Program-made: the position numbers and the translations under genes
The notes under the pieces: model-generated
Seen by the model: only the letters and a program-made list of their open reading frames with translations
Told to the model about the DNA's origin: nothing
Database searches by the model: none
Assembly: GCA_013995675.1 (NCBI GenBank)
Contig: VWRR01000011.1
Location: 1-64,000, forward strand
Length of the DNA: 64,000 nucleotides
Direction: 5' to 3'
DNA from: Cyanidiococcus yangmingshanensis
Taxonomy: Eukaryota; Rhodophyta; Bangiophyceae; Cyanidiales; Cyanidiaceae
Part shown: positions 1-64,000 of the stretch, piece by piece
Position numbering within the stretch: position 1 is the first letter of the stretch
Layout: every line of letters begins with the position of its first letter

Positions 1-150
1 CATTCCCCCCATTCCCCCCATTCCCCCCATTCCCCCCATTCCCCCCATTCCCCCCATTCCCCCCATTTCCCCCCATTCCCCCCATTTCCCCCCATTCCCC
101 CCATTCCCCCCATTCCCCCCATTCCCCCCATTCCCCCCATTCCCCCCATT
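1..150. repeat. Telomere repeat array
   Basis: About 16 copies of the 9-nt unit ATTCCCCCC stand head to tail, with two 10-nt variants (ATTTCCCCCC). The opposite strand reads AATGGGGGG, which is the telomere repeat known from Cyanidioschyzon merolae. The C-rich strand starts at base 1, so the left end of the window is the chromosome end. Confidence 0.95.
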
Positions 151-330
151 ATCCTTATTCCACTGAATCATCTCTTACACTCCATTCACCGCCTTTCACT
201 GAATCATCTTTTTCACTCCATTCACCGCAATTCACCCCATTTTGCATCATGTCATCCCATATCCGTTATTCCACTGGGGCATCTCAATAGCCCCATATTC
301 TTTATCTACAGTGTTTCAATGATGACTCGA
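151..330. repeat. Telomere-adjacent degenerate repeats
   Basis: A 36-bp unit that starts with CACTGAATCAT and ends near CATTCACCGC occurs at 161 and again at 197 with a few differences. Further pieces such as ATTCACCCCATT and CCACTGGGGCATC look like decayed telomere-like sequence. No gene is visible. Confidence 0.6.
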
Positions 331-2260
331 GTCAGCACGTTCAATGTCTTTGGGCCATGCACTTCATCGATTCTTCTCTGAACTTTCTGCTTGGATGGCG
401 CTGACCAGGTTGGTGTTCGCCCATAGAATGGTGTTTCTGCTTTGCTTCCCGACTCTGTCTCTTTATGTGGAGATTGTTTTGGTCACCTTGTTTAGCTTTT
501 GTTTCGGTTGCTGTCGCTATCTGCTACCTTTATTATTAGCTCACGTTTTGTGCTTTCTACTTTGATGATGTCGTTTTGTGTTTTTCTCTTGCGTTGTTTT
601 ATATCCGCCAGACAGAGGTGTGCATCTATATTTGTTTACGGACGCTACTAGCTCTTTATTTGTTTAACTCTGGGTCTTTTCTTCGGTAACTATTTAGGTC
701 TAGATCCTTACCAGTAGGTTGCTTCTCGGTTTGGGGAACCGTTTCGTATTGTCAATCTTTGTGCTCTAGTTCAGATCTTCATCCTCAGTGCTATTTCGCC
801 GCCGTTGGGCATGCATACTGGACGCAGCGCTGGCGCACGCCTCGGATTTGGATCGCTCCCAGGGTTACTCGTCGCGGATCATTCGATTCCAGATTCGATA
901 GCGCACCTCCTTGCGCACAACCATCGGATCACACGGTACTCGTTAGGTAGCCCAGGGGTGCTATGCTGGCGCCGCCATCGCCGCCATCGATTCGGCGCTC
1001 CTTGGCCGTTCTGCGATGCCGCCGCTCCCATCCCAGAGGCCCGGCGTCCAACCTGATCTCTTGGATATACTTCACTGGCCCAATGGCGCCTGCTCATCTT
1101 GGATAGGCATGCTGCCGATCGGGGTTGCTTCGGACGAGCCCTCGACGTCGCAGCTGGGACCACAGTTACGATCCTCCACGACGCCGCTGCCTGGCCTAGA
1201 CGCTCCTGCAGGGATCTTTTCCGGTTTGAGACAATAACGAGCTGGCGAATGGCTGCACAACCAAGGACCCATGCAGATCCGAACGATGCTGGTTCGCTCG
1301 TCGACCACAGCATGAATCGTTGGAGACTCGCATAGATCTTCAAAGTTTTCGTTTCGCTCTGACTTACTCTTTTGTGCCCAACTGCTCAAATATAGATTGA
1401 TCGGACCAACTGACTATTTAACATCTCAATAGACCCATGGTTGTCTAGTCTGTATGAACAATGATTGGTATTGGCGCTTTCTCAATATTATTCGAACTGA
1501 CGACATGCTATGCTATGTCGTATTCAATGAATATCAGTTATGGAAACCTCTGGGGAGTAGCGAACAGCACGATCGTTCACCTCGGACACGCTCGGTCGGT
1601 CGGCGATTGAGAACAGCGAACGCATCCTGCGCCGCTGTCGATCGCCAGGCCACGACTGGACTGGACAGCACAGAATTGGACACGACTAGCCGCGACAGAT
1701 CCATCGCGCGGCGCGCATCTCCCGCCAACGCCTAGGCGCAGGCGCACGCGCACGCGCACGCACGCTTTTGCCTGACCGAAAATCGACTCCGGTGGCCACG
1801 CCGCACGAGATCGCCAGCGAGCGCCAGCGTACGATTGAGCGATTGCATGGGAACGCGCGTACGCGCAATCGATGCGCCGCCCCCAGCAGTGATGCGCAGC
1901 CCCCAGCAGTGATGCGCCGCCACCTCTGACGGGACAGCATACGCGGGACAGCTCACCGCGACAAGATCAACGTGACAGCCCCCAAGAAAGCATTCCCTGA
2001 CAGCTCCCCAGGACAGCATCCCTGACAGCTCCCCACGACAGCACCTGCTGCGCCACGGCGTCCTGCGACTGACAGACGGACACGGCGCGCACCCCAGCCG
2101 AGCCGCGTCTGTCGCCAATCCGCGGGTGCCGACCCAGTTCGCCGAGCTAGGGTCGTTTCGTCGGCCACCACAGCGCCAGCGCCAGAACCAGACCAACAAT
2201 GCCATCCGGTATCATCGATCCTAGATCCTCACGGCGCGCCTGACGGAGACGATTTCAGCG
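331..2260. other. Subtelomeric DNA without a recognisable gene
   Basis: Only short overlapping open frames exist here, on both strands, and none resembles a known protein. There is a short GCAC-type simple repeat at about 1736-1765, a 20-bp unit (GCCGCCCCCAGCAGTGATGC) twice at about 1878-1920, and repeated CCTGACAGCTCCCC words at about 1995-2040. Confidence 0.6.
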
Positions 2261-2261
2261 A

Positions 2262-2390
2262 TGGCCGAGAGCGATGCTGATACCGATGCCGATGGCCGAG
2301 AGCGATACCGATGCCGATGCCGATGGTCGAGAGCGATGCCGATGCCGATGGTCGATGGTCGATGGTCGATGCCGATGCCGATTGACAATT
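2262..2390. repeat. Low-complexity GATGCC/GAGAGC repeat
   Basis: The words GCCGATGCCGATGG, GAGAGCGATGCC and GTCGATGGTCGATG are repeated irregularly. The periodic open frames on both strands (runs of DADADG-like or HRHRHR-like residues) come from the repeat and are not taken as genes. Confidence 0.7.
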
Positions 2391-2689
2391 CCGATCGCGA
2401 TGGCCAACAGCGGCAACAGTAGCAGCAGCGACGGTATTCACAGGGATTGCGCAGTTGCCGGTGCCAGCATCGATCACAGTAGGAACCGACGCCATGAACA
2501 CTGGGAACGGACCTATGGTGACTTGACGATCCGAAACGAAGCGACCATGGGCATGCAAAAAAATAACAAAAAAATCTACTCGGCCTGATTCTTACCCTGC
2601 TCTTGAATGGAGGGTTTACCTGAAAAAAATAGCAATACAAAACAGAGTTGGTGCAAAAAAAATTCAGCAACCTGCCTTGTTGGCCTGAG

Positions 2690-2910
2690 CTGAACTGAGC
2701 TGAACAGAGATTACCGGAGACTAACGGAGACTAACGGAGCTGAGTAGAGCTCAACATAGCTGAACAGAGATTAGCATAGCTGAACAGAGCTCAACATAGC
2801 TGAACAGAGCTCAACATAGCTGAACAGAGGTTACCGGAGATTAACTGAGCCGACCAGAGCTCAACATAGCTGAACAGAGGTTACCGGAGATTAACGGAGC
2901 TGAACAGAGC
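2690..2910. repeat. Degenerate short tandem repeat (AGCTGAACAGAG)
   Basis: Variants of AGCTGAACAGAG, AGCTCAACATAG and GGTTACCGGAGATTAA alternate over about 220 bp with a base period near 16 bp. A purine-rich AAAGAA simple repeat follows at about 3070-3105. No coding potential is seen. Confidence 0.75.
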
Positions 2911-3547
2911 TGCGCTGCACCCTCCAGTCGTGGTTCTGTTCGAAGCGGTGCGCAGCACTAGCACCGACACACACGCACGCACCCTGGTGGGACCGGATCA
3001 TGCTCCGACCCCACAGCTCTCAGCAACCATAAAAATCATATGAATCTTTTTTACAAACACAGGGGAACCCAAAAAAGAAAAAGAAAAAGAAAAAGAAAAA
3101 CTGCGCAGCTCAAGAAATAAAGCGCCCAGAGCCGGTGAGATAGTAACTCGCCCTGGAGCTACGACCATTTCTCTCTACAGTTACTGAGCGCACCAGACGC
3201 ACTACAGGCACTGGAGGCACCGGCGAGCGCCTCCGCACACCCACCTGCAGTCGACTGAGCTGAGTACTACCAACACCAAAACCAACACCAAAACTAAAAC
3301 CACCAACAATAACAATAACAACCAGTATTCTAGACTGAGCGATAGCAAAAAAATAAATAATAAAATAAAAAACAAAATGCAGAAACCGACCCAGCCAGAA
3401 ACGATACGTACGACGCGTCGACCAGCTCGCACAGCTGGCCAGCGAGGAATAGATGCATGGATACGCAGCGGCCATCGCGCCACGCTGTCCCGTTGCGGGC
3501 GCGCCCTCGTACCGTCCCTAGAAACGGAGGGACGCTCTCGGGGCGAG
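2911..3547. other. Subtelomeric spacer, no gene seen
   Basis: The stretch holds low-complexity A-rich runs (3070-3105 and 3340-3375) and an ACCAACACCAAAACC-type repeat near 3270-3300. Open frames of 121-141 codons exist but run through the repeats, and their hydrophobic parts are low-complexity. I found no recognisable protein or RNA. Confidence 0.5.
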
Positions 3548-4430
3548 CACCTGATCACCGACGATTTTGGCGAAATCAACAAATCACGCCAAAATGTCCC
3601 TCACATACTCAGCGACAAGAATATAAAAGAAACCGGAGAAAAACTGAAGAACAAGGCCAGAAACCAGCCTCGAGACCCTGTGAAAACACAGCTTCGGGCC
3701 CCGGCTCGACGCTACTGTCTGGCAGACTGGCCCGGGCCAGCCGGTGCCCCCAATCACCGACGATTCTCAAAAACACAGCGAGGCATACCAAACCAGGCCT
3801 GAAGCTACCAATAACACGTGTGTAAAAAGAAACCGGAGAAAAAAAGAAGAACAAGGCCAGAAACCAGCCTTGAGACCCTGTGAAAACACACCGTCGGTCC
3901 CGGCTCAACGCCACCAGTCGATAGACTGGCCCGGGCCAGCCGGTGCACCCAATCACCGACGATTCTCAAAATCACAGCGAGACATACCAAACCAGGCCTG
4001 AAGCTACCAATAACACGTCTGTAAAAAGAAACCGGAGAAAAACTGAAGAACAAGGCCAGAAACCAGCCTCGAGAGCCTGTGAAAACACACCGTCGGCCCC
4101 GGCTCGAGGCCACCAGTCGATAGACTGGCCTGGGCCAGCCAGTGTGCTCAATCACCGACGATCCTCAAAATCACGGCGAGACATACCAAACCAGGCCTGA
4201 AGCTACCAATAACACGTCTGTAAAAAGAAACCGGAGAAAAACTAAAAAACAAGGCCAGAAACAAGCCTCGAGAGCCTGTGAAAACACAGCTTCGGGCCCG
4301 GCTCGGCCCTAATATACGACAGACTGGCGTGGGCAAGCCGGTGTGCACCCAATCACCGACGATCCTCAGACTCTCAACAAAACACACCAAACCGTCCCTC
4401 ACATACTAATCAACAAATATACAAAAAGAA
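3548..4430. repeat. 199-bp tandem repeat, about four copies
   Basis: The marker ACAAGGCCAGAAACCAGCC begins at 3651, 3851 and 4050, and with one change (AACAAGCC) at 4249, so the period is 200, 199 and 199 bp. Each unit also has CAATCACCGACGAT, AGACTGGC with GGGC(C/A)AGCC, and AAAGAAACCGGAGAAAAA. The first and last units are more divergent. The period is not a multiple of three and each copy gives similar short open frames on both strands; these are products of the repeat, not genes. This is typical subtelomeric satellite structure. Confidence 0.9.
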
Positions 4431-4949
4431 AATAACAAAAAACAAAAGAACAACACCTCAAACGCACCGCCAAAACTCTTCAAAAAACGGCTACAGCCCT
4501 GGGCTGACACGCCACAAGAGGCTGCGCCTGGCTGCGCTGGGCTGCGCTGGGCTGCGCTCGGCTAGGCTAAGCTCTCAGCCCTGGCGGACCCGGGCACACA
4601 CCACCCTCGACTGCCCAGCCGTACTCTCTCGAGAGGTCATCAAAATACCCAAAAACTAAAAACAACAACAATAACAATAACAAAAACAGAAACTGAAACC
4701 AGACCAAAAGAAACTTCACCACAAAAAAACTCTACAAAAAAACAAAACAGAACAAAACAGAGAGAAGGAAAACGTCACCAACACTCAACCACAAGCTCAA
4801 GAGCAGCGGACGAGCGCAGACACAACGCCCGATCGAGCTTGAGAGGCGACCTCGATCGCCCAAGGGCCGCTCACCTGTGACCCGCGTGCAGCCGAGCGCT
4901 GCCAGCCAGCATGGAGTGCGTAACCAGGACACACTCTGAAGCCCTAACG
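4431..4949. other. Subtelomeric spacer with short GC-rich repeat
   Basis: A GGCTGCGCTG word is repeated about four times at 4520-4562, followed by A-rich low-complexity DNA to about 4760. No gene is recognised. The right end runs into the decayed kelch gene. Confidence 0.5.
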
Positions 4950-6260
4950 ATAAATAGAAAACCGACTTCTGGTTGATAGGGAGCTTGGCTCCATCGAAAG
5001 GGCCCAGAACAATCATATCCCTTTCAATCACACTCAACACGTTCATCCAAGAATAAGCCAATGCGCTCACCTGAGCACGGCCGGTAATCCATGCCCAGGG
5101 ACACAAACTAAGTTCGAACAATCACGAATCACTCATGTCGGCTGCACAGCTGCTCGAGTCTCCGTAACCTTGTCCGCCAAAAATCTGCAGACTACCCAGA
5201 GCATTAGCAAAGCTTGGGGCGTGACTCCCTCCACCGGAGTACTTGTCCAGAGAGAACTCACCAAAGGTCTTATAGGCTGCAGGACTGCTGGCGCTAGTCT
5301 TCTCAGCTTTGAAAATCCAGGCGGATAAACTTGATTTCTAGGCCCAGCGGTCAATCAGATACTCATTCTGTGCGCTACTGTTTCCGAATCCAAAACTGCC
5401 GAACAACCAGAGATTTCTTTCAAGTCCGTCCACGATGATGACCTGTGACGCGCCAAGGTGCATCGGAGGCTTTCACCCCACCTAGGACGCTTTGGTTGCC
5501 TGGATGGTTGGGCCCAGTCGATCCATTCATTTATGCCCACTTGAGTGGCGAAATGTTGACGGACTGAAGATCAGAAATTGGGAATCTGCTCGAGAGGTAC
5601 TTCTAGGCACTCACCCGCGAACAACCAGACAGGCCTATCTGACGCAGTCTAGAATGCTGCACTGGCTTGTCTTCCAGCTTTATATTCGGGACCACAGGTG
5701 GCTTTTCGCCCGTACACCGCTGCAGCGCCAGCGGTGTCCTTCTGTGCCACCGGGATCCAGCTCCGTCTCGGTTTCTCACGCAACCGCATCTCATTCCGGT
5801 CGCCAACCGGGCCATTCTGGTCACTGCCCAATCCCCCAAACAGCTAGATATGATCAGTGCTAGTCCGCCGGTATGCGCTGAGTCCAAGTCCTCCTGGAAT
5901 ATTCATCGGACTGCCCTGGCGATACATCTTGTATACCCCAGGCTGAGTTACGATTGAACCGCCTCCGATCCACGTCCATTCGATGGTGCTCGTATTGGTG
6001 CACCAGGAGTCATTCAGGTACCCGAGTGATATCGTGCATCCAAGACCAATGCTGCCTATTCAATGAAAAAAGTCGAGGCTCCAACCCATGCGTGGTATCA
6101 GCACGTCTGCTGGGAGCGCTCCAAGCAGAGGTCTGGTTCAGCGTCCCATTCTTCCAGAGTTACTGATCCAGATTCTCTACTGACTCACGTCAAGCTGAGG
6201 GCACGCACAGGGACTGGAGTAGCTGCAACCTACTCAAGTGTCCTTGTTGCCCGCGACAAC
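4950..6260 (-). pseudogene. Decayed kelch-type beta-propeller gene
   Basis: Read on the minus strand, this stretch gives several blades of the glycine-rich kelch family, whose repeat (from memory) runs LNDLW.Y....W.W..G......GVYG....S..N.PG.R.GA..W....LWLFGG.G. Visible pieces are LGYLNDSW, EWTWIGGGS, QPGVYKMY and NIPGG (about 5860-6040), LFGGLGSDQN and AGAAAVYGRK (about 5680-5845), VWLFAGE (about 5600-5630), NLWLFGSFGFGNSS (about 5370-5415), and LQIFGGQGYGDSS then WAWITG (about 5090-5200). The blades lie in two main frames with at least one frameshift between about 5430 and 5630, and in-frame stops sit at 6062-6060, 5846-5844, 5651-5649, 5340-5338 and 5124-5122. At least three of these stops stand where the repeat normally has Trp (TGG to TAG or TGA). 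Ends are approximate. It looks like a dead host gene rather than a spliced one, because the stops fall inside blades. Confidence 0.75.
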
Positions 6261-8652
6261 AGCTGCGCCATTCGATGAGCAAACGCTCCGAATTGCGAGT
6301 GAATCATCCGAAAAATCACCAAACGTTTCTTATGAATGACGATGTATCCTTGTCATGACTAAATAGTCACCGGCACAAGTACGTTCCATGATCAAAGTGT
6401 CCGAACTCTTCACAAAGGTCGAGAAGCGCACGAAATCTGGGATGCGTCAACACCAGTTGCGGGTAGCGCGCACACTCTAGGGGATTCAAACTGAGCATGG
6501 ATGCTGTTAGGTTTTTGGACCACAAGTAAGCATACAAATGTTCGATGTAAAAGTAGGCAAACGAATCTCAAACCTACCATGGACGTACCAGATAGAGATA
6601 CTATAGGATTTCAAAACTGTTTGAAGCGTTTCGAAGACTCTTTACGATTACTTTGGCTCTGGCTGCTGCTCTATGAGAGAGCCACAGAGGCTCTCGGGGT
6701 CAGTCCTATTTCTGTGACTATGAGAACCACTTGTGTTTGATTGGTCCTGTGCTAGACTTACCCCACTGCAGTCTCATCCAAGAGGTTGTAGGTCTCTACC
6801 AGCTGGCTCAACGTTGACAAAGGTATCATAAACACCTTGCAGGACGCTGGCAGACCTGTTTGTCGGACCACTGCTGACAGAAAAGCGTAGTTTGCAGCTT
6901 CGCACGGTTGCCTATGTCATACACTATCTGGAAGTTCAAAGCAACAGGCGCTGTCTCGACAAGCACGATTCGTACACGTTGTTGCTATTCTCAGGTGAGA
7001 GACGCACACTTGGGAGTCCCAGGCTCAGCAACGAGGTCGAGCCCTGGAACCAAAAAAGAACTAAGGGTCTATTCAACAATTATTCATCAAAAGCAGTTCC
7101 GAACTGATGCTCTAGAAGTACGTCTTCTATCCAGAAAATGCATCCGGGCTAACGGTTCTGCTCAAGTGAGCTGCTCGCTCCGAGAATTTTCCCTAGGATT
7201 ATTGGGAGAGCTTTGGCTCAGGCGATGTCCCTGCGAATATTGCAAAAGTACGTCAGAATTCTTTGGCTCTACGAACACCCTAGGACTCTTCTCCGGAAGC
7301 CTCCTGCAAAGTGCCGCGATATTCTACCCGCAAAGGGCGACAGAGAACGAGAGCTCTAGTTCCGAAAATCGTAGTCGCTCTAGCCGCAGAGAAAGAAGGA
7401 TCGGCTTTACTTGGCGTCACTTGAGCTGGAAAACTAGCCCCTCGTTTTCTGTTCCAGATATTCGCTTCTGGTGGAGCGCAGACGAGAGACCGAAGAAATC
7501 ATCCTTCTAAGAATGAGAAAGAAACTAGCTGTATGATCTGGCGTGACTTTTTGAGCTCGGCCTGTCCGTCGGCACCTCACAGAGGATTGTTCTCCACTTG
7601 TTGTCGTATTTTCAGGGCAATTTTTGAAACTCACCTCAGCGCTTGAGCGAGGGTGCGCCTCCTTGCTGGCAGAAGACATTGATCGAAGCAAATATGCCTG
7701 CACACGCTGCTGCCTCGATTGAAAAGTCCTCAATGGCTCACTGGCTTCACAATATCCAAGAGCATCGCACCGTCTCAGAGAACGACTCACCCGGTGGAAT
7801 TCGTCATAGCATCTGAAACCCCTGTCTAGGTACTGGGGTTGCTACACAGACCCCACTCGCTCTGGAGATGATTCCAGTGCTCTCGATCACAAAGTTCGAT
7901 CTGCGAATATTGGGTTTCTCTCAACACGTGGCTGCGTTCGGAAACCGTGCAATTCCTTTCTTCTGAAGCCAAGTGGATGCCTGCCGAGCTGACCCATGCG
8001 CTTCCGACCTGTTCCACAAGTTCTCAGGGAATTCCGGGGTATTTCCCGCATATAGTCACGGCGTCTTTCAAAAGACAATCCCTCAAGGAGCCACCGGAAC
8101 GTCTCTCATTATCCCTCGTTGAACCTGAAAAAATTCAGTCTGGAGTCGATTCGTGTATTTCTAGAGTCTGGACTCCTGCCCGCCTCAGAATGAACTCGTG
8201 TTGATTCGAAAAAGGCCTGGCCATCTTGAGAGGTGCCGTTTAGATACTCAGAACAAGCTCGTGCGCATGCCAGGCAGCATTCGCCAGCAGCACGCGTATA
8301 CTGCGGTATTGTCAGCAAATGCCTCTCTCTTGATCTGTCCCGTAAATGGACTAGCAAAACACGCCTTGCCTACATGAATTACAGAAGCGCTTATAAATGC
8401 CCCTAGAAAGCATCCCCACGAGGATCGACAGCCATAGAAACTTGTCCTTCAGACCGCGTTGGGTGTCACTCAAAAACTCCAGCCGTCCGTAAAGTCGGTC
8501 AACTTGGGTTTTCACCATCGCTGCGAGCTAGCGTTCGGGGTACACAGCGCTCGACGCCCTGTGCACCGGTGCTGTTGGTGCTTTGTACGCGTGAGCAGGC
8601 CTCTGCGAATGTACTAACCTATTTCCCCGGGACGTGGGTCTTGCGTAGGCAG
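6261..8652. other. Gene-free stretch between pseudogene and PEX10
   Basis: No open frame here resembles a known protein. The longest (about 6914-7510, plus strand, about 198 codons from an ATG) is rich in Ser and Arg with no domain I can recognise. Parts may be further remains of a decayed gene, but I could not align any of it to the kelch blades. Confidence 0.4.
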
Positions 8653-10005
8653 ATGACGCCAGAAGCGTTGCCGGCGGTACGCATCCCTGTTGCAAAGCAG
8701 GCAGAAATCGTTCGGGCCAGCGAGAAAGACAGACAAGTGCGGGACGAGCTCGCTCAGGCACTTGGCGACTTGTTGCACGCTAGTCGCGCCATCGCGTGGC
8801 CGCTTTCTCGCTTGAACCGGCAGCGATGGCTACGACAGCTTCCGTCGAGCTCGACAGCTGCGGCTGTGCCTCCACGACAGGTACAGACCTCACTGCCAGC
8901 GGTCGTGCAGCGAATGCTCGCTGAGCAAGCCTCGGCCGAACAGCTGGGACGTTGGGAACCTCTTGGAGCGGCGCCTTCGCCTTTACGTCTAGCGGCTGAT
9001 CTTCTTTTCTACTGGAGCACCGTCGGACGTTGTCGACAAACACCCGGTGAAGAATACTGCGACCTTTTTGAGTGTGCGTACGTATCCGGCGACCGGATCC
9101 GTATCCAGCCTCTATCATGGCGACAACGGGTCGTTCAGGTTCTGGCCTATGCTGGAGTATATTCCCACCAGTTCGTTCTGTATTGGTTTCGCATAGGACT
9201 CCGCCACCTCGACGGACAGCTTCGTCATGGTGCGCTTTTCAAACGGATACTGTCGGGGGAGAGACGCGCAAGGCTTCAGTCGTGCTTGCGCCTGTTTGAT
9301 TCCTGGCTGGGCCGCTGGTTTGTGACCCAGCATGCAGGACGACCAGCTATAACATTCTGGCTCCAATGGCTCGCTCGGTTACACCTCGCACTGTTCTATT
9401 TATATGGCCGCTACTATGAAGTGGCAAAACGTCTTGCCGGGGTTCGGCTCGTGCACATCGGTCGCTCGAGAGCGTACTCACCTCGTTATGATGCACTTGG
9501 ACTTTTGATTGTTTTGCAGCTGCTTCTGGAACCGATCGATGCGTTGCTGCGGCGCCCGTTGTGGAGGCAGAGAATATATGCGCTCGTAGAGGGTGCAGCC
9601 TCGGCGATGCAGCGGCTGTGCGAAACGCTCCATGCTCGGGTCCATGTCTTGATTGGTGAACCGTCGAACGAATCGAATTCGAATAAGCGCAACTCGTTGG
9701 ACGATAGACGTTGTGTTGAACGAGTGCACAGAACGACGGGATCCCTCAAGGACTCTCAAGCGCGAAAGCAGCTCTTGATCGCGAATCAGCCTTCAAAGCC
9801 TCCAGTATCCATGGATGAGCAACAAGCTTCGCGTTATCGGTGTGTATTGTGTTTAGATCGCTGCCATCATCCGACGTGTACGGCATGCGGTCACGTATTT
9901 TGCTGGATCTGCATCTTGGATTGGGTGCGGCAGCAGCGCACGTGCCCCGTGTGTCGCAGCGCTGCCCAGATGACCGACCTGGTCTGTCTCTACGGACTGG
10001 GATGA
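8653..10005 (+). CDS. PEX10: Peroxisome biogenesis factor 10 (RING E3 ligase)
   Basis: A 450-residue protein. The N-terminal part (about 15-330) fits the Pex2/Pex12/Pex10 membrane region: it opens with AEIVRASEKDRQ, matching the start of the domain in PEX10, and has hydrophobic stretches such as VVQVLAYAGVYSHQFVL and LHLALFYLYGRYYEVAKRL. The C-terminus is a C3HC4 RING (397-435) with CVLC, TACGHVFCWIC and CPVC. PEX10 sits in the peroxisome membrane with PEX2 and PEX12 and ubiquitinates the import receptor PEX5 so that it can be recycled. The open frame extends upstream to a GTG at 8569, but the first ATG is at 8653 and leaves the domain whole. PEX2 or PEX12 is less likely because the RING is complete and the N-terminus is PEX10-like. 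Confidence 0.88.
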   Translation: MTPEALPAVRIPVAKQAEIVRASEKDRQVRDELAQALGDLLHASRAIAWPLSRLNRQRWLRQLPSSSTAAAVPPRQVQTSLPAVVQRMLAEQASAEQLGRWEPLGAAPSPLRLAADLLFYWSTVGRCRQTPGEEYCDLFECAYVSGDRIRIQPLSWRQRVVQVLAYAGVYSHQFVLYWFRIGLRHLDGQLRHGALFKRILSGERRARLQSCLRLFDSWLGRWFVTQHAGRPAITFWLQWLARLHLALFYLYGRYYEVAKRLAGVRLVHIGRSRAYSPRYDALGLLIVLQLLLEPIDALLRRPLWRQRIYALVEGAASAMQRLCETLHARVHVLIGEPSNESNSNKRNSLDDRRCVERVHRTTGSLKDSQARKQLLIANQPSKPPVSMDEQQASRYRCVLCLDRCHHPTCTACGHVFCWICILDWVRQQRTCPVCRSAAQMTDLVCLYGLG

Positions 10006-11739
10006 ACTGACCTCGCGCAGCTTTGAGTGCAGTTGATTTGCTGTGCTGAAAGTGAGCGTTGGAGCGATTTCGAACTGCAGCGATGTACGAAGGTTGATGG
10101 ACAACCGCGCAATGGCCTAAAATGCGAGCAACTGGCTCGAGGACGTCGCCGATCCGACTTGGTTGTGGGTCCCAGGGGCGTGCGCATGAATAGCTACATG
10201 GAAAGCGTCTTTGCAGCTCTCTGTCTCAGACTTTTCTTCACGGCACCGCGAGCTGACTGCAATATCTGCATGGCTGATAACCGCTATGACGTCAAGTGCC
10301 AACGAATGATCGCGGACCCTCGTTTCGAAAATTCAACGTGAGCCCATATTCGCGGACCGTCTCCTTGGGGGCTGTTTTGTTCCCGGGAGAACCTCGCAAG
10401 GGTGCGCCCCTCCGTGTTCTTATTTGCCTCTCGTTTGGTCGAGACTCGAGAGCCGTGTTGCTCGAGTCAGAGACGATCAGATGCATTCATGGAGTTCAGC
10501 AGAGCCTCTGATGAGCCCAAAAGCGATACAGCTGTCTGAATCTGGAGGCTTCTCTTCATGCTCGCTGCCTAGGGCAATCCCTGTTTTCGCCACCCAATGA
10601 GGGAACTCGGTAGATAATCGGATCAACAGGACTTGGATCTCCGTCTCACCAAGCTGTCACCAGCAGTGACTCGGAGGTATTCCAGCTTCTTTGATTCGGT
10701 CACAACTGACTGAAAACACAAGATGTGTTGCGATAAACCGAATGACGCTAAACCGCTATCCACACCGACACGAGAAGTTCTGCCTTGTAAACGTTGGTCC
10801 CAACTCTAACCGTCGTGCAGCGAACACGATTTAGGGACTCGCGTGCTCGTTGGATTCTCGTACTCCTTCGGTGAACACAGTCCGCGAATGGACTCGTAAA
10901 GAACCGTCCCGGTATAGACCAGACACGTATACGACTGCTGCGCTTGGTTTACACTAGAATGCGTCCTGCCTCCGGACGCGGCTGCTCGCTTCTTCTCGAG
11001 TAGCGTCAAAGCTTCTCAGCCTCTGCGGTAGCCTATGGAACCTGTCGGTGGACCGATCCTCATCGTCTACGAAAGCGCGTCGAGGTTCGGGCCCAACTCG
11101 TCCTCAATCCACATCTTTCGGCCACCTTTCGAGCATCTCTCCGCGAACCGATACCCGTTCCTGCTAAGGTGACTGAAAGAAGCGGTCGACACGAACGTGC
11201 CCAGTCGGACGGTGCGTTCCACGATAGCCTTCGTCGTAGTCGACCCTTTTTCCGGGCATCTGACCAGATGGTTTAAGGCCCAATAGATCCGGAAAGATCA
11301 CTGAGCATGTTCTCTCCATAGATGAAGCTAGTCGCTTCAATCAATGCGCGAGAAGCCCTCACTCCACCGAGTTCAACGACGCATACCGCCACGAGGCTCT
11401 ACCGTCTCTTCAAAAGTAAGAAAGTCGCCATGAACTGCCCATCTCCATAGTAGAACATCAGCCCTCCATGGATTTGGGATACGCATACAAATGAGCGCGC
11501 CCTGCAGGTCCTAATACGACTCCTGGTTCGATCGTGCTCGCTCCCTAGCCGAAAAGACCGGTAGCGAATATGCAGGAGCCGCAACTTCGTCAGCGCCATC
11601 CAGGTGGCTAGATCTCACAGGCGGCTACTCGGCACAGCTGCCTTGCTCTGAACTTGTCTGTCCACGTCAACGGTAACAGACCCCCTCTGAACTGGTCAGG
11701 CGCCGCTACAGCAAACCCGCGGAGTGTGTAGTGGTATCT
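10006..11739. other. Intergenic, no gene seen
   Basis: About 1.7 kb between PEX10 and the DeSI gene. It has only short frames (up to about 100 codons) without recognisable similarity, and no tRNA-like T arm. The 3' UTR of PEX10 and the promoter of the next gene must lie here. Confidence 0.5.
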
Positions 11740-12402
11740 ATGGCGACCAGCCTGGACTCGGGAAGCAAACAACGGAACGTTGTTGTCAACGTCTACGACG
11801 TGGTTGACTTGGCGAACGCCAACGACCGTTTGTACCGACTTGGCCTGGGCGTCTACCACACTGGGGTCGTCCTCGGACGAAGGGAGTACGCTTACGGCTT
11901 CAAGTGGGAACCTGGTACAGGAGTATTCTATACGGCTCCGAAGTGCGCTCCAAACGCGCGTTATCGACAAAGTCTCGACTTTGGACCTATCATCGTGTCG
12001 ACGACGGAGGCGCGGCAACGTTTCAAACGAATTTGTGAGGAGTTTACTGGCTCCAGCTACCATTTGTTGGACAAGAACTGTAACTCGTTCACGGCTCGAG
12101 TGGTTCACGAACTGACAGGCCAGAAGTTGCCCTCGTGGATCAACCGTACCGCTCGTTGGGCGTCTGTTTTCCGTTGTCTGCTGCCGCCAGAGCTGGCTCA
12201 ACCTCAGTTTGTACCGAACGAGGAGTTGCTTCGCTTGAACAACTTACTAGAGTATAACGGCGCTCGGGCAAGTCTGTCTGAGCAGGAAAACTCGTCGCAC
12301 GTTGGAGAGGAGTGCAAGAGCTCTTCCTCGGAGTCGGACGCTCCGGTCAAGAGCAACTCTGGCGTTCTGCCACCAAAGGTCCCGCTCCATGATATTTTAT
12401 GA
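11740..12402 (+). CDS. PPPDE-family (DeSI-like) thiol isopeptidase
   Basis: A 220-residue protein whose first 140 residues form a PPPDE domain, the papain-like fold of deSUMOylating/deubiquitinating isopeptidases. It opens with NVVVNVYDVVDL. The catalytic His is H40 in VYHTGVVLG and the catalytic Cys is C114 in DKNCNSFT, both in the family's usual context (YHTGV; K.CN.FS). The segment EFTGSSYHLLDKNCN matches the family's Y.ll..NCN pattern. The C-terminal 80 residues are Ser- and Glu-rich and look unstructured. Such enzymes remove ubiquitin or SUMO from proteins in cytosol or nucleus; the substrate here is unknown. ATG 11740 is preferred over a GTG at 11731. Confidence 0.85.
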   Translation: MATSLDSGSKQRNVVVNVYDVVDLANANDRLYRLGLGVYHTGVVLGRREYAYGFKWEPGTGVFYTAPKCAPNARYRQSLDFGPIIVSTTEARQRFKRICEEFTGSSYHLLDKNCNSFTARVVHELTGQKLPSWINRTARWASVFRCLLPPELAQPQFVPNEELLRLNNLLEYNGARASLSEQENSSHVGEECKSSSSESDAPVKSNSGVLPPKVPLHDIL

Positions 12403-13455
12403 ACAGGTGAAGTTCCAGATGGATCTTTTCTTGGGAGATCATGCTCCCCATTGTGAATTATTCGAAGACTGCCGGGCACTTTGAGTGTTCCTGAGAAGAT
12501 GGCATACTTCTGTAGTCACCGGAACCGTAAGAGGCAGCTCTGAGGGAGCCACAATGCTTCGTGTGAACCGCGTCGAGAGCACATGCGTTTCACTCGAGGG
12601 TACTGCTTTGGCTCCTTGACTCGCATGATCCGCACCTTTGCCGGTACAAAAAATTGTTGACACTCTACCCCGCGAGGGAAAAAGCCGAAAGAGTGCAGCG
12701 CCTTAAATGCTGAACGGAATGCAACCTCGGCATACATGCATCCATCGACTTGAAGGACAAGGCATCCACCGAGTGTAGCCCATGACTCTCTCAGTCGCAT
12801 TGTTCTGGAGTCACCTTGCGCGAGGCGAAATAGAATTGGCGATGCTAACTTCCACGCTCAACTTCAAAACGTTCACAGAAGCGAGCCGCTCCGGCACTTT
12901 TAGGAAGACACGAACTTCAGCTTGGCAGGCAGTTGATTTGAAAACAGACTGCATACCTGCAGAGTGCGTATTTCGGCGGTTTCTTTATCCACTTCTAGTC
13001 CCGCTTTCGCGAACGACAACCGAACCCATGAACATGTCCAATCGTGCGAAACAGATCTTGCCGCACCCTGCTCCATCGATGGTCGGACCCCTCACTAGCC
13101 TAAATACCGCATCAAACAGTGCTCTAGATATCGTTTCTCGCTGCAACGAGCGTTTACCCGATGTAGTCCCACGTTCAGGAACCTGACCAACTCGAGTCTG
13201 AACGCTTGGCAAGTCTTACGAGACTCGAGGAGACGTACCCGAACTGACCCTCGAACAGGACGCAGACGAACTACCTCTCCTTCAAGTGCTCGAGGACCTG
13301 TTCCGCTCTCTACCACCGCGTTCCAACGTTACCTCAGTGCGCGCGCTCGGATACAGCCTGTCTAGCCGAAGTGAGCGCGCTGCAAAACACGACGCTGTGC
13401 CGAATTGTACGCCAACACCTCGCATAGCGCTAACGAGCAAAAGCAACGCGGCATG
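12403..13455. other. Intergenic, no gene seen
   Basis: About 1 kb between the DeSI gene and tRNA-Pro. An ATG-started frame of 134 codons (12782-13186, plus) has no recognisable similarity and a random-looking composition; I do not call it a gene. Confidence 0.45.
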
Positions 13456-13544
13456 GGGACTCACGGGGACTTGAACCCCGGACCTCTCGCAGGCTCTGTG
13501 CTAGGAAACCCGAAGCGAGCATTCTACCCCTGAACTATGAGTCC
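13456..13544 (-). tRNA. tRNA-Pro(CGG) with a 17-nt intron
   Basis: Read on the minus strand from 13544: acceptor GGACTCA pairs with TGAGTCC, D stem GTTC with GAAT, anticodon stem CTCGC with GCGAG, variable region AGGTC, and T arm CGGGG-TTCAAGT-CCCCG. The discriminator is C73, as in eukaryotic tRNA-Pro. The anticodon loop after splicing is TTCGGGT, giving anticodon CGG at 13512-13510. An intron of 17 nt (13508-13492) sits between positions 37 and 38, the canonical place. The body closely follows the eukaryotic tRNA-Pro consensus. No CCA is encoded, as expected for a nuclear gene. Confidence 0.93.
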
Positions 13545-13760
13545 GGTACACAGACCAGCTCGCCCAAGGAATGGATTTGGAGCGACCGCGTCTGCGCATC
13601 GCCATGCGCCGATTGTTTCATCTGAGTGCCCAATCCATATATATAGCCCTAGAACGCCTTGCGCGATGCTCTGAAACGGAGGTTTTCTGTACATCTTGGA
13701 TCGTTTACAGACAAAGCAGTCCAGATTGGGTTCACGGATTCGGGTCTCTCGCTGGACCGT

Positions 13761-16241
13761 TTATGTCAGGACGTCGGCCAGGGGATACCAGGCACGCAGC
13801 GTCGCTTTTGCTTCGTTACTGACATTCAAGCTGTGGGCCAGAGACCAAGCTTCTTCGACGTCGTCCAGTCTGGGATGAACGCCAGCCTCGTGTAACAGCG
13901 CGAGCCCACGTTCGAAGTAAGAAGCATCGCCCGTTGCCGCTGCCAGCGCGTTGACACTAGCGAGATCCAGTGCTCCTCGCTGTCGGAAAAACTCTTCGCA
14001 GAGATGCTGCCAAGAGCGCGCGTGTATGCCGGCCAACATAACGTTCAATTCGGATTTCACAAGTTCCGTGACAGGCGATGGATTAATGGCCGCTCGCGAG
14101 AGACGAACCATGAGCCGCAGCGCGGTCGGTGACAAGGTTTCAGCGCTTGTGGCGTCTCGCAACGAGGCAACCACCGCCCTCGCAGCGAGAACATATCGTG
14201 AGCTCTCCAACGCAACCTCAAATATGGCACTCAAAAGTTGATCAGGCAGTTGTGCGGGGGAGGTTGCCTGCATCAGCAATGGAAACACCAGTTTCTCGGC
14301 CTCAGCCAAGGGCGCAGGCACATCCACCAGAGACGTTCCCTCAGGATCGACTTCCATCCAGCCTGGTGTTCGAGCACGTCGTGATGTGCGCTTGCTGGAA
14401 GACGTTTCGCTGATTGCCTTGGAAGGAGCGCTCGCGTTTTTTCGGATACGCAAACGTGCCAGGCGCGTCGTTACCGATGACCGATCGCGATGCAATGCCA
14501 GGTAGCAGTGCACGGCACCACGCACAGCACGTTGGTAATAGGTATGCTCATTGAGGCGGTCTTCCCATCGGACTAGATCTACATAAGCCGAAATGGTTGA
14601 TTTCCGCAGACAGTAGGCATGAAAATCAAACTCGTCCTCGCGAAAATCAGCAAAATGACGCAGAACGGCGGTGTAGTATTTCAGCGCACGATCGAGGCGG
14701 CCCTCTGCGAGGGCAGCGTCAGCATAGGCAAGTTCAAACCACATGACCTGAAGGTTATAAATTGCTTGAACTGGGGGCGTTTCTCCATCGTGTGTAAACA
14801 TAAAAATGAGTTCTAGTGCCCGATCGCTGCGTCCTGCCAGCAATGCGTACTCTGCAGCAAGCGAGTTCAGCGCCCGATCTCGTTGATCCAGGCAACGGGC
14901 TCGTTCTGCCGCCTCGTAGGCACGACGATACGCGCCCACGGACCGCCACATGTGGGCACACAGGGCCACACAATCCGCCGAGTCTGGGAATTTTTCCAGA
15001 ATCTCAATGGCACGATGTGCGTCCCCGGTGACGCGCAAGCAATGCTCTGCGGCGAAAAGAGCTGTTGCCTCATCAGTCACGCCTGCCATGTCCGCTCCGA
15101 CAAGAGATCGAAAGACAACGTCGATGGTCTGTGTTTTCGCTCGATCCTGATAGAACTGCTCTATCAGCCGAAAGAGACTAGGCGCGTGGGCAGTCTCGAG
15201 AAACCATCGCATCAACTTCTTGACCCGCTCCTGAAATTCCAATGACTTGCCATCGAGGTGGCGTAGCGCCCCTAGTGCACACCCTAGCACAGGCGCTTCG
15301 TCCAAAGTGGACCAGCGGGCAGATTCGCGCTGACCAAGCCGCTCCGAGATGGCATCGAGGAGGCTCACGACATCGCTGCCACTTGTGTCGTTCCTAACCA
15401 CGCCCTCGAGGTAGTCCGCATTATCCGGATTTCGTTCCAAGAGCTGCCAGTAGTATGTTCGGGCGAGGGCGCGATCACCACTCCGCTCAGCCACACGAGC
15501 AGCGGTGGACAGCAAAACTGTGCGATCGAGAATTTTGCCATCACTAAGACACGTTTGTGCGTATTTGAGCGCCGCTTCATCCGCACATGCCTCCTCCAGC
15601 AAACGCAGGCGATACTCACATAGCAAGGATGAATCAATTTGGTCAGCAGCGTCTATTCCGAAGCGGTACTTGGCAGAGATACGTTCCCACGCATCCAGTA
15701 CCTGCAAAGCTTCCTCGTGGCGGCAAAGCAAATGGTTCGCAACCGCCAAACCGATCCAGTTCAAACGCAACGTCGGTCGCTGCTGGAGCATCTGCTCTCG
15801 GGTGCGAAGCAACCCTTCAAAGTCCCGCGTATGCGCCTGTAGTGGAGACAGTTCTCGAAGGAGCTGCGCATTGTTGGGGTCGAGACGTAGCGCCTGCTGG
15901 TAGGCCTTGGATGCCTCCTTGTACTCGCGGTCGTGTCGGTGAAGAAGACCTAGTATGTGCCAGGCAACTTGGGATCGAATATCTTGCCGAAGGCCTCGTC
16001 GCGCCAGATCGTAGGCTTCCTCGCGCTGATCAAGCGCTCGCAGAATGAGACCCTTCATAGCTAACGTCTCACCGTGCTCCGGTACAGCGCGCAGAATCTG
16101 ATCAGCTGTCTTGTTTGCTTTTTTGTACTGCTTGATCTCATATAATCGAAACATTTGCTTAAAGAGCGACTGTTCTTTCGGGGGTAGTGCGGTCTTTCGG
16201 GGCTGCGCTGCCCCGACAACTGCAGTAGGCAGTGGAGTCAT
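13761..16241 (-). CDS. NAA15: NatA auxiliary subunit NAA15 (TPR protein)
   Basis: An 826-residue protein made almost wholly of TPR-like helical repeats. The start LPPKEQSLFKQMFRLYEIKQ and the following YKKANKTADQIL, HGETLAMKGLIL, SQVAWHILGLLHR and WIGLAVANHLL are highly characteristic of NAA15/Nat1. NAA15 wraps round the catalytic subunit NAA10 and anchors it to the ribosome, so that NatA can acetylate N-termini exposed after Met removal. The length agrees with the family (about 830-870). A basic, Ser/Lys-rich segment near residues 600-635 (SAPSKAISETSSSKRTSRR) corresponds to the charged linker seen in homologues. The start is a true ATG. Confidence 0.92.
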   Translation of the reverse strand: MTPLPTAVVGAAQPRKTALPPKEQSLFKQMFRLYEIKQYKKANKTADQILRAVPEHGETLAMKGLILRALDQREEAYDLARRGLRQDIRSQVAWHILGLLHRHDREYKEASKAYQQALRLDPNNAQLLRELSPLQAHTRDFEGLLRTREQMLQQRPTLRLNWIGLAVANHLLCRHEEALQVLDAWERISAKYRFGIDAADQIDSSLLCEYRLRLLEEACADEAALKYAQTCLSDGKILDRTVLLSTAARVAERSGDRALARTYYWQLLERNPDNADYLEGVVRNDTSGSDVVSLLDAISERLGQRESARWSTLDEAPVLGCALGALRHLDGKSLEFQERVKKLMRWFLETAHAPSLFRLIEQFYQDRAKTQTIDVVFRSLVGADMAGVTDEATALFAAEHCLRVTGDAHRAIEILEKFPDSADCVALCAHMWRSVGAYRRAYEAAERARCLDQRDRALNSLAAEYALLAGRSDRALELIFMFTHDGETPPVQAIYNLQVMWFELAYADAALAEGRLDRALKYYTAVLRHFADFREDEFDFHAYCLRKSTISAYVDLVRWEDRLNEHTYYQRAVRGAVHCYLALHRDRSSVTTRLARLRIRKNASAPSKAISETSSSKRTSRRARTPGWMEVDPEGTSLVDVPAPLAEAEKLVFPLLMQATSPAQLPDQLLSAIFEVALESSRYVLAARAVVASLRDATSAETLSPTALRLMVRLSRAAINPSPVTELVKSELNVMLAGIHARSWQHLCEEFFRQRGALDLASVNALAAATGDASYFERGLALLHEAGVHPRLDDVEEAWSLAHSLNVSNEAKATLRAWYPLADVLT

Positions 16242-17530
16242 CGTGTTCGTGCTTCCCGTTCAGACTCAAAAAAGGAAGCGAAAGTTTCCAGCTAACTGCA
16301 TGACACGACGCTCTCTCGGGAAAACGTTGCCAAAATGATCTAGTGAAACAGAGCGTATTTGCCCACTTGAAGCGCAGCTCGTTCCGAGCCAAATGTCGGT
16401 GTTGCTACAGCGCTCGACGGATACTCCCCATCTAGCACAAAACGAACATAAAACCCAGGGGCGCTCCGTGGCCGTTTTACCCATATTGGTAACAAGCGTC
16501 CGCGGGTGCCAAGCAAACATACGCTATGCGGCGAAGATGCGTGAGCACGGGTGCCTGCCAGCGGAATGTATGCCTTGTCGGCAGGCTACAAAAAAGTATA
16601 TTGAGCGTTCAGTGGTCGACTCTGTCAAATGTCCGATTGCGGGCCGTTTCTGTGCAGCGAACAACGCTCAAACGGATCAGCTCGGTGCATGGCAAGCGAG
16701 GAGTAGCGCTATCCCTCAACCATAGCGTGCTCGCTTCAGGCCAGTTTGGTGGTATCCTATCGAACTGCAATACAATCAAATGAAATGACGATTCAAGGTC
16801 TCCAGAATGGGTGTCGTTTCTCCATAAACCTGCTTGCAACAGGCAATACCAACTTTGCGTTTTCCGAAACCGAGGCAGACAGAACATGTAGAGTGAGAGC
16901 TCGACGCTAGCGAAAGAGACCAAACACGAGCTTCGCCCGGAAGCATGAATCTCACCGCGCTTGCCGCTTGAATACTCATTCCTAAGTCGCTGCTTCCTGG
17001 CCAGTGTAATCTCAGGATATGAACGAGTTCGCTCCGACTGCATCTCGCTCGCTGAAACCCTCGCCGGCTTGGTTGCATCGGCGCTTGTGAAGCCGCCCGT
17101 GAAGCAGCAACAAGAGCAACCGTCGCATCCAGTTACGCAGCCAAGCACTTGAGCTGCTGCTGCTTACCTATGCACGGCCGTGCAGATGCTTGTGGCAATC
17201 TCGGGGGTTCCGCCGCCTCGGTCACATTTTGCGCGCGTCCGAGCATGTGCCGACGCGGGACACCGAAACGGAAATCGGCATGCGTCCAATCGCGCGCCAG
17301 GCGCAAACAGATAGATGCGCATCCACCGCAGGTCCGACCAACCACAATGCTCAGGTGGTCATCCAAACGTTTGTTATTCTAATGCAATATCGTTGGTGCA
17401 TTCTGAGAACTTGCCTGCGCCCAAAAAGATACGACCGACCACTGTGTGCGTCAACTGAGTAAACGAGTGGCCAACGCAACGTCATCATTCCTTGGTCGAA
17501 CGAGCATTCTGGCTAGAGACTGTCGTGGCT
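16242..17530. other. Intergenic, no gene seen
   Basis: About 1.3 kb between divergent genes (NAA15 to the left, hydrolase to the right), so it must hold both promoters. A minus frame of 179 codons at 16609-17148 starts at GTG and is unlike any protein I recognise. No tRNA is seen. Confidence 0.45.
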
Positions 17531-18928
17531 ATGGCCGCAGCAACGTGGCGTGCGGCAGAGTTTCTTCTGCGTCTGAACTTTGAGCGCTACGAAACAAGAC
17601 TTTGTGAGCGCTACATATACTTGGAGGCTGCCGAATCGCATAGAGCTATCGGCAAAGTCTTCGTTTCGACCGTTGACGAGACGTTTACAGAGGCCTTGCC
17701 GCGAGACGCCCCACCTGCACCGGTTGGTCGACGACGGCTCCTGGCAAGGGTCTTTGAGCATCCTGCGCGGAGTACAGAGGCTCATCAAGGAACCGGCGAA
17801 CCAGTTCGAGACACGCTCGGTGTGGTGGTGCTTATACACGGACTGTCGCCGTCAGGCCTTTGGGACAAGAGGATAGAAGCTGCTGCCCGCGCGATTGCTT
17901 GTCTCGGCTTTACAGCGGTTGTCCCGGACTTTGTCGAGTTTCGAGAATGCCGGATGAGCCTGAGTACGCTTGACGATATCGCATGGGCGGTCGTTGCGAT
18001 TGCACGAGGTTTCCGTCAAGATTCGGTGAGTCTATTTGCAGCTTGTATTGCGGCAGGCTACACACTCTGCGCGGTGCTGCGAAATGGCGAGCACGTTCGA
18101 CAGCACGTGCGGGCCGTCATGTGTATTGGACCTTATGCTGACGTCGAGGAGATGGTATGGTGCACGATGCTGAGTGAGACTGCGGACGCCTATGGCCGCA
18201 ATGCAATATTCTATAACTTTCTGCGCTTTTCCTCCCTGCTTGTGGAGCATGGCGATGCAGATATCACAAGCCTCGGCCCAGAATGGTTGCCACAATTGCT
18301 GCAGGCCTTGCGCCTCGCCCTGGAAGATTCCCATTTTTTGCGAGAGAATACAGAAATGGCGCAATTGCCGAGGTTTTTTCAGGAGCTTCACGACGAGGAT
18401 CGGCAGCGCCGCGGCAAGAGACTCGGGGCCGATGGTAAGCTTGGTGAAGTGGGCCAGAGTCTGGTTCAAGAGCTTTATGAACAGTTGCAGCATGACAAAG
18501 AATTTCGCAAACTCCACACTATGGCCATGCTTTCCCATCCAACTGTGCGAGAAATCATGAAAACTTCCCAGGCCATCGAAGCAGTCTCATCAGAAGCAAT
18601 CGATTTTCTGGTCGCGCTCGTGCATGGCGAACGAGACGATATCGTCCCGTGTCGAGAGAGTCGGCGCCTCTACTGCGCAATGCTCCGCAACAGAAGATGC
18701 AAGGTGCGGCCTCTCTGCGAAGTGACCTCGCTGCTGACCCACGGAGATCGCCAGCGTCTCAACTGGTGGACTGACATGCCCAAGATCGTCCGCCTTGTTC
18801 GGGTATTTTCCCAGTTTTTTGCATATGCCGCGCGCCCAAAAGCACCCACTGCCCAGCCGCTTCCCGCCATGAACGAATCAACCCGACACTGGCGAGCCGG
18901 CACCTCACATCCAGTCCGAACAAAGTAA
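17531..18928 (+). CDS. Alpha/beta-hydrolase fold protein, Cys at nucleophile site
   Basis: A 465-residue protein of alpha/beta-hydrolase type. The oxyanion strand-turn VVVLIHGLSPSG is at about 98-109, the nucleophile elbow is where SLFAACIAAG (about 167-176) lies, the acidic residue is in HGERDDIVP (D369/D370), and the His is in LLTHGD (H404). The usual GxSxG is not present; C172 stands in the nucleophile position, as in dienelactone hydrolases, or the site is inactive. The N-terminus (MAAATWRAAEFLLRLNFERYE) may be a membrane-associated or targeting helix. Substrate unknown. ATG 17531 is the first; the frame opens at a TTG at 17492. The last 109 codons and 93 bp of 3' flank are repeated exactly at 20718-21136. 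Confidence 0.65.
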   Translation: MAAATWRAAEFLLRLNFERYETRLCERYIYLEAAESHRAIGKVFVSTVDETFTEALPRDAPPAPVGRRRLLARVFEHPARSTEAHQGTGEPVRDTLGVVVLIHGLSPSGLWDKRIEAAARAIACLGFTAVVPDFVEFRECRMSLSTLDDIAWAVVAIARGFRQDSVSLFAACIAAGYTLCAVLRNGEHVRQHVRAVMCIGPYADVEEMVWCTMLSETADAYGRNAIFYNFLRFSSLLVEHGDADITSLGPEWLPQLLQALRLALEDSHFLRENTEMAQLPRFFQELHDEDRQRRGKRLGADGKLGEVGQSLVQELYEQLQHDKEFRKLHTMAMLSHPTVREIMKTSQAIEAVSSEAIDFLVALVHGERDDIVPCRESRRLYCAMLRNRRCKVRPLCEVTSLLTHGDRQRLNWWTDMPKIVRLVRVFSQFFAYAARPKAPTAQPLPAMNESTRHWRAGTSHPVRTK

Positions 18929-19021
18929 AGCACGCGATGGTCGCCTGCTTGAAATAATGGAGGCAGGTTGTATCAATCAGTGCGACTGAACATGATGGCC
19001 AGCGCGAACTGCGGGAGAAAT
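18603..19021 (+). repeat. 419-bp direct repeat, copy 1
   Basis: This block covers the 3' end of the hydrolase gene plus 93 bp of 3' flank. It is identical base for base to 20718-21136 (offset 2115). The two copies flank arsM in the same orientation. Sequence similarity stops abruptly on both sides. Confidence 0.97.
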
Positions 19022-19171
19022 AGACATCAAGGGCAAGAATCTCGAGTTCGGTGTAGTGATCATCGCGCTCAACAAAACGCATGCCGAGCGCTGGCCCTGA
19101 CGAATCGCATGACATGCATCACCTCTTGACCGATGCAAGGCGACTTTTGTGGACCTCACTAGGCAGAAGAA

Positions 19172-19345
19172 GGTCTTTCAGTACAGATGAGACATGATAA
19201 CCAAAATCGGATTCGATGATGATCCTCCAATATAGATGAGATATGACTACCAAAATCCAGCTAAACCACGGTGCTTCTGCATAGAGGAGATATGAAGACC
19301 AAAATCCGATTCGATGATGGTCCTTCTGCATAGATGAGACATTGT
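19172..19345. repeat. 49-bp tandem repeat upstream of arsM
   Basis: The word GA(T/G)GAGA(C/T)AT recurs at 19186, 19235, 19284 and 19333, exactly 49 bp apart, with CCAAAATC(C/G) following in the first three copies and TTCTGCATAGA in later ones. The array ends about 210 bp before the arsM ATG, so it may be part of its promoter region. A regulatory role is inference. Confidence 0.85.
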
Positions 19346-19558
19346 GGGCGCTTGATTCCTCGCACAGCCACTGCGGGGTTTCATGCCGGTCGCGCGACCC
19401 CGATTGCACACGCATCCGCGCACTGCAGTAACATGCACGTTCTATACCGTTCCACAATGTAGCGTTGTCGTTGTTGTTGTTCGTGACCGCGATCGTCGAC
19501 GACTCACGACAGTGATCACAAGCTGCACACTTGATCGTCTTTGAGGACTAGTGAGGCA

Positions 19559-20692
19559 ATGCCGTGCAGCTGTAAGAAAAGCGGTGAAACACCAGCCGGC
19601 GGAGGCTCCAACGGGACTATACGGGAACAGGTTGCGGACTATTATGGGAAAACGCTGCAGTCGGCTGCTGACTTGAAGACGAGTGCCTGCAAACTTGCGA
19701 CCTCCGTTCCGGAGTCTCATTGCGTAATACTCTCTCAGATTGCAGACGAGGTCCTGGAGAAGTTTTATGGTTGTGGATCGACGCTTCCGTCTGATGGCTC
19801 GATTGCTGGCGCCACGGTACTAGATCTGGGCTGCGGTGCAGGTCGTGACGTGTACCTGGCTTCGAAGCTTGTGGGTGAGAACGGAAAGGTCATCGGGGTC
19901 GACATGCTCGATAGCCAACTTGCAGTCGCGCAGAAATACGTCGAGTATCATGCGGAGAAGTTCTTTGGTGACCCGAAGCGGTCGAATGTTCGCTTTGTAC
20001 GGGGCCTCATCGAGGACCTGTCTTCGGCCGAGCCGGAAGGTATCTCGGACTCCTCTGTCGACATCGTGGTCAGCAACTGTGTCTGCAATCTGTCCACAAA
20101 TAAGCTGGCCCTGTTTAAGGAAATCTACCGCGTTCTGCGGGATGGTGGTGAACTCTACTTTTCCGACATGTACGCAGATCGGAGGCGGACCGCCGAGGCT
20201 CAACAGGACCCCGTGCTTTACGGAGAAGGTCTAGCCGGGGCATTGTATCTGGAGGATTTCAGACGGGTTATGAACGAGGCCGGATTCCGTGACGTCCGAC
20301 TAGTCTCGGTTGGTTCGATCGAGGTCAACGATCCCCAGTTGCGGAAACTGGTGCCAGATGTGCAGTTTTATTCGTGCACGTTTCGGTGCTTTAAAGTGCA
20401 AGGCCTGGAAGATACGCGGGAGGATTACGGCCAAAGTGCGACCTATCTGGGGGACCTCGGCGAATCCTTCAAACTCGATAGCTTCTATGCGTTCGAAAAA
20501 GGCAAACCTCAGCGTATCGACAGAAATACTGCAGAGATACTACGCCGAAGCCGCCTTGGGCAATGGTTCCGCGTAACTGATGAGCAGCAGCACCAGGGTC
20601 TGTTCCAGGACACTGCTTTGTGGACGCTCCTGCACGAGCCGCTTCCGTTGTTGGTGCAGCAGGTCATGCGCTCTGGCGTACTCAAGATGTAA
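19559..20692 (+). CDS. arsM: Arsenite S-adenosylmethionine methyltransferase, C224 replaced
   Basis: A 377-residue homologue of algal/bacterial ArsM and animal AS3MT, which methylates As(III) with SAM in the cytosol. The SAM motif [16 protein letters not shown] is at 87-102, with VIGVDM and a [10 protein letters not shown] segment in the expected places, and the FEKGKP segment of the C-terminal domain is present. Of the four cysteines needed in characterised enzymes (C44, C72, C174 and C224 in Cyanidioschyzon ArsM; C32, C61, C156 and C206 in AS3MT), C44 (TSACK), C72 (YGCGS) and C174 (SNCVC) are here, but residue 224 is Gly (YGEGLAGAL, codon GGT at 20228). An extra MPCSC stands at the N-terminus. 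ATG 19559 makes this numbering agree with the known enzyme. The stop is 25 bp from copy 2 of the 419-bp repeat. The family is thought to have entered red algae by transfer from bacteria. Confidence 0.93.
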
Positions 20693-20717
20693 TTGTTGGA
20701 TGACGATCTGGAAGGCA

Positions 20718-21136
20718 ATTTTCTGGTCGCGCTCGTGCATGGCGAACGAGACGATATCGTCCCGTGTCGAGAGAGTCGGCGCCTCTACTGCGCAATGCTC
20801 CGCAACAGAAGATGCAAGGTGCGGCCTCTCTGCGAAGTGACCTCGCTGCTGACCCACGGAGATCGCCAGCGTCTCAACTGGTGGACTGACATGCCCAAGA
20901 TCGTCCGCCTTGTTCGGGTATTTTCCCAGTTTTTTGCATATGCCGCGCGCCCAAAAGCACCCACTGCCCAGCCGCTTCCCGCCATGAACGAATCAACCCG
21001 ACACTGGCGAGCCGGCACCTCACATCCAGTCCGAACAAAGTAAAGCACGCGATGGTCGCCTGCTTGAAATAATGGAGGCAGGTTGTATCAATCAGTGCGA
21101 CTGAACATGATGGCCAGCGCGAACTGCGGGAGAAAT
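20718..21136 (+). repeat. 419-bp direct repeat, copy 2 (hydrolase 3' fragment)
   Basis: Exact second copy of 18603-19021. It contains a truncated 3' piece of the hydrolase gene (a 108-codon remnant ending at 21043) without start or 5' part, so it is a gene fragment. Because it starts 25 bp after the arsM stop, the hydrolase 3' flank may serve as the 3' end of the arsM transcript. Confidence 0.97.
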
Positions 21137-22060
21137 CGGAGCCTCTTTGTGAGTATCTCTTCAGAATTCGCATGAAACCGCTACAGGTACTTGGCTCGCG
21201 ATGTATCCTTAAGGACGACATCGCCACGCGACTAACTCTAAAATGCATTCTTGCCGATCGCGAATCTCTAGGTAGGTGAAATTCTCAACCAGCCTCGGAA
21301 AGGACTGCGCGAGTAGCCAGCTCAACCTCAAGCTGGAGAAACGGAGATCGGGAGCACGGCTCGAACCACAGCTTGAGCGAGTGTGTTCACGAGGACTCGT
21401 CCAGGCCTGAGGGCACGGGTTGTGCTGGGAGCGACACACACCGATGAAGCTCTCAGCACCGCATTGAGCCTCCTGATCGTCGAGGCACTGCATGATCGTG
21501 CATTCTGGCACGCAACCTTTTGGATCGCGAGCATACTCAACGTCCGAGGGCGCTTCTCTCCGACCAATGAGGCATCGAATCCGCAAACGAGCTGCCTAGT
21601 CACTCAGCATCGGCCGAGGGCATCGCATCGCGAGCTCGTCAGAATTCCTCATGTACACGTTTTCATGTAAAGGCTTGAGAATGCATGCTTCGGGAGCTCC
21701 CTATAAACACTGTCGTCCATTCATTCTCGCATGTACCTGGCAGCCGCGGGATTGCATTCCGAATGTTAAGAGACACGCCCAACGATGTATTCCTTGAAAC
21801 GTGTCCGTGTCTTGGAGACAACCAATAGCCAGGACATCCTATTGGTTGATCACGCCCGCAGGCTGGTCTCATTCTCATGTGTAGTCGATCGCGGCGTGGC
21901 TGGAAGATGCAGATTTCGGTTCAAACCGAAGGCGTGGTAGCGCCGAACCGATCACTGCGCCTTGCCTACCTGAGCATGTCGGTTCGATGAGATTCCCTGT
22001 TGTTTCAGCCGTAGACCTTGCCAAATCACAAGAGGCGAGCACTCGCTCCAGAACATCGGC
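21137..22060. other. Intergenic, no gene seen
   Basis: About 0.9 kb between the arsM repeat and the 3' end of AMPK beta. Only short unrecognisable frames. A perfect short hairpin (TTCGGTTCAAACCGAA, about 21924-21939) resembles a T arm but has no tRNA around it. Confidence 0.45.
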
Positions 22061-23239
22061 TCATGAGTGCATCACCGGAGATTCACGGGCCATCGCCGGC
22101 CTTCTCTCCGAGCGCAGGTAGAATACCGTCGTTACGTATCGCTCATGATACCGTCGCGTTAGCGCGTACTTCTGCACACCGCGCAGATTTGGAGATGCAC
22201 CACCTGGAGACATATACAAATGATTCAGGGTTACCGTCACCGGTCGTCGAGGAAACAGATCCACTTCACCACGTTCGCGTCGTAATTGCTCCTCAGCAAA
22301 CTCGGCCGGTGCCATTTCATTTGGGAGACGCGGTGCTGATTCATCGCTCAGGAGCACAGGTAGTGGAGGTGGCTCGCGATGGTATCCCGACTCCATGCCC
22401 GGGACGGCATTGTCGTAGCTGCTGAGTGGACTCTGCTCTCGTCGAAAGACATCGCTGGCCCGCTTTGTGCCCGGCAGAAAGTCATCTTGATCCACAAATT
22501 CGCCGTGGAATACTTCCACTCGAATAAAGTTGTTCACATTGCCGTGCGGATCGCGAGCAACCATCTGCTCGGGCGCGTACCGCCACTCGCCATCGACCAC
22601 GTACTTGTACTGGTAGTCGCCAGGTTCCAGGTTCAGGAGAATATAAAAGGCATTACCACTGCGATGCAGAGGATGTCGTCTCTTCCAGCCGTCAAAGGAA
22701 CCAGCAACTTCAACACTGCCCGTGGCACCGTGATGCCAGTTGAACGCCACCGGAACAAGGTTTCGCTGTGGACCTTCGAGCAGCTCCATCTCCGCTAGTT
22801 TGGACTCGGCGTCCTCCAGTTGAGGCGTTCGCCTAGCACCCCCGTCTGTGGAACGTCGTGGTGACGTCTGCAGCCCACCAAACGCACTCGTCTCGGTCGC
22901 CGTCGCGGGTGGCAGCCCGACACCACCGAAGAGTGGCAACGTCTCCGACGTGGACGGCTCTGCTGCCATCGCGTCGCCAGTTGACCCTGAAGTTTCCGGC
23001 ACAACCCAGTTCGTTGCAGCTGGTGGCATACTACTGCCAAAGTACGACTCCAGGCCTGCCGTCATGGAACTACGCGGGCTCGCTCTCGGACTCGATGCAG
23101 AGGGTGCAGCACCGACAGACGCTGCGGCTGCAAGAGCAGCAGCACTGCGCTCCGAGAGTGCCGCTGAACCTCGCGTGAACGTCCGAGAGCTTGCAGTCGG
23201 CCCACCCGCAGCCTCTTCCCGAGAAAGCGATTGTCCCAT
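22061..23239 (-). CDS. AMPK/SnRK1 beta subunit
   Basis: A 392-residue beta subunit of the SNF1/AMPK/SnRK1 energy-sensing kinase, the scaffold that joins catalytic alpha and regulatory gamma subunits. A family 48 carbohydrate-binding module lies at about 163-243 (VAFNWHHGATGSVEVAGSF, DGWKRR, YQYKYVVDGEWRYAPEQ), with the Trp and Lys residues used to bind starch or glycogen. The C-terminal ASC domain is at about 300-392 (VTLNHLYM, YALTRRYHERYVTTVFYL). The N-terminus at ATG 23239 begins MGQSLS, an N-myristoylation signal as in other beta subunits, which decides the start (the frame opens at a GTG 102 bp upstream). Residues 7-160 are Ala/Ser-rich and probably disordered. Confidence 0.92.
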   Translation of the reverse strand: MGQSLSREEAAGGPTASSRTFTRGSAALSERSAAALAAAASVGAAPSASSPRASPRSSMTAGLESYFGSSMPPAATNWVVPETSGSTGDAMAAEPSTSETLPLFGGVGLPPATATETSAFGGLQTSPRRSTDGGARRTPQLEDAESKLAEMELLEGPQRNLVPVAFNWHHGATGSVEVAGSFDGWKRRHPLHRSGNAFYILLNLEPGDYQYKYVVDGEWRYAPEQMVARDPHGNVNNFIRVEVFHGEFVDQDDFLPGTKRASDVFRREQSPLSSYDNAVPGMESGYHREPPPLPVLLSDESAPRLPNEMAPAEFAEEQLRRERGEVDLFPRRPVTVTLNHLYMSPGGASPNLRGVQKYALTRRYHERYVTTVFYLRSERRPAMARESPVMHS

Positions 23240-24221
23240 GGAGTTACCTCTTGCGGTCCGAACCAGGCTCCGTTTTCGAGAAACCGTGCAACAAGAACGA
23301 CTCTCCTGTACGTCACCACACGGCCGGTAACGAGACGGCACGCTGAGCGAGCCACCGTTAAGTGCCTAGGTTCCGTTTTCAGTTCGGCGATGCAGTGCCA
23401 GGTATGGTGTATCTCGTCATTGAAAAGTTTCAATGGAATGGTTGGGCTGATGCGTCGCTGGGATCAGCGAGTGGTTATGTTCTCTTCGGTGATAGGGTCA
23501 AGCTTCATCGATCGAATGTCATTCCCAGTCGTGGTTATAGAAAGCAGTCTGACCGATTTGCTGTCCTGGCCGTTCTAAAGTCGTCCATGACCACGCATGC
23601 CCTCTTTGTGTTGATCATAGATGAAGAAATGAGGCCTCCAGGGATAGGAAACTCCTCTGGAAAATCTCGCCTCGCGGCCGTCCCGGCAAGCGAGGCAAAG
23701 CGCATACCGGGATACACTTCGAAAGCTGACTCGTTCACGCCAGTGTGGCCTCGTGCTCGAGTAGTTTTACGTCGCGAGCTCGAAGCTAGCCGACAAGGCA
23801 CGCTCAATACACATGGAAAGGCTGTTTTGCGAAGAGATGTATGCTCTCTCTAGAGGTACTGTCCATTCATCAGGCGTCATTCGCGGTCGAGTCATCGTTC
23901 GGCTGAGCGAATATCCAGAGCAACGAGCGTCACAGACCTTGCATGACAGTCAATAGGCATCCTCCACGAACACTGAAAAATCTGAAATATTCTCATCTCT
24001 GGTGGACCTCCGAAAACGCTATGATCAGAGGCCGATTGTGCGGGCCAGCGCACGCTCTAGGCAAGCGCCTCCTTGCGTTACGTGCTACTCTTCTTGCTGC
24101 GTTGCCGCTTGAACTGCTCAACGCAGTGAGGGCGAGCTGGTCCCGAGCTGACGGAGAAGATCGCTTTTTCTGAAATTTTCTCGGCAAGTCGCAATTCCAG
24201 CTGTAGCAGGCTGTTCACGCT
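23240..24221. other. Intergenic, no gene seen
   Basis: About 1 kb between divergent genes. A plus frame of 163 codons at 23362-23853 begins at GTG and has no recognisable domain. Presumably holds the two promoters. Confidence 0.4.
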
Positions 24222-24644
24222 ATGCGTGATCGCGTTTATGCGCTGATCATTGGTAGCGCAGTCGCTGGTGGCGTTTCTTGGCACCTAACGCGTCTTGTTG
24301 CGGAACAATCGGCGCTATGGAGTGTTGACCCCGACGGACGCAACCGTTCCGTCGGTGAGAGGAACAGCGACGATCCTCGCTGGAAACGTTTGGGTCTTGT
24401 GAAGGTCCCGGAGCTGGTGCCTTTTCCCGCCAGTGAACCTCGCCGGCCAACACTAGAGAGACCGACGGACTTGGAACACTTTCTGCGGCGACAGTGGGCG
24501 TCGACATGGAACGAGAGCGTTGATTCCCTGCTCACTTCACTGCAAACACTGGATTTGGAGCGATTGCAAAGGCAGTTGGAACGCTGGTGGACGCGATGGA
24601 GGCAACGGCAGCGAAATCATACAGCTGGTGACACAGCGACCTGA
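24222..24644 (+). CDS. Small membrane protein, possibly MICOS Mic12-like
   Basis: A 140-residue protein with an ATG start, one hydrophobic N-terminal segment (about 5-20, VYALIIGSAVAGGVSW) and an amphipathic C-terminal part (about 83-125, WASTWNESVDSLLTSL... LQRQLERWW). The layout, one Gly-rich membrane helix near the N-terminus and a WNE/W helix near the end, resembles the fungal MICOS subunit Mic12, which shapes mitochondrial cristae. The match is by eye and weak; it may be an unrelated small organellar membrane protein. Confidence 0.45.
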   Translation: MRDRVYALIIGSAVAGGVSWHLTRLVAEQSALWSVDPDGRNRSVGERNSDDPRWKRLGLVKVPELVPFPASEPRRPTLERPTDLEHFLRRQWASTWNESVDSLLTSLQTLDLERLQRQLERWWTRWRQRQRNHTAGDTAT

Positions 24645-26055
24645 GCCAGGTCCTCAACGAGGGCACCGGGCAGATGCTGCTACATCCACCTGGATAACGA
24701 GCTCGCAGTGCGTATGAACTCGACCATGAAGGAACTTGGAATTCCCGAGAACATGAATAGAGACTTTAGAGCGCAGTCTTCTTTCTCCGCTAGATCCAAG
24801 CATTTCTCACCTTCGCTACAAACGTCGTGTGGATGGTTTTATATTGCTCCTGATCGATTGAAGAGGCCAATGCGTACAGAATAGAGTCCAAACCGGTTCG
24901 TTTCGAAGATTGCAGGATACACCATGCGCAGAGACAGCCGCTTGACCTGCCTGACGCGTACCCTTGGACTGGTCGTCTTCATGACAGCGACATGGCTCTT
25001 GCAAGGACGCTGGCTGCAGCAGCGCGTTCGAGAACACCCCTAGCTGACCTCAAAATGATCCAGCCATGAGCCGGTTCTTTCCGAAGATCCGCGCGCACCG
25101 TGGCAGCACGCTGCTAGTCGATCGCCAATGTTGGGTTTTCGCTCATGGATACGATCATACAGATTTCTACCCGTTTTGACTTCTCAAAGTGGATAGACAT
25201 TGTAGTAGAGATTCCTGGGTCGCAACCAGAAGAGAATCCGAAGGGGTGACCGAGATTGCTCCATGCAACTGGCCCCGATCCGGCACTGCAAAAAGGGCGA
25301 CCAAGATGGGACCGGAACGTTTGTGGCCCAGCGTGCAGCATCGACGTTGGCGGGAAATCCGAATACGTGTCTGGCGCAACTCGGCACGCATGAATCCTCT
25401 CGACTGGACACGCATGCTGAGATACACGTGTCCTTACTGCTGAACACGTGTACCGGTGTGCATGCATGGTGGTCGCGAGAGGACACGCAGCACCAGGAGC
25501 GCCATAACGCAGAGCGCGAAGGTGTCGTTGGGTTTGTTGTTACGCGTGCATCGTTGTTTTCGTGTAGATTTTGCAGGCTTGCCACTGATGATGATGGCCC
25601 GGATCCGATTCGTGAAGCATGTTCATGACGAGAATCTTTTCTGCTGGTCGAGCTTTTTCGCTAGGTTTGTTGCTGAGACGCGCGGCTCAATGACGCTGCC
25701 GAATTCGGGGCGAAAATGGTCTTGTACGCGCTCGTTAAAGAGCGCATTCTATCGATAGAACGAGCCTGTAGATTGGATATTGCGGTGCATTTCGAGTCTC
25801 GTGATATTCACGGCCGAGGGAGCGTGCTGTGCGGCGGAGCATTCGTTCCACCGCTGCCAATGCAGAGCTCCTGTACAGGCAGTATAGCGCTCCAGACATA
25901 TCCTGGGGAGACGAGGCGCGAGAGCGCTCATGGCGAACGAGAGCCTAATCGAGGGCCTCTCGACGACTGACTCGCTCAAGCAACCAATCCCGAGAGCCCA
26001 AGCGCAATCATGGCCGGTAGCCTGAGCGACAAATAGAATAAATTTACGTTGAGCA
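24645..26055. other. Intergenic, no gene seen
   Basis: About 1.4 kb. Several overlapping frames of 80-130 codons on both strands have no recognisable similarity and mostly lack ATG starts. No tRNA is seen. Confidence 0.45.
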
Positions 26056-28353
26056 CTATTCAGTGGGGGACCTTGACAGATGAGCCGATAACAGCCAGCG
26101 TCGGAGCAATGTGTGGTCCGTCGATCGACCGGTGGCACTGGCGCGTTCGTCCGGGCGTGTGATCGTCTCAGCCGTGGCACCGGTGGCGCTGTCTTGGCGA
26201 GTAGCTTCACCGATATGGCTCGCTCTTGATCGCCAAAACCTGATCCTGGCTCCTGCGACGTTGGCCGTCCGTGCAGACTCTCCCGTCGCTTCTTTTGCGT
26301 GTTGTTCATGCGCTGCCTCCAGATCCGGTGAGGACGAGCGTGAATGTGGCTCGCGCAAGCAGAACGCTGAATGACTACGATGTATGGAAAGGGAATCATC
26401 CTCCTCTAGGATATCCTCGTCGTCGTCGTCGTTGTCATCGCCATCGTCGTCGTCACTCGGATTACGGATGCTCAGTGTAGTCTGGGCGCCTCGGCCTGAC
26501 TCGATTCGTTCCGTGCTGGTCCACGCACTTGATGCAACCGCAGAAGGGTTCAGAGAGGACGCGCTCAGTCCCTCCATGGCACCATAGCTAGAAGCGAGCG
26601 TTTGACTCAGCGGTCTCTTCTCCGCCACTGTTGGAGAGTCGGCTCCGTTGCTATCGTCATCGCCATTGTCGTCGCCCCTGGAAATCGAAGTGACATTTTG
26701 CGAGGTATTTCCAAACTGCTGACCTTTCGGCGACGCTGCATGACGCGCGGCACGAGTCGTATGGGCTGCCGCAAGGTTGCTGGACGAAACCGCATGCTCT
26801 TCAGTGACGAGGTCGCTCCCATCACTTCGAAGGGTTCTCGCTTTTCGCTGAGCACTATCCGCCGACTCTTTTCGCCTGGGGCGCTGCCCGCGGGGTACCA
26901 GCTTTTTCAGATCAATTTCGCGGATCGCGATATAGCCTGTCCCGCGAAGGCGCGAGATTGGTATTCGCATGCCCAGCACCGCCCGACTGCTGAGCATCTC
27001 TGGAGCGCCATGACCACGGTAGCTACTGGCTGTCAGCGCCGCCCCTGTGGTCGAGCGAGCCAAGTCGATCGAACGGCGCGGAATGGTTTGATCGCTGGTC
27101 ACAACTCGAGCAAGTGAGCTACCGAGAGCTCCTTTGGTTGCCTTGGTGGCAGCAGAACGCGAATCGCTGCCGGCAGTATTCGTGTCGAGACTTGGCGCGC
27201 TGCTTTCAACGGACAGAAAGCGCTCCGGGTGGGCTCGTGTTACCGGTCGCTTGCTCTGCATGTCATAGTATACATCCGACTCGTCTACAATTTCCTGCTT
27301 CAATACATCCTCAATGATATCCTCCAACGTCACAATGCCCAAAAAATGGCGTTGTTTCGGCCTCTTGCTCTGCGGACGCTCGTAGACGATCGCCATATGG
27401 CTGTGGCCGCGCTGAAACTCCGCCAAAAGCAACTCGAGACTCGTGCTTTTGGAGACTTCTAATGGCGCTGTGGCAATCACACAGCGATCCGCATATCTGA
27501 GAATCACGTCCCGCACCGTCAAGCGTTCACTTGGCGAGTACGCGATGAGGCCCTTCACGAGAAGATAGGCCACGATGTTGTCACGGATCCCGTCATAAAG
27601 CGGGACGCGAGAATGACCCTGGTGAACGAGTTCAAGGGCAAGCTTGCTGTCGAGTACTTGGTCAAGTGAGAGCATGTAGACATCACTGGCTGCTGTCATG
27701 ACATCACCGGCGGTTCGCTCGCGAAGGTTGAGCGTCGCCTGCAACATCGTCGACTCATCCCGACCGAGATCACCCATACGATGCTCCTGCATGAACTGGA
27801 GGAGGGAGCTCAGCTCACTTCGGTTGAGCGCACGCACGCCGAGAACACTTCTTCCGACTGTCTTGTCAAGAATCCAAGCTATTGGAAACGCTACTGGGTA
27901 GAGTGGGATCAGAATTACGCGCATGAGGCGGGCACAGGCAGCTGCAAACCGGAGGCCGTATTCTGGTTGTAGCGCATAGACAACCGGCAAAATATTCCCA
28001 AAAACAAAGACCAGCACGGTTGATAGGAGAAGAGATTCACCAGTGCCGCCTGCAAGCAACGCATCTGCAAGCAAAGCGGTCAGTTCCTGAGCGCTAGTTC
28101 CAATGAGAACGAGCGAGACAAGAAGCAAGTTTCCACGTCGGCGGAGCGGTAGCAGCGTCTGAGCTTGCCGTTGGTAAGTGCTCCGCGGGTCTTTGGCCAA
28201 CGCTTCCAGATAGATGACATCGATGGAAAACAGGGCTTGGGCGAGCGCGGCAGCGACTGCACAAAACGCCACTGTCGTGAAGAGCGCTGCCACAAGCACA
28301 GGGAACCGCACGCGCTCCAGAGTCGGTACCCCTGTTGGTGCGTGCGTCGACAT
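26056..28353 (-). CDS. CNNM/CorC-like DUF21-CBS membrane protein
   Basis: A 765-residue protein of the ancient conserved domain (CNNM/Mam3/CorC) family, linked to Mg2+ and other divalent metal transport. Residues about 15-165 form the DUF21 transmembrane domain with hydrophobic stretches at about 17-45, 75-97, 105-128 and 145-162. A CBS-domain pair follows at about 215-360 (RERTAGDVMTAASDVYML, HSRVPLYDGIRDNIVAYLLVK, HFLGIVTLEDIIEDVLKQEI), closely matching the family. The remaining 400 residues are a long polar, Ser-rich tail with an acidic run of about 20 residues near 660-680. No cyclic-nucleotide-binding-like domain is evident after the CBS pair. ATG start at 28353. Confidence 0.88.
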   Translation of the reverse strand: MSTHAPTGVPTLERVRFPVLVAALFTTVAFCAVAAALAQALFSIDVIYLEALAKDPRSTYQRQAQTLLPLRRRGNLLLVSLVLIGTSAQELTALLADALLAGGTGESLLLSTVLVFVFGNILPVVYALQPEYGLRFAAACARLMRVILIPLYPVAFPIAWILDKTVGRSVLGVRALNRSELSSLLQFMQEHRMGDLGRDESTMLQATLNLRERTAGDVMTAASDVYMLSLDQVLDSKLALELVHQGHSRVPLYDGIRDNIVAYLLVKGLIAYSPSERLTVRDVILRYADRCVIATAPLEVSKSTSLELLLAEFQRGHSHMAIVYERPQSKRPKQRHFLGIVTLEDIIEDVLKQEIVDESDVYYDMQSKRPVTRAHPERFLSVESSAPSLDTNTAGSDSRSAATKATKGALGSSLARVVTSDQTIPRRSIDLARSTTGAALTASSYRGHGAPEMLSSRAVLGMRIPISRLRGTGYIAIREIDLKKLVPRGQRPRRKESADSAQRKARTLRSDGSDLVTEEHAVSSSNLAAAHTTRAARHAASPKGQQFGNTSQNVTSISRGDDNGDDDSNGADSPTVAEKRPLSQTLASSYGAMEGLSASSLNPSAVASSAWTSTERIESGRGAQTTLSIRNPSDDDDGDDNDDDDEDILEEDDSLSIHRSHSAFCLREPHSRSSSPDLEAAHEQHAKEATGESARTANVAGARIRFWRSRASHIGEATRQDSATGATAETITRPDERASATGRSTDHTLLRRWLLSAHLSRSPTE

Positions 28354-28898
28354 TCGCGATTAGCTACAACTCCTCGACGCCTCAAGAGTGTACCGAATCA
28401 GTTTGTAGCGTAACGAGACGAACGGAAACGATCCTGCACGGAACTCGGAGCGTCTCCTGAACCAGATTCCAAAAGCCTGGTGTCGTCTATGGCCGGGTGG
28501 CGTTCCACGAGCGCTCGCGCTGACCGAAGCGGACGCTGTTCCTGAACGGTGTTGCAGAGTCGACTTGCCACGCGTGTGACCACACGGGGCGCCTATCGAC
28601 AACTGCGTCATCATCTTGGTGAACTAGCGTTGTACGGACGTTCGTTAAGAACTGTGCTGGCCCAGCGGCGGTCCGAACGCTGATGGAGTGGCACGGTGGC
28701 GGAGAGACAGCCGCTGTCTTGTGAGGAGTAGCGCCCCCTGAGGCATCCCCTAGAAACTCGTTTTGATCGAGCTTTCAATACCAATCAAAAAGTAGTGCCT
28801 CGCTCGTTTCTCCATTTTGACGGAAAGTGAGAGGCTTGCTTCAGAATTGGTGAGAAGCCCGGGCACCGACAGCGTTCGTCGCACGCCGTCCGCTAAGA
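28354..28898. promoter_or_regulatory. Divergent intergenic region (CNNM-like / PEX1)
   Basis: A 545-bp space between two divergent ATGs, so it must carry promoters for both genes. I see no clear TATA box or repeated element. Confidence 0.4.
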
Positions 28899-31800
28899 AT
28901 GACGGCAGAGAGCGAATCCCGCAGCAAACCCGAAAATGAAGCAGAACTTGTGTGCCTACTGAGAACTAGCAGCAGTTTTCGGGATTGTTTCGTAGCGGTG
29001 CCGTCGGCGTTAGCGGCGACTCTGGAGAGATCGCTTCAAAAGACGGGAGTTGCGATCTCCGCATCGGCCGAGTCAGAGCTTGCCGCCTCGCTGCAAGAAC
29101 ACGTCGTTCCGCTGCTGCTGAATGGCCGTATACTGGTAGGTTGGCATCGTGGACGCCTTTCTCGCACAATCGCGACCCGTTTACGCCCGGAGATCGAGAT
29201 CGCAGCAGCGTTCGCCACAGCGAATGGCCTGCTTGAGAAATCGCGTAACCCAGATCGAGGAGCACACGAGACGACCCAACGCTCATCGGCAACAGTCGAG
29301 GCGACATCATCCAGTCTATTGTCATCGTTCCGGACCGGCTCTGTTCGAGCAGGCAACGATGCAACATCTGTGTCGGTCTCTGTATTGCCTCGGAATCAGT
29401 TGGCTGTTGCTGAAAGCCTGATTGTCGAGGCCGTCGATGAAGAGAACTGGCAAAGACTGGTGAAGCATCGGGACTGGATCGAAAGAGAACTGCTCCGACA
29501 AGTTCGACTGATTCAGATAGGTCAGTGTCTCCCGATTTTTCTCCCTGAACATTCGCAGCCATTGCTTGTGACGGTCCGTGAAGCCCGAGCCGCAGGCTCA
29601 CCGTCGCCATCCTCGAGTCGAAAATTCGGCAGCGAAGGTCGCAATGAGAACCGCGGTTCCCGCACTCACGGTTACTGGCTTAGTTTGGGGACGGAGTTGG
29701 TCTTCATGCCGCCCCAACCGCATACATCCGAGCGCCGCGATCAGTCAGCGGTATCGTCATTACGGCGACGCGCAACTGGGGTACCTCTTCGGGTCCGCGT
29801 GCTTCCGCTAGTTGAGGAGTCGATCAGCAGACGTCCATGCAATCCAATCATTGTCCTACATCCAGTGACGTTGGCCGCTCTGAGTGCCACCTCGATCTGC
29901 TACTGGAAAGCTGGAGCCGCAGTGCCTGGATATCTGTGTTTGGAATGGGACCAAGGCGATGCTGGCACGGGTGCATGTCGCTGCGCCCTGCGCGCGGCCA
30001 TAGAACTGGATGCGACGATACCGCTTCGACATGGGCGAACTGCTTTTGCGCCGCCGTTCTGCTGGGTGAGCGCTCAGTACGTGCTTGACGACAGCGACTT
30101 GCAACGCGATGCGACTCGCGACACTGACCAAGCTCGGCGATATCGCATGGTACGTCCACCAGTCGTCTACGGTGAACGCAGCGGCAAATGTGTCTTGGAG
30201 AAGCTGGTTGAGGCCCTGCGACCTGTCTTTGATCGCTATCATGCGACCATACCGACAACGTTTTCTCGGTTGCAAGGCCGAGTGATTCTCCTCGGAGGAG
30301 CCCCCGGTGCTGGAAAGACGCATCTCGCTCGCGCCGTTGCCCTGGAATGCTGTCAACGATATGAATGTCATCCTCGTCCTGTGCACATGTCATGTCGGTC
30401 ATTGTTTCAGTCGGGCGCGGTTCATCACAGCGAGGCGATTCGGCAATTGCTTCAGCGGCTCATTGAAGGCCTGGCGAATCGACCATCGATCATCATCCTT
30501 GATGATCTGGATGCACTTGTGGCGGACGATTTCTCTGCATCGACTGGAACTGGAATGTCTGTTTCGGGCAGCCGCACGTTGGGCTTACCGAATACCATGG
30601 AGCAGATTCAAGCGATACTGGAACGCTCAACGCTGCTGGCGAATGTCACCTTGCTGCTAACGGTTACCATGGAACGGCTGGGAACGCCGACTGGGCCGTT
30701 GCCACCCCCTGGCATTGGCATTGAGGTGCTGGATACTCGTATCGAGATCCCGCTCGCGGATACACCCACGGAACGATCGTCATTCGCGGACCAGCTGCCA
30801 ACGGAGGCGCAATCTGACTTGAATACACCGGCAGATCTACTGAAACTAGGTCGCTATCGAAGCGTCCTTGGTGAGACGAGCGGAGCAGAGGCCTTGGCAT
30901 CTGGGCTGCGACCTTTCTTCATGTGCACAAAGACGTCATCGTCCCGCGGGCATGCTTTCCATGGACCTCAACTTGCGGATATTGGAGGACTGGAGCGAGC
31001 CAAAACCGTGCTTTTGGATACACTCATGCTACCGTTGCGCTTTCCGGAGATCTTTGGACAAGCGCCCATCCGCTTACCTGCTGGAGTGCTGCTCTACGGC
31101 ATGCCGGGAACTGGCAAGACCATCTTGGTCCAGGCAGCAGTCGCACATGCAGGACTGCGGATGCTTCATATCAAGGGCCCAGAGCTCCTGAACAAGTACG
31201 TCGGAGCCAGTGAGGCATCTGTGCGGTCCTTATTCTCGCGAGCGCGGCAGCAGCGGCCATGTGTGGTTTTCTTCGACGAGTTTGAGAGCCTGGCCCCACG
31301 ACGCGGTGGCAACGGGGATCACAGCACCGGTGTTACAGATCGGATTGTGAACGCACTGTTGACTGAATTGGATGGCGTTGAATCGCTGGATGCGGGCGTG
31401 TTTGTGGTCGCGGCAACGTGCCGCCCTGATTTGGTGGATCCGGCTCTTGTGCGACCGGGACGCATCGATCAATGGATTCGTTTGGACCCGCCAGAGCATC
31501 CACGAGAGCGCCAAGATATTATCCAGCGACTTACTCGGGACTGGCGCATCCTCGATGACCAGACCAAAGAGGATCTGGACCCGGACCGGCGTAGACACTT
31601 GTTCGCTGAGCTCGCTGCGGAAACAGCCGCATTTACGGGAGCAGATTTGGCTGCGCTGTGCTCGTCTACAGTCCTCGCTGCCGAGAAACGACTCGCGCAA
31701 GCGACAGAGAACCCTGAGCAAGGCGTTTCGACTGGCCCCACCTCGATGATGACGGGAGCCGGCGATGCAGCTCATTTGACGGTAGAGCGCGGCGACTTTA

Positions 31801-31940
31801 TGGTGGCATTGGCCATGCAACGTCTGTCGTTGCCGCCGAGTGAACGCCAACGTTATGCGTGGGCCATGTCGCGATTCGAAGGGACCGAGACAGCGGAACA
31901 AAAGACAAATGACGCACACGTTCGGGTTATGTTGGAGTAG
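28899..31940 (+). CDS. PEX1: Peroxisomal AAA+ ATPase PEX1
   Basis: A 1013-residue type II AAA+ protein. The first ATPase module (D1) has GGAPGAGKTHLA at about 465 and IIILDDLDAL at about 530. The second (D2) has LYGMPGTGKT at about 730, IKGPELLNKYVGASEASVR, VVFFDEFESLAPRRG at about 788 and STGVTDRIVNALLTELDGVE. The D2 signature GPELL.KY.GASE..VR with SAPRRG/TGVTDRVVNQ is that of PEX1 rather than PEX6 or CDC48. PEX1 with PEX6 pulls ubiquitinated PEX5 out of the peroxisome membrane. The N-terminal 300 residues (KLVCLLRTSSSFRDCFVAVP-like opening, EAELVCLL) fit the PEX1 N domain. Shorter than human PEX1 (1283), as usual for this compact genome. ATG start. Confidence 0.9.
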   Translation: MTAESESRSKPENEAELVCLLRTSSSFRDCFVAVPSALAATLERSLQKTGVAISASAESELAASLQEHVVPLLLNGRILVGWHRGRLSRTIATRLRPEIEIAAAFATANGLLEKSRNPDRGAHETTQRSSATVEATSSSLLSSFRTGSVRAGNDATSVSVSVLPRNQLAVAESLIVEAVDEENWQRLVKHRDWIERELLRQVRLIQIGQCLPIFLPEHSQPLLVTVREARAAGSPSPSSSRKFGSEGRNENRGSRTHGYWLSLGTELVFMPPQPHTSERRDQSAVSSLRRRATGVPLRVRVLPLVEESISRRPCNPIIVLHPVTLAALSATSICYWKAGAAVPGYLCLEWDQGDAGTGACRCALRAAIELDATIPLRHGRTAFAPPFCWVSAQYVLDDSDLQRDATRDTDQARRYRMVRPPVVYGERSGKCVLEKLVEALRPVFDRYHATIPTTFSRLQGRVILLGGAPGAGKTHLARAVALECCQRYECHPRPVHMSCRSLFQSGAVHHSEAIRQLLQRLIEGLANRPSIIILDDLDALVADDFSASTGTGMSVSGSRTLGLPNTMEQIQAILERSTLLANVTLLLTVTMERLGTPTGPLPPPGIGIEVLDTRIEIPLADTPTERSSFADQLPTEAQSDLNTPADLLKLGRYRSVLGETSGAEALASGLRPFFMCTKTSSSRGHAFHGPQLADIGGLERAKTVLLDTLMLPLRFPEIFGQAPIRLPAGVLLYGMPGTGKTILVQAAVAHAGLRMLHIKGPELLNKYVGASEASVRSLFSRARQQRPCVVFFDEFESLAPRRGGNGDHSTGVTDRIVNALLTELDGVESLDAGVFVVAATCRPDLVDPALVRPGRIDQWIRLDPPEHPRERQDIIQRLTRDWRILDDQTKEDLDPDRRRHLFAELAAETAAFTGADLAALCSSTVLAAEKRLAQATENPEQGVSTGPTSMMTGAGDAAHLTVERGDFMVALAMQRLSLPPSERQRYAWAMSRFEGTETAEQKTNDAHVRVMLE

Positions 31941-32832
31941 CGAGCGCTGATCAAACGTGTCACTGGGAAACGAACCTGCAGAGACGTGTGGTGTTTTTGC
32001 TGATCCGTTCACGGCCGCCGCGGAACCGCATGGTGAAAGACTCTACCGTGGACTCTGCTGAATGTGGTGATATTCCCTGGACACGAATCCCGAATGTATC
32101 AATGACGTGGATCGGTGCGACGAAGGAGACTTCGTTTTCAACGGTTCTGAAACGAGGATCACGTCGCCTAAGCATACGGATCCTGAAACGTTCGTCAAGA
32201 GGCTGGGCAAGGATGGCGCACCAAGTCGAAATGGCAAAGGTACGCTCGCCACCAATGACTAGGCTCATGCAGACTGCTTGAACGTTCAGAACACAAACTC
32301 TATACCTTTTTTCAAGGCGATACCTCGTGTCAAATGTCTACAGATTGACGAGAGGGCCTATCCAGAGGCTGGTATGAGCCCTTACCAAGCCTAACGGTCG
32401 GATACAATCGAGTCTCTGAGTCGTGTTCGTGTCTCGCACAGCGTTGGCTTCACACAAACTGAGTGATGAACAGCCGAGGGTGGAGCCGGGTCCACTCCAG
32501 ACGACCGTGGACGAGCTCGTACAACACTACCAAGGCCTTGTCTTCGTGCTGTTAGCCATAATCATGCAAGCATCGCTGATATCATCTGAACAACATCACC
32601 TCGTGAAAGAGACCGTAGAGTTATATGTAAAAGCACGCGGTCTCTGTTACCGTCATCTGAAAAGCAGAACCCCATTTTGCAGAGAGGAAAGGTAACGTTC
32701 TATGTTTCGGAGAGGTCCCTCACCTCGTCTGCTTCCGCATCAGGCTCAGGTTACGAAAGAGATCACTAGGTGTACCAAGCGGTTGTATTCATATAATCAG
32801 TACCCCAGATAATTCATTCGTATCGAACGATT
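31941..32832. other. Intergenic, no supported gene
   Basis: About 0.9 kb between the converging PEX1 and sterol reductase genes. A plus frame at 32423-32695 (90 codons) has a hydrophobic middle (LVFVLLAIIMQASLI) but begins at GTG, with its first ATG only halfway in, so I do not call it. Confidence 0.4.
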
Positions 32833-34125
32833 TCACCAGATGCCAGGCAACAGCACGAACGGCACTGCTTCGCAGTACGCTTGCCAAGCCGCCCCATACT
32901 TGCGCGCACAACGTTCCTCGTCTCTTTGACTGCGATGGATCAGTAAAAGGAGTAGATAGAAGAAATATGTGAACGCGACGAAGCGATAGGGCCCACCCAG
33001 ACTCGGCATACTGAAAGCAGAGGCCAACAGCAAGTCACCAGTGTAATTCGAGTGCCGTGCAAGACTCCACCAACCGCTTGCCAACAAACGACCATCGCCT
33101 AGCGTTCGATTTGCAACCGTAGAACGATTTTCAGTTCGTGATCCGTCTTTCGAAGCTCTAGATCTACGCAAGTGCCAGTGGGGTCGTCGATGGTGCCAAG
33201 TGACAAACCAGTCGCTAACTGGGCGTGTTGAATCCCGTTTGAAGGCATCCTTCTGCGAGTTCGCAGAACGAAAGATCCAACCTCCCAGCAAGGCCGTGAG
33301 CAACGTAGCCAATGCCATCAACACCGACAGGGGTCGTTGGTCATAGACCAGGCACCATGCCGGTATGCTGAATACGAACGGAATGAAGACCAGATCACCC
33401 CAGATCAACATAAGTCCGAAATGCTCCGCAACAATATCCCAGGTCGTGGTCATTTTGCGCTCATGCCAGAAATAATCGATAATATAGCCATTCATGAGCA
33501 ATTGGTTCAGAATCATCCGGGCAGTCACTCGACCCAGCTCCTGCCACTGCTTCGCAGCAATGGAGAGATTCAGCAGCAACCAACCGATCATCGAGGGTCG
33601 TAACCAGAAGAATTTTAGCTCAAAGCGACCCAGATGAGGGTTGAGCTCTGCACCCAGAATCCAGTCCTGCCACCATAAACGGCTGGAACCAACTCCCTTG
33701 TTCGAAGCAAGTTGCCAGCGATGTCTCAGCAGCAGCAAGGTGGCTAAAGAAAAAGCAAAGAGGTTTGCCGCGACCAGAAATGCGCCTACGTGATCCGCCA
33801 GGTACGTGAAGGTCACGCTACCCAGCCAGAGACTTGACAGAGCCCAAAGCGTAAGTGTGAGGCAAAGAATAGCCAAGCCATTGCATTTGTAATAGACGCG
33901 ATTGGTGCCGTCTGCGGGGAGCGTACCCGGATAGACCCAACCGGGAAGCACCTCACCGAGCAACGCCAACCACCCTATGTAGGCTGCGAGGAGCACAGTG
34001 GCCCAGAATAAGCTGCAGGCGCTGACGCTACGAGCAACTTGAATGGCCCCGACTTGTAGCCAGCGCCAGTCTAGAGCAAAGGCAGCCACAACGCTACCTA
34101 CTAAAAACAGGTAGCCCCTGGGCAT
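32833..34125 (-). CDS. Sterol reductase (ERG24/DHCR7 family)
   Basis: A 430-residue polytopic membrane enzyme of the ERG4/ERG24 family, acting in the ER in sterol synthesis with NADPH. Key regions are GEVLPGWVYPGTLPADG and VYYKCNGL near the N-terminus, NPHLGRFELKFFWLRPSMIGW, HFGLMLIWGDLVFIPF, and the C-terminal signature LLASGWWSLARHSNYTGDLL followed by HRSQRDEERCARKYGAAW and VPFVLLPGIW. SGWWSLARHSNYTGD resembles C-14 reductases, while EHFG.ML.WGD has features of 7-dehydrocholesterol reductase; I lean to C-14 reductase but cannot decide. The middle segment around residues 285-330 (rich in Arg and His) is poorly conserved. ATG 34125 gives the normal family length; the frame opens at a GTG at 34188. 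Confidence 0.85.
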   Translation of the reverse strand: MPRGYLFLVGSVVAAFALDWRWLQVGAIQVARSVSACSLFWATVLLAAYIGWLALLGEVLPGWVYPGTLPADGTNRVYYKCNGLAILCLTLTLWALSSLWLGSVTFTYLADHVGAFLVAANLFAFSLATLLLLRHRWQLASNKGVGSSRLWWQDWILGAELNPHLGRFELKFFWLRPSMIGWLLLNLSIAAKQWQELGRVTARMILNQLLMNGYIIDYFWHERKMTTTWDIVAEHFGLMLIWGDLVFIPFVFSIPAWCLVYDQRPLSVLMALATLLTALLGGWIFRSANSQKDAFKRDSTRPVSDWFVTWHHRRPHWHLRRSRASKDGSRTENRSTVANRTLGDGRLLASGWWSLARHSNYTGDLLLASAFSMPSLGGPYRFVAFTYFFYLLLLLIHRSQRDEERCARKYGAAWQAYCEAVPFVLLPGIW

Positions 34126-34844
34126 GAGTTCTGAAGCGCGTTGCACGAGATCGTGCCGAAGCCTTTCTCGATGACGGAATGACGGCACTTTGAAAAAGAG
34201 GATGACCTAAACTTCTCACACAACTACGGAAAGTAGTTTTCCAAGTCTGATGACTCCAGCTATTTCGTCTGTTACAGCAACGGAGATGGTGAACAACGGA
34301 GTCTGCAGACCCCACCAGAGAGACACAAACCGACAGAGGATTTGAATCGCAGGGCGCTCAGACGATCTCCGGTGTGTTTGCCGACCGACTGGAGCCAAAC
34401 CAGTGGGCTTGACAAGTGTTTCTCCCCCGGGGACCGTGCTCCTTACTCGGCTCTACCCAGATCTGGACGGTCTGAATCGTGAATCTTTCGAACTAAGACT
34501 TGCTGCTGCTGGGAGGTTAAGTGAACCTCGGAAACAACCGTGACGTTGAGCGTTCTCGCGGTTACCGAACGAATCAGGCTTGGACTGGCGCTCGGACTGC
34601 AAGTTGCCCTCTCTGAACGTTGATGCACAACGATTCATCTTTCTAACCAAGATATACTGGCCATAACGAGTGCTTGGGATCACGCTGCCCTGAGGAACAG
34701 ACGACAAGTCGGCACGCTTGCAGAGAAGCCAGCTATCCTCGGAGCGTATGGCCCTAGCTCCAGTGCCGAATCGACGCTAACTGGTACAAAGACAGACGCA
34801 AGCAACCGAATCTTACAAGTTTAATACGAGTGCTTTAGATTAGG
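34126..34844. other. Divergent intergenic region, no gene seen
   Basis: About 0.7 kb between the sterol reductase and the LptD-like gene, transcribed away from each other. Only short frames; presumed promoters. Confidence 0.45.
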
Positions 34845-37628
34845 ATGACTTCCAATGAGACTTTGAAGCAGCATGTGGGACCGCGGCTCATTCGACCCCG
34901 GATCGAGCTGTACCGAGAAGGCAGCGTATACGGTCGAATCGCTGCCGGGCAAGTCACCGTGTATCCGCGAGGGATTCCGAAAGAGGAACTTGCCCAACCG
35001 CAGAAACAGTCATCGCGGATAGCAGGCACTGAGGGACTCGAATGGAACGAGCTAGATGCTGACTGGTTTGCGGAACAGCGCACTTTTGGTCCGTCGCCAG
35101 GCTCCCCCGAAAGAGGCCCTCGAGCGCGCTCTAAACCGGCTTTGCTCCAACTGCGAGCCGATCAAGTGCTCGTTGGACCTGCAGAAGAAGCATCAGGCCA
35201 AGCATCCGGCACGGAAAAGGAGAATTCATCGGGCTCACTCGCACTCACTGAGCGAGGCGGGCTTAACCTCTCTCGCCAGATCGTTCTGTTGCGTGGTCGA
35301 GTCGTCCTTCAAGCAGGAGACGCAGCGATTCGCTCGAATGTCATGCTTCTGGATATGCCTCGAGGGAATGTATGGGCTGCTGGACCTGTTATTTGCCGTT
35401 GGGGTGCTTATCAGAATCCGCCACCTCAGGAGGACGCTCCGGTCGCTTCGATGCCACCGGAATGGTCTCCCAGTGGGGGCACCCTCGTTGCTGAGCGCTG
35501 CTCCTACGACCTGGAGCGGCGCAGTTTTGTCTGTGACCAAGTCGCTGGTGCACTGCGTATTCAGCGTCACGAGGGCACTCGAGATGACTTTCTCTTCCGA
35601 GCTCTCTCCGCAGCAGACGACATAACTGCCTTGGGCTTGCCGTCGGATCGAAGCCTCTCTCGTCGCCTCAAGGACGGAGAACCGCAAGGTGCAGGAGGCT
35701 GGAGTGCACGGCTGGAAGCGGGAATTGGGCGACAACCCCAGCACTCCTTTGCGAGTCTCGCTGACCCGGACACCCCTGCACAACGAGCGGCGAATAAGGA
35801 CACTTCTGCTGACGCCTCTGCAGCAGCGTATGACCATGAGGCAGCCCATCTGAGAATACGAGCCGAACGGATGCAGCTTCGGCTCGATGCAGCTCGAGTT
35901 CGTGAATGGATTGCAGAGCGGCTCAGTTTGGCGGAAGCGATCCATTTCAGTGATCGAACGCTCTACGATAACCAACTAGAATGGGACCCCAGTGGGCCGA
36001 AGCATCCCGGTATTCGACTAGAAGCAAAACAGGCTCGTTGGCGTGATCGTCGTCGTCGCCTTCAAGGGCCGGACTTGCGACTAGAGCGCGCTCTGTTGCA
36101 CTTGAACAAACGGCTGGCGCTACCAGTGCTACAGCGCAGTTTGAACCTCGGTCAGGGGGGATCGTTACCATTGGCACTGGAGCAGCTGCTCAGCCAGGGC
36201 CATAACATGACGCGCTTTGCATACGACGTTGAGAAGCATGGTGGTGCCTATCTTGAATGGCCCCTGTGGACGGCCTCTTGGCAGGGCCCCGCCGACTCCC
36301 AAGTTCGAGCTGACGTGGATCTTGTTTCGCGTCTGGCGGCATCGATACCCTTCACTCGCCGTTGGATGCTTCGGGGATCCCTTGAAATGCTTCATCTGAA
36401 AGCAATTCCCTGGAACGTGGATATCGCGATGCAGCTCGACGTAGAACAGCCGCCGGCACCGGCGAGAAGAATGAGGCCAGCGCCCCCGCAGCATCCAGAT
36501 GATATCAGTAGTGCGAGAGATCAATCTGCCTTGACTGTGTCGTCTACGCCCTTTGGCCAAGGTGCCAATGGATCAATCTCGCCAGGGGCCATGGAGACGG
36601 GCGCGACGCAGCACACACGAAACGTCGAATCTCGGCCTCTCTACCGTGAAACGACGATGGCAAGCATCTCGCACGACTCGAATGACTCGGCAAGGGACAC
36701 TGGGCGAGCGCATCGAGGTCAGCACCGCCATGACGACTACCTCGGCGGCCATGGACATCTCAAAGTTGATCTGAGCGGAGGACGGTCGATCTTGGTATCG
36801 TTTCGATCCCAGGAGGCAGCATTTCATCCCTTGTTGCAGTTTGAGCCGCTGGCTGGCCTCGACGTCGCGCCGTGGCCGGTGACCAGGAATCGACCCTGGA
36901 CAAGGTTGCGACGACACTGGCAAGCACAGGGCACGCTTTGGCAACGGAGACGGGTATCGCATCCGGATCCCCATGCTCGTGTTCTGGAAAGTGTCAACGT
37001 TGTCTACGAACGAATGGGCGCAGCAGTACTACCAACGACAGTTGCCTCGTTGGCCGCGCCATCGTCCCTAGCGGCCGTCGAGGACGATCGGGTACAACGA
37101 CTTGCGTTCCAGTATCAAGTGCAGGTCGAGAACTTGCTTTATGCGGGTCGAAGGACTCGGCGGCAACGCACACGCCCCTATGTTGCAGGGTTTGCGGCCC
37201 TCGATGCCCGTCTCGAACGGACGCAATGGTCTCGGGACCGAGAGCCATGGACGTTACGCGGCGCCTTGGTCGGCGGCCTTCGTGCCCAGCTCGGTCGCTT
37301 TCAGCAGCGTGTCTTCGACTCAACGGGGCTTTTCTTTCGCGTGCGACAAGCGTTTGGTGTGCCGTCGCCACTGCTTCATCACTATGAGGGGCTGCCGACA
37401 TCCGTACACATGGGATTCGTGCAACAACTCTTGGGGCCACTACGTTTCGCCTGTGAACGGGTTTGGCTGTATCGCAGCGGCTTCACTGCGGCTGCCTCGG
37501 CAAAAGAGATGCTTCTGCCGCTGGAGACAAGTTATGTCGTTGAGTGGCAACAGCCGACGTTTAAAATGAGCATGGGGTGGAATGTTGAGCGCCAACAGGG
37601 CCATTTGCGCGCGGTTATCGCCTGGTGA
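34845..37628 (+). CDS. Large protein resembling cyanobacterial LptD-like DUF3769
   Basis: A 927-residue protein that opens from an ATG. Several stretches look like the beta-taco and barrel style of LPS/lipid-assembly proteins (OstA/LptD) and of cyanobacterial DUF3769: NLSRQIVLLRGRVVLQAGD, GGTLVAERCSYDLERRSFVC, AHLRIRAERMQLRLDAARV, GIRLEAKQARWRDRRRRLQ, then LRGSLEMLHLKAIPW and a C-terminal part with alternating polar and hydrophobic residues ending VEWQQPTFKMSMGWNVE. That ending, with a final aromatic (VIAW), suits an outer-membrane beta-barrel. If right, it would act at the plastid outer envelope. There is no obvious transit peptide. A Ser/Asp/His-rich stretch at about 550-640 looks disordered. 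The assignment is by eye and uncertain; the gene itself is clear. Confidence 0.6.
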   Translation: MTSNETLKQHVGPRLIRPRIELYREGSVYGRIAAGQVTVYPRGIPKEELAQPQKQSSRIAGTEGLEWNELDADWFAEQRTFGPSPGSPERGPRARSKPALLQLRADQVLVGPAEEASGQASGTEKENSSGSLALTERGGLNLSRQIVLLRGRVVLQAGDAAIRSNVMLLDMPRGNVWAAGPVICRWGAYQNPPPQEDAPVASMPPEWSPSGGTLVAERCSYDLERRSFVCDQVAGALRIQRHEGTRDDFLFRALSAADDITALGLPSDRSLSRRLKDGEPQGAGGWSARLEAGIGRQPQHSFASLADPDTPAQRAANKDTSADASAAAYDHEAAHLRIRAERMQLRLDAARVREWIAERLSLAEAIHFSDRTLYDNQLEWDPSGPKHPGIRLEAKQARWRDRRRRLQGPDLRLERALLHLNKRLALPVLQRSLNLGQGGSLPLALEQLLSQGHNMTRFAYDVEKHGGAYLEWPLWTASWQGPADSQVRADVDLVSRLAASIPFTRRWMLRGSLEMLHLKAIPWNVDIAMQLDVEQPPAPARRMRPAPPQHPDDISSARDQSALTVSSTPFGQGANGSISPGAMETGATQHTRNVESRPLYRETTMASISHDSNDSARDTGRAHRGQHRHDDYLGGHGHLKVDLSGGRSILVSFRSQEAAFHPLLQFEPLAGLDVAPWPVTRNRPWTRLRRHWQAQGTLWQRRRVSHPDPHARVLESVNVVYERMGAAVLPTTVASLAAPSSLAAVEDDRVQRLAFQYQVQVENLLYAGRRTRRQRTRPYVAGFAALDARLERTQWSRDREPWTLRGALVGGLRAQLGRFQQRVFDSTGLFFRVRQAFGVPSPLLHHYEGLPTSVHMGFVQQLLGPLRFACERVWLYRSGFTAAASAKEMLLPLETSYVVEWQQPTFKMSMGWNVERQQGHLRAVIAW

Positions 37629-38492
37629 CTCTTGGCCGAGATGACGAGCGCGGGCGCTCCCAGGACCCTTAACAGAACAGGTATATTCTTTAGCCAGCTT
37701 GGATACCACGGCTCGATGGAATAAGCCGCCATCCTATTGCCGTGGGCGATCCGGAGCGGTGGTCACTGGAGCGGTCATCATGCCTTCCTGCACCGTCGTA
37801 TCTGGCCATGTCGTTACGGAGCAGGCATTTCGTTGGGCGAAAATCAACACGTCAGATAGGTTGAACCGAACGCCTTACCAATAAAGCTGTGTGCCAGATA
37901 TAGATAGCAAAGTTGGTCCTTCACATTTCCGAAGCCTGAACCCCCGACTCGCTCGACGACTCGTGGCTGATTGGGTTTTTGGAGCCGACTCGGGTTGCAA
38001 ACTGCCCCGTGCACTATCATCGGGAACGTTCAAGCTCCATCCCAGTGGGCATGATTCCGCACGGGGTCGGCTCCGCTAGATGATCAATGATTCCATCCGG
38101 CAGGAGCATCGCCAGACTACCGCGCGGGCTAAGCGTGCCCATCAAAAGAGTCGCCGTTGTGATCGTTTCGATTTCTTGTGCAGACCCCTGGTCCGTTGGT
38201 GTGCAATCCGATAGGCGCAGAGCGCCCCAGCCTCAGTACGTGTGTTCCATCGCTTTGGCACCCGCATTCCAGTCCAGCCAATGACCTCATTCGATCTGAT
38301 AGGCCGATTCCCAGGGGCATGTTGTTGGCCTCGGGCGTGCGCGATAGAACCGCCATCAAACAACCGTGCCAGTCGGCGATACGTCTTCGAGCGGCGATCT
38401 CGTCCCAGCTATGTATCCGCAGCACCAGGGGCAGCAACAGAGAAGACTGCTCATGATCTGGTCCACCATAAACAGCATGCTACAAAACCCAT
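37629..38492. other. Intergenic, no gene seen
   Basis: About 0.9 kb between converging genes. Open frames are short (up to 143 codons, partly antisense to VAP) and unrecognisable. Confidence 0.45.
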
Positions 38493-39479
38493 CTACGCAG
38501 CGAGTACATATTTGCCGACCAGGATTCCCAGCATAATGGCCATGATGAGTTGTACCCAGGGCAGAAGGAGCATCGTCGGATTCGTTGACGTTGTGGCACC
38601 AACGCTGTTTGAAGCTCTTCCCAGGCGAGCACTCGTCTCCATCCGAGACGTGAGCAGTGCCACTTCAGCCTGACTCCGGGCCAGTTCCCGACGAAGCCGC
38701 GAAACCTCGGATTCTTCTCGGAGGTCGGTCTCGGCGATCCGATCCGCTGCTGCCGCTTTCGACTGCTCAGTGGCGGCATCGTCCCAGTGCACAGATGGGG
38801 TTGTCGCAGCGCCAGCCGAACTCAGCGACGCTGTCGTGGCTGTAGCAGCACGTCCGGCAGCTGCATCGTCGCCAGCGGTCTGCGCGGCAGACGCACCCGC
38901 ATCTGCGGCGACCGCGCCACCATCTGCACCGGCCCCCGCTCCTTCGCGGTTCACTGAAAACCTCGATCGATAACCGCGTAACGTGTTCTCCAACATGTCT
39001 TGACTGAAAAGAAACTCGCAACGAAACTTTTGCTCATAAACCTCGTCTCGCTCAACGTTGTCGAATAGAGCTGGATCAAACGGACGATTTTTCAGCAAGA
39101 GCGCCTGAATCAAAAACTTATCGCGTAGCTCCTTGCTAAGTTCCTGCTTCAGACCCTCGTAGGTGAGCAAATCATCCACAGAGGGCACAGCAGCGTCTCC
39201 CTTGGCGCGGCTCTCTGCTTGACGCGCCAACGCTGCACACGCATCGCTGACGAGACGCTTCAACGGCTGCAACTGCACTTGCAAGTCCATCGTTTCGCCA
39301 GGTGCCAGTACCGCAGCATTGGGTTTCACACAGTACCGACGCGGACGAGTAGTTTTTACCTTAAAACCAACTTGATCATTGGATTTGTTCTGCAGTTTGA
39401 GGGTGAGCAGCGTCGGTTTCTCCAGAGACTCGATATGAAACGCGAACCGCGTCTCCGACACAACCAGAACCTGATCCAT
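38493..39479 (-). CDS. VAP-type ER membrane contact-site protein
   Basis: A 328-residue VAMP-associated protein (VAP/Scs2). The N-terminal MSP domain (about 1-165) has FHIESLEKPTLLTLKLQNKS, VGFKVKTTRPRRYCVKPN, and APGETMDLQVQLQPL, the positively charged face that binds FFAT peptides of lipid-transfer proteins. Where the domain should continue directly to DKFLIQAL, there are about 40 extra residues (about 78-118, an Ala-rich and acidic helix). A variable Ala-rich linker (195-250), a short coiled coil (about 255-285, EVSRLRRELARSQAEVALL) and a C-terminal membrane anchor (about 306-325, WVQLIMAIMLGILVGKYVL) complete it. VAPs tether the ER to other membranes. True ATG. Confidence 0.9.
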   Translation of the reverse strand: MDQVLVVSETRFAFHIESLEKPTLLTLKLQNKSNDQVGFKVKTTRPRRYCVKPNAAVLAPGETMDLQVQLQPLKRLVSDACAALARQAESRAKGDAAVPSVDDLLTYEGLKQELSKELRDKFLIQALLLKNRPFDPALFDNVERDEVYEQKFRCEFLFSQDMLENTLRGYRSRFSVNREGAGAGADGGAVAADAGASAAQTAGDDAAAGRAATATTASLSSAGAATTPSVHWDDAATEQSKAAAADRIAETDLREESEVSRLRRELARSQAEVALLTSRMETSARLGRASNSVGATTSTNPTMLLLPWVQLIMAIMLGILVGKYVLAA

Positions 39480-41329
39480 TGCACAATCGCCGTGCGCTGA
39501 TCAGACTCAGCGGCCAGTTTCTTGATAAAGATCCAAAGGCACAACGACGTACACTCCGTTTCCAAAGGTCGAGTACGCAACGTAAACGACCCAGCAGCAC
39601 ACGGCCAATCGTATCGAAACGTGTTGTAGACGGCACGCATCCGAGTTGTTGCGCGCGCACGCACGCACGCACGCATGCATCGATCCATCGCTGATGGGTG
39701 CGACTCGGAACGATGGACAGGAACTTGTCCAGATCGATGCGATCTCGTAGATAGGCGTATCCATCTTTTCAATTATTTGGTCAGGAGTTATCGAAAAAAA
39801 AGACGACTTGGTGAACACTCAGCGATGATGCAGCAAATGCTCGATTCGATGCGACATGGTGACCATGGCAGCGTTATCAACACGGACGGAACTGGTCACT
39901 CGTTACAGATCTTGATAGGGAAGATGTTGATATTGTTCACAGCCGTCAGTTGGGATTCTGGCTCCCGAATTGAGGTTGAGATGACGAGGCACCCACCACC
40001 ATTGCCTGGCACGAAGGTTGCTGTGGCGTTGGGACACGTAAACTACCAACATCATAAGCGCCATTCTCGACGCTGTTTCGAAGAGCGCTGCTACCTCCGA
40101 AGATCGTGAAGTGAGATTGCTTGTGTCACAAAATTGTATTTCGTTGAGCGTATTGCTCGCTTTTTTATGCAACTTGTAAAGGAACTAGAAAATGAACTGT
40201 CTGTAGGGGCGGTTTTTTTGAACGGTCTCCGAAACATTCAACATGAGTCCTCCACAGGTTCAGAACGAGTTTCCACCGGGACGCTCAGGCCACTCTTCTG
40301 GACTCGGGCATGAAGCGAGACTGGGAAGCACCTCGCAACGCAGTGTCCTCGGATAAGGCCGACGCGTCGCGATGAACTGAACCCTCTTTATCGTCTGCGC
40401 GGATGCTTCCAAGGTAGATACAGAGGCAGAACCACACTGTATATCAGGATTTACACCAGGTACAGCTTTCAACACTGACTCCACAATCTATGCATGCAAT
40501 GATTACCGGACCATCAGTGCCACCACCGGGTCTGTTGACGCGTCGCCAAAACGCTTCTGGCTATTCACGACAACCTCGGGACGATGGTTTTCATCGGTGC
40601 GTACGCCAGGCCGGACTGCTCATCGGCAGCATTTCCCCAGGGCTGATTCCTCTTCGAGGTGCTTACTCCTCACGGTGTCGACAATGCGTCGCACAAACGA
40701 CACTGGCTTGTGCGGCGGAAACCAACCTTACATGCGCACCCGAACGGAGTATACAACGGATGCTGTTGTCTCACCGTGAATGGACTGGTCGCTATATACA
40801 TAGAAGGCACTCGTTCCAGTCAGATGGCTGCAGCATACTGACGCGCCGTTCGGACGACGAGATCTTTGGTGCACGTGTCCTTCGATTCCGACTCATACGT
40901 TGTATTCTCGAATAGGAAACACAACTCGGTTCCTGAACGACGATCAGTTTCACACCGAGAATGCACCCGTCTTCAAAGATTGATCCTTCCTTGACGAAAA
41001 TGATCACGATGCGCTCGACACGTTCAATCACGAAACTCGATACGGTTGACGCCGTGAGTCCCAAAACAAATACCAACAATTTGTCGCGTCAGATTCACGC
41101 TAGTACGGAACTGCTTAGCAGAGATCTCAACCGTTATTCGTCCCGAAGCAAGTCGGATCCTTCTAAACTGTTCTTCGCAGTATTGTTCGCGTCTCAGGCA
41201 CTCGGAGGTACGCAAACTGCTGATTCGCCTACTCGCGTCCAGTGCCGGTGCAAAGTTCATTCCTGAAAGAGTAGAGAGAGAACCATCTTTGGATGCGGCA
41301 CCCTTTCACATCCGTTGGGTGGCTTCCGA
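39480..41329. other. Long intergenic stretch, no supported gene
   Basis: About 1.85 kb, the longest spacer of the gene-rich part. A GCAC simple repeat lies at about 39653-39677, just upstream of VAP. An ATG-started frame of 141 codons at 40490-40915 is unlike known proteins. No tRNA is visible. It could hold a non-coding RNA gene I cannot recognise by eye. Confidence 0.4.
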
Positions 41330-42208
41330 CTAGAGATGATTCGTCCCTGTGCCATGACAGCGCTTGCAAGGCAACATACCTTTGCCCTCACACACAGGGC
41401 ATGGTCGACACATGGTTGACGGGTTCTGAAGACGTTCACGAGCTTCGTCATCACCAGCACGAGCTCGCTCCATGAGTTCGGTCATCTCATCATAGGTTGG
41501 AAATACGGCTTTGTAGCGACAACCGGCACCATGGCACCAAGGACAGAAGCGCGCGCCAGCTCCCTCGCACCAAATGCAACGATCCATATAGCTCGAAAGC
41601 GGTGAACTAAACACGCTCGAGTGATCCTGCTTTCTTCGATAGTAAACAGGTGACGCTGTCGAGACGGTCGACAACGACGGGCGAGCGCTCGTCGCCTCTT
41701 TATTCGAGGCAGCCGAGTCCTGCACAAAGTCACAGGGATCGTATTCGTGGTTGCACGTGTTACCGGCGTGACTTGACGAATGGTCTGCAGGCGCCAAAGG
41801 TACTGGTGAGGACCTGGTCGACGCTGACGCACTCGCCGGCTCACCCGTGGTCTCAAGTGCCGTCTCTGCTGCGGTCGTCGCGACCGAGCCCTTGTCCGAC
41901 GGTGTCGCCAAAGCCGCTGTTGCCAGCGTCTGCTGCCTCACACTCGCCCAACGGGCTCGGGAACTCACCTCTGGATGGTATACACCTGGACGCTCCGCCC
42001 AAGCAGACAACTCCACGGCAACAGAGACGGCGTCTCGCTCAAATGCGCGCTCTAAACTGCCCCGAGCCGGCTCCCCATCATCTTGAGCTCCGAGTCGGGC
42101 CACTAAACCTTGTTTCCGACGAAGACGACTGACACTTTGCTTACGTACGAAGTTTATATCCCGAAACGATCGATGTTTTCTCCTTGATAAGGGAATGAAA
42201 ACAAACAT
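41330..42208 (-). CDS. DnaJ-type zinc-finger protein, BSD2-like, plastid
   Basis: A 292-residue protein with a C-terminal DnaJ-like zinc-binding region: CIWCEGAGARFCPWCHGAG (about 217-235) and, after a helical spacer, CRPCPVCEGKGMLPCKRCHGTG (about 267-288). Four CxxCxGxG-type motifs without a J domain are typical of plastid proteins such as BSD2, PSA2 and LQY1, which help Rubisco or photosystem assembly. The N-terminus from ATG 42208 (MFVFIPLSRRKHRSFRDINF) is basic and fits a transit peptide; residues 60-200 are Ala/Ser-rich and variable. The frame opens at a TTG at 42292. Which of the plastid subfamilies it belongs to cannot be told. Confidence 0.75.
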   Translation of the reverse strand: MFVFIPLSRRKHRSFRDINFVRKQSVSRLRRKQGLVARLGAQDDGEPARGSLERAFERDAVSVAVELSAWAERPGVYHPEVSSRARWASVRQQTLATAALATPSDKGSVATTAAETALETTGEPASASASTRSSPVPLAPADHSSSHAGNTCNHEYDPCDFVQDSAASNKEATSARPSLSTVSTASPVYYRRKQDHSSVFSSPLSSYMDRCIWCEGAGARFCPWCHGAGCRYKAVFPTYDEMTELMERARAGDDEARERLQNPSTMCRPCPVCEGKGMLPCKRCHGTGTNHL

Positions 42209-42387
42209 GGTTGCTCCGAACGAGCCGTTCACGCACGTATTCCGCGAAGACCGAAAAAATGAGATGAAAACCGCCTCCCCCGGCACCGTCAACGGAAACG
42301 AGTCGATCGCCGTGGGTGGCGCGCGTCACCGGCTTCCGCCAAAACCGCGTCGCGGCGGCCAGCAATTGCGGTTGCAAACACCGTTCG

Positions 42388-42989
42388 CGAGCGACGGAAA
42401 ACCCTAGTATTCATACAGCACATGAAATATGGGAAAACGACGCTTATTCAGGCTGTGTTCTTCTGTGGCAGCGCATCCATATCGAGTGACGGAAAACCCT
42501 AGTATTCATACAGCACATGAAATATGGGAAAACGACGCTTATTCAGGCTGTGTTCTTCTGCGGCAGCGCATCCATATCGAGCGACGGAAAAACCTAGTAT
42601 TCATACAGCACATGAAATATGGGAAAACGACGCTTATTCAGGCTGTGTTCTTCTGCGGCAGCGCATCCATATCGAGCGATGGAAAAACCTAGTATTCATA
42701 CAGCACATGAAATATGGGAAAACGACGCTTATTCAGACTGTGTTCTTCTGCGGCAGCGCATCCATATCGAGCGACGGAAAACCCCAGTATTCATGCAGCA
42801 CATGAAATATGGGAAAACGACGCTTATTCAGGCTGTGTTCTTCTGCGGCAGCGCATCCATATCGAGCGACGGAAAACCCTAGTATTCATGCAGCACATGA
42901 AATATGGGAAAACGACGCTTATTCAGACTGTGTTCTTCTGCGGCAGCGCATCCATATCGAGCGACGGAAAACCCTAGTATTCACGCAGA
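42388..42989. repeat. 95-bp tandem repeat, 6.3 copies
   Basis: Six full units and a partial one with a strict 95-bp period: ATGAAATATGGGAAAACGAC recurs at 42423, 42518, 42613, 42708, 42803 and 42898. Copies differ at only a few positions (for example TACAGCAC or TGCAGCAC, and CAGGCTG or CAGACTG). 95 is not a multiple of three, so the staggered open frames of 60-93 codons are repeat products. The array sits 180 bp upstream of the ATG of the BSD2-like gene and about 0.4 kb from the 3' end of the E1 gene. Near-identity of the units suggests recent expansion. Confidence 0.97.
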
Positions 42990-43358
42990 AAATTTCATAG
43001 AGCAAACACATTTAGGATTCATTCCTCCACAGATAGCCATGGGGCACAGACCAGATCCACAACGCATCCATGCGCGAAAACCCTCAGGTTTGCCACGCCC
43101 TCCGGATGCCGACAAACCCGACCAGAGCGAACACGGAACAAGAGCAATGCCTGCATCGAGGCCGTAGCACCAGGGACACGCATCGCGCATGTCGCGTCGC
43201 GTGACAGCCACAAGAACGGGCTGCGCACGCACGCACGCACGCACGCGCATTTGGGACACGTCATCCGTCCTGTTTACCGTATGCACGCACATGAACGATC
43301 AAGGAGTGCTTTCCAAACTCAGAGTCGTCTTTGCGAACGCGGGCTGATCAAGACCCTT
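42990..43358. other. Spacer with GCAC simple repeat
   Basis: No gene seen. A short (GCAC)n tract lies at about 43225-43248. The same simple repeat occurs upstream of VAP and at about 1740 in the subtelomere. Confidence 0.6.
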
Positions 43359-46300
43359 TCAGAGGCGAAATCGATAGCGTACAAAAGGAACTTCGACTTC
43401 TTCGCCACTTGATGCGTCCTCAGCCATGACCTCAAACACCAGGTACCGGTCCTTTTCCGTAAGCTGGATTTTGCCGATCGTTCGTGCGAGCTCCGTGAGC
43501 GGTGTCGCCCGACGCTCGGCCGCTTTTTTTGGTGCCAACCATCCAGAGAAGAGAATAGCGACGCCACATGAAAGCATACTGATATGGAGACCGAATGCTC
43601 GCTCGAAATAGTCCATGAACTCGGCGAGCGTGAGATCTCGTCCGCCCCCGTCGACCTCCATTCGGTCCCATAGCGAGAATGTCCGATTCCCGCTATTTGA
43701 CATGGGCTGCAACGGCGCTTGAATTGGCTCGCTCAGGTGGAATAGGGACAGCGCCAGATTCACGTACGAGTTGCGAAAACGTTCGAGCACTTTGGCTCGA
43801 TCAACGGTCGCTTCGCGGGCTCCATTCGTTGTTGCCGCGGTGGCGATCGACGAGAAGGTTGACGCCGAGAGGATCCGAGGATTCGTCCGCAACACCGGGC
43901 GAATATGTGCGAGCTTGTATATCTCGAGGCAGACGAGGCCAGCAACCAACGCTGTGCTGGTCGCGATCGCTGGAATAATTCGACCAGCGATGCCCCGTGA
44001 TTTGTGCTTGTCCGCTAGTGGAATTGCATAGTTCACCGCCCGCAAATTGCTCGCCGCCGTGACGAAATCCATATCCCAACGCTCGTCGCTGTCCTTCTCG
44101 AAATCAAGCGGTTGTAGATGGATGCTGGAAAATTGCTCAGGTGGCGGCAGGCGCGCCAACATTTGTTCGACACGTTGCTGGTCGACGCTAGGGGCCACCG
44201 CAGCGCCGCTCGCTTGGGCCTCCTCCTCCGAGGCCGCGATTTTCACACCAGCCCGCGGCTCGAAAGCCGGCACGGAGACGTCAGCAACCAGCGCGCGCAC
44301 CTGCTGACGATCGCGACTCCCTGCGATACCAAAGCTCTCCGCTCGCAAATTCGCTGCTGCCATCATAAAATCCATATGCAGGGAATCATCCGGGTTAAAT
44401 TGAATCGGCTTGGGGGCTCGCTTGGTGCCGCTCCAAAACGGTTGGCCAGAGCTATCGATCATGTCTGACGGGAAGGCATGGAGCAGCTGACGGATATTGT
44501 TCGTGTACAAGTCTTCGAATTTGACGCGCGCCCAGGTGACGCAATCAGCAAAACTCTCCGGTCGATGGGTCTGTAGGTTCTCGAGCACGTTCTCGAGCGC
44601 ACCGACCATGATGCCCGGACCTTGCTTCTCCAGCTCCACAATGTATTCTGAGCCGCGTTGCAAGTACTGCTGCGTGTCCTCTACAGAGGCCTTGAAGAGA
44701 CCCTCAAAAAGATCCCGCGCCCACTGCAACGTGTGCTCGATCCGATATGGAAAGTTTTTCAGCGTGCACATTGGAATACTCTTCTCGGGCGGATCGCGTG
44801 ACGAGCCGTAAGACTCTGTCAGATACGGAATGACCACTTGAGTACTGCCTTTGGTGCCCAGAGTGCCAGAATCCAACATGGGCTTCAGATAGTAGATGCA
44901 GCGCTGATCGATGTAGAGACGAGCGTCGACGTTGTCCAGGGCGGTGCAAACACCATCCAGAGGCTCCCAGAAATCATCGCTGAATATCTGCTCCGTATCT
45001 GGTCCCACACGAACCTCATGGGCTTGGACGTGGAGCGCAGGATTCAGGCGAAGCACTGCATCACGAGCTGCCAACGATTTGCTGCGACCAATGTCCGTCG
45101 CACGAAAGAGAAACTGCCGATTCAGGTTGCTTCGTTCGATGGTATCCATGTCGGTGATGGCGATCAGACCTTTGTGGTCGGCTAGTCCGAGCCCCATGCA
45201 CGCCCAGCACTTGAGTAGCTCCGCGCCAATGGCACCGGCACCAACACAAAAGTAAGCCAGTTCATGGATCGTCTCCTGGAGCGGACGACCCAATACCGCA
45301 ATCTGTCCGTCGTAGCGGCAGCCTCGAGGGGCGCATTCGGCCTCTGATGGCAGCGGTGTCGGTAACGCCTCCAGTGCATTGAACGAAAATATCTGATGAA
45401 TCGGTGTAAACTTGCCCGTAACTGCTTTGAGGACCTCTTGCGCGGCGATCCCACCAAGGATGGACGCCATGGGTGCAAGCTCTCCATTCGCTGTTCGCAC
45501 AAAGGCCCGAACGAGCGCTTCGTGCTTCTCCTGAACCTCTGGCGGCAACCAGGCCATGAGCGCAGACATCTCTGCGTCAGCACCCGATGCGGGCAGACGC
45601 CCCAGACGCGAAAGCGCTTGGAACAACAGATGCGACACAAACGCCCTCTCTTGGTTCATGACATCCAGTGAGACAAACCAGGACTCATCGATGAGGTCCG
45701 CCAGACTCGCATTACAAGGGATACACGCCGGATCCTGGATCCGATAGAGCGCCTCCAACGGGCGAAAATGCACGGTGCGCGGCACTTTGACCTCTGTCAC
45801 GATACCACCGCACCGATAGACGCCAGCATCACGAGTATCTGCATCAATCACAAAACTGTAGGGGCTCGTAACCTGAACAACGCGGAACATGGACTTGGGA
45901 TCATTCAGCATCGGCATGCCGTCCACTTCCGTGAAAATGACGTACATTCCCTCCTCCAGATCGTGCCTTTGATCTTCGAGACAGGTTACACATGCACGTT
46001 CCTCATTCGATATGTGATTCACATGGATGGAGCGCGGATCTTCCCCGTTCTCATCTAGAACAGTGTGCGCGTCGCCAAAATCATTCATAACATAACCGAA
46101 TACGCCACGCGACTGGACGACGACCAGGGGTACGCGCACAGAGCGGCAAACACGGTCCAGTTCAATGTGTTTCTCGATGGATAGTTCGTTCACCAGTACG
46201 ACCGCTGAGAAGCGGCGAATCCGGTCGGGTTCGACCAGGGCCGCCCACGACTCTGCAGTCTCCGTCTGAATATGGCAATATGGATTCAGCTCCATCAGGT

Positions 46301-46628
46301 GCGGCAAGACGACCGTCTGCAGCGGAACTCCCAATTGCGTCTCGTCGTATGCATAAAAATTGGCTGCCATGTGACGCCATGCTAGAGGTGTGGGGTCGTA
46401 AATGTGCAGCGCGTGGAAGCCAGCCAAAGCCAAGTCCTTCGCGATCTCGGTACCTGTACCAGTGAGTCCAATCACAAGAACAGTCGCGGCTGCTAGACGG
46501 CGTTGTGCCTCATGCCCCATCACATAGAGCTGGCGGGAGTAGAGCGACTCATCGATGGCGGCGATGGTGCTGTCCGTGCGCTGAGCGCTCACCCCGCTCG
46601 TTGGCGGCACGGGATCGCCACGCTGCAT
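43359..46628 (-). CDS. UBA1: Ubiquitin-activating enzyme E1
   Basis: A 1089-residue E1 that adenylates ubiquitin and passes it, as a thioester, to E2 enzymes. The N-terminal inactive adenylation half starts with YSRQLYVMGHEAQRRL and TVLVIGLTGTGTEIAKDLAL. The active half has FCVGAGAIGAELLKCWACMG, ITDMDTIERSNLNRQFLFR and DARLYIDQRCIYY. The catalytic cysteine is C621 in KSIPMCTLKNFPYRIEHTL. A C-terminal ubiquitin-fold domain follows (LWDRMEVDGG... LTLAEFMDYFERAFGL). The full length fits UBA1 (about 1050-1100). A true ATG. UBA6 is not expected in algae. Confidence 0.95.
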   Translation of the reverse strand: MQRGDPVPPTSGVSAQRTDSTIAAIDESLYSRQLYVMGHEAQRRLAAATVLVIGLTGTGTEIAKDLALAGFHALHIYDPTPLAWRHMAANFYAYDETQLGVPLQTVVLPHLMELNPYCHIQTETAESWAALVEPDRIRRFSAVVLVNELSIEKHIELDRVCRSVRVPLVVVQSRGVFGYVMNDFGDAHTVLDENGEDPRSIHVNHISNEERACVTCLEDQRHDLEEGMYVIFTEVDGMPMLNDPKSMFRVVQVTSPYSFVIDADTRDAGVYRCGGIVTEVKVPRTVHFRPLEALYRIQDPACIPCNASLADLIDESWFVSLDVMNQERAFVSHLLFQALSRLGRLPASGADAEMSALMAWLPPEVQEKHEALVRAFVRTANGELAPMASILGGIAAQEVLKAVTGKFTPIHQIFSFNALEALPTPLPSEAECAPRGCRYDGQIAVLGRPLQETIHELAYFCVGAGAIGAELLKCWACMGLGLADHKGLIAITDMDTIERSNLNRQFLFRATDIGRSKSLAARDAVLRLNPALHVQAHEVRVGPDTEQIFSDDFWEPLDGVCTALDNVDARLYIDQRCIYYLKPMLDSGTLGTKGSTQVVIPYLTESYGSSRDPPEKSIPMCTLKNFPYRIEHTLQWARDLFEGLFKASVEDTQQYLQRGSEYIVELEKQGPGIMVGALENVLENLQTHRPESFADCVTWARVKFEDLYTNNIRQLLHAFPSDMIDSSGQPFWSGTKRAPKPIQFNPDDSLHMDFMMAAANLRAESFGIAGSRDRQQVRALVADVSVPAFEPRAGVKIAASEEEAQASGAAVAPSVDQQRVEQMLARLPPPEQFSSIHLQPLDFEKDSDERWDMDFVTAASNLRAVNYAIPLADKHKSRGIAGRIIPAIATSTALVAGLVCLEIYKLAHIRPVLRTNPRILSASTFSSIATAATTNGAREATVDRAKVLERFRNSYVNLALSLFHLSEPIQAPLQPMSNSGNRTFSLWDRMEVDGGGRDLTLAEFMDYFERAFGLHISMLSCGVAILFSGWLAPKKAAERRATPLTELARTIGKIQLTEKDRYLVFEVMAEDASSGEEVEVPFVRYRFRL

Positions 46629-47937
46629 AGCGTGAGTCTTTTGGCGTTTGAAGTTATTCCGAGACGACCCGTCGTCGTCACGGTTCAGCGAAGTTTTATC
46701 ACTAGGTGTCGTCGTGAAACACGAATCCTTTCCAGCGCTCGCTCACGAGTATACAAAGAGGCGCAAGTCTCCTACCACGCTCGTTCACGACTTCGTCTGC
46801 GACGCCGAACGTTGTGGCCAGGCACCGCTTTCTCAGAACCCGGTCCCGATCACGTACAAAGTCCAGCCAGACAAGCAGGACGTCTCAAGTAGAGGAGGTT
46901 GATTGGAAGCCCCGTGCGCTTACGCTTCGCTGGAACCACCGAGAGACTCCACCGTCAAACGACAACGTGTTCCATAACGTAGCGTCTCTGTGGGCGCGCG
47001 TGCGCCGTCGTCAACCATTTGAGACAGATATGGACAGGCAGACCGCCACCGCAGCGCTTGGCTAGCTCGGGCCCGAGCAGGTGCTCCCAGTCGCAACCGC
47101 TGAAGCGCAGACGACCTCTTGGGAGAGATACGGTCCATATTGGCGTCATGTTGAGAGACCTGGTATAGACGAGGTCGAAGGAATGGTTGTGCGGTGACGC
47201 AGCCTCAGGACAGGGCATCGGATCGCTGGATGCGCTGCAACAACGCAGTGGCTATCGACGAAGGATCACTGTTGAATGGGTCGACGCGCTGCATCGTGCA
47301 GAGACCAAACCATGCACAGACACTGCGAGTCTTTACGGAAAACGTAACAAATAATTGTCTGTTGGCAGGAATGACACATAGACAGAGCATTCGATCAGGA
47401 TTCCATCTTGTGGGTGAAACGAGCACTCGGTGGAGTTCGCACAGACGCCAAGCCTTCCTGCATACATGCGCACTGTCGGATGCGTTGCCCTATCGGCAAG
47501 GTATGCATCAAGCATGAGTCATGCAGGGCGGTAGCGGAAAAAAGCAATATCCTTGGCGTGAACGCTGGCCACGTGATCATGGCTGTTGTCTAGTGATCGC
47601 GATGATGAGCAAGCGTATGTCGCCAACCATGGATCATCTATTTCTTCGAGGCGTCGCTTGTAAACACGATCTCGGACGGAGACACTTGCTGTTGACGACT
47701 GGAAGCACAAGTCGCGAAACGGTCTCGAAACGAGCACGCGTCGCATCCAGTGTACGCTGAAAAAGCCTTATTGGGTCTACTACTGGAACCAAGGTCGAAG
47801 GCTCCAGGATGATAGCGCCTCGTCTCGAGAGCATCGATCTCGGCAAAGAAGGGATTCCAAGCCGTGTCTCCAGAGCCGTGGTTCATTCATCTCAAGTGGA
47901 CTGAGGCTGAGACCCGACCATCCCGGCTCTAGATGGT
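46629..47937. other. Divergent intergenic region, no gene seen
   Basis: About 1.3 kb between the E1 gene and the YciI gene, transcribed apart. No recognisable frame above about 130 codons, and no tRNA. Confidence 0.45.
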
Positions 47938-48918
47938 ATGGTGGGACCCCAGCGAACCATTGTGCAGGTACCGTATCATGGAATGTCCTTCATAAAGCGG
48001 GCCAAGAGTCGTCGTGGGCCTCGACACCGCAGCAGCATCGCGCGGTCCTCTGCACGGGCCCAAAAGTTTGGCCCCAACCGGGACCGTCCTATGTGGGCAG
48101 CGGCTCCGTTGTGCGTTCGTGGTTGTCCTTGGACCCGGGTTAGGCGCTGGAGCTTGGTAGCGCCGGTTTGGGTAGGAAGCAGCAACGTCCGCATAGGCAC
48201 AAGGTCGCTCATGTCGGTTGTGAGTCAGCAGGTGCCGCCGCTCGCAGTGCTGGCGTTTGACCGTCCCGGCAGCGCCCAAGTTCGCCAGTCGAATCGGCTT
48301 GCTCACCTCAACTGGGCCCGAGAACAGCCATGGATCAGACTTGGGGGACCGTTCTTTGATATCAATTTAGGAAACGATACTGAGCGGACTATTTTAGGTT
48401 CTTTCCTGTGTCTGCGAAGCGGTTTCGCCGAACAACTGACGAATGATCCGTACGTACGAGCGGGTCTCTTCGACCAGAGCCAGAGGTACATCTGGCGCAT
48501 ATCTGTGGGTTCTTTCTCAGCCTTTCCTCAGGCGTCGATTGGGCTCACGCCTTTACGGCCAGAGCCTTTCTACCTTGTTTGGGGCCTCGATAAACCCGAC
48601 GCGCTGAACCGCCGACTCGCCCTGCGAGACAGACACTTGGAATGGCTCAAGGCTTCCGCACCGCATTGCCTAGTCGCCGGCGCAATCATGCCCGAACCAG
48701 TGGGCACAAAAGACGCAGCTGAAGAGTTCAAACCCCGGGGCACAATCCTCATTCTACGAGGTTTCGATTCCGCAAACGAGGTGCAATCCTGGCTGGCCGA
48801 GGACCCGTACGCTGCAGGAGATGTTTTCGACCGCATCCATATCTACGGATTCCAACCTGTTCTCTGTCGTTCCGAGGATCCAGTCCAACCGAGTGAGGTG
48901 GAACAGCAAAATACATAA
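47938..48918 (+). CDS. Tandem YciI-domain protein
   Basis: A 326-residue protein with two YciI (ferredoxin-like dimeric alpha/beta barrel) domains. The first, about 101-192, has PLAVLAFDRPGSAQVR, HLNWA, GGPFFD, ILGSFLCL and NDPYVRAGLFD. The second, about 209-308, has FYLVWGLDKPDALNRR, RHLEWL, AGAIMPEP, GTILILRGF and EDPYAAGDVFDRI. The His of HL.W and the Asp of DPY are the conserved pocket residues of the family, present in both copies. Function is unknown; single YciI domains are common in bacteria. The first 90 residues are very basic and could be an organelle-targeting region; a second ATG at 48211 (MSVVSQQVPPL) would drop this. Confidence 0.8.
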   Translation: MVGPQRTIVQVPYHGMSFIKRAKSRRGPRHRSSIARSSARAQKFGPNRDRPMWAAAPLCVRGCPWTRVRRWSLVAPVWVGSSNVRIGTRSLMSVVSQQVPPLAVLAFDRPGSAQVRQSNRLAHLNWAREQPWIRLGGPFFDINLGNDTERTILGSFLCLRSGFAEQLTNDPYVRAGLFDQSQRYIWRISVGSFSAFPQASIGLTPLRPEPFYLVWGLDKPDALNRRLALRDRHLEWLKASAPHCLVAGAIMPEPVGTKDAAEEFKPRGTILILRGFDSANEVQSWLAEDPYAAGDVFDRIHIYGFQPVLCRSEDPVQPSEVEQQNT

Positions 48919-49737
48919 GCAGACAGCGCGCTTCGAATAACAGCTTATGCACCTTGTGATTGTTTGGTGAGGATGGATCGGTCCTGGGAGCTTGCTGCCT
49001 CCATCAGCATTAGTGAAAATAATTTTATGATGATAGAACGGCAACTCACATCATACCTGATTCTCTGTCAAGGTCTCCGGATAAGCATCTTTCGAGTCGA
49101 GCTTCTTGCGTGATACGCCAAGCCCTTGCGCGGTGTGCAGTCGACACCATCTTTCGAGCTCTTGCAACGAAGGGATACGTTCCGCGATCCTCCTACCATT
49201 GGTAGCAGGATCTCTGTCGATAGGATCACTGGTCAGGCCTTCCCGAAGGAATCGCCTCGTCGCTGAGCACCTTTGGTGGCTGCCATGGCATGCTGCGCTT
49301 CGTTCGTGCCAAACAGAGTCACCTTTCATGCTTCGCACACGTGCATGACCATCGCATTCCGGCTTGTTCCTTCATTCAAAGAATGGCTCCTCTCCCTGAG
49401 CAGCTGATCATCAATCATGTTCAAGTACGCTGACTCGAGACCTGTTGCTTCGGCCTCCAGACCCAGAGCTGAATCCTCAAATAGGCTGCGCAGTGCGAAC
49501 GCCTCAAGCGTTCCTCGGCTGAGGATAGGGTTTCCAGCAATACGCTGCGTCTGATCCGTCGACTCGCAGTATACAGTAACTTGGCGTGCGAAATGCAATG
49601 CAAATACGAACAGGCGGCCACATCATCGAACGGACCGAAGCTGCCGAAATCCATCGTATGCGAATGGAAACCATCAACACCATCCTCTTGGTCATCCTCG
49701 TCCAGTTCTGATCATCCGGAATTCACATAGATAAAGC
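48919..49737. other. Intergenic, no gene seen
   Basis: About 0.8 kb between converging genes; only short frames without similarity. Confidence 0.45.
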
Positions 49738-50436
49738 CTAAACCATCGTATCGGAGTCCGAGAACGGCAACGATGTACCTGCTCGGAGTAGACGGCGGGC
49801 ATTCACTCGCGACAGTAGCACGAGCGCACCAGAGGCACCGAGCGCGGCCCCCAAAGCATTGGCGATCACGTCCATCCATTGAAACTTTCGCTGAACAAGC
49901 GGAATGGATCCTTGAAGAACCTCAAGGACAAGTCCCAGCAGATTGGCACAGACGAAAGCTCTCCAGAACAGTGGCCAGGAAAAGCTCGCTCCATCGTAAA
50001 GACATTCATGGCCGTCCGCGTTCACGGGCTTGTCCGGAGACGGGGCGCGCTTCTCCCACTCGACAGTACTGCAAGTCCCGAGTTCCTCCCCTGAAGTCTC
50101 TATACCGTGATAGTCTCGTGCAGCGAGCCTCCGGAACCAGCCAAAACAGCTCTGATGTCGTTCTGAAGGCAACGAAGAGCCTAAGCATCGCGGCGTCCTG
50201 GCGGGAAACGACGTACAGTGCCAAAGCAACGACACCAACACGCCTGATAACACCGTGTAAGCGACAAGGTGAAGCACAATATCCACCCGTCCAAACCAAC
50301 GTCCCAACAGATCTCGGGCAAGCGCTACCACCGAAAGAGATGATAACGAGCCGGGACACAACGACCCTATCGAAAGCACAGCGGAGCAAGAGACCGCGCT
50401 GAGAAAGAGAACGTGACGGGGACGCACCGCCAACAT
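49738..50436 (-). CDS. VanZ-like membrane protein
   Basis: A 232-residue membrane protein of the VanZ-like family. Hydrophobic segments lie at about 8-40, 50-75, 150-170 and 190-215. Diagnostic are the DIVLHLVAYTVLSG helix (the H..AY of the family) and GLVLEVLQGSIPLVQRKFQWMDVIANALGAALG, which matches the family's GxxxExxQ...R..s..D...N..G...G. The loop from about 85 to 145 is longer than in bacterial members. VanZ proteins are of uncertain function (linked to teicoplanin resistance in bacteria); in algae they may be plastid or phosphate-metabolism proteins. ATG 50436 replaces a GTG at 50451. Confidence 0.75.
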   Translation of the reverse strand: MLAVRPRHVLFLSAVSCSAVLSIGSLCPGSLSSLSVVALARDLLGRWFGRVDIVLHLVAYTVLSGVLVSLLWHCTSFPARTPRCLGSSLPSERHQSCFGWFRRLAARDYHGIETSGEELGTCSTVEWEKRAPSPDKPVNADGHECLYDGASFSWPLFWRAFVCANLLGLVLEVLQGSIPLVQRKFQWMDVIANALGAALGASGALVLLSRVNARRLLRAGTSLPFSDSDTMV

Positions 50437-51215
50437 CGCTGAAAAGAGCACGCACCGACGAGACTCGGCTTGGTATTTGAACCACTCTCTAGCACGTCAA
50501 CGTGAAACATGCAGCAAGCGGCTCACAGATATCCCCAAAGAGATAAGCCGAACACATCGCCGAGCCTCTCCAGCACTCGCCTTGGAGGTACTCAGGCCGA
50601 GCCTGTATTCCGTCCATCTGTCGACGAAACTTCCTGCCCAAGGCGTTCGGACGATGAGCTGCAGTACCGACTGTTACGGCTTGTCTGGCTCAGCCACTTG
50701 TGCTTCAAAGATAGTAGGGGTAGACCCACCAGATATATGACCATGAGGTTGGACTCTTTGTAACTAGCTCGCTAGGATCCTGGATCATCCCCGAAACAGT
50801 CATTATGTACACGCGAACTGCGACTCGTGAGACCCAACGCGGGCTCGCCATGGTCCCATAATCCTTTCATGGGAGCATTGATGTTGAATATTCGGTCTTA
50901 GGCCTCGAGCTGTGACCCTTTATGGGAACGCTGACAGCCCATATGCCGGCACATGAGTGACGGGTGCCTCGCAAACCGTATCGGTCACCTGGGTGAGCGA
51001 CTTGGCCCTGAACTGCAGTGATAAACACAGCAAATACAAAGGTTTCGTTTTGACTGGACGAGCTCGGACGTGTTTAACGACGACGACGACGATACGAGCG
51101 GTTTCTGGTCGAGTTCAGAGAACACGTTTACCTCTGGGCGGTCAAGTCCCAGGTACAAGCACGACTCGCGAGGCGGCCTCGTTTGGTGCTCGTGATTGCG
51201 GTCGCGTTTAAAAGC
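50437..51215. other. Divergent intergenic region, no gene seen
   Basis: About 0.8 kb. A short (GAC)n tract is at about 51079-51095. No recognisable gene. Confidence 0.45.
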
Positions 51216-51479
51216 ATGGGTTTCTTGCGCGATCTCTACGGTACTCCGATTCCGCTTTATCTGGCAGCATTCACGGCTGTTGCTTTGGTTCAACTACGTG
51301 CAGCTCGTGTTGACCTACGAGCGTGGCACAAGCAACTGCGGCAAAGGTTCTCAGAGGCTGTCAGGGACCCCGTGTCTACCCGTTCAAAGTCGCAGGCACA
51401 AGCCAGTGCGGGAGAGCAGGAAGCATCAGCGCATCCGCAAGGTACCAAGACAACTCCGCAACGGACCGAGTCCGACTGA
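51216..51479 (+). CDS. Possible small single-pass membrane protein
   Basis: An ATG-started frame of 87 residues: a short N-terminus (MGFLRDLYGTP), one hydrophobic segment (about 12-27, PLYLAAFTAVALVQL), then a basic amphipathic stretch (RVDLRAWHKQLRQRF) and a polar tail. The layout suits small subunits of organellar membrane complexes. I do not recognise a family, and a chance frame cannot be excluded. Confidence 0.35.
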   Translation: MGFLRDLYGTPIPLYLAAFTAVALVQLRAARVDLRAWHKQLRQRFSEAVRDPVSTRSKSQAQASAGEQEASAHPQGTKTTPQRTESD

Positions 51480-51576
51480 AGACCGTTGAGAGAAAATACC
51501 TCTTTGTCGTACCTGCAAACATGAAAGGCCATGTATCCTATTGGGTTTACGTACGAGGACTCTGTGTCCGCTTATG

Positions 51577-51612
51577 GGACCAACCAACCGACCAACCGAC
51601 CAACCAACGACT
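51577..51612. repeat. CCAA/CCGA simple repeat
   Basis: GACCAACCAACCGACCAACC and similar tetranucleotides over about 36 bp, 40 bp beyond the 3' end of ChlM. Confidence 0.85.
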
Positions 51613-51653
51613 ATAGACCCAGATCTCGGTGACATAAAGCGCTTCGGATTCGG

Positions 51654-52538
51654 TCACCGGACGGCCTCCAAAACTTTGCTAAAATAGAAACGAGTCGCTG
51701 TGAACGCTTCAGACTGCACACGCCAACCGTTGCGTTGAAGAATATCGCGTATTTTCTCCTCGGAGTGTAGGTACGCTCTGGTCGCCTTGCTGGGACCCGG
51801 AAAAAAGTCTCCGATACGCTTCAGGAGGACGTAGTAGAAGGTTCGCGGCGCAAATGAGATAACCAGGCGCTGTCGTGCTAGCTTGGACAAGTGGCTCAGC
51901 ATTGCCTCCACCTGTTCCGCTGGGTAATGAATCATCACATCGATGCAACAAACAGTGTCAACGGGATCTGCCCCTTGGATGGATTCAAGGTCAGCGGTTC
52001 GGAACTCGCAGCGTGCCAACTGCTCCGGAGTGAGCAAGCGCTGGGCCCGTTCGCGTGCCTCCTCGGTCATCGCTGCCGAGATGTCAAAGGCTAGTAACCG
52101 TGCAGGAGTACGCTGAGCGATCGGAATCGCCAAGGAACCAACACCGCAACCAGCGTCACATACGGTGTGTTGGCCCCAGTCGATGGCCGCAGCATCCAGC
52201 ATACCCAATACTTTGCTCACCGTCTCAGCGTGACCAAGACGGATATCCAACTGAACCCGGTTCACCTGCTCAGTCTCCGAGTAGATTCGTCGCCAACGAT
52301 CAAACCCCACGGTGTTGAAGTACTCGGTCACGATTTGCTTATCGTCCAACTGGCAACAGGCCAAAGTCTGAGCTCGTCCCCTTGAGGCGTATCCGTATCG
52401 TAAAGGCCACCTGCTCCGCGCCCATTGTCTCGCAACTGAAAACCGCTCCTTAGACGCGAACGGTTCGTGGTGAAACGGCCTCGTAAGGGCGGTGCGGTTC
52501 CTCGGAAGGCCCGTCGAGAAAACCCAGGCCACGTGCAT
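51654..52538 (-). CDS. chlM: Mg-protoporphyrin IX methyltransferase, plastid
   Basis: A 294-residue SAM-dependent enzyme of chlorophyll synthesis, converting Mg-protoporphyrin IX to its monomethyl ester in the plastid. From residue 65 it matches ChlM strongly: VTEYFNTVGFDRWRRIYSET, VNRVQLDIRLGHAETV, the SAM site TVCDAGCGVGSLAIPIA (125-141), VCCIDVMIHYP, and FAPRTFYYVLLKRIGDFFPG. The first 60 residues (MHVAWVFSTGLPRNRTALTR, Arg-rich) fit a transit peptide. The usual length of the mature enzyme is kept. True ATG at 52538. Confidence 0.95.
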   Translation of the reverse strand: MHVAWVFSTGLPRNRTALTRPFHHEPFASKERFSVARQWARSRWPLRYGYASRGRAQTLACCQLDDKQIVTEYFNTVGFDRWRRIYSETEQVNRVQLDIRLGHAETVSKVLGMLDAAAIDWGQHTVCDAGCGVGSLAIPIAQRTPARLLAFDISAAMTEEARERAQRLLTPEQLARCEFRTADLESIQGADPVDTVCCIDVMIHYPAEQVEAMLSHLSKLARQRLVISFAPRTFYYVLLKRIGDFFPGPSKATRAYLHSEEKIRDILQRNGWRVQSEAFTATRFYFSKVLEAVR

Positions 52539-53454
52539 GCTTCTGCTGCGCTGACCCTCAAGTGTTTCAAGCTTTCGCTACGAACCACCACCTATAAAGA
52601 AGAATTCAGGCTCTCGAATACCAAGACGATCAGCGACCTTTAAGTGGTCACACGAAAAAGGTGCAAAAAAGGTTCGTTCTTCGGTAGGAGAAGGATAATG
52701 ACGACGACCACGACGACAGCAGCAGTCGTCGCAACGTTTGGTAAAGCGCAAGCAACCGGGTTGGGATCGCCGGGCGTATGATCGACCACGACGGACGGTC
52801 GCAGACACCAGACCGTCTGTACGAACAAGAGATCTAGCGAAACTGGCTCATCATTCCAAACTCAATCGCTTTGAGCAGTCACGTGAATAGATGTTTGCTT
52901 GCTTGCTTTATATACGCCGTGTGAAACATGGTCATTCCATCCCTAGAGCGCTGTGCATTCAGCATGGAATGCGTCCTTATGTTACATCGATGTCCTCAAG
53001 TATCCAGAATGTGTCGTGCGCGTGATGCATACGGCTGCTTCTATCTCGATGTATTTCGGTGCGGCGTGTTCATGCAGCAGGACCAACAAAGGCAGCTGCG
53101 TTGGCGGCTGGCTCGTTCCCCGGTTGGTTCGTTCGTCGCACAGTCTCCAACGAGACAAGCAGTGCGCTCGTCGCGCTCGTAGATTTGCCGTCGTAGAGCG
53201 CCTCCTGAACTCGATGCCGGCACGACGAACAGACTTGATACTCCCACCCAGATCCAACGTTCTCGTGACGACATTCTCCAGCGATCTTGCTCCGCGCGCT
53301 ATCCAATTCCCAGTGCATGAAGGTCACTAGGGGCATTCATTTGCTCCTTCGCACCCGCATCGATGAATGCACTTCCCGATGGGACTGACGTCCAGTATAC
53401 ATCATTCCGAGATAAAGGGGTTCTAGAATGTGTATCGAAGCGCGATGGTTGCCT
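52539..53454. other. Intergenic, no gene seen
   Basis: About 0.9 kb. A (GAC/CAG)-rich trinucleotide tract lies at about 52698-52735. The frames are short and overlap on both strands. Confidence 0.45.
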
Positions 53455-55467
53455 CTAAGAGGGTGGCGCAGCCGCGGACTTGAGATTCGGATCCTTCTGC
53501 ATCATCTCCTTTGCCTCGCGCTCCTCACGAGCCATTGCCTCGGTGAACTGGCGATCCAAGCTGCGGGCTGCTGCGAGCCACATGAGGATGATCGTTCCAA
53601 GAATGACTGCTAGGAATGGTGTGCTGGCTGCGAGTGAGCCCGTGGCAAAAATAAGCGCTTGTTGGATAAACGAGCCGCCAGACTTGCCCAAAGGATTCCC
53701 AATCACATCGATTGCAGCCTTGCCTTTGCTCTTGGACTCTGCATCCAACGGAATATAGGCCATCTCCTTGCAGGGATCAAAGAGTGAGTACTTGCTACCC
53801 TTGGAGGCAATGTTCTGCGCCGCGCCGACCAACACAGCCAGGAAGAGTGGAGTCGTGCCCAGTGCCGCCACCATGGGACTCAGCTGGCTGGCGAACAGGG
53901 TAAGCGCGAAGAAAAGCATGCCCGTGATACCAAGCGTGACTGGTGTGATCATGGCCGCCACACCCCAGCCAAAACGGCGGAAGATGATGCGGCTAGCCAA
54001 CATCATGATAATCGTAAACGATCCCGTACAAGTCGAGAACCAGCCCATGAAGGCGGAATATGCGTTCGGATCGGGGTACTGCTCACGAAGCTTGCTCTTC
54101 CAAGACACCTCAACGATGTTGATAGACATACCATACGCGATCACCAAAAGCGCCAGATTCCGAATGTATGGCGAGGCAGCCAGGAACTTGGCGGACTCGG
54201 CCAGGCCCAGCTTCGTCTTCGTCTTGGCTTTTTTCTGACGAGCTACATCGACAAGCGTCGGATCAGTCATCACTTTGCGCTGCATATAGTAGAACAATCC
54301 GATAATAATCGTACCACAAAACGCGACAGCGCCCATCAGGTACCGCAAACTCACTAGCCAACCATCGACGCCCGGCGGCAGGTTCTGACGCACCTGCGAA
54401 ACAAAACGCACGTACTGGCCGGAGAAAATCAGGGCCACGTTCGCCATCAAACCGAAAATAGGATACCATTTCTTCGCCTCGTCGACGGTGGTCACCTCGT
54501 TGGCAAAACCCCAGAAAAGAAGCGAAACCACCACAGAACCCCACAGCTCAGCTAGTGTGTAGAAAACAGCTGACGTCCAGTGACCAATAATCGCAAGCGG
54601 CGGCGCGAATGTCGGAGGCAAGTATTGGAGAGCCCAGGTCACAAAACCACTTGGATGCAGAAACGCCCGATGTGGATACAGAAACCACGCATAACTCAGG
54701 AAAAACAGAAGAAACGGTGCGATGCAGATATAAAACACTGTCTCCCGAGAAAATACGTTGGTGAGCTTTGAGTACAAAACGGTGAATAGCACTGCACCGG
54801 GGAGGTTCGCGTAGGTCTTCAGAAAAGGGATAATCTCGGCACCAGCAGCGGTCACCACCAGAACATCCTTGGTATCACGCAAGATGGTATAGTTGAAAAG
54901 AATCAAGAAGAAAATCAAACCCAAGGGAATGATTTTGCGCAACTCGCGCGTCGGCGGCGCGCGGTTGCCGTTCGTCCCCACCATGCCGTCACCGTTCGAA
55001 CTGTAGGCACTGGAACCGGCCGCAGAGGCGTCCGCCTTGAGGACCAGACCAGCGCTCGCCTGATCCTCTGGTTTCTGGAGAGAACGTTTCTCTTGCAAGC
55101 GCTTCTGCCAGGACGCGATCAAGGCTGCAATGCCACCCAGCGTCAGCCCAACGAGCGCTCCCAACGGAGTACCCCAGAGACGACTCGCAGGGGCCGCCGC
55201 TGTCGCCACTTGCGGCTGCTGAATCGTCCTCTCCACACTCAGCTCCCTTCTCTTAAGAATACCAACGCGAGGGATGGCCACGAGGCGCCCCTGCGCCGAG
55301 GCTTCAGCGCCAACCTCGTGCGCCACAGCCATCAGCGTGCGGCGTGGGTGCGCCCCAGCCAACCGCCACCTGCACGCTCCACTCTGGATACTGCTCCGCG
55401 TCCCTCCCAGTGCAGTTCCGTAAAAACGTGACTCAAGTGGTGTGAATGTTACTGTAAATCCAAGCAT
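53455..55467 (-). CDS. Plastid-type ATP/ADP translocase (NTT)
   Basis: A 670-residue nucleotide transporter of the NTT family, shared by plastids and by Chlamydia/Rickettsia-type bacteria, which exchanges ATP for ADP over the inner envelope. It begins to match the family at about residue 170: IIPLGLIFFLILFNYTILRDTKDVLVVTAAGAE, then TYANLPGAVLF, SRETVFY, FWGFANEVTTVDEAKKWYP and FSGQYVRF, with about 11-12 hydrophobic segments. Near the end are GSKYSLFDPCKEMAYIPLD and GKAAIDVIGNPLGKSGGSF, both strong NTT signatures. The first 60-100 residues from ATG 55467 are basic and Ser/Ala-rich and fit a transit peptide. The frame opens upstream at a TTG at 55692, which is not used here. Confidence 0.94.
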   Translation of the reverse strand: MLGFTVTFTPLESRFYGTALGGTRSSIQSGACRWRLAGAHPRRTLMAVAHEVGAEASAQGRLVAIPRVGILKRRELSVERTIQQPQVATAAAPASRLWGTPLGALVGLTLGGIAALIASWQKRLQEKRSLQKPEDQASAGLVLKADASAAGSSAYSSNGDGMVGTNGNRAPPTRELRKIIPLGLIFFLILFNYTILRDTKDVLVVTAAGAEIIPFLKTYANLPGAVLFTVLYSKLTNVFSRETVFYICIAPFLLFFLSYAWFLYPHRAFLHPSGFVTWALQYLPPTFAPPLAIIGHWTSAVFYTLAELWGSVVVSLLFWGFANEVTTVDEAKKWYPIFGLMANVALIFSGQYVRFVSQVRQNLPPGVDGWLVSLRYLMGAVAFCGTIIIGLFYYMQRKVMTDPTLVDVARQKKAKTKTKLGLAESAKFLAASPYIRNLALLVIAYGMSINIVEVSWKSKLREQYPDPNAYSAFMGWFSTCTGSFTIIMMLASRIIFRRFGWGVAAMITPVTLGITGMLFFALTLFASQLSPMVAALGTTPLFLAVLVGAAQNIASKGSKYSLFDPCKEMAYIPLDAESKSKGKAAIDVIGNPLGKSGGSFIQQALIFATGSLAASTPFLAVILGTIILMWLAAARSLDRQFTEAMAREEREAKEMMQKDPNLKSAAAPPS

Positions 55468-56007
55468 GTCTGGTACAATCACCTGTGTTGGGTTTCGAAT
55501 ACAAACGTCCGTGTCGCGACCACAACGCCATCTGCTTCTACGTGGCCGTGGGCGTTGGCGTGCACACACCGACGGTGATGGCGCATCGATTTCGGAACGC
55601 CACCGCCGGTCCGTTGTTGTCGATGGATCGCGACGACGAAACGTCGACACGCGGCCGCATCGACGCGCATCGGCGATGCCGTGGCGCGCCAACCGAGCCA
55701 GCCAATCGGAAGCGATCCTGACAAGCAGCGTATTCGGAAGGAGCTCGTTGGCTTGATGACGTTCTCATTGGTTGGCTCGTTTGATACAGATCCTGTTCAC
55801 AGTAGCTGCACTTGATGAACTGGATGGCTTGATTGATCGATTATTTGACACAGTCTCTGCTCGGTTTTGGACGATGAAATGGCTTGATGGTTGATCATTC
55901 ATTTGTTTGGCTTTGCGGATCGAATGGCTTGATCACGGCAATGCTGAGGTGGCGTCGCCATAGGCGTCATTCCCAAAACGTACCTGGTCGGGCGCCTTCA
56001 TGGGGCG
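55468..56007. other. NTT upstream region with GGCTTGAT repeats
   Basis: 540 bp between NTT (minus) and a doubtful plus frame. GGCTTGAT occurs four times between 55749 and 55935, within a run of TTGAT/GATGG words. These may be decayed short repeats or promoter elements; no gene is seen. Confidence 0.5.
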
Positions 56008-56493
56008 ATGGGCAGGAAGCGGTTTCAAGAGTTCATGTTCTGTCGAGCAGAGGTTGAGGGGAATCACGATCCAGTGCGGCGATTGGGAGACGAGTCGGAA
56101 TTGTGCCAAATCATCATTCACTTGCGGTTTTCGTCACTAGAGTTGGCATCATCGATGCTGTTCCAATGGGCAACGCTAAGGCAAGGTAGTCCACGGGAGC
56201 GGGCGAGCACTACGAGACTGTCACCGTCCAGCGAAAAATACGATTGGGTAGCGGGGAGCGTCACGATAGCATGGACGACGACGGTCGTGCGTCGTGCAGC
56301 CCTCAACATCCATCAATATTCATTCGCCCAAAATAACAGTTTAGTTTCTATTCGTGGAACGCGAGATGTAATGGTAGCGTGCTGGATGGCACGACGGCGT
56401 ATCGCGTTGCATGTTTCCGAATTCCAAGCCGACCGGTTCGAGAACAAGGTCCATCTGCTTCTGCAGAGCACGCGCGTGCCACAGATGCAGTGA
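56008..56493 (+). CDS. Doubtful hypothetical protein
   Basis: An ATG-started frame of 161 codons without recognisable domain. It is rich in Arg, Ser and Leu with scattered Trp and Cys. Other non-coding frames of similar length occur in this window, so length alone gives little support. It stands in an otherwise empty stretch between NTT and the Vma12-like gene. Confidence 0.22.
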   Translation: MGRKRFQEFMFCRAEVEGNHDPVRRLGDESELCQIIIHLRFSSLELASSMLFQWATLRQGSPRERASTTRLSPSSEKYDWVAGSVTIAWTTTVVRRAALNIHQYSFAQNNSLVSIRGTRDVMVACWMARRRIALHVSEFQADRFENKVHLLLQSTRVPQMQ

Positions 56494-56953
56494 TTGTACG
56501 ACATGGCGGCTTCGTTCCACAGTCATGTGCTGATCATCGCTTTGTGCATGTCAACCGGGCACTCCACCGACGACTGGATATGGGTGGCCGCGAGCCGTGC
56601 AGCTGGTGATTGACCTAGTGCTTCGCGGATACAGAGTTTGTCTCAAGGGGCTATGTTCAAAGCGCCGTGAAATGCTGAGGACTCGCTCGATTCGGCAAAT
56701 TTGTCACCGAAAGCGTCGCGTCGTCGCTGATTCGTTTTCTCAACAGGTCTCTATACTTCGCGATAAATCCATACGCTGTCTGCGCTAGGCACTGAAGACG
56801 ACCATTGTCCTTGCATTTCCCCGTCAAAGCCATCCCAAGTAAAGCTGTGGGTTTTGTGGATTGAAATCGAACACACGTGGCGAGTTGATTCGAGATACGC
56901 CAAAGCAGCAGCTTTTCCTCATCATCGCTACTGCAGCTAACCGACAGCGGGGC
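56494..56953. other. Intergenic, no gene seen
   Basis: About 0.46 kb with only short frames. Confidence 0.45.
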
Positions 56954-57583
56954 CTATTCCAGCCGATTCGATGGTGCGCGAGCATCCATTCGGTACCATC
57001 CGAGCGCCAAAAGCGTCGTCTCCAGGACCAAACCCAATGCCAAGCCAAGGCCTGCACCAACCCATGATGCCATCGGTGCCGAATGCATCTTCGAGGCAGC
57101 GGTTGCGCCATCAGACTGCCAAACGGTTGCGAGTTGGAGACCAAGCCACCAGCCGAAACCCGCAAGCACAACGCTACCAACGAGCATCGGACCAAAGAGG
57201 AACGCGTTGCCAAGCAGTGGGTAGGCGAGCGGCGTTGATGGCTGAGGCTCTGACAGTGCTCGCGTGCACTGCTCGTACTCGAGCCGAGCGAGGTACGCTC
57301 GAAACGCCTGTCGCTTCGTACGAGCTTGCTCTACTGATGCTGTCGCCCTTGGTCGTCGCAAAATCAGCCCAACTGCTTGAATGAGCGCTCGTGCTTCATC
57401 TTCAGTCTGTCCACAACGTGCTGCCGCTTCCCGGACCAGGCGATGGGACACCCAGCGGGTCGTTGTTTCCGGCCCTATGTTGGTGGTCTCGTCGCCAGCA
57501 GGGTCCTCGGCGGGTCGACTGCTGTAACCCGCTCTGTGTAGGAGAGCGCGCACTGCAGGCTCGTAACTGTCCAGCCATGGCAT
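56954..57583 (-). CDS. Vma12/TMEM199-like ER membrane protein (tentative)
   Basis: A 209-residue protein with two C-terminal hydrophobic segments (about 134-155, FLFGPMLVGSVVLAGFGWW, and about 176-196, WVGAGLGLALGLVLETTLLAL), preceded by a charged helical stretch with KRQAFRAYLARLEYEQCTRA. This layout, an N-terminal soluble part, an EY-containing motif and a two-helix hairpin, is that of Vma12/TMEM199, an ER factor for assembly of the V-ATPase membrane sector. Similarity is short and judged by eye. ATG 57583 is chosen over a TTG at 57604. Confidence 0.5.
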   Translation of the reverse strand: MPWLDSYEPAVRALLHRAGYSSRPAEDPAGDETTNIGPETTTRWVSHRLVREAAARCGQTEDEARALIQAVGLILRRPRATASVEQARTKRQAFRAYLARLEYEQCTRALSEPQPSTPLAYPLLGNAFLFGPMLVGSVVLAGFGWWLGLQLATVWQSDGATAASKMHSAPMASWVGAGLGLALGLVLETTLLALGWYRMDARAPSNRLE

Positions 57584-58002
57584 CGCAAGAATTCCGAGGA
57601 CCAACCAAGTCTACTGCACGCGCAGGAGAGTTCGTGTCGCGCTTGGGCAGCGCTGGCACAGACACGGGTGGCGTTGCGGCCACTTGAGCATCCCAGCGGT
57701 CTCAGCGAGTGCCATGCTGGGTCGATAGGAAGCGCCGACACGCTCGCGTTTCTTTCTAACACCGTGCTTGGTTTGGAAACCGACCCAACGCCATTCAGAG
57801 CGTGGACCAGAGCTTTGATTCACCGGCAAGACGTCTAGACTGGTGGCGATCACTCGTGACCAACACGAGTCGCGCTGCTGGAAACGCGGGTGCGGTACTT
57901 GCTCTCCCAGGACAGTGTTGTGGTTAGACTTCCACGACGCCGCGTTTGCACGGAACGTGTCTCGTCTCTAGGAGACTCTCGTAGACGCCGTTCGATCCGA
58001 GT
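57584..58002. other. Divergent intergenic region (Vma12-like / guanylate kinase)
   Basis: About 0.42 kb that must contain both promoters. No repeat or clear element seen. Confidence 0.4.
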
Positions 58003-58641
58003 ATGGGCACTGCAGCGTCACCGCGCTGTTTCGTCCTGGCTGGTCCGTCAGGGGTAGGCAAAGGCACGGTGATCGCCCGCCTATGTCAGGAGCTCCCAGG
58101 TGTTTTCGATTTCTCAGTGTCGCATACGACCCGCGCTCCACGCCCAGGTGAGTGTGACGGGCGCGAGTATCACTTTCTTACGACCGAGCAGTTTCAGAAA
58201 GACCGCGTTGCAGGCCGTTTCCTCGAGACTGCCACTGTCCACGGCCAATGGTACGGGACGAGCTGGGAAGCCATCGAACGAGTACGTCGCACGGGTCGTA
58301 TCTGCATCCTCGATATTGATGTGCAGGGTGTGCGGAGCGTGCGAGCAGCGGGTCTCCCCGCTCTTGTGGTGTTCCTGATGCCACCCAGCATGACTGAACT
58401 GGAGCGACGCCTTCGTGGTCGAGGTACCGAGGATGAAGCCAGAATACAGTGTCGTCTCAAGACCGCTGCCCGAGAAGTTTCGGTGGCGCGTGGAGAGCCC
58501 ACACTCTTTGATGCAATCATTGAGAATCATTGCCTCGAGGAGACCTGTTTGCGGATACGAACACTACTGGACACAGATATTGCCCAAGTTCGGGACTTGA
58601 CGAACACGCGACCTCACCGGACCGATCGACCAAGTGAGTGA
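58003..58641 (+). CDS. Guanylate kinase
   Basis: A 212-residue enzyme phosphorylating GMP to GDP with ATP. The P loop is AGPSGVGKGT (13-22). The GMP-binding part has SVSHTTRAPRPGECDGREYHF, followed by FLETATVHGQWYGTSWEAI, CILDIDVQGVRSVR, VVFLMPPSMTELERRLRGRGTEDE and FDAIIENH, all in family order and spacing. The length equals that of a single-domain guanylate kinase. There is no clear targeting peptide from the ATG at 58003, so a cytosolic place is likely. Confidence 0.94.
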   Translation: MGTAASPRCFVLAGPSGVGKGTVIARLCQELPGVFDFSVSHTTRAPRPGECDGREYHFLTTEQFQKDRVAGRFLETATVHGQWYGTSWEAIERVRRTGRICILDIDVQGVRSVRAAGLPALVVFLMPPSMTELERRLRGRGTEDEARIQCRLKTAAREVSVARGEPTLFDAIIENHCLEETCLRIRTLLDTDIAQVRDLTNTRPHRTDRPSE

Positions 58642-59242
58642 TGTCGACGATGGTTGGTGCAACGTCCGCGCGACATCAGAAATCGTCGGAGAGGATAGAA
58701 ATCTGGTTTGGGTGCAAACGCTAGATCGATTGCGTCTCAAGCATCGACCCGAGACCTGCAATCGACAAGGAGATCAGTGTGCTGGGGCGTCACACGCAGG
58801 CGTCGCGTGAGCGCCCAGAATCTCCAAATGCCTGGTGACGGGATCATTCACGAGAGACGTTTACAGCTAACAGACGGAGCCAATGAATGCGATTCATAAG
58901 CGACTTTTGGATCCAAGAATTGGCTCTGGAGTGTCCGTTGGGATGGACCTGCAAAAGATCCGAGCAGAGGACGATGCTACCGGACGCTCACCAAGCGCGT
59001 CCCGTGATCAGCACGTCGTCGTCTGTTCCGCGACGCTCTCGGCTACACTCGATCCAGTGACGCTCCGAAGACTAGCCATGAGCGTCGTCGGTGTGTATAC
59101 CCGAGCCGATCAACGTCTCGAGGCGTTGTGGACCCTCTCGAAAGCCACTGGGCGCCAGCCATGGAACCCACTTGTCTACCCGACGCGACACCGCGATGGA
59201 CGACTCGGATGATTTGAGTCATTTTTCGAAGCATATCTGCGT
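58642..59242. other. Intergenic, with one doubtful small frame
   Basis: About 0.6 kb between converging genes. A plus ATG frame of 109 codons (58883-59212) has a structured-looking middle (VVVCSATLSATLDPVTLRRLAM) but no recognised family, so it is noted and not called as a gene. Confidence 0.35.
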
Positions 59243-60967
59243 TTATCGAATCGTGCCACCTTGAATTGTCGCCGCTCTACATGCCCCGTGGTCGGTCATA
59301 AACGGAATTTCGTCGTATCTAGCTTCGCAGGACGCATCATCGCTGGTGTGCAAATGTTCGGCGACCTTTTCAAAAATCTTTTTCTTCGGATTCAACTGAG
59401 GATCTGGTTGGTTATCGCGGTCGGCATCAGTACCGGGAAAGTAGATTCGATCACCGGGTTTCGCACCAGACGGTGGCTTGATGAGTTCCACGCGTGATCC
59501 GTCTGCTGCAGTGGCGCAGAGTACCATCGCTTGGGAGACGATTCCTCGCATTTTCACAGGTTTCAGATTCGCAACCACAACACAAGGGCCAAGCAACGCG
59601 GCAGCATCGGGTATGTGGTTGCGCAGACCACTGCATACCGTGACGGGCCCATCCTCGCGACCAATGTCGATCTCTTCCACGTACAGAGCGTCGGCGTCTG
59701 GATGTGGCTTTGCAGTGAGAATACAACCGACACGAATATCGACTCGCGCGAGAGGTGAGCGCTCCTCTTTTGTGGTCTTTGATGGAGATTTTCCTTTCGA
59801 TGGTGCTGAAACCGGAGTTGACGGTGGCGTCGTCCCAGGCTCTTGCTCGACAGCGGTCGAGAGGCGTGTGTGCTCAGGATCCCGCTGGGTCGTGGTTTCG
59901 GAAGCGGTGCCCCATCCCTGTGACTCGAAGAATGTCGATGTGGTCTCCGAACCTTGTTGATCATTTTGTGTGTCAGCGTTCAGCTCTCCCAGTAGATCGG
60001 TATCGTGATCCATGTCGTTCATGAAAAGTGTCATGTTCGAACTGGCGATTGCGCCATTCGCCTTCGAGCCTCGCTTCGCGCGACTTGATGATCCGGATTT
60101 TCCTCGCCTGACCTCAAACTCGCCCTCTTTCTCATCCATCAAGAAATCCAGGTTCATCTCAACGTCTTCGTCCTCAGCGAGATCAAACCCATCGGGCAAG
60201 TCACTAGTTGTCTGGGCACCCTTGGCTTTGCGGTTTGCCTCCGAGCCAATCGCTGTATCAAACGAGGTATCCGCTGATGCGATCGCCTCGTCTTCCAACA
60301 TCCAATCAGTTTCTTTCCGAGGAGCGTTCGCTTTCTTAGACGCCGAGGTCCTTTTCTTTGATGCTTTGCCACCGTTGGCCATCGTTGACCACAGCAGATT
60401 GATCAACGATTCATCTTTCGGACTGATAAGGTCCTGCTCCAGAAGCGCATGCGACGCCGGTGGATGAATGACCTGGTATCTGCTCTGATCACCGAACTCT
60501 TTCACCGCATGTTGCATGAAATCGAACCAGTCCCACAAATTCAACATATCTGTTGAATCGTATCTAACATCAGGTGAACGATTCCATCGAGCGATCACCG
60601 GACGGATCGCAAACATCGCAACGACGTCTGCGACCGTGATTTTCGTGCCCATGATAAACCGCTTACGCTCTCGGTTCAACATCCCTGGCAGCACTTGGCG
60701 GGCGAAAGTCTCCCGATCTTCTCGCCGAAGACGTTGCAGAAATTGGTGCACAGCTTGACCTCGCTCAGTCACGTCTGCTTTGCTTCCCCAGAGTTCAGAG
60801 TTCTCCGGAACGGCTCGTTTACAGGCAGCGATGATCTCATCGAGGTTTTCATAGTCTTCAACGTTCGTCACTTCGAAACAGAGGCTCCGCCAGTGTGTTC
60901 GCGCAAGAGGCGGCACACCGTAGAACGTCACGACGGAACTCGTCTCGTGCTCGTCGGAAAAGCGCAT
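59243..60967 (-). CDS. Arc1p/AIMP1-like tRNA-binding synthetase cofactor
   Basis: A 574-residue protein. Residues about 30-165 resemble the GST-like C-terminal helices of synthetase complex proteins (FARQVLPGMLNRERKRFIMG, TKITVADVVAMFAIRPVI, NLWDWFDFMQH). A long Lys-, Ser- and Asp-rich linker follows (about 195-400). The C-terminus from about 402 is an EMAP II/Arc1p OB-fold tRNA-binding domain: ARVDIRVGCILTAKPHPDAD, LYVEEIDIG, TVCSGLRNHIP, VVVANLKPVKMRGIVSQAMV, and GDRIYFPG. Such proteins hold tRNA on aminoacyl-tRNA synthetases in the cytosol. No synthetase catalytic domain is present. ATG 60967 keeps all domains; an earlier ATG at 61243 would add 92 residues without similarity. Confidence 0.85.
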   Translation of the reverse strand: MRFSDEHETSSVVTFYGVPPLARTHWRSLCFEVTNVEDYENLDEIIAACKRAVPENSELWGSKADVTERGQAVHQFLQRLRREDRETFARQVLPGMLNRERKRFIMGTKITVADVVAMFAIRPVIARWNRSPDVRYDSTDMLNLWDWFDFMQHAVKEFGDQSRYQVIHPPASHALLEQDLISPKDESLINLLWSTMANGGKASKKRTSASKKANAPRKETDWMLEDEAIASADTSFDTAIGSEANRKAKGAQTTSDLPDGFDLAEDEDVEMNLDFLMDEKEGEFEVRRGKSGSSSRAKRGSKANGAIASSNMTLFMNDMDHDTDLLGELNADTQNDQQGSETTSTFFESQGWGTASETTTQRDPEHTRLSTAVEQEPGTTPPSTPVSAPSKGKSPSKTTKEERSPLARVDIRVGCILTAKPHPDADALYVEEIDIGREDGPVTVCSGLRNHIPDAAALLGPCVVVANLKPVKMRGIVSQAMVLCATAADGSRVELIKPPSGAKPGDRIYFPGTDADRDNQPDPQLNPKKKIFEKVAEHLHTSDDASCEARYDEIPFMTDHGACRAATIQGGTIR

Positions 60968-62266
60968 GCGCCAGTGAGCAGCGCAGCGAACCGCAGCGCG
61001 TTGACGCACGTCTTGCTGAAAACCGGCACGTCGTGCTGGCCGCCAACAACAAACCCGTGACCTACTGGCTGCATCAATAATCCCTCTTGACCGAAACGCT
61101 GACTGGGAGCTGTCACGGTAGTGCCCATGAAGGCACTGAAAGCGCAAGCGCTGAAAAGGACTGCGCCCTAACGAGCAGAAGAGCACTCCGCTTGGCGAGC
61201 AGTAACCCACAGACGGAGACTTGTACTTCTGAGACTCGTCCATAGGTTGCAGATGAATTTTGCGAAAATCCTCAACTGCTGACGCAAGCACCGAAACGAT
61301 CAATACAGAGGCGTTCAGTCGCTGGTATCGCACAGGTCGCACACCAACCGCTCTCTACGCTGATGAGGCCGCCCCAGCAGGCCGACGAACACTCGCGGAG
61401 ACGCGGCCACGGTGGCCATGACGCCCAGTGCGGTCGCGCTGTCGGAATTTGCGACAAGATTGAACGAATGGGTATGTACTTGTAGGGCGCTTGTCGCCAC
61501 CGGCACGCTTCCGACAAGGCTCTCTCCGGCGACAGGCAGGGAGAAAGATGTGCTGTATCCCCAGAAAAGATTCTTATCATGGACGCTCTTCGTCTGAAAG
61601 CAGTAACAAGTTGCATGATGGCTGGCGGAAAGGATGACAACCTGGTCTCACCGACATGAACCATGATCACGTAGCAATAGTGTCACCGGTATCCAGTGTG
61701 GATGTGCGCGGTAGCCAATGCCACCTCGATCGTGTAACTGAACGATCCGTCGGATGGACGATACGAAACCGAATGTGCACGTAGTGCAAACAGTTGATTG
61801 CTGCACGCTTATCAGTTGTTCGTCGCAGACGGCGCTGCAAACGTCGCATGCAGCAGCAACCAAAGGTTGTCTGCAGCTCGAGAGGCCACACGCGCTCCAA
61901 AGATGCACGCACCAGACGAGGCACACAGCCTCTGCGTCAAGGCATGCGCCGTGCGTGGCGCGGAACAGGCCGCAGGCGACGACTCGGGTCGGGTGTCCGT
62001 CATGTCCAGATCGCGCGAATGGCGATCGCATCCATTCTGTCCACTCTTGTACTATGATGGGCAGGTCGCGCACTGGCGCGCCATGCAGTTCAAATCGGCA
62101 TGATGTTGCGGATCACGCATGCGCTCGCGTAGGCACGCATCGCTAGACCGGGTGCGTGTCCTCCTTTCAGCACGAAACTGCATCGCGTCTAGGCTAGCAC
62201 TGGAACCGAGTGCTGGGAGACATACCGGAAGTCGGCATTGCGCACTGGAGGCTCGTGGCGTGTGGT
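60968..62266. other. Divergent intergenic region, no gene seen
   Basis: About 1.3 kb. It includes the possible longer N-terminus of the Arc1-like gene (to 61243). Several frames of 60-140 codons overlap on both strands; none is recognised. Confidence 0.4.
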
Positions 62267-62488
62267 ATGATTCCAAGGCAGCCGCTCTCGCCTTTCGCTT
62301 CCGTTGTGTTGTTTCTAGGCTGGAACATCGTTTTATGCGTCACGGCCATCCCTGTGGCGCGGTTTGTGTACGAGCTTCCGGTGTGGGATAGGCGCGCAGA
62401 GCGTCAGTTGGCTAAAGAAACGCGCGCGGCTTTGCTTGCCCGGCTACAAGAATCGAGTTCAGTGCCGATACAGGAGCGAGACAGATAG
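62267..62488 (+). CDS. Possible small membrane protein before MUS81
   Basis: An ATG-started frame of 73 residues with one hydrophobic segment (about 9-31, FASVVLFLGWNIVLCVTAIPVA) and a charged amphipathic C-terminal helix (RRAERQLAKETRAALLARL). The stop is only 46 bp from the MUS81 ATG, unusually close for this window. Resembles small mitochondrial membrane subunits in layout but no family is recognised. Confidence 0.38.
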   Translation: MIPRQPLSPFASVVLFLGWNIVLCVTAIPVARFVYELPVWDRRAERQLAKETRAALLARLQESSSVPIQERDR

Positions 62489-62534
62489 TCGAGATCGAAC
62501 GAGCAGTGTGTAGCGTCCGTCCCCTGACAAGGTT

Positions 62535-64000
62535 ATGTCTCCCAGCGACAACGACGAACTTGTCGACCATCTTCGTCGTTGCGCCGAGCAGGCACGTGTT
62601 GGTGGTGCAAGGCGCGACGCAGGCGCTCTCGAACGGGCCGCTGCTGCGCTCCAAACGTTCCCAGTTATCGTTCGCGATCGTCGAACTGCGCGCCAAGTGC
62701 CCGGCGTGGGCGCCGTGGCTCTCCGATACCTCGAGCGCTTTTCGACGGAATTTGCGACCGACACCGCCCCGTGCGGTACGCGCAAGAAAGATATGATCTC
62801 AACGGGGCCCGTCACAGACCGACAGCGAACCGGCCGAGGCGAAGCGTCGAGCGCTGCAACGGTCGAAACAGTGCTCTCGGGCTCCAGAATAGGGCCAACC
62901 CCCGAGCACGGAGTGACCTCTGCACGAAACGTATCGAGTCTCGATCGCTTGCATGAGAGCAGCTCAGAGTGTCCTGCGGCCGCTCGAACGTACCGCCCGC
63001 GCCGCGGCTCCGCCGCAGCCGCACTGCTTATCGGCCTCTGGGAGCTGGGCGGGGGACCCTGCACCAAGTCGGAAATTGTCAATGCAGCGCAGCGCTACAC
63101 CATGGTGCCTCTGGTGCGCCTCCATCGAGGTTGGAATACTTATCGCCAGCGCCAAGTTCCGAACACCTCATCGACTGCATCGTTCTCGTTGTACGACGGC
63201 TGGTCGACCATGAACGGCACCCTTTTGTGCCACGACCTGGTATCTTATAATCGGACGCGTCCTCGGAAATATGCGCTAACGTGCACAGGAAGAGAGCTTG
63301 CAGAGTCCTTGGCCCTCGAGTCGCAAGTGCACCCCAGCGATCGCCTTTTCGCGCCTAGCTCGGAAATTGCTACATCCGATCGTGCCGACGCAAGGGAATG
63401 CCGACACAAAACGTCTCCATGCGGTTCCCCCGCGATGCATTGCTCCATCCAATCCGGCGATGATTTGCGGGCCGTGGCGCCTCTGACCTGTCGAGCGAGT
63501 CCAAGCGCGACATCAAGCAATGAAGCGTTGGTCTCAGTGAAGGCATTTCAGATTCGTCTCGTCATTGATTACCGCGAGAAGCCCGAATTCCAAACTCTTT
63601 TGCGGCAACTTGATGTAGCGTTTTGGGTGCGAGCCTTGCCAGCAGGCGATGCGCTTTGGGTTGCCACCACCGAATCGACTGTGTCTAGCACTGCCTCAAA
63701 TGCAACGACCACTGCTCTCGATGAGCAGGCGTACGTGCTAAACGTACTTGTGGAGCGCAAACTTGTCCCGGACTTGATCGCCTCCATCCGGGATCAGCGA
63801 TACCGAATGCAAAAGGCTCGAATGCGTCAATCAGGTCTTGAACGCCTCGTTTACCTCATCGAAGGTGACGCGCTGCTGAGTCAGTCCGCACTGCCGGCTG
63901 AGCGCACCCGCCTGGAGCAGACCATTCAGAACGCTCAACTGCGCACCAAGCTGCGGGATGGTTTTCATGTCGTTCGTGTCGCGAATGCGGTCGTGACTGC
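62535..64000 (+). CDS. MUS81: MUS81 structure-specific endonuclease (5' part)
   Basis: An open frame from ATG 62535 that continues past the right edge; 488 codons are visible. Near the N-terminus is a helix-hairpin-helix region (about 30-75, ALERAAAALQTFPVIVR, VPGVGAVALRYLERF). A winged-helix part follows (about 160-260, AAALLIGLWELGG, CTKSEIVNAA, KYALTCTGRELAESLA). The ERCC4 nuclease domain starts at about 338 (LVIDYREKPEF), with GDALWVA and the metal-binding motif VERKLVPDLIASI at about 405-417, then RYRMQKARMRQSGLERLVYLIEG. The catalytic ERKxxxD is intact. With EME1 it cuts branched DNA at stalled forks and recombination intermediates in the nucleus. The order HhH, winged helix, ERCC4 separates MUS81 from XPF and EME1. 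Confidence 0.9.
   Translation, partial: MSPSDNDELVDHLRRCAEQARVGGARRDAGALERAAAALQTFPVIVRDRRTARQVPGVGAVALRYLERFSTEFATDTAPCGTRKKDMISTGPVTDRQRTGRGEASSAATVETVLSGSRIGPTPEHGVTSARNVSSLDRLHESSSECPAAARTYRPRRGSAAAALLIGLWELGGGPCTKSEIVNAAQRYTMVPLVRLHRGWNTYRQRQVPNTSSTASFSLYDGWSTMNGTLLCHDLVSYNRTRPRKYALTCTGRELAESLALESQVHPSDRLFAPSSEIATSDRADARECRHKTSPCGSPAMHCSIQSGDDLRAVAPLTCRASPSATSSNEALVSVKAFQIRLVIDYREKPEFQTLLRQLDVAFWVRALPAGDALWVATTESTVSSTASNATTTALDEQAYVLNVLVERKLVPDLIASIRDQRYRMQKARMRQSGLERLVYLIEGDALLSQSALPAERTRLEQTIQNAQLRTKLRDGFHVVRVANAVVT

Follow-up and report, generated by a model that had tools for sequence, protein, structure and literature searches.

The arsM-like gene of the red alga Cyanidiococcus yangmingshanensis encodes glycine at position 224, the place of an arsenic-binding cysteine, together with methionine at position 204. 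The two substitutions, Cys224 to Gly and Val204 to Met, are coupled among related proteins, recur on phylogenetic trees, and lie in a block of codons 204–228 that is both divergent and constrained, while Cys44, Cys72 and Cys174 stay unchanged. From these comparisons, the reading that the recurrent coupled switch rebuilds the arsenic site in an ArsM paralogue may be right, and we hold it with about even confidence.

The arsM-like gene and its product

The window, that is, the whole analysed stretch of 64,000 nucleotides (contig VWRR01000011.1), contains the features collected in Table 1. The crystallised relative of the encoded protein is CmArsM of Cyanidioschyzon sp. 5508 (PDB 4fr0, 4fsd, 4kw7 and 6cx6, and 5jx7 for its C224A mutant). 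The Cyanidioschyzon ArsM chains in the PDB (4fr0 and others) align with the window protein without gaps up to residue 371, with 77% identity in the structural match, and have Cys at positions 44, 72, 174 and 224. The two proteins share the MPCSC N-terminus, Cys44, Cys72, Cys174 and the predicted fold, but CmArsM has Cys224 and Val204. The first-pass annotation had read codon 224 as Gly in the presence of Cys44, Cys72 and Cys174; reading of the open frame and alignment with the PDB sequences bear this out.

Table 1. Coordinates of the arsM-like gene and associated features in the window
Feature	Position	Strand	Remark
arsM-like gene	19559..20692	+	SAM methyltransferase, 377 aa; ATG at 19559, stop 20690–20692
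Codon 224, GGT (Gly)	20228..20230	+	replaces As-binding Cys; within YGEGLAGAL
Codon 204, ATG (Met)	20168..20170	+	Val/Ile in 306/307 scorable listed Cys224 relatives
Cys44 codon	19688..19690	+	kept
Cys72 codon	19772..19774	+	kept
Cys174 codon	20078..20080	+	kept
Divergent block, codons 204–228	20168..20242	+	holds Met204 and Gly224; relative to the C4 copy
Region of homology with the C4 arsM copy	19024..20667	+	upstream sequence plus most of the CDS
Left 419-bp perfect direct repeat	18603..19021	+	brackets the arsM stretch
Right 419-bp perfect direct repeat	20718..21136	+	brackets the arsM stretch

Pfam methyltransferase domains were detected in the window protein. Its predicted fold is intact (model pLDDT 88.7), and all 13 best PDB matches of the model are ArsM or AS3MT, the closest being 6cx6 with a TM score (target) of 0.97. 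The score with the NCBIfam arsenite methyltransferase profile is 151 bits against a curated cut-off of 263; the CmArsM-like protein P0003 likewise scores below it, with 162. Chen et al. 2017 (PMC5552862) admitted as ArsM those proteins that have at least three of the four conserved cysteines and a SAM domain, and reported Cys72, Cys174 and Cys224 as conserved in the resulting set of 343. The window protein has three of the four cysteines and the SAM domain.

In the first protein search (best 120 of 6801 relatives), all 120 proteins have Cys at residues 44, 72 and 174; at residue 224, 117 have Cys and three, namely P0002, P0005 and P0026, have Gly. P0002 is CCYA11G3211 of C. yangmingshanensis from another assembly; 99% identical to the window protein, it is its nearest relative among the listed matches and departs from it at residues 55, 307 and 355 only. 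The two have in common Met204, Gly224 (GEG) and an odd C-terminus. A sequencing error at codon 224, raised in the first-pass annotation, is thus very unlikely. Error or chance as an explanation of the whole pattern can be given next to no weight, as P0002, P0005 and P0026 all carry both Gly224 and Met204.

Other proposals of that annotation fared differently. Cys176 or the N-terminal MPCSC had been put forward as a stand-in thiol; both also occur in Cyanidioschyzon ArsM, which has Cys224, and so are not compensating gains. Nor does the alignment contain an adjacent cysteine that takes over from Cys224, as a shift of the arsenic-binding residue to a neighbouring position would imply. The statement that the rest of the protein is intact holds for the open frame and the fold, but not for the C-terminal CysCys tail, which is gone, or for a few conserved residues, which are altered. 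Neither the loss of this tail nor Met204 had been recorded in that annotation. Simple decay would not account for the site.

Recurrence of the Met204/Gly224 pair

Relatives were pooled from three overlapping protein searches (best 120 of 6801, 4738 and 137 matches), giving 344 proteins. A row was scored if it had Gly-Glu at positions 222–223 and a residue at position 204, which left 319 rows. Among the 25 unscorable ones, 12 read Val204 and Cys224, and the other 13 are truncated or cannot be aligned, none of these 13 having Gly in column 224. Met204 is present in all 12 Gly224 proteins of the scorable listed relatives. The 307 Cys224 rows have Val204 in 250 cases, Ile204 in 56 and Met204 in one (Fisher 7e-21 for the association of Met204 with Gly224, kinship among rows being ignored). 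The only non-Cys state of residue 224 in the 319 rows is Gly. The single Met204 bearer among the 307 Cys224 proteins, P0114, is a possible intermediate.

The Gly224 set includes P0002, P0005, P0026, P0266, P0342, two proteins of Coemansia and five of catfish. P0005 is 90% identical to P0003 and is therefore treated as algal. The catfish proteins (P0293, P0324, P0334, P0344 and P0345) come from five species, all have the Met/Gly pair, and are named arsenite methyltransferase.

Nine of the 12 Gly224 proteins were found solely by the third search (best 120 of 137), whose query itself has Met204 and Gly224. This bias should not create the association, because Met204 is very seldom found in the Cys224 matches of that query, and because under this query a Gly224/Val204 protein should outscore a Cys224/Val204 one. 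The second search, whose query does not extend to residue 204 or 224, added 114 proteins (best 120 of 4738), none of them with Gly224; 103 have Cys224, ten a gap, and one, a misaligned row, Asn.

The Met204/Gly224 variant is rare in the sequence collections searched. A protein search of viral contigs yielded no Gly224 protein, and neither did scans of these contigs with two DNA patterns, which say little since the Cys224 pattern was also empty. A search of bacterial genomes with P0005 added no Gly224 protein; of its seven loci, six read Val or Ile at 204 with Cys224, and one (L007) was not matched by the motif. A plasmid search with P0342 gave 525 records and likewise added none; of two records examined, L012 is Val204/Cys224 and L013 was not matched by the motif. 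Searches of the open-access literature turned up no description of the pair.

By parsimony, the pair is reconstructed as having arisen repeatedly, about seven times. On a FastTree of 320 rows, built with columns 204 and 224 left out, Gly224 requires at least seven changes and Met204 eight. The Gly224 changes span two algal lineages, Coemansia fungi, catfish, P0026, P0266 and P0342. In all seven independent pairs the two residues change together (sign test, p 0.0156, the smallest value attainable by this test with seven pairs). With columns 44, 45, 204, 205 and 224 left out, the best tree again gives seven pairs, and on supported branches six of six change together (p 0.031). An IQ-TREE reconstruction with 33 rows has seven pairs, of which a mean of 6.9 are co-directional and none opposite. 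For several lineages the row closest on the FastTree is a Val/Ile–Cys protein: P0003 for P0005, P0019 for P0026, P0265 for P0266, P0318 for P0342, and P0340 for the Coemansia proteins. The catfish proteins have P0342, itself Met/Gly, as their nearest other row, and the count of seven may therefore include reversals in place of separate gains.

Three other candidate companions of Gly224 were rejected. Loss of Cys45 changes with Gly224 in about 2.7 of six supported pairs, with none opposite (p 0.25). A CC pair within the first 70 residues occurs in none of the 12 Gly224 proteins (one of them a fragment) versus 292 of the 307 listed Cys224 proteins; Cys45 is, however, already missing from P0003 and P0004, which are algal relatives with Cys224. 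Loss of the C-terminal CC goes with Gly224 in about 3.4 of six pairs and against it in 0.1 (p 0.25), this CC being absent from 8/12 Gly224 and 35/307 Cys224 listed proteins. Tyr205 is at background level (about 0.9 of six pairs).

Second arsM copy, divergent block and apparent relocation

A six-frame search of the genome (12.07 Mb, 20 contigs) found one other arsM, L004 on contig C4 (502010–503123, minus strand). It encodes Val204, Cys224 and the CysCys tail, but near codon 195 its length differs by one base, which breaks the frame; this break may be genuine or may stem from an error in the assembly. The intact arsM of this assembly is the Gly224 copy. To look for a Cyanidiococcus copy with Cys224 that is annotated separately, the first part of the C4 copy (197 aa) served as the query; no listed match exceeded 64% identity (best 120 of 4738; candidates of about 108–345 aa only).

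The two copies differ at 42 bases over 369 comparable codons, and 16 of these differences fall within 96 nt, a clustering matched by none of 20,000 random placements. In codons 204–228, dS is 0.81 and dN 0.13 (w 0.16), compared with dS 0.063 and w 0.24 in codons 1–203, and dS 0.031 and w 0.70 in codons 229–370. The block has an excess of synonymous changes (p 0.002), which means that it diverged under protein-level constraint, that is, purifying selection. The near-identical flanks suggest recent gene conversion that either spared or replaced the block.

At the protein level, residues 203–234 are more divergent than the rest in both algal Gly/Cys pairs, the window protein with the C4 copy (6/32 vs 13/318, p 0.004) and P0005 with P0003 (7/32 vs 28/319, p 0.03). 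In the four Cys/Cys pairs counted, the same residues are less divergent than the rest, significantly so in one only, the C4 copy with P0004 (1/32 vs 70/317, p 0.01); the others are C4 with P0003 (4/32 vs 70/318), P0003 with P0004 (4/32 vs 86/318) and P0003 with P0017 (7/32 vs 85/238).

This concentration of divergence around codon 224 in both algal Gly224 proteins would also be expected if they were one old paralogue, converted elsewhere toward the Cys224 copy of its own species; the algal cases would then count once. Met204, Gly224 and the missing CC tail are indeed common to the window protein and P0005. Residues 211 and 219, however, follow lineage, being Thr/Val in the window protein, the C4 copy and P0004, and Ser/Ile in P0003 and P0005, and the AU test on the 33-row IQ-TREE rejects a single clade for the two algal cases (p 6e-5), though conversion would have the same effect. 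We regard a single algal origin as very improbable.

The window copy appears to sit in a relocated stretch. The arsM stretch (19022–20717) lies between two identical 419-bp repeats, which derive from the 3' end of the ORF at 17492–18928 and its downstream sequence; this ORF has no Pfam match. The homology to the C4 copy stops inside the gene at 20667, at about codon 370, and the new C-terminus is encoded by a 50-bp junction. The lack of any mismatch across the 419 bp suggests either a relocation more recent than the split between the two arsM copies or a process that keeps the repeats identical. The neighbouring genes encode a NatA auxiliary subunit (PF12569; 13761–16241, minus strand) and an AMPK beta subunit (PF16561, PF04739; 22061–23341, minus strand).

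The relocation bears on a different reading, in which the arsM of the window is a displaced and shortened duplicate on its way to losing function, with Gly224 as one of several damaging changes. The CysCys tail, present in 107 of the best 120 of 6801 relatives and in P0003, the close relative of CmArsM that extends to such a tail at 400 aa, was lost at the junction with the repeat. Among the same 120 listed relatives, Ala94 in the SAM motif occurs in two (one is P0002), Arg210 in P0002 alone, and Cys55 (19721–19723) in none; the last is a strain-specific extra cysteine, P0002 and the C4 copy having Arg at this position. The w of 0.70 in codons 229–370, the inactivity of CmArsM C224A (PMC3877260), and the argument of a Yellowstone study (PMC11662350) that conserved residues were lost from some Galdieria arsM copies point the same way. 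Against this reading stand the full-length open frame in two assemblies, the purifying selection in the block of codons 204–228, and the presence of Met204 with Gly224 in other lineages too, which decay would not yield. We consider this reading rather unlikely. Even so, the window copy itself may be growing weaker, while the Met/Gly type in general would not amount to decay.

Proposed arsenic site and its implications

In the rebuilt site that we propose, Cys174, Cys72 and perhaps Cys44 would hold a trivalent arsenical, or some soft ion resembling it, and the enzyme would still methylate this substrate. Met204 would fill the place of the Cys224 side chain, either as a thioether ligand or by packing beside the site. 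In the predicted model, residue 204 is near the end of strand 193–206, and Cys174 follows strand 167–173; the ends of these strands presumably meet at the active site, as in the class I methyltransferase fold. Since Met alone, and never Leu or Phe, is seen at position 204 with Gly224, we favour a role for its sulfur, though this is not proved.

Published mutants count against a rebuilt site, although they are single mutants. PMC3877260 reports that the C174A and C224A mutants of CmArsM are inactive on both As(III) and MAs(III), that C72A retains activity on MAs(III), and that C156S and C206S of human AS3MT act on neither substrate. According to PMC10190100, C174 and C224 of CmArsM are 2.2–2.3 A from As(III).

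The Gly224/Met204 enzymes could instead have abandoned arsenic for another substrate, for example a different soft element, an organic thiol or a selenol. Cys224, which binds As(III) in CmArsM, is replaced only by Gly among the scorable listed relatives, and in both algal Gly/Cys pairs the residues near 224 change faster than those elsewhere in the gene. The known arsenic binders Cys72 and Cys174, however, are each kept in 12 of the 13 Gly224 rows (window included). At each position the one exception is a gap, and the two rows concerned are catfish proteins 260 and 327 aa long. Such retention speaks for a substrate that is still a soft ion bound by thiols. Column 44 is Cys in eight of the 13 rows, and four catfish rows with Ala44 have Cys one column on. 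We judge a complete departure from arsenic unlikely.

Departures from the four-cysteine arrangement have been reported. The ArsM of Bacillus sp. CX-1 is reported to need only two cysteines (PMC6950371) and thus, like the window protein, has fewer than four conserved ones. It is the reverse case, as it keeps Cys145 and Cys195, presumably the equivalents of Cys174 and Cys224, whereas the window protein loses Cys224 and keeps the other three. TtArsM of Thermus thermophilus has a single cysteine, and two His residues were proposed to coordinate arsenite (PMC8649762). This resembles the window protein in takeover by a residue other than Cys, but TtArsM is a distant family member and uses His instead of Met, at other positions. 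Human AS3MT (PDB 8xt7) has homologous fold and chemistry, but its Cys206 is the equivalent of position 224, unlike the Gly of the window protein.

More tentatively, the Met204/Gly224 proteins might represent a second design of arsenite methyltransferase, in which the thioether of Met204 substitutes for the thiolate of Cys224. This design would have evolved repeatedly, on about seven occasions, among algae, fungi, fish and other lineages, perhaps with a preference for methylated arsenicals or for a different soft element.

Single mutants are the ground on which Cys224 (human Cys206) is regarded as indispensable for the methylation of arsenic (PMC3877260). Nature seems to have removed it repeatedly, always with the same second change in the cases found. 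If the Gly224 enzymes work, the rule that arsenite is held by cysteines 174 and 224 would need revision, and arsM surveys demanding Cys224 would overlook them. The swap of residues 204 and 224 offers a direct, testable prediction. According to a published survey (PMC9812998), the copy number of arsM may explain why Cyanidium and Cyanidiococcus differ in As(III) tolerance. Since the only other arsM found in this alga is frame-broken, its arsenite tolerance and methylation would provide a natural test of the Gly224 enzyme.
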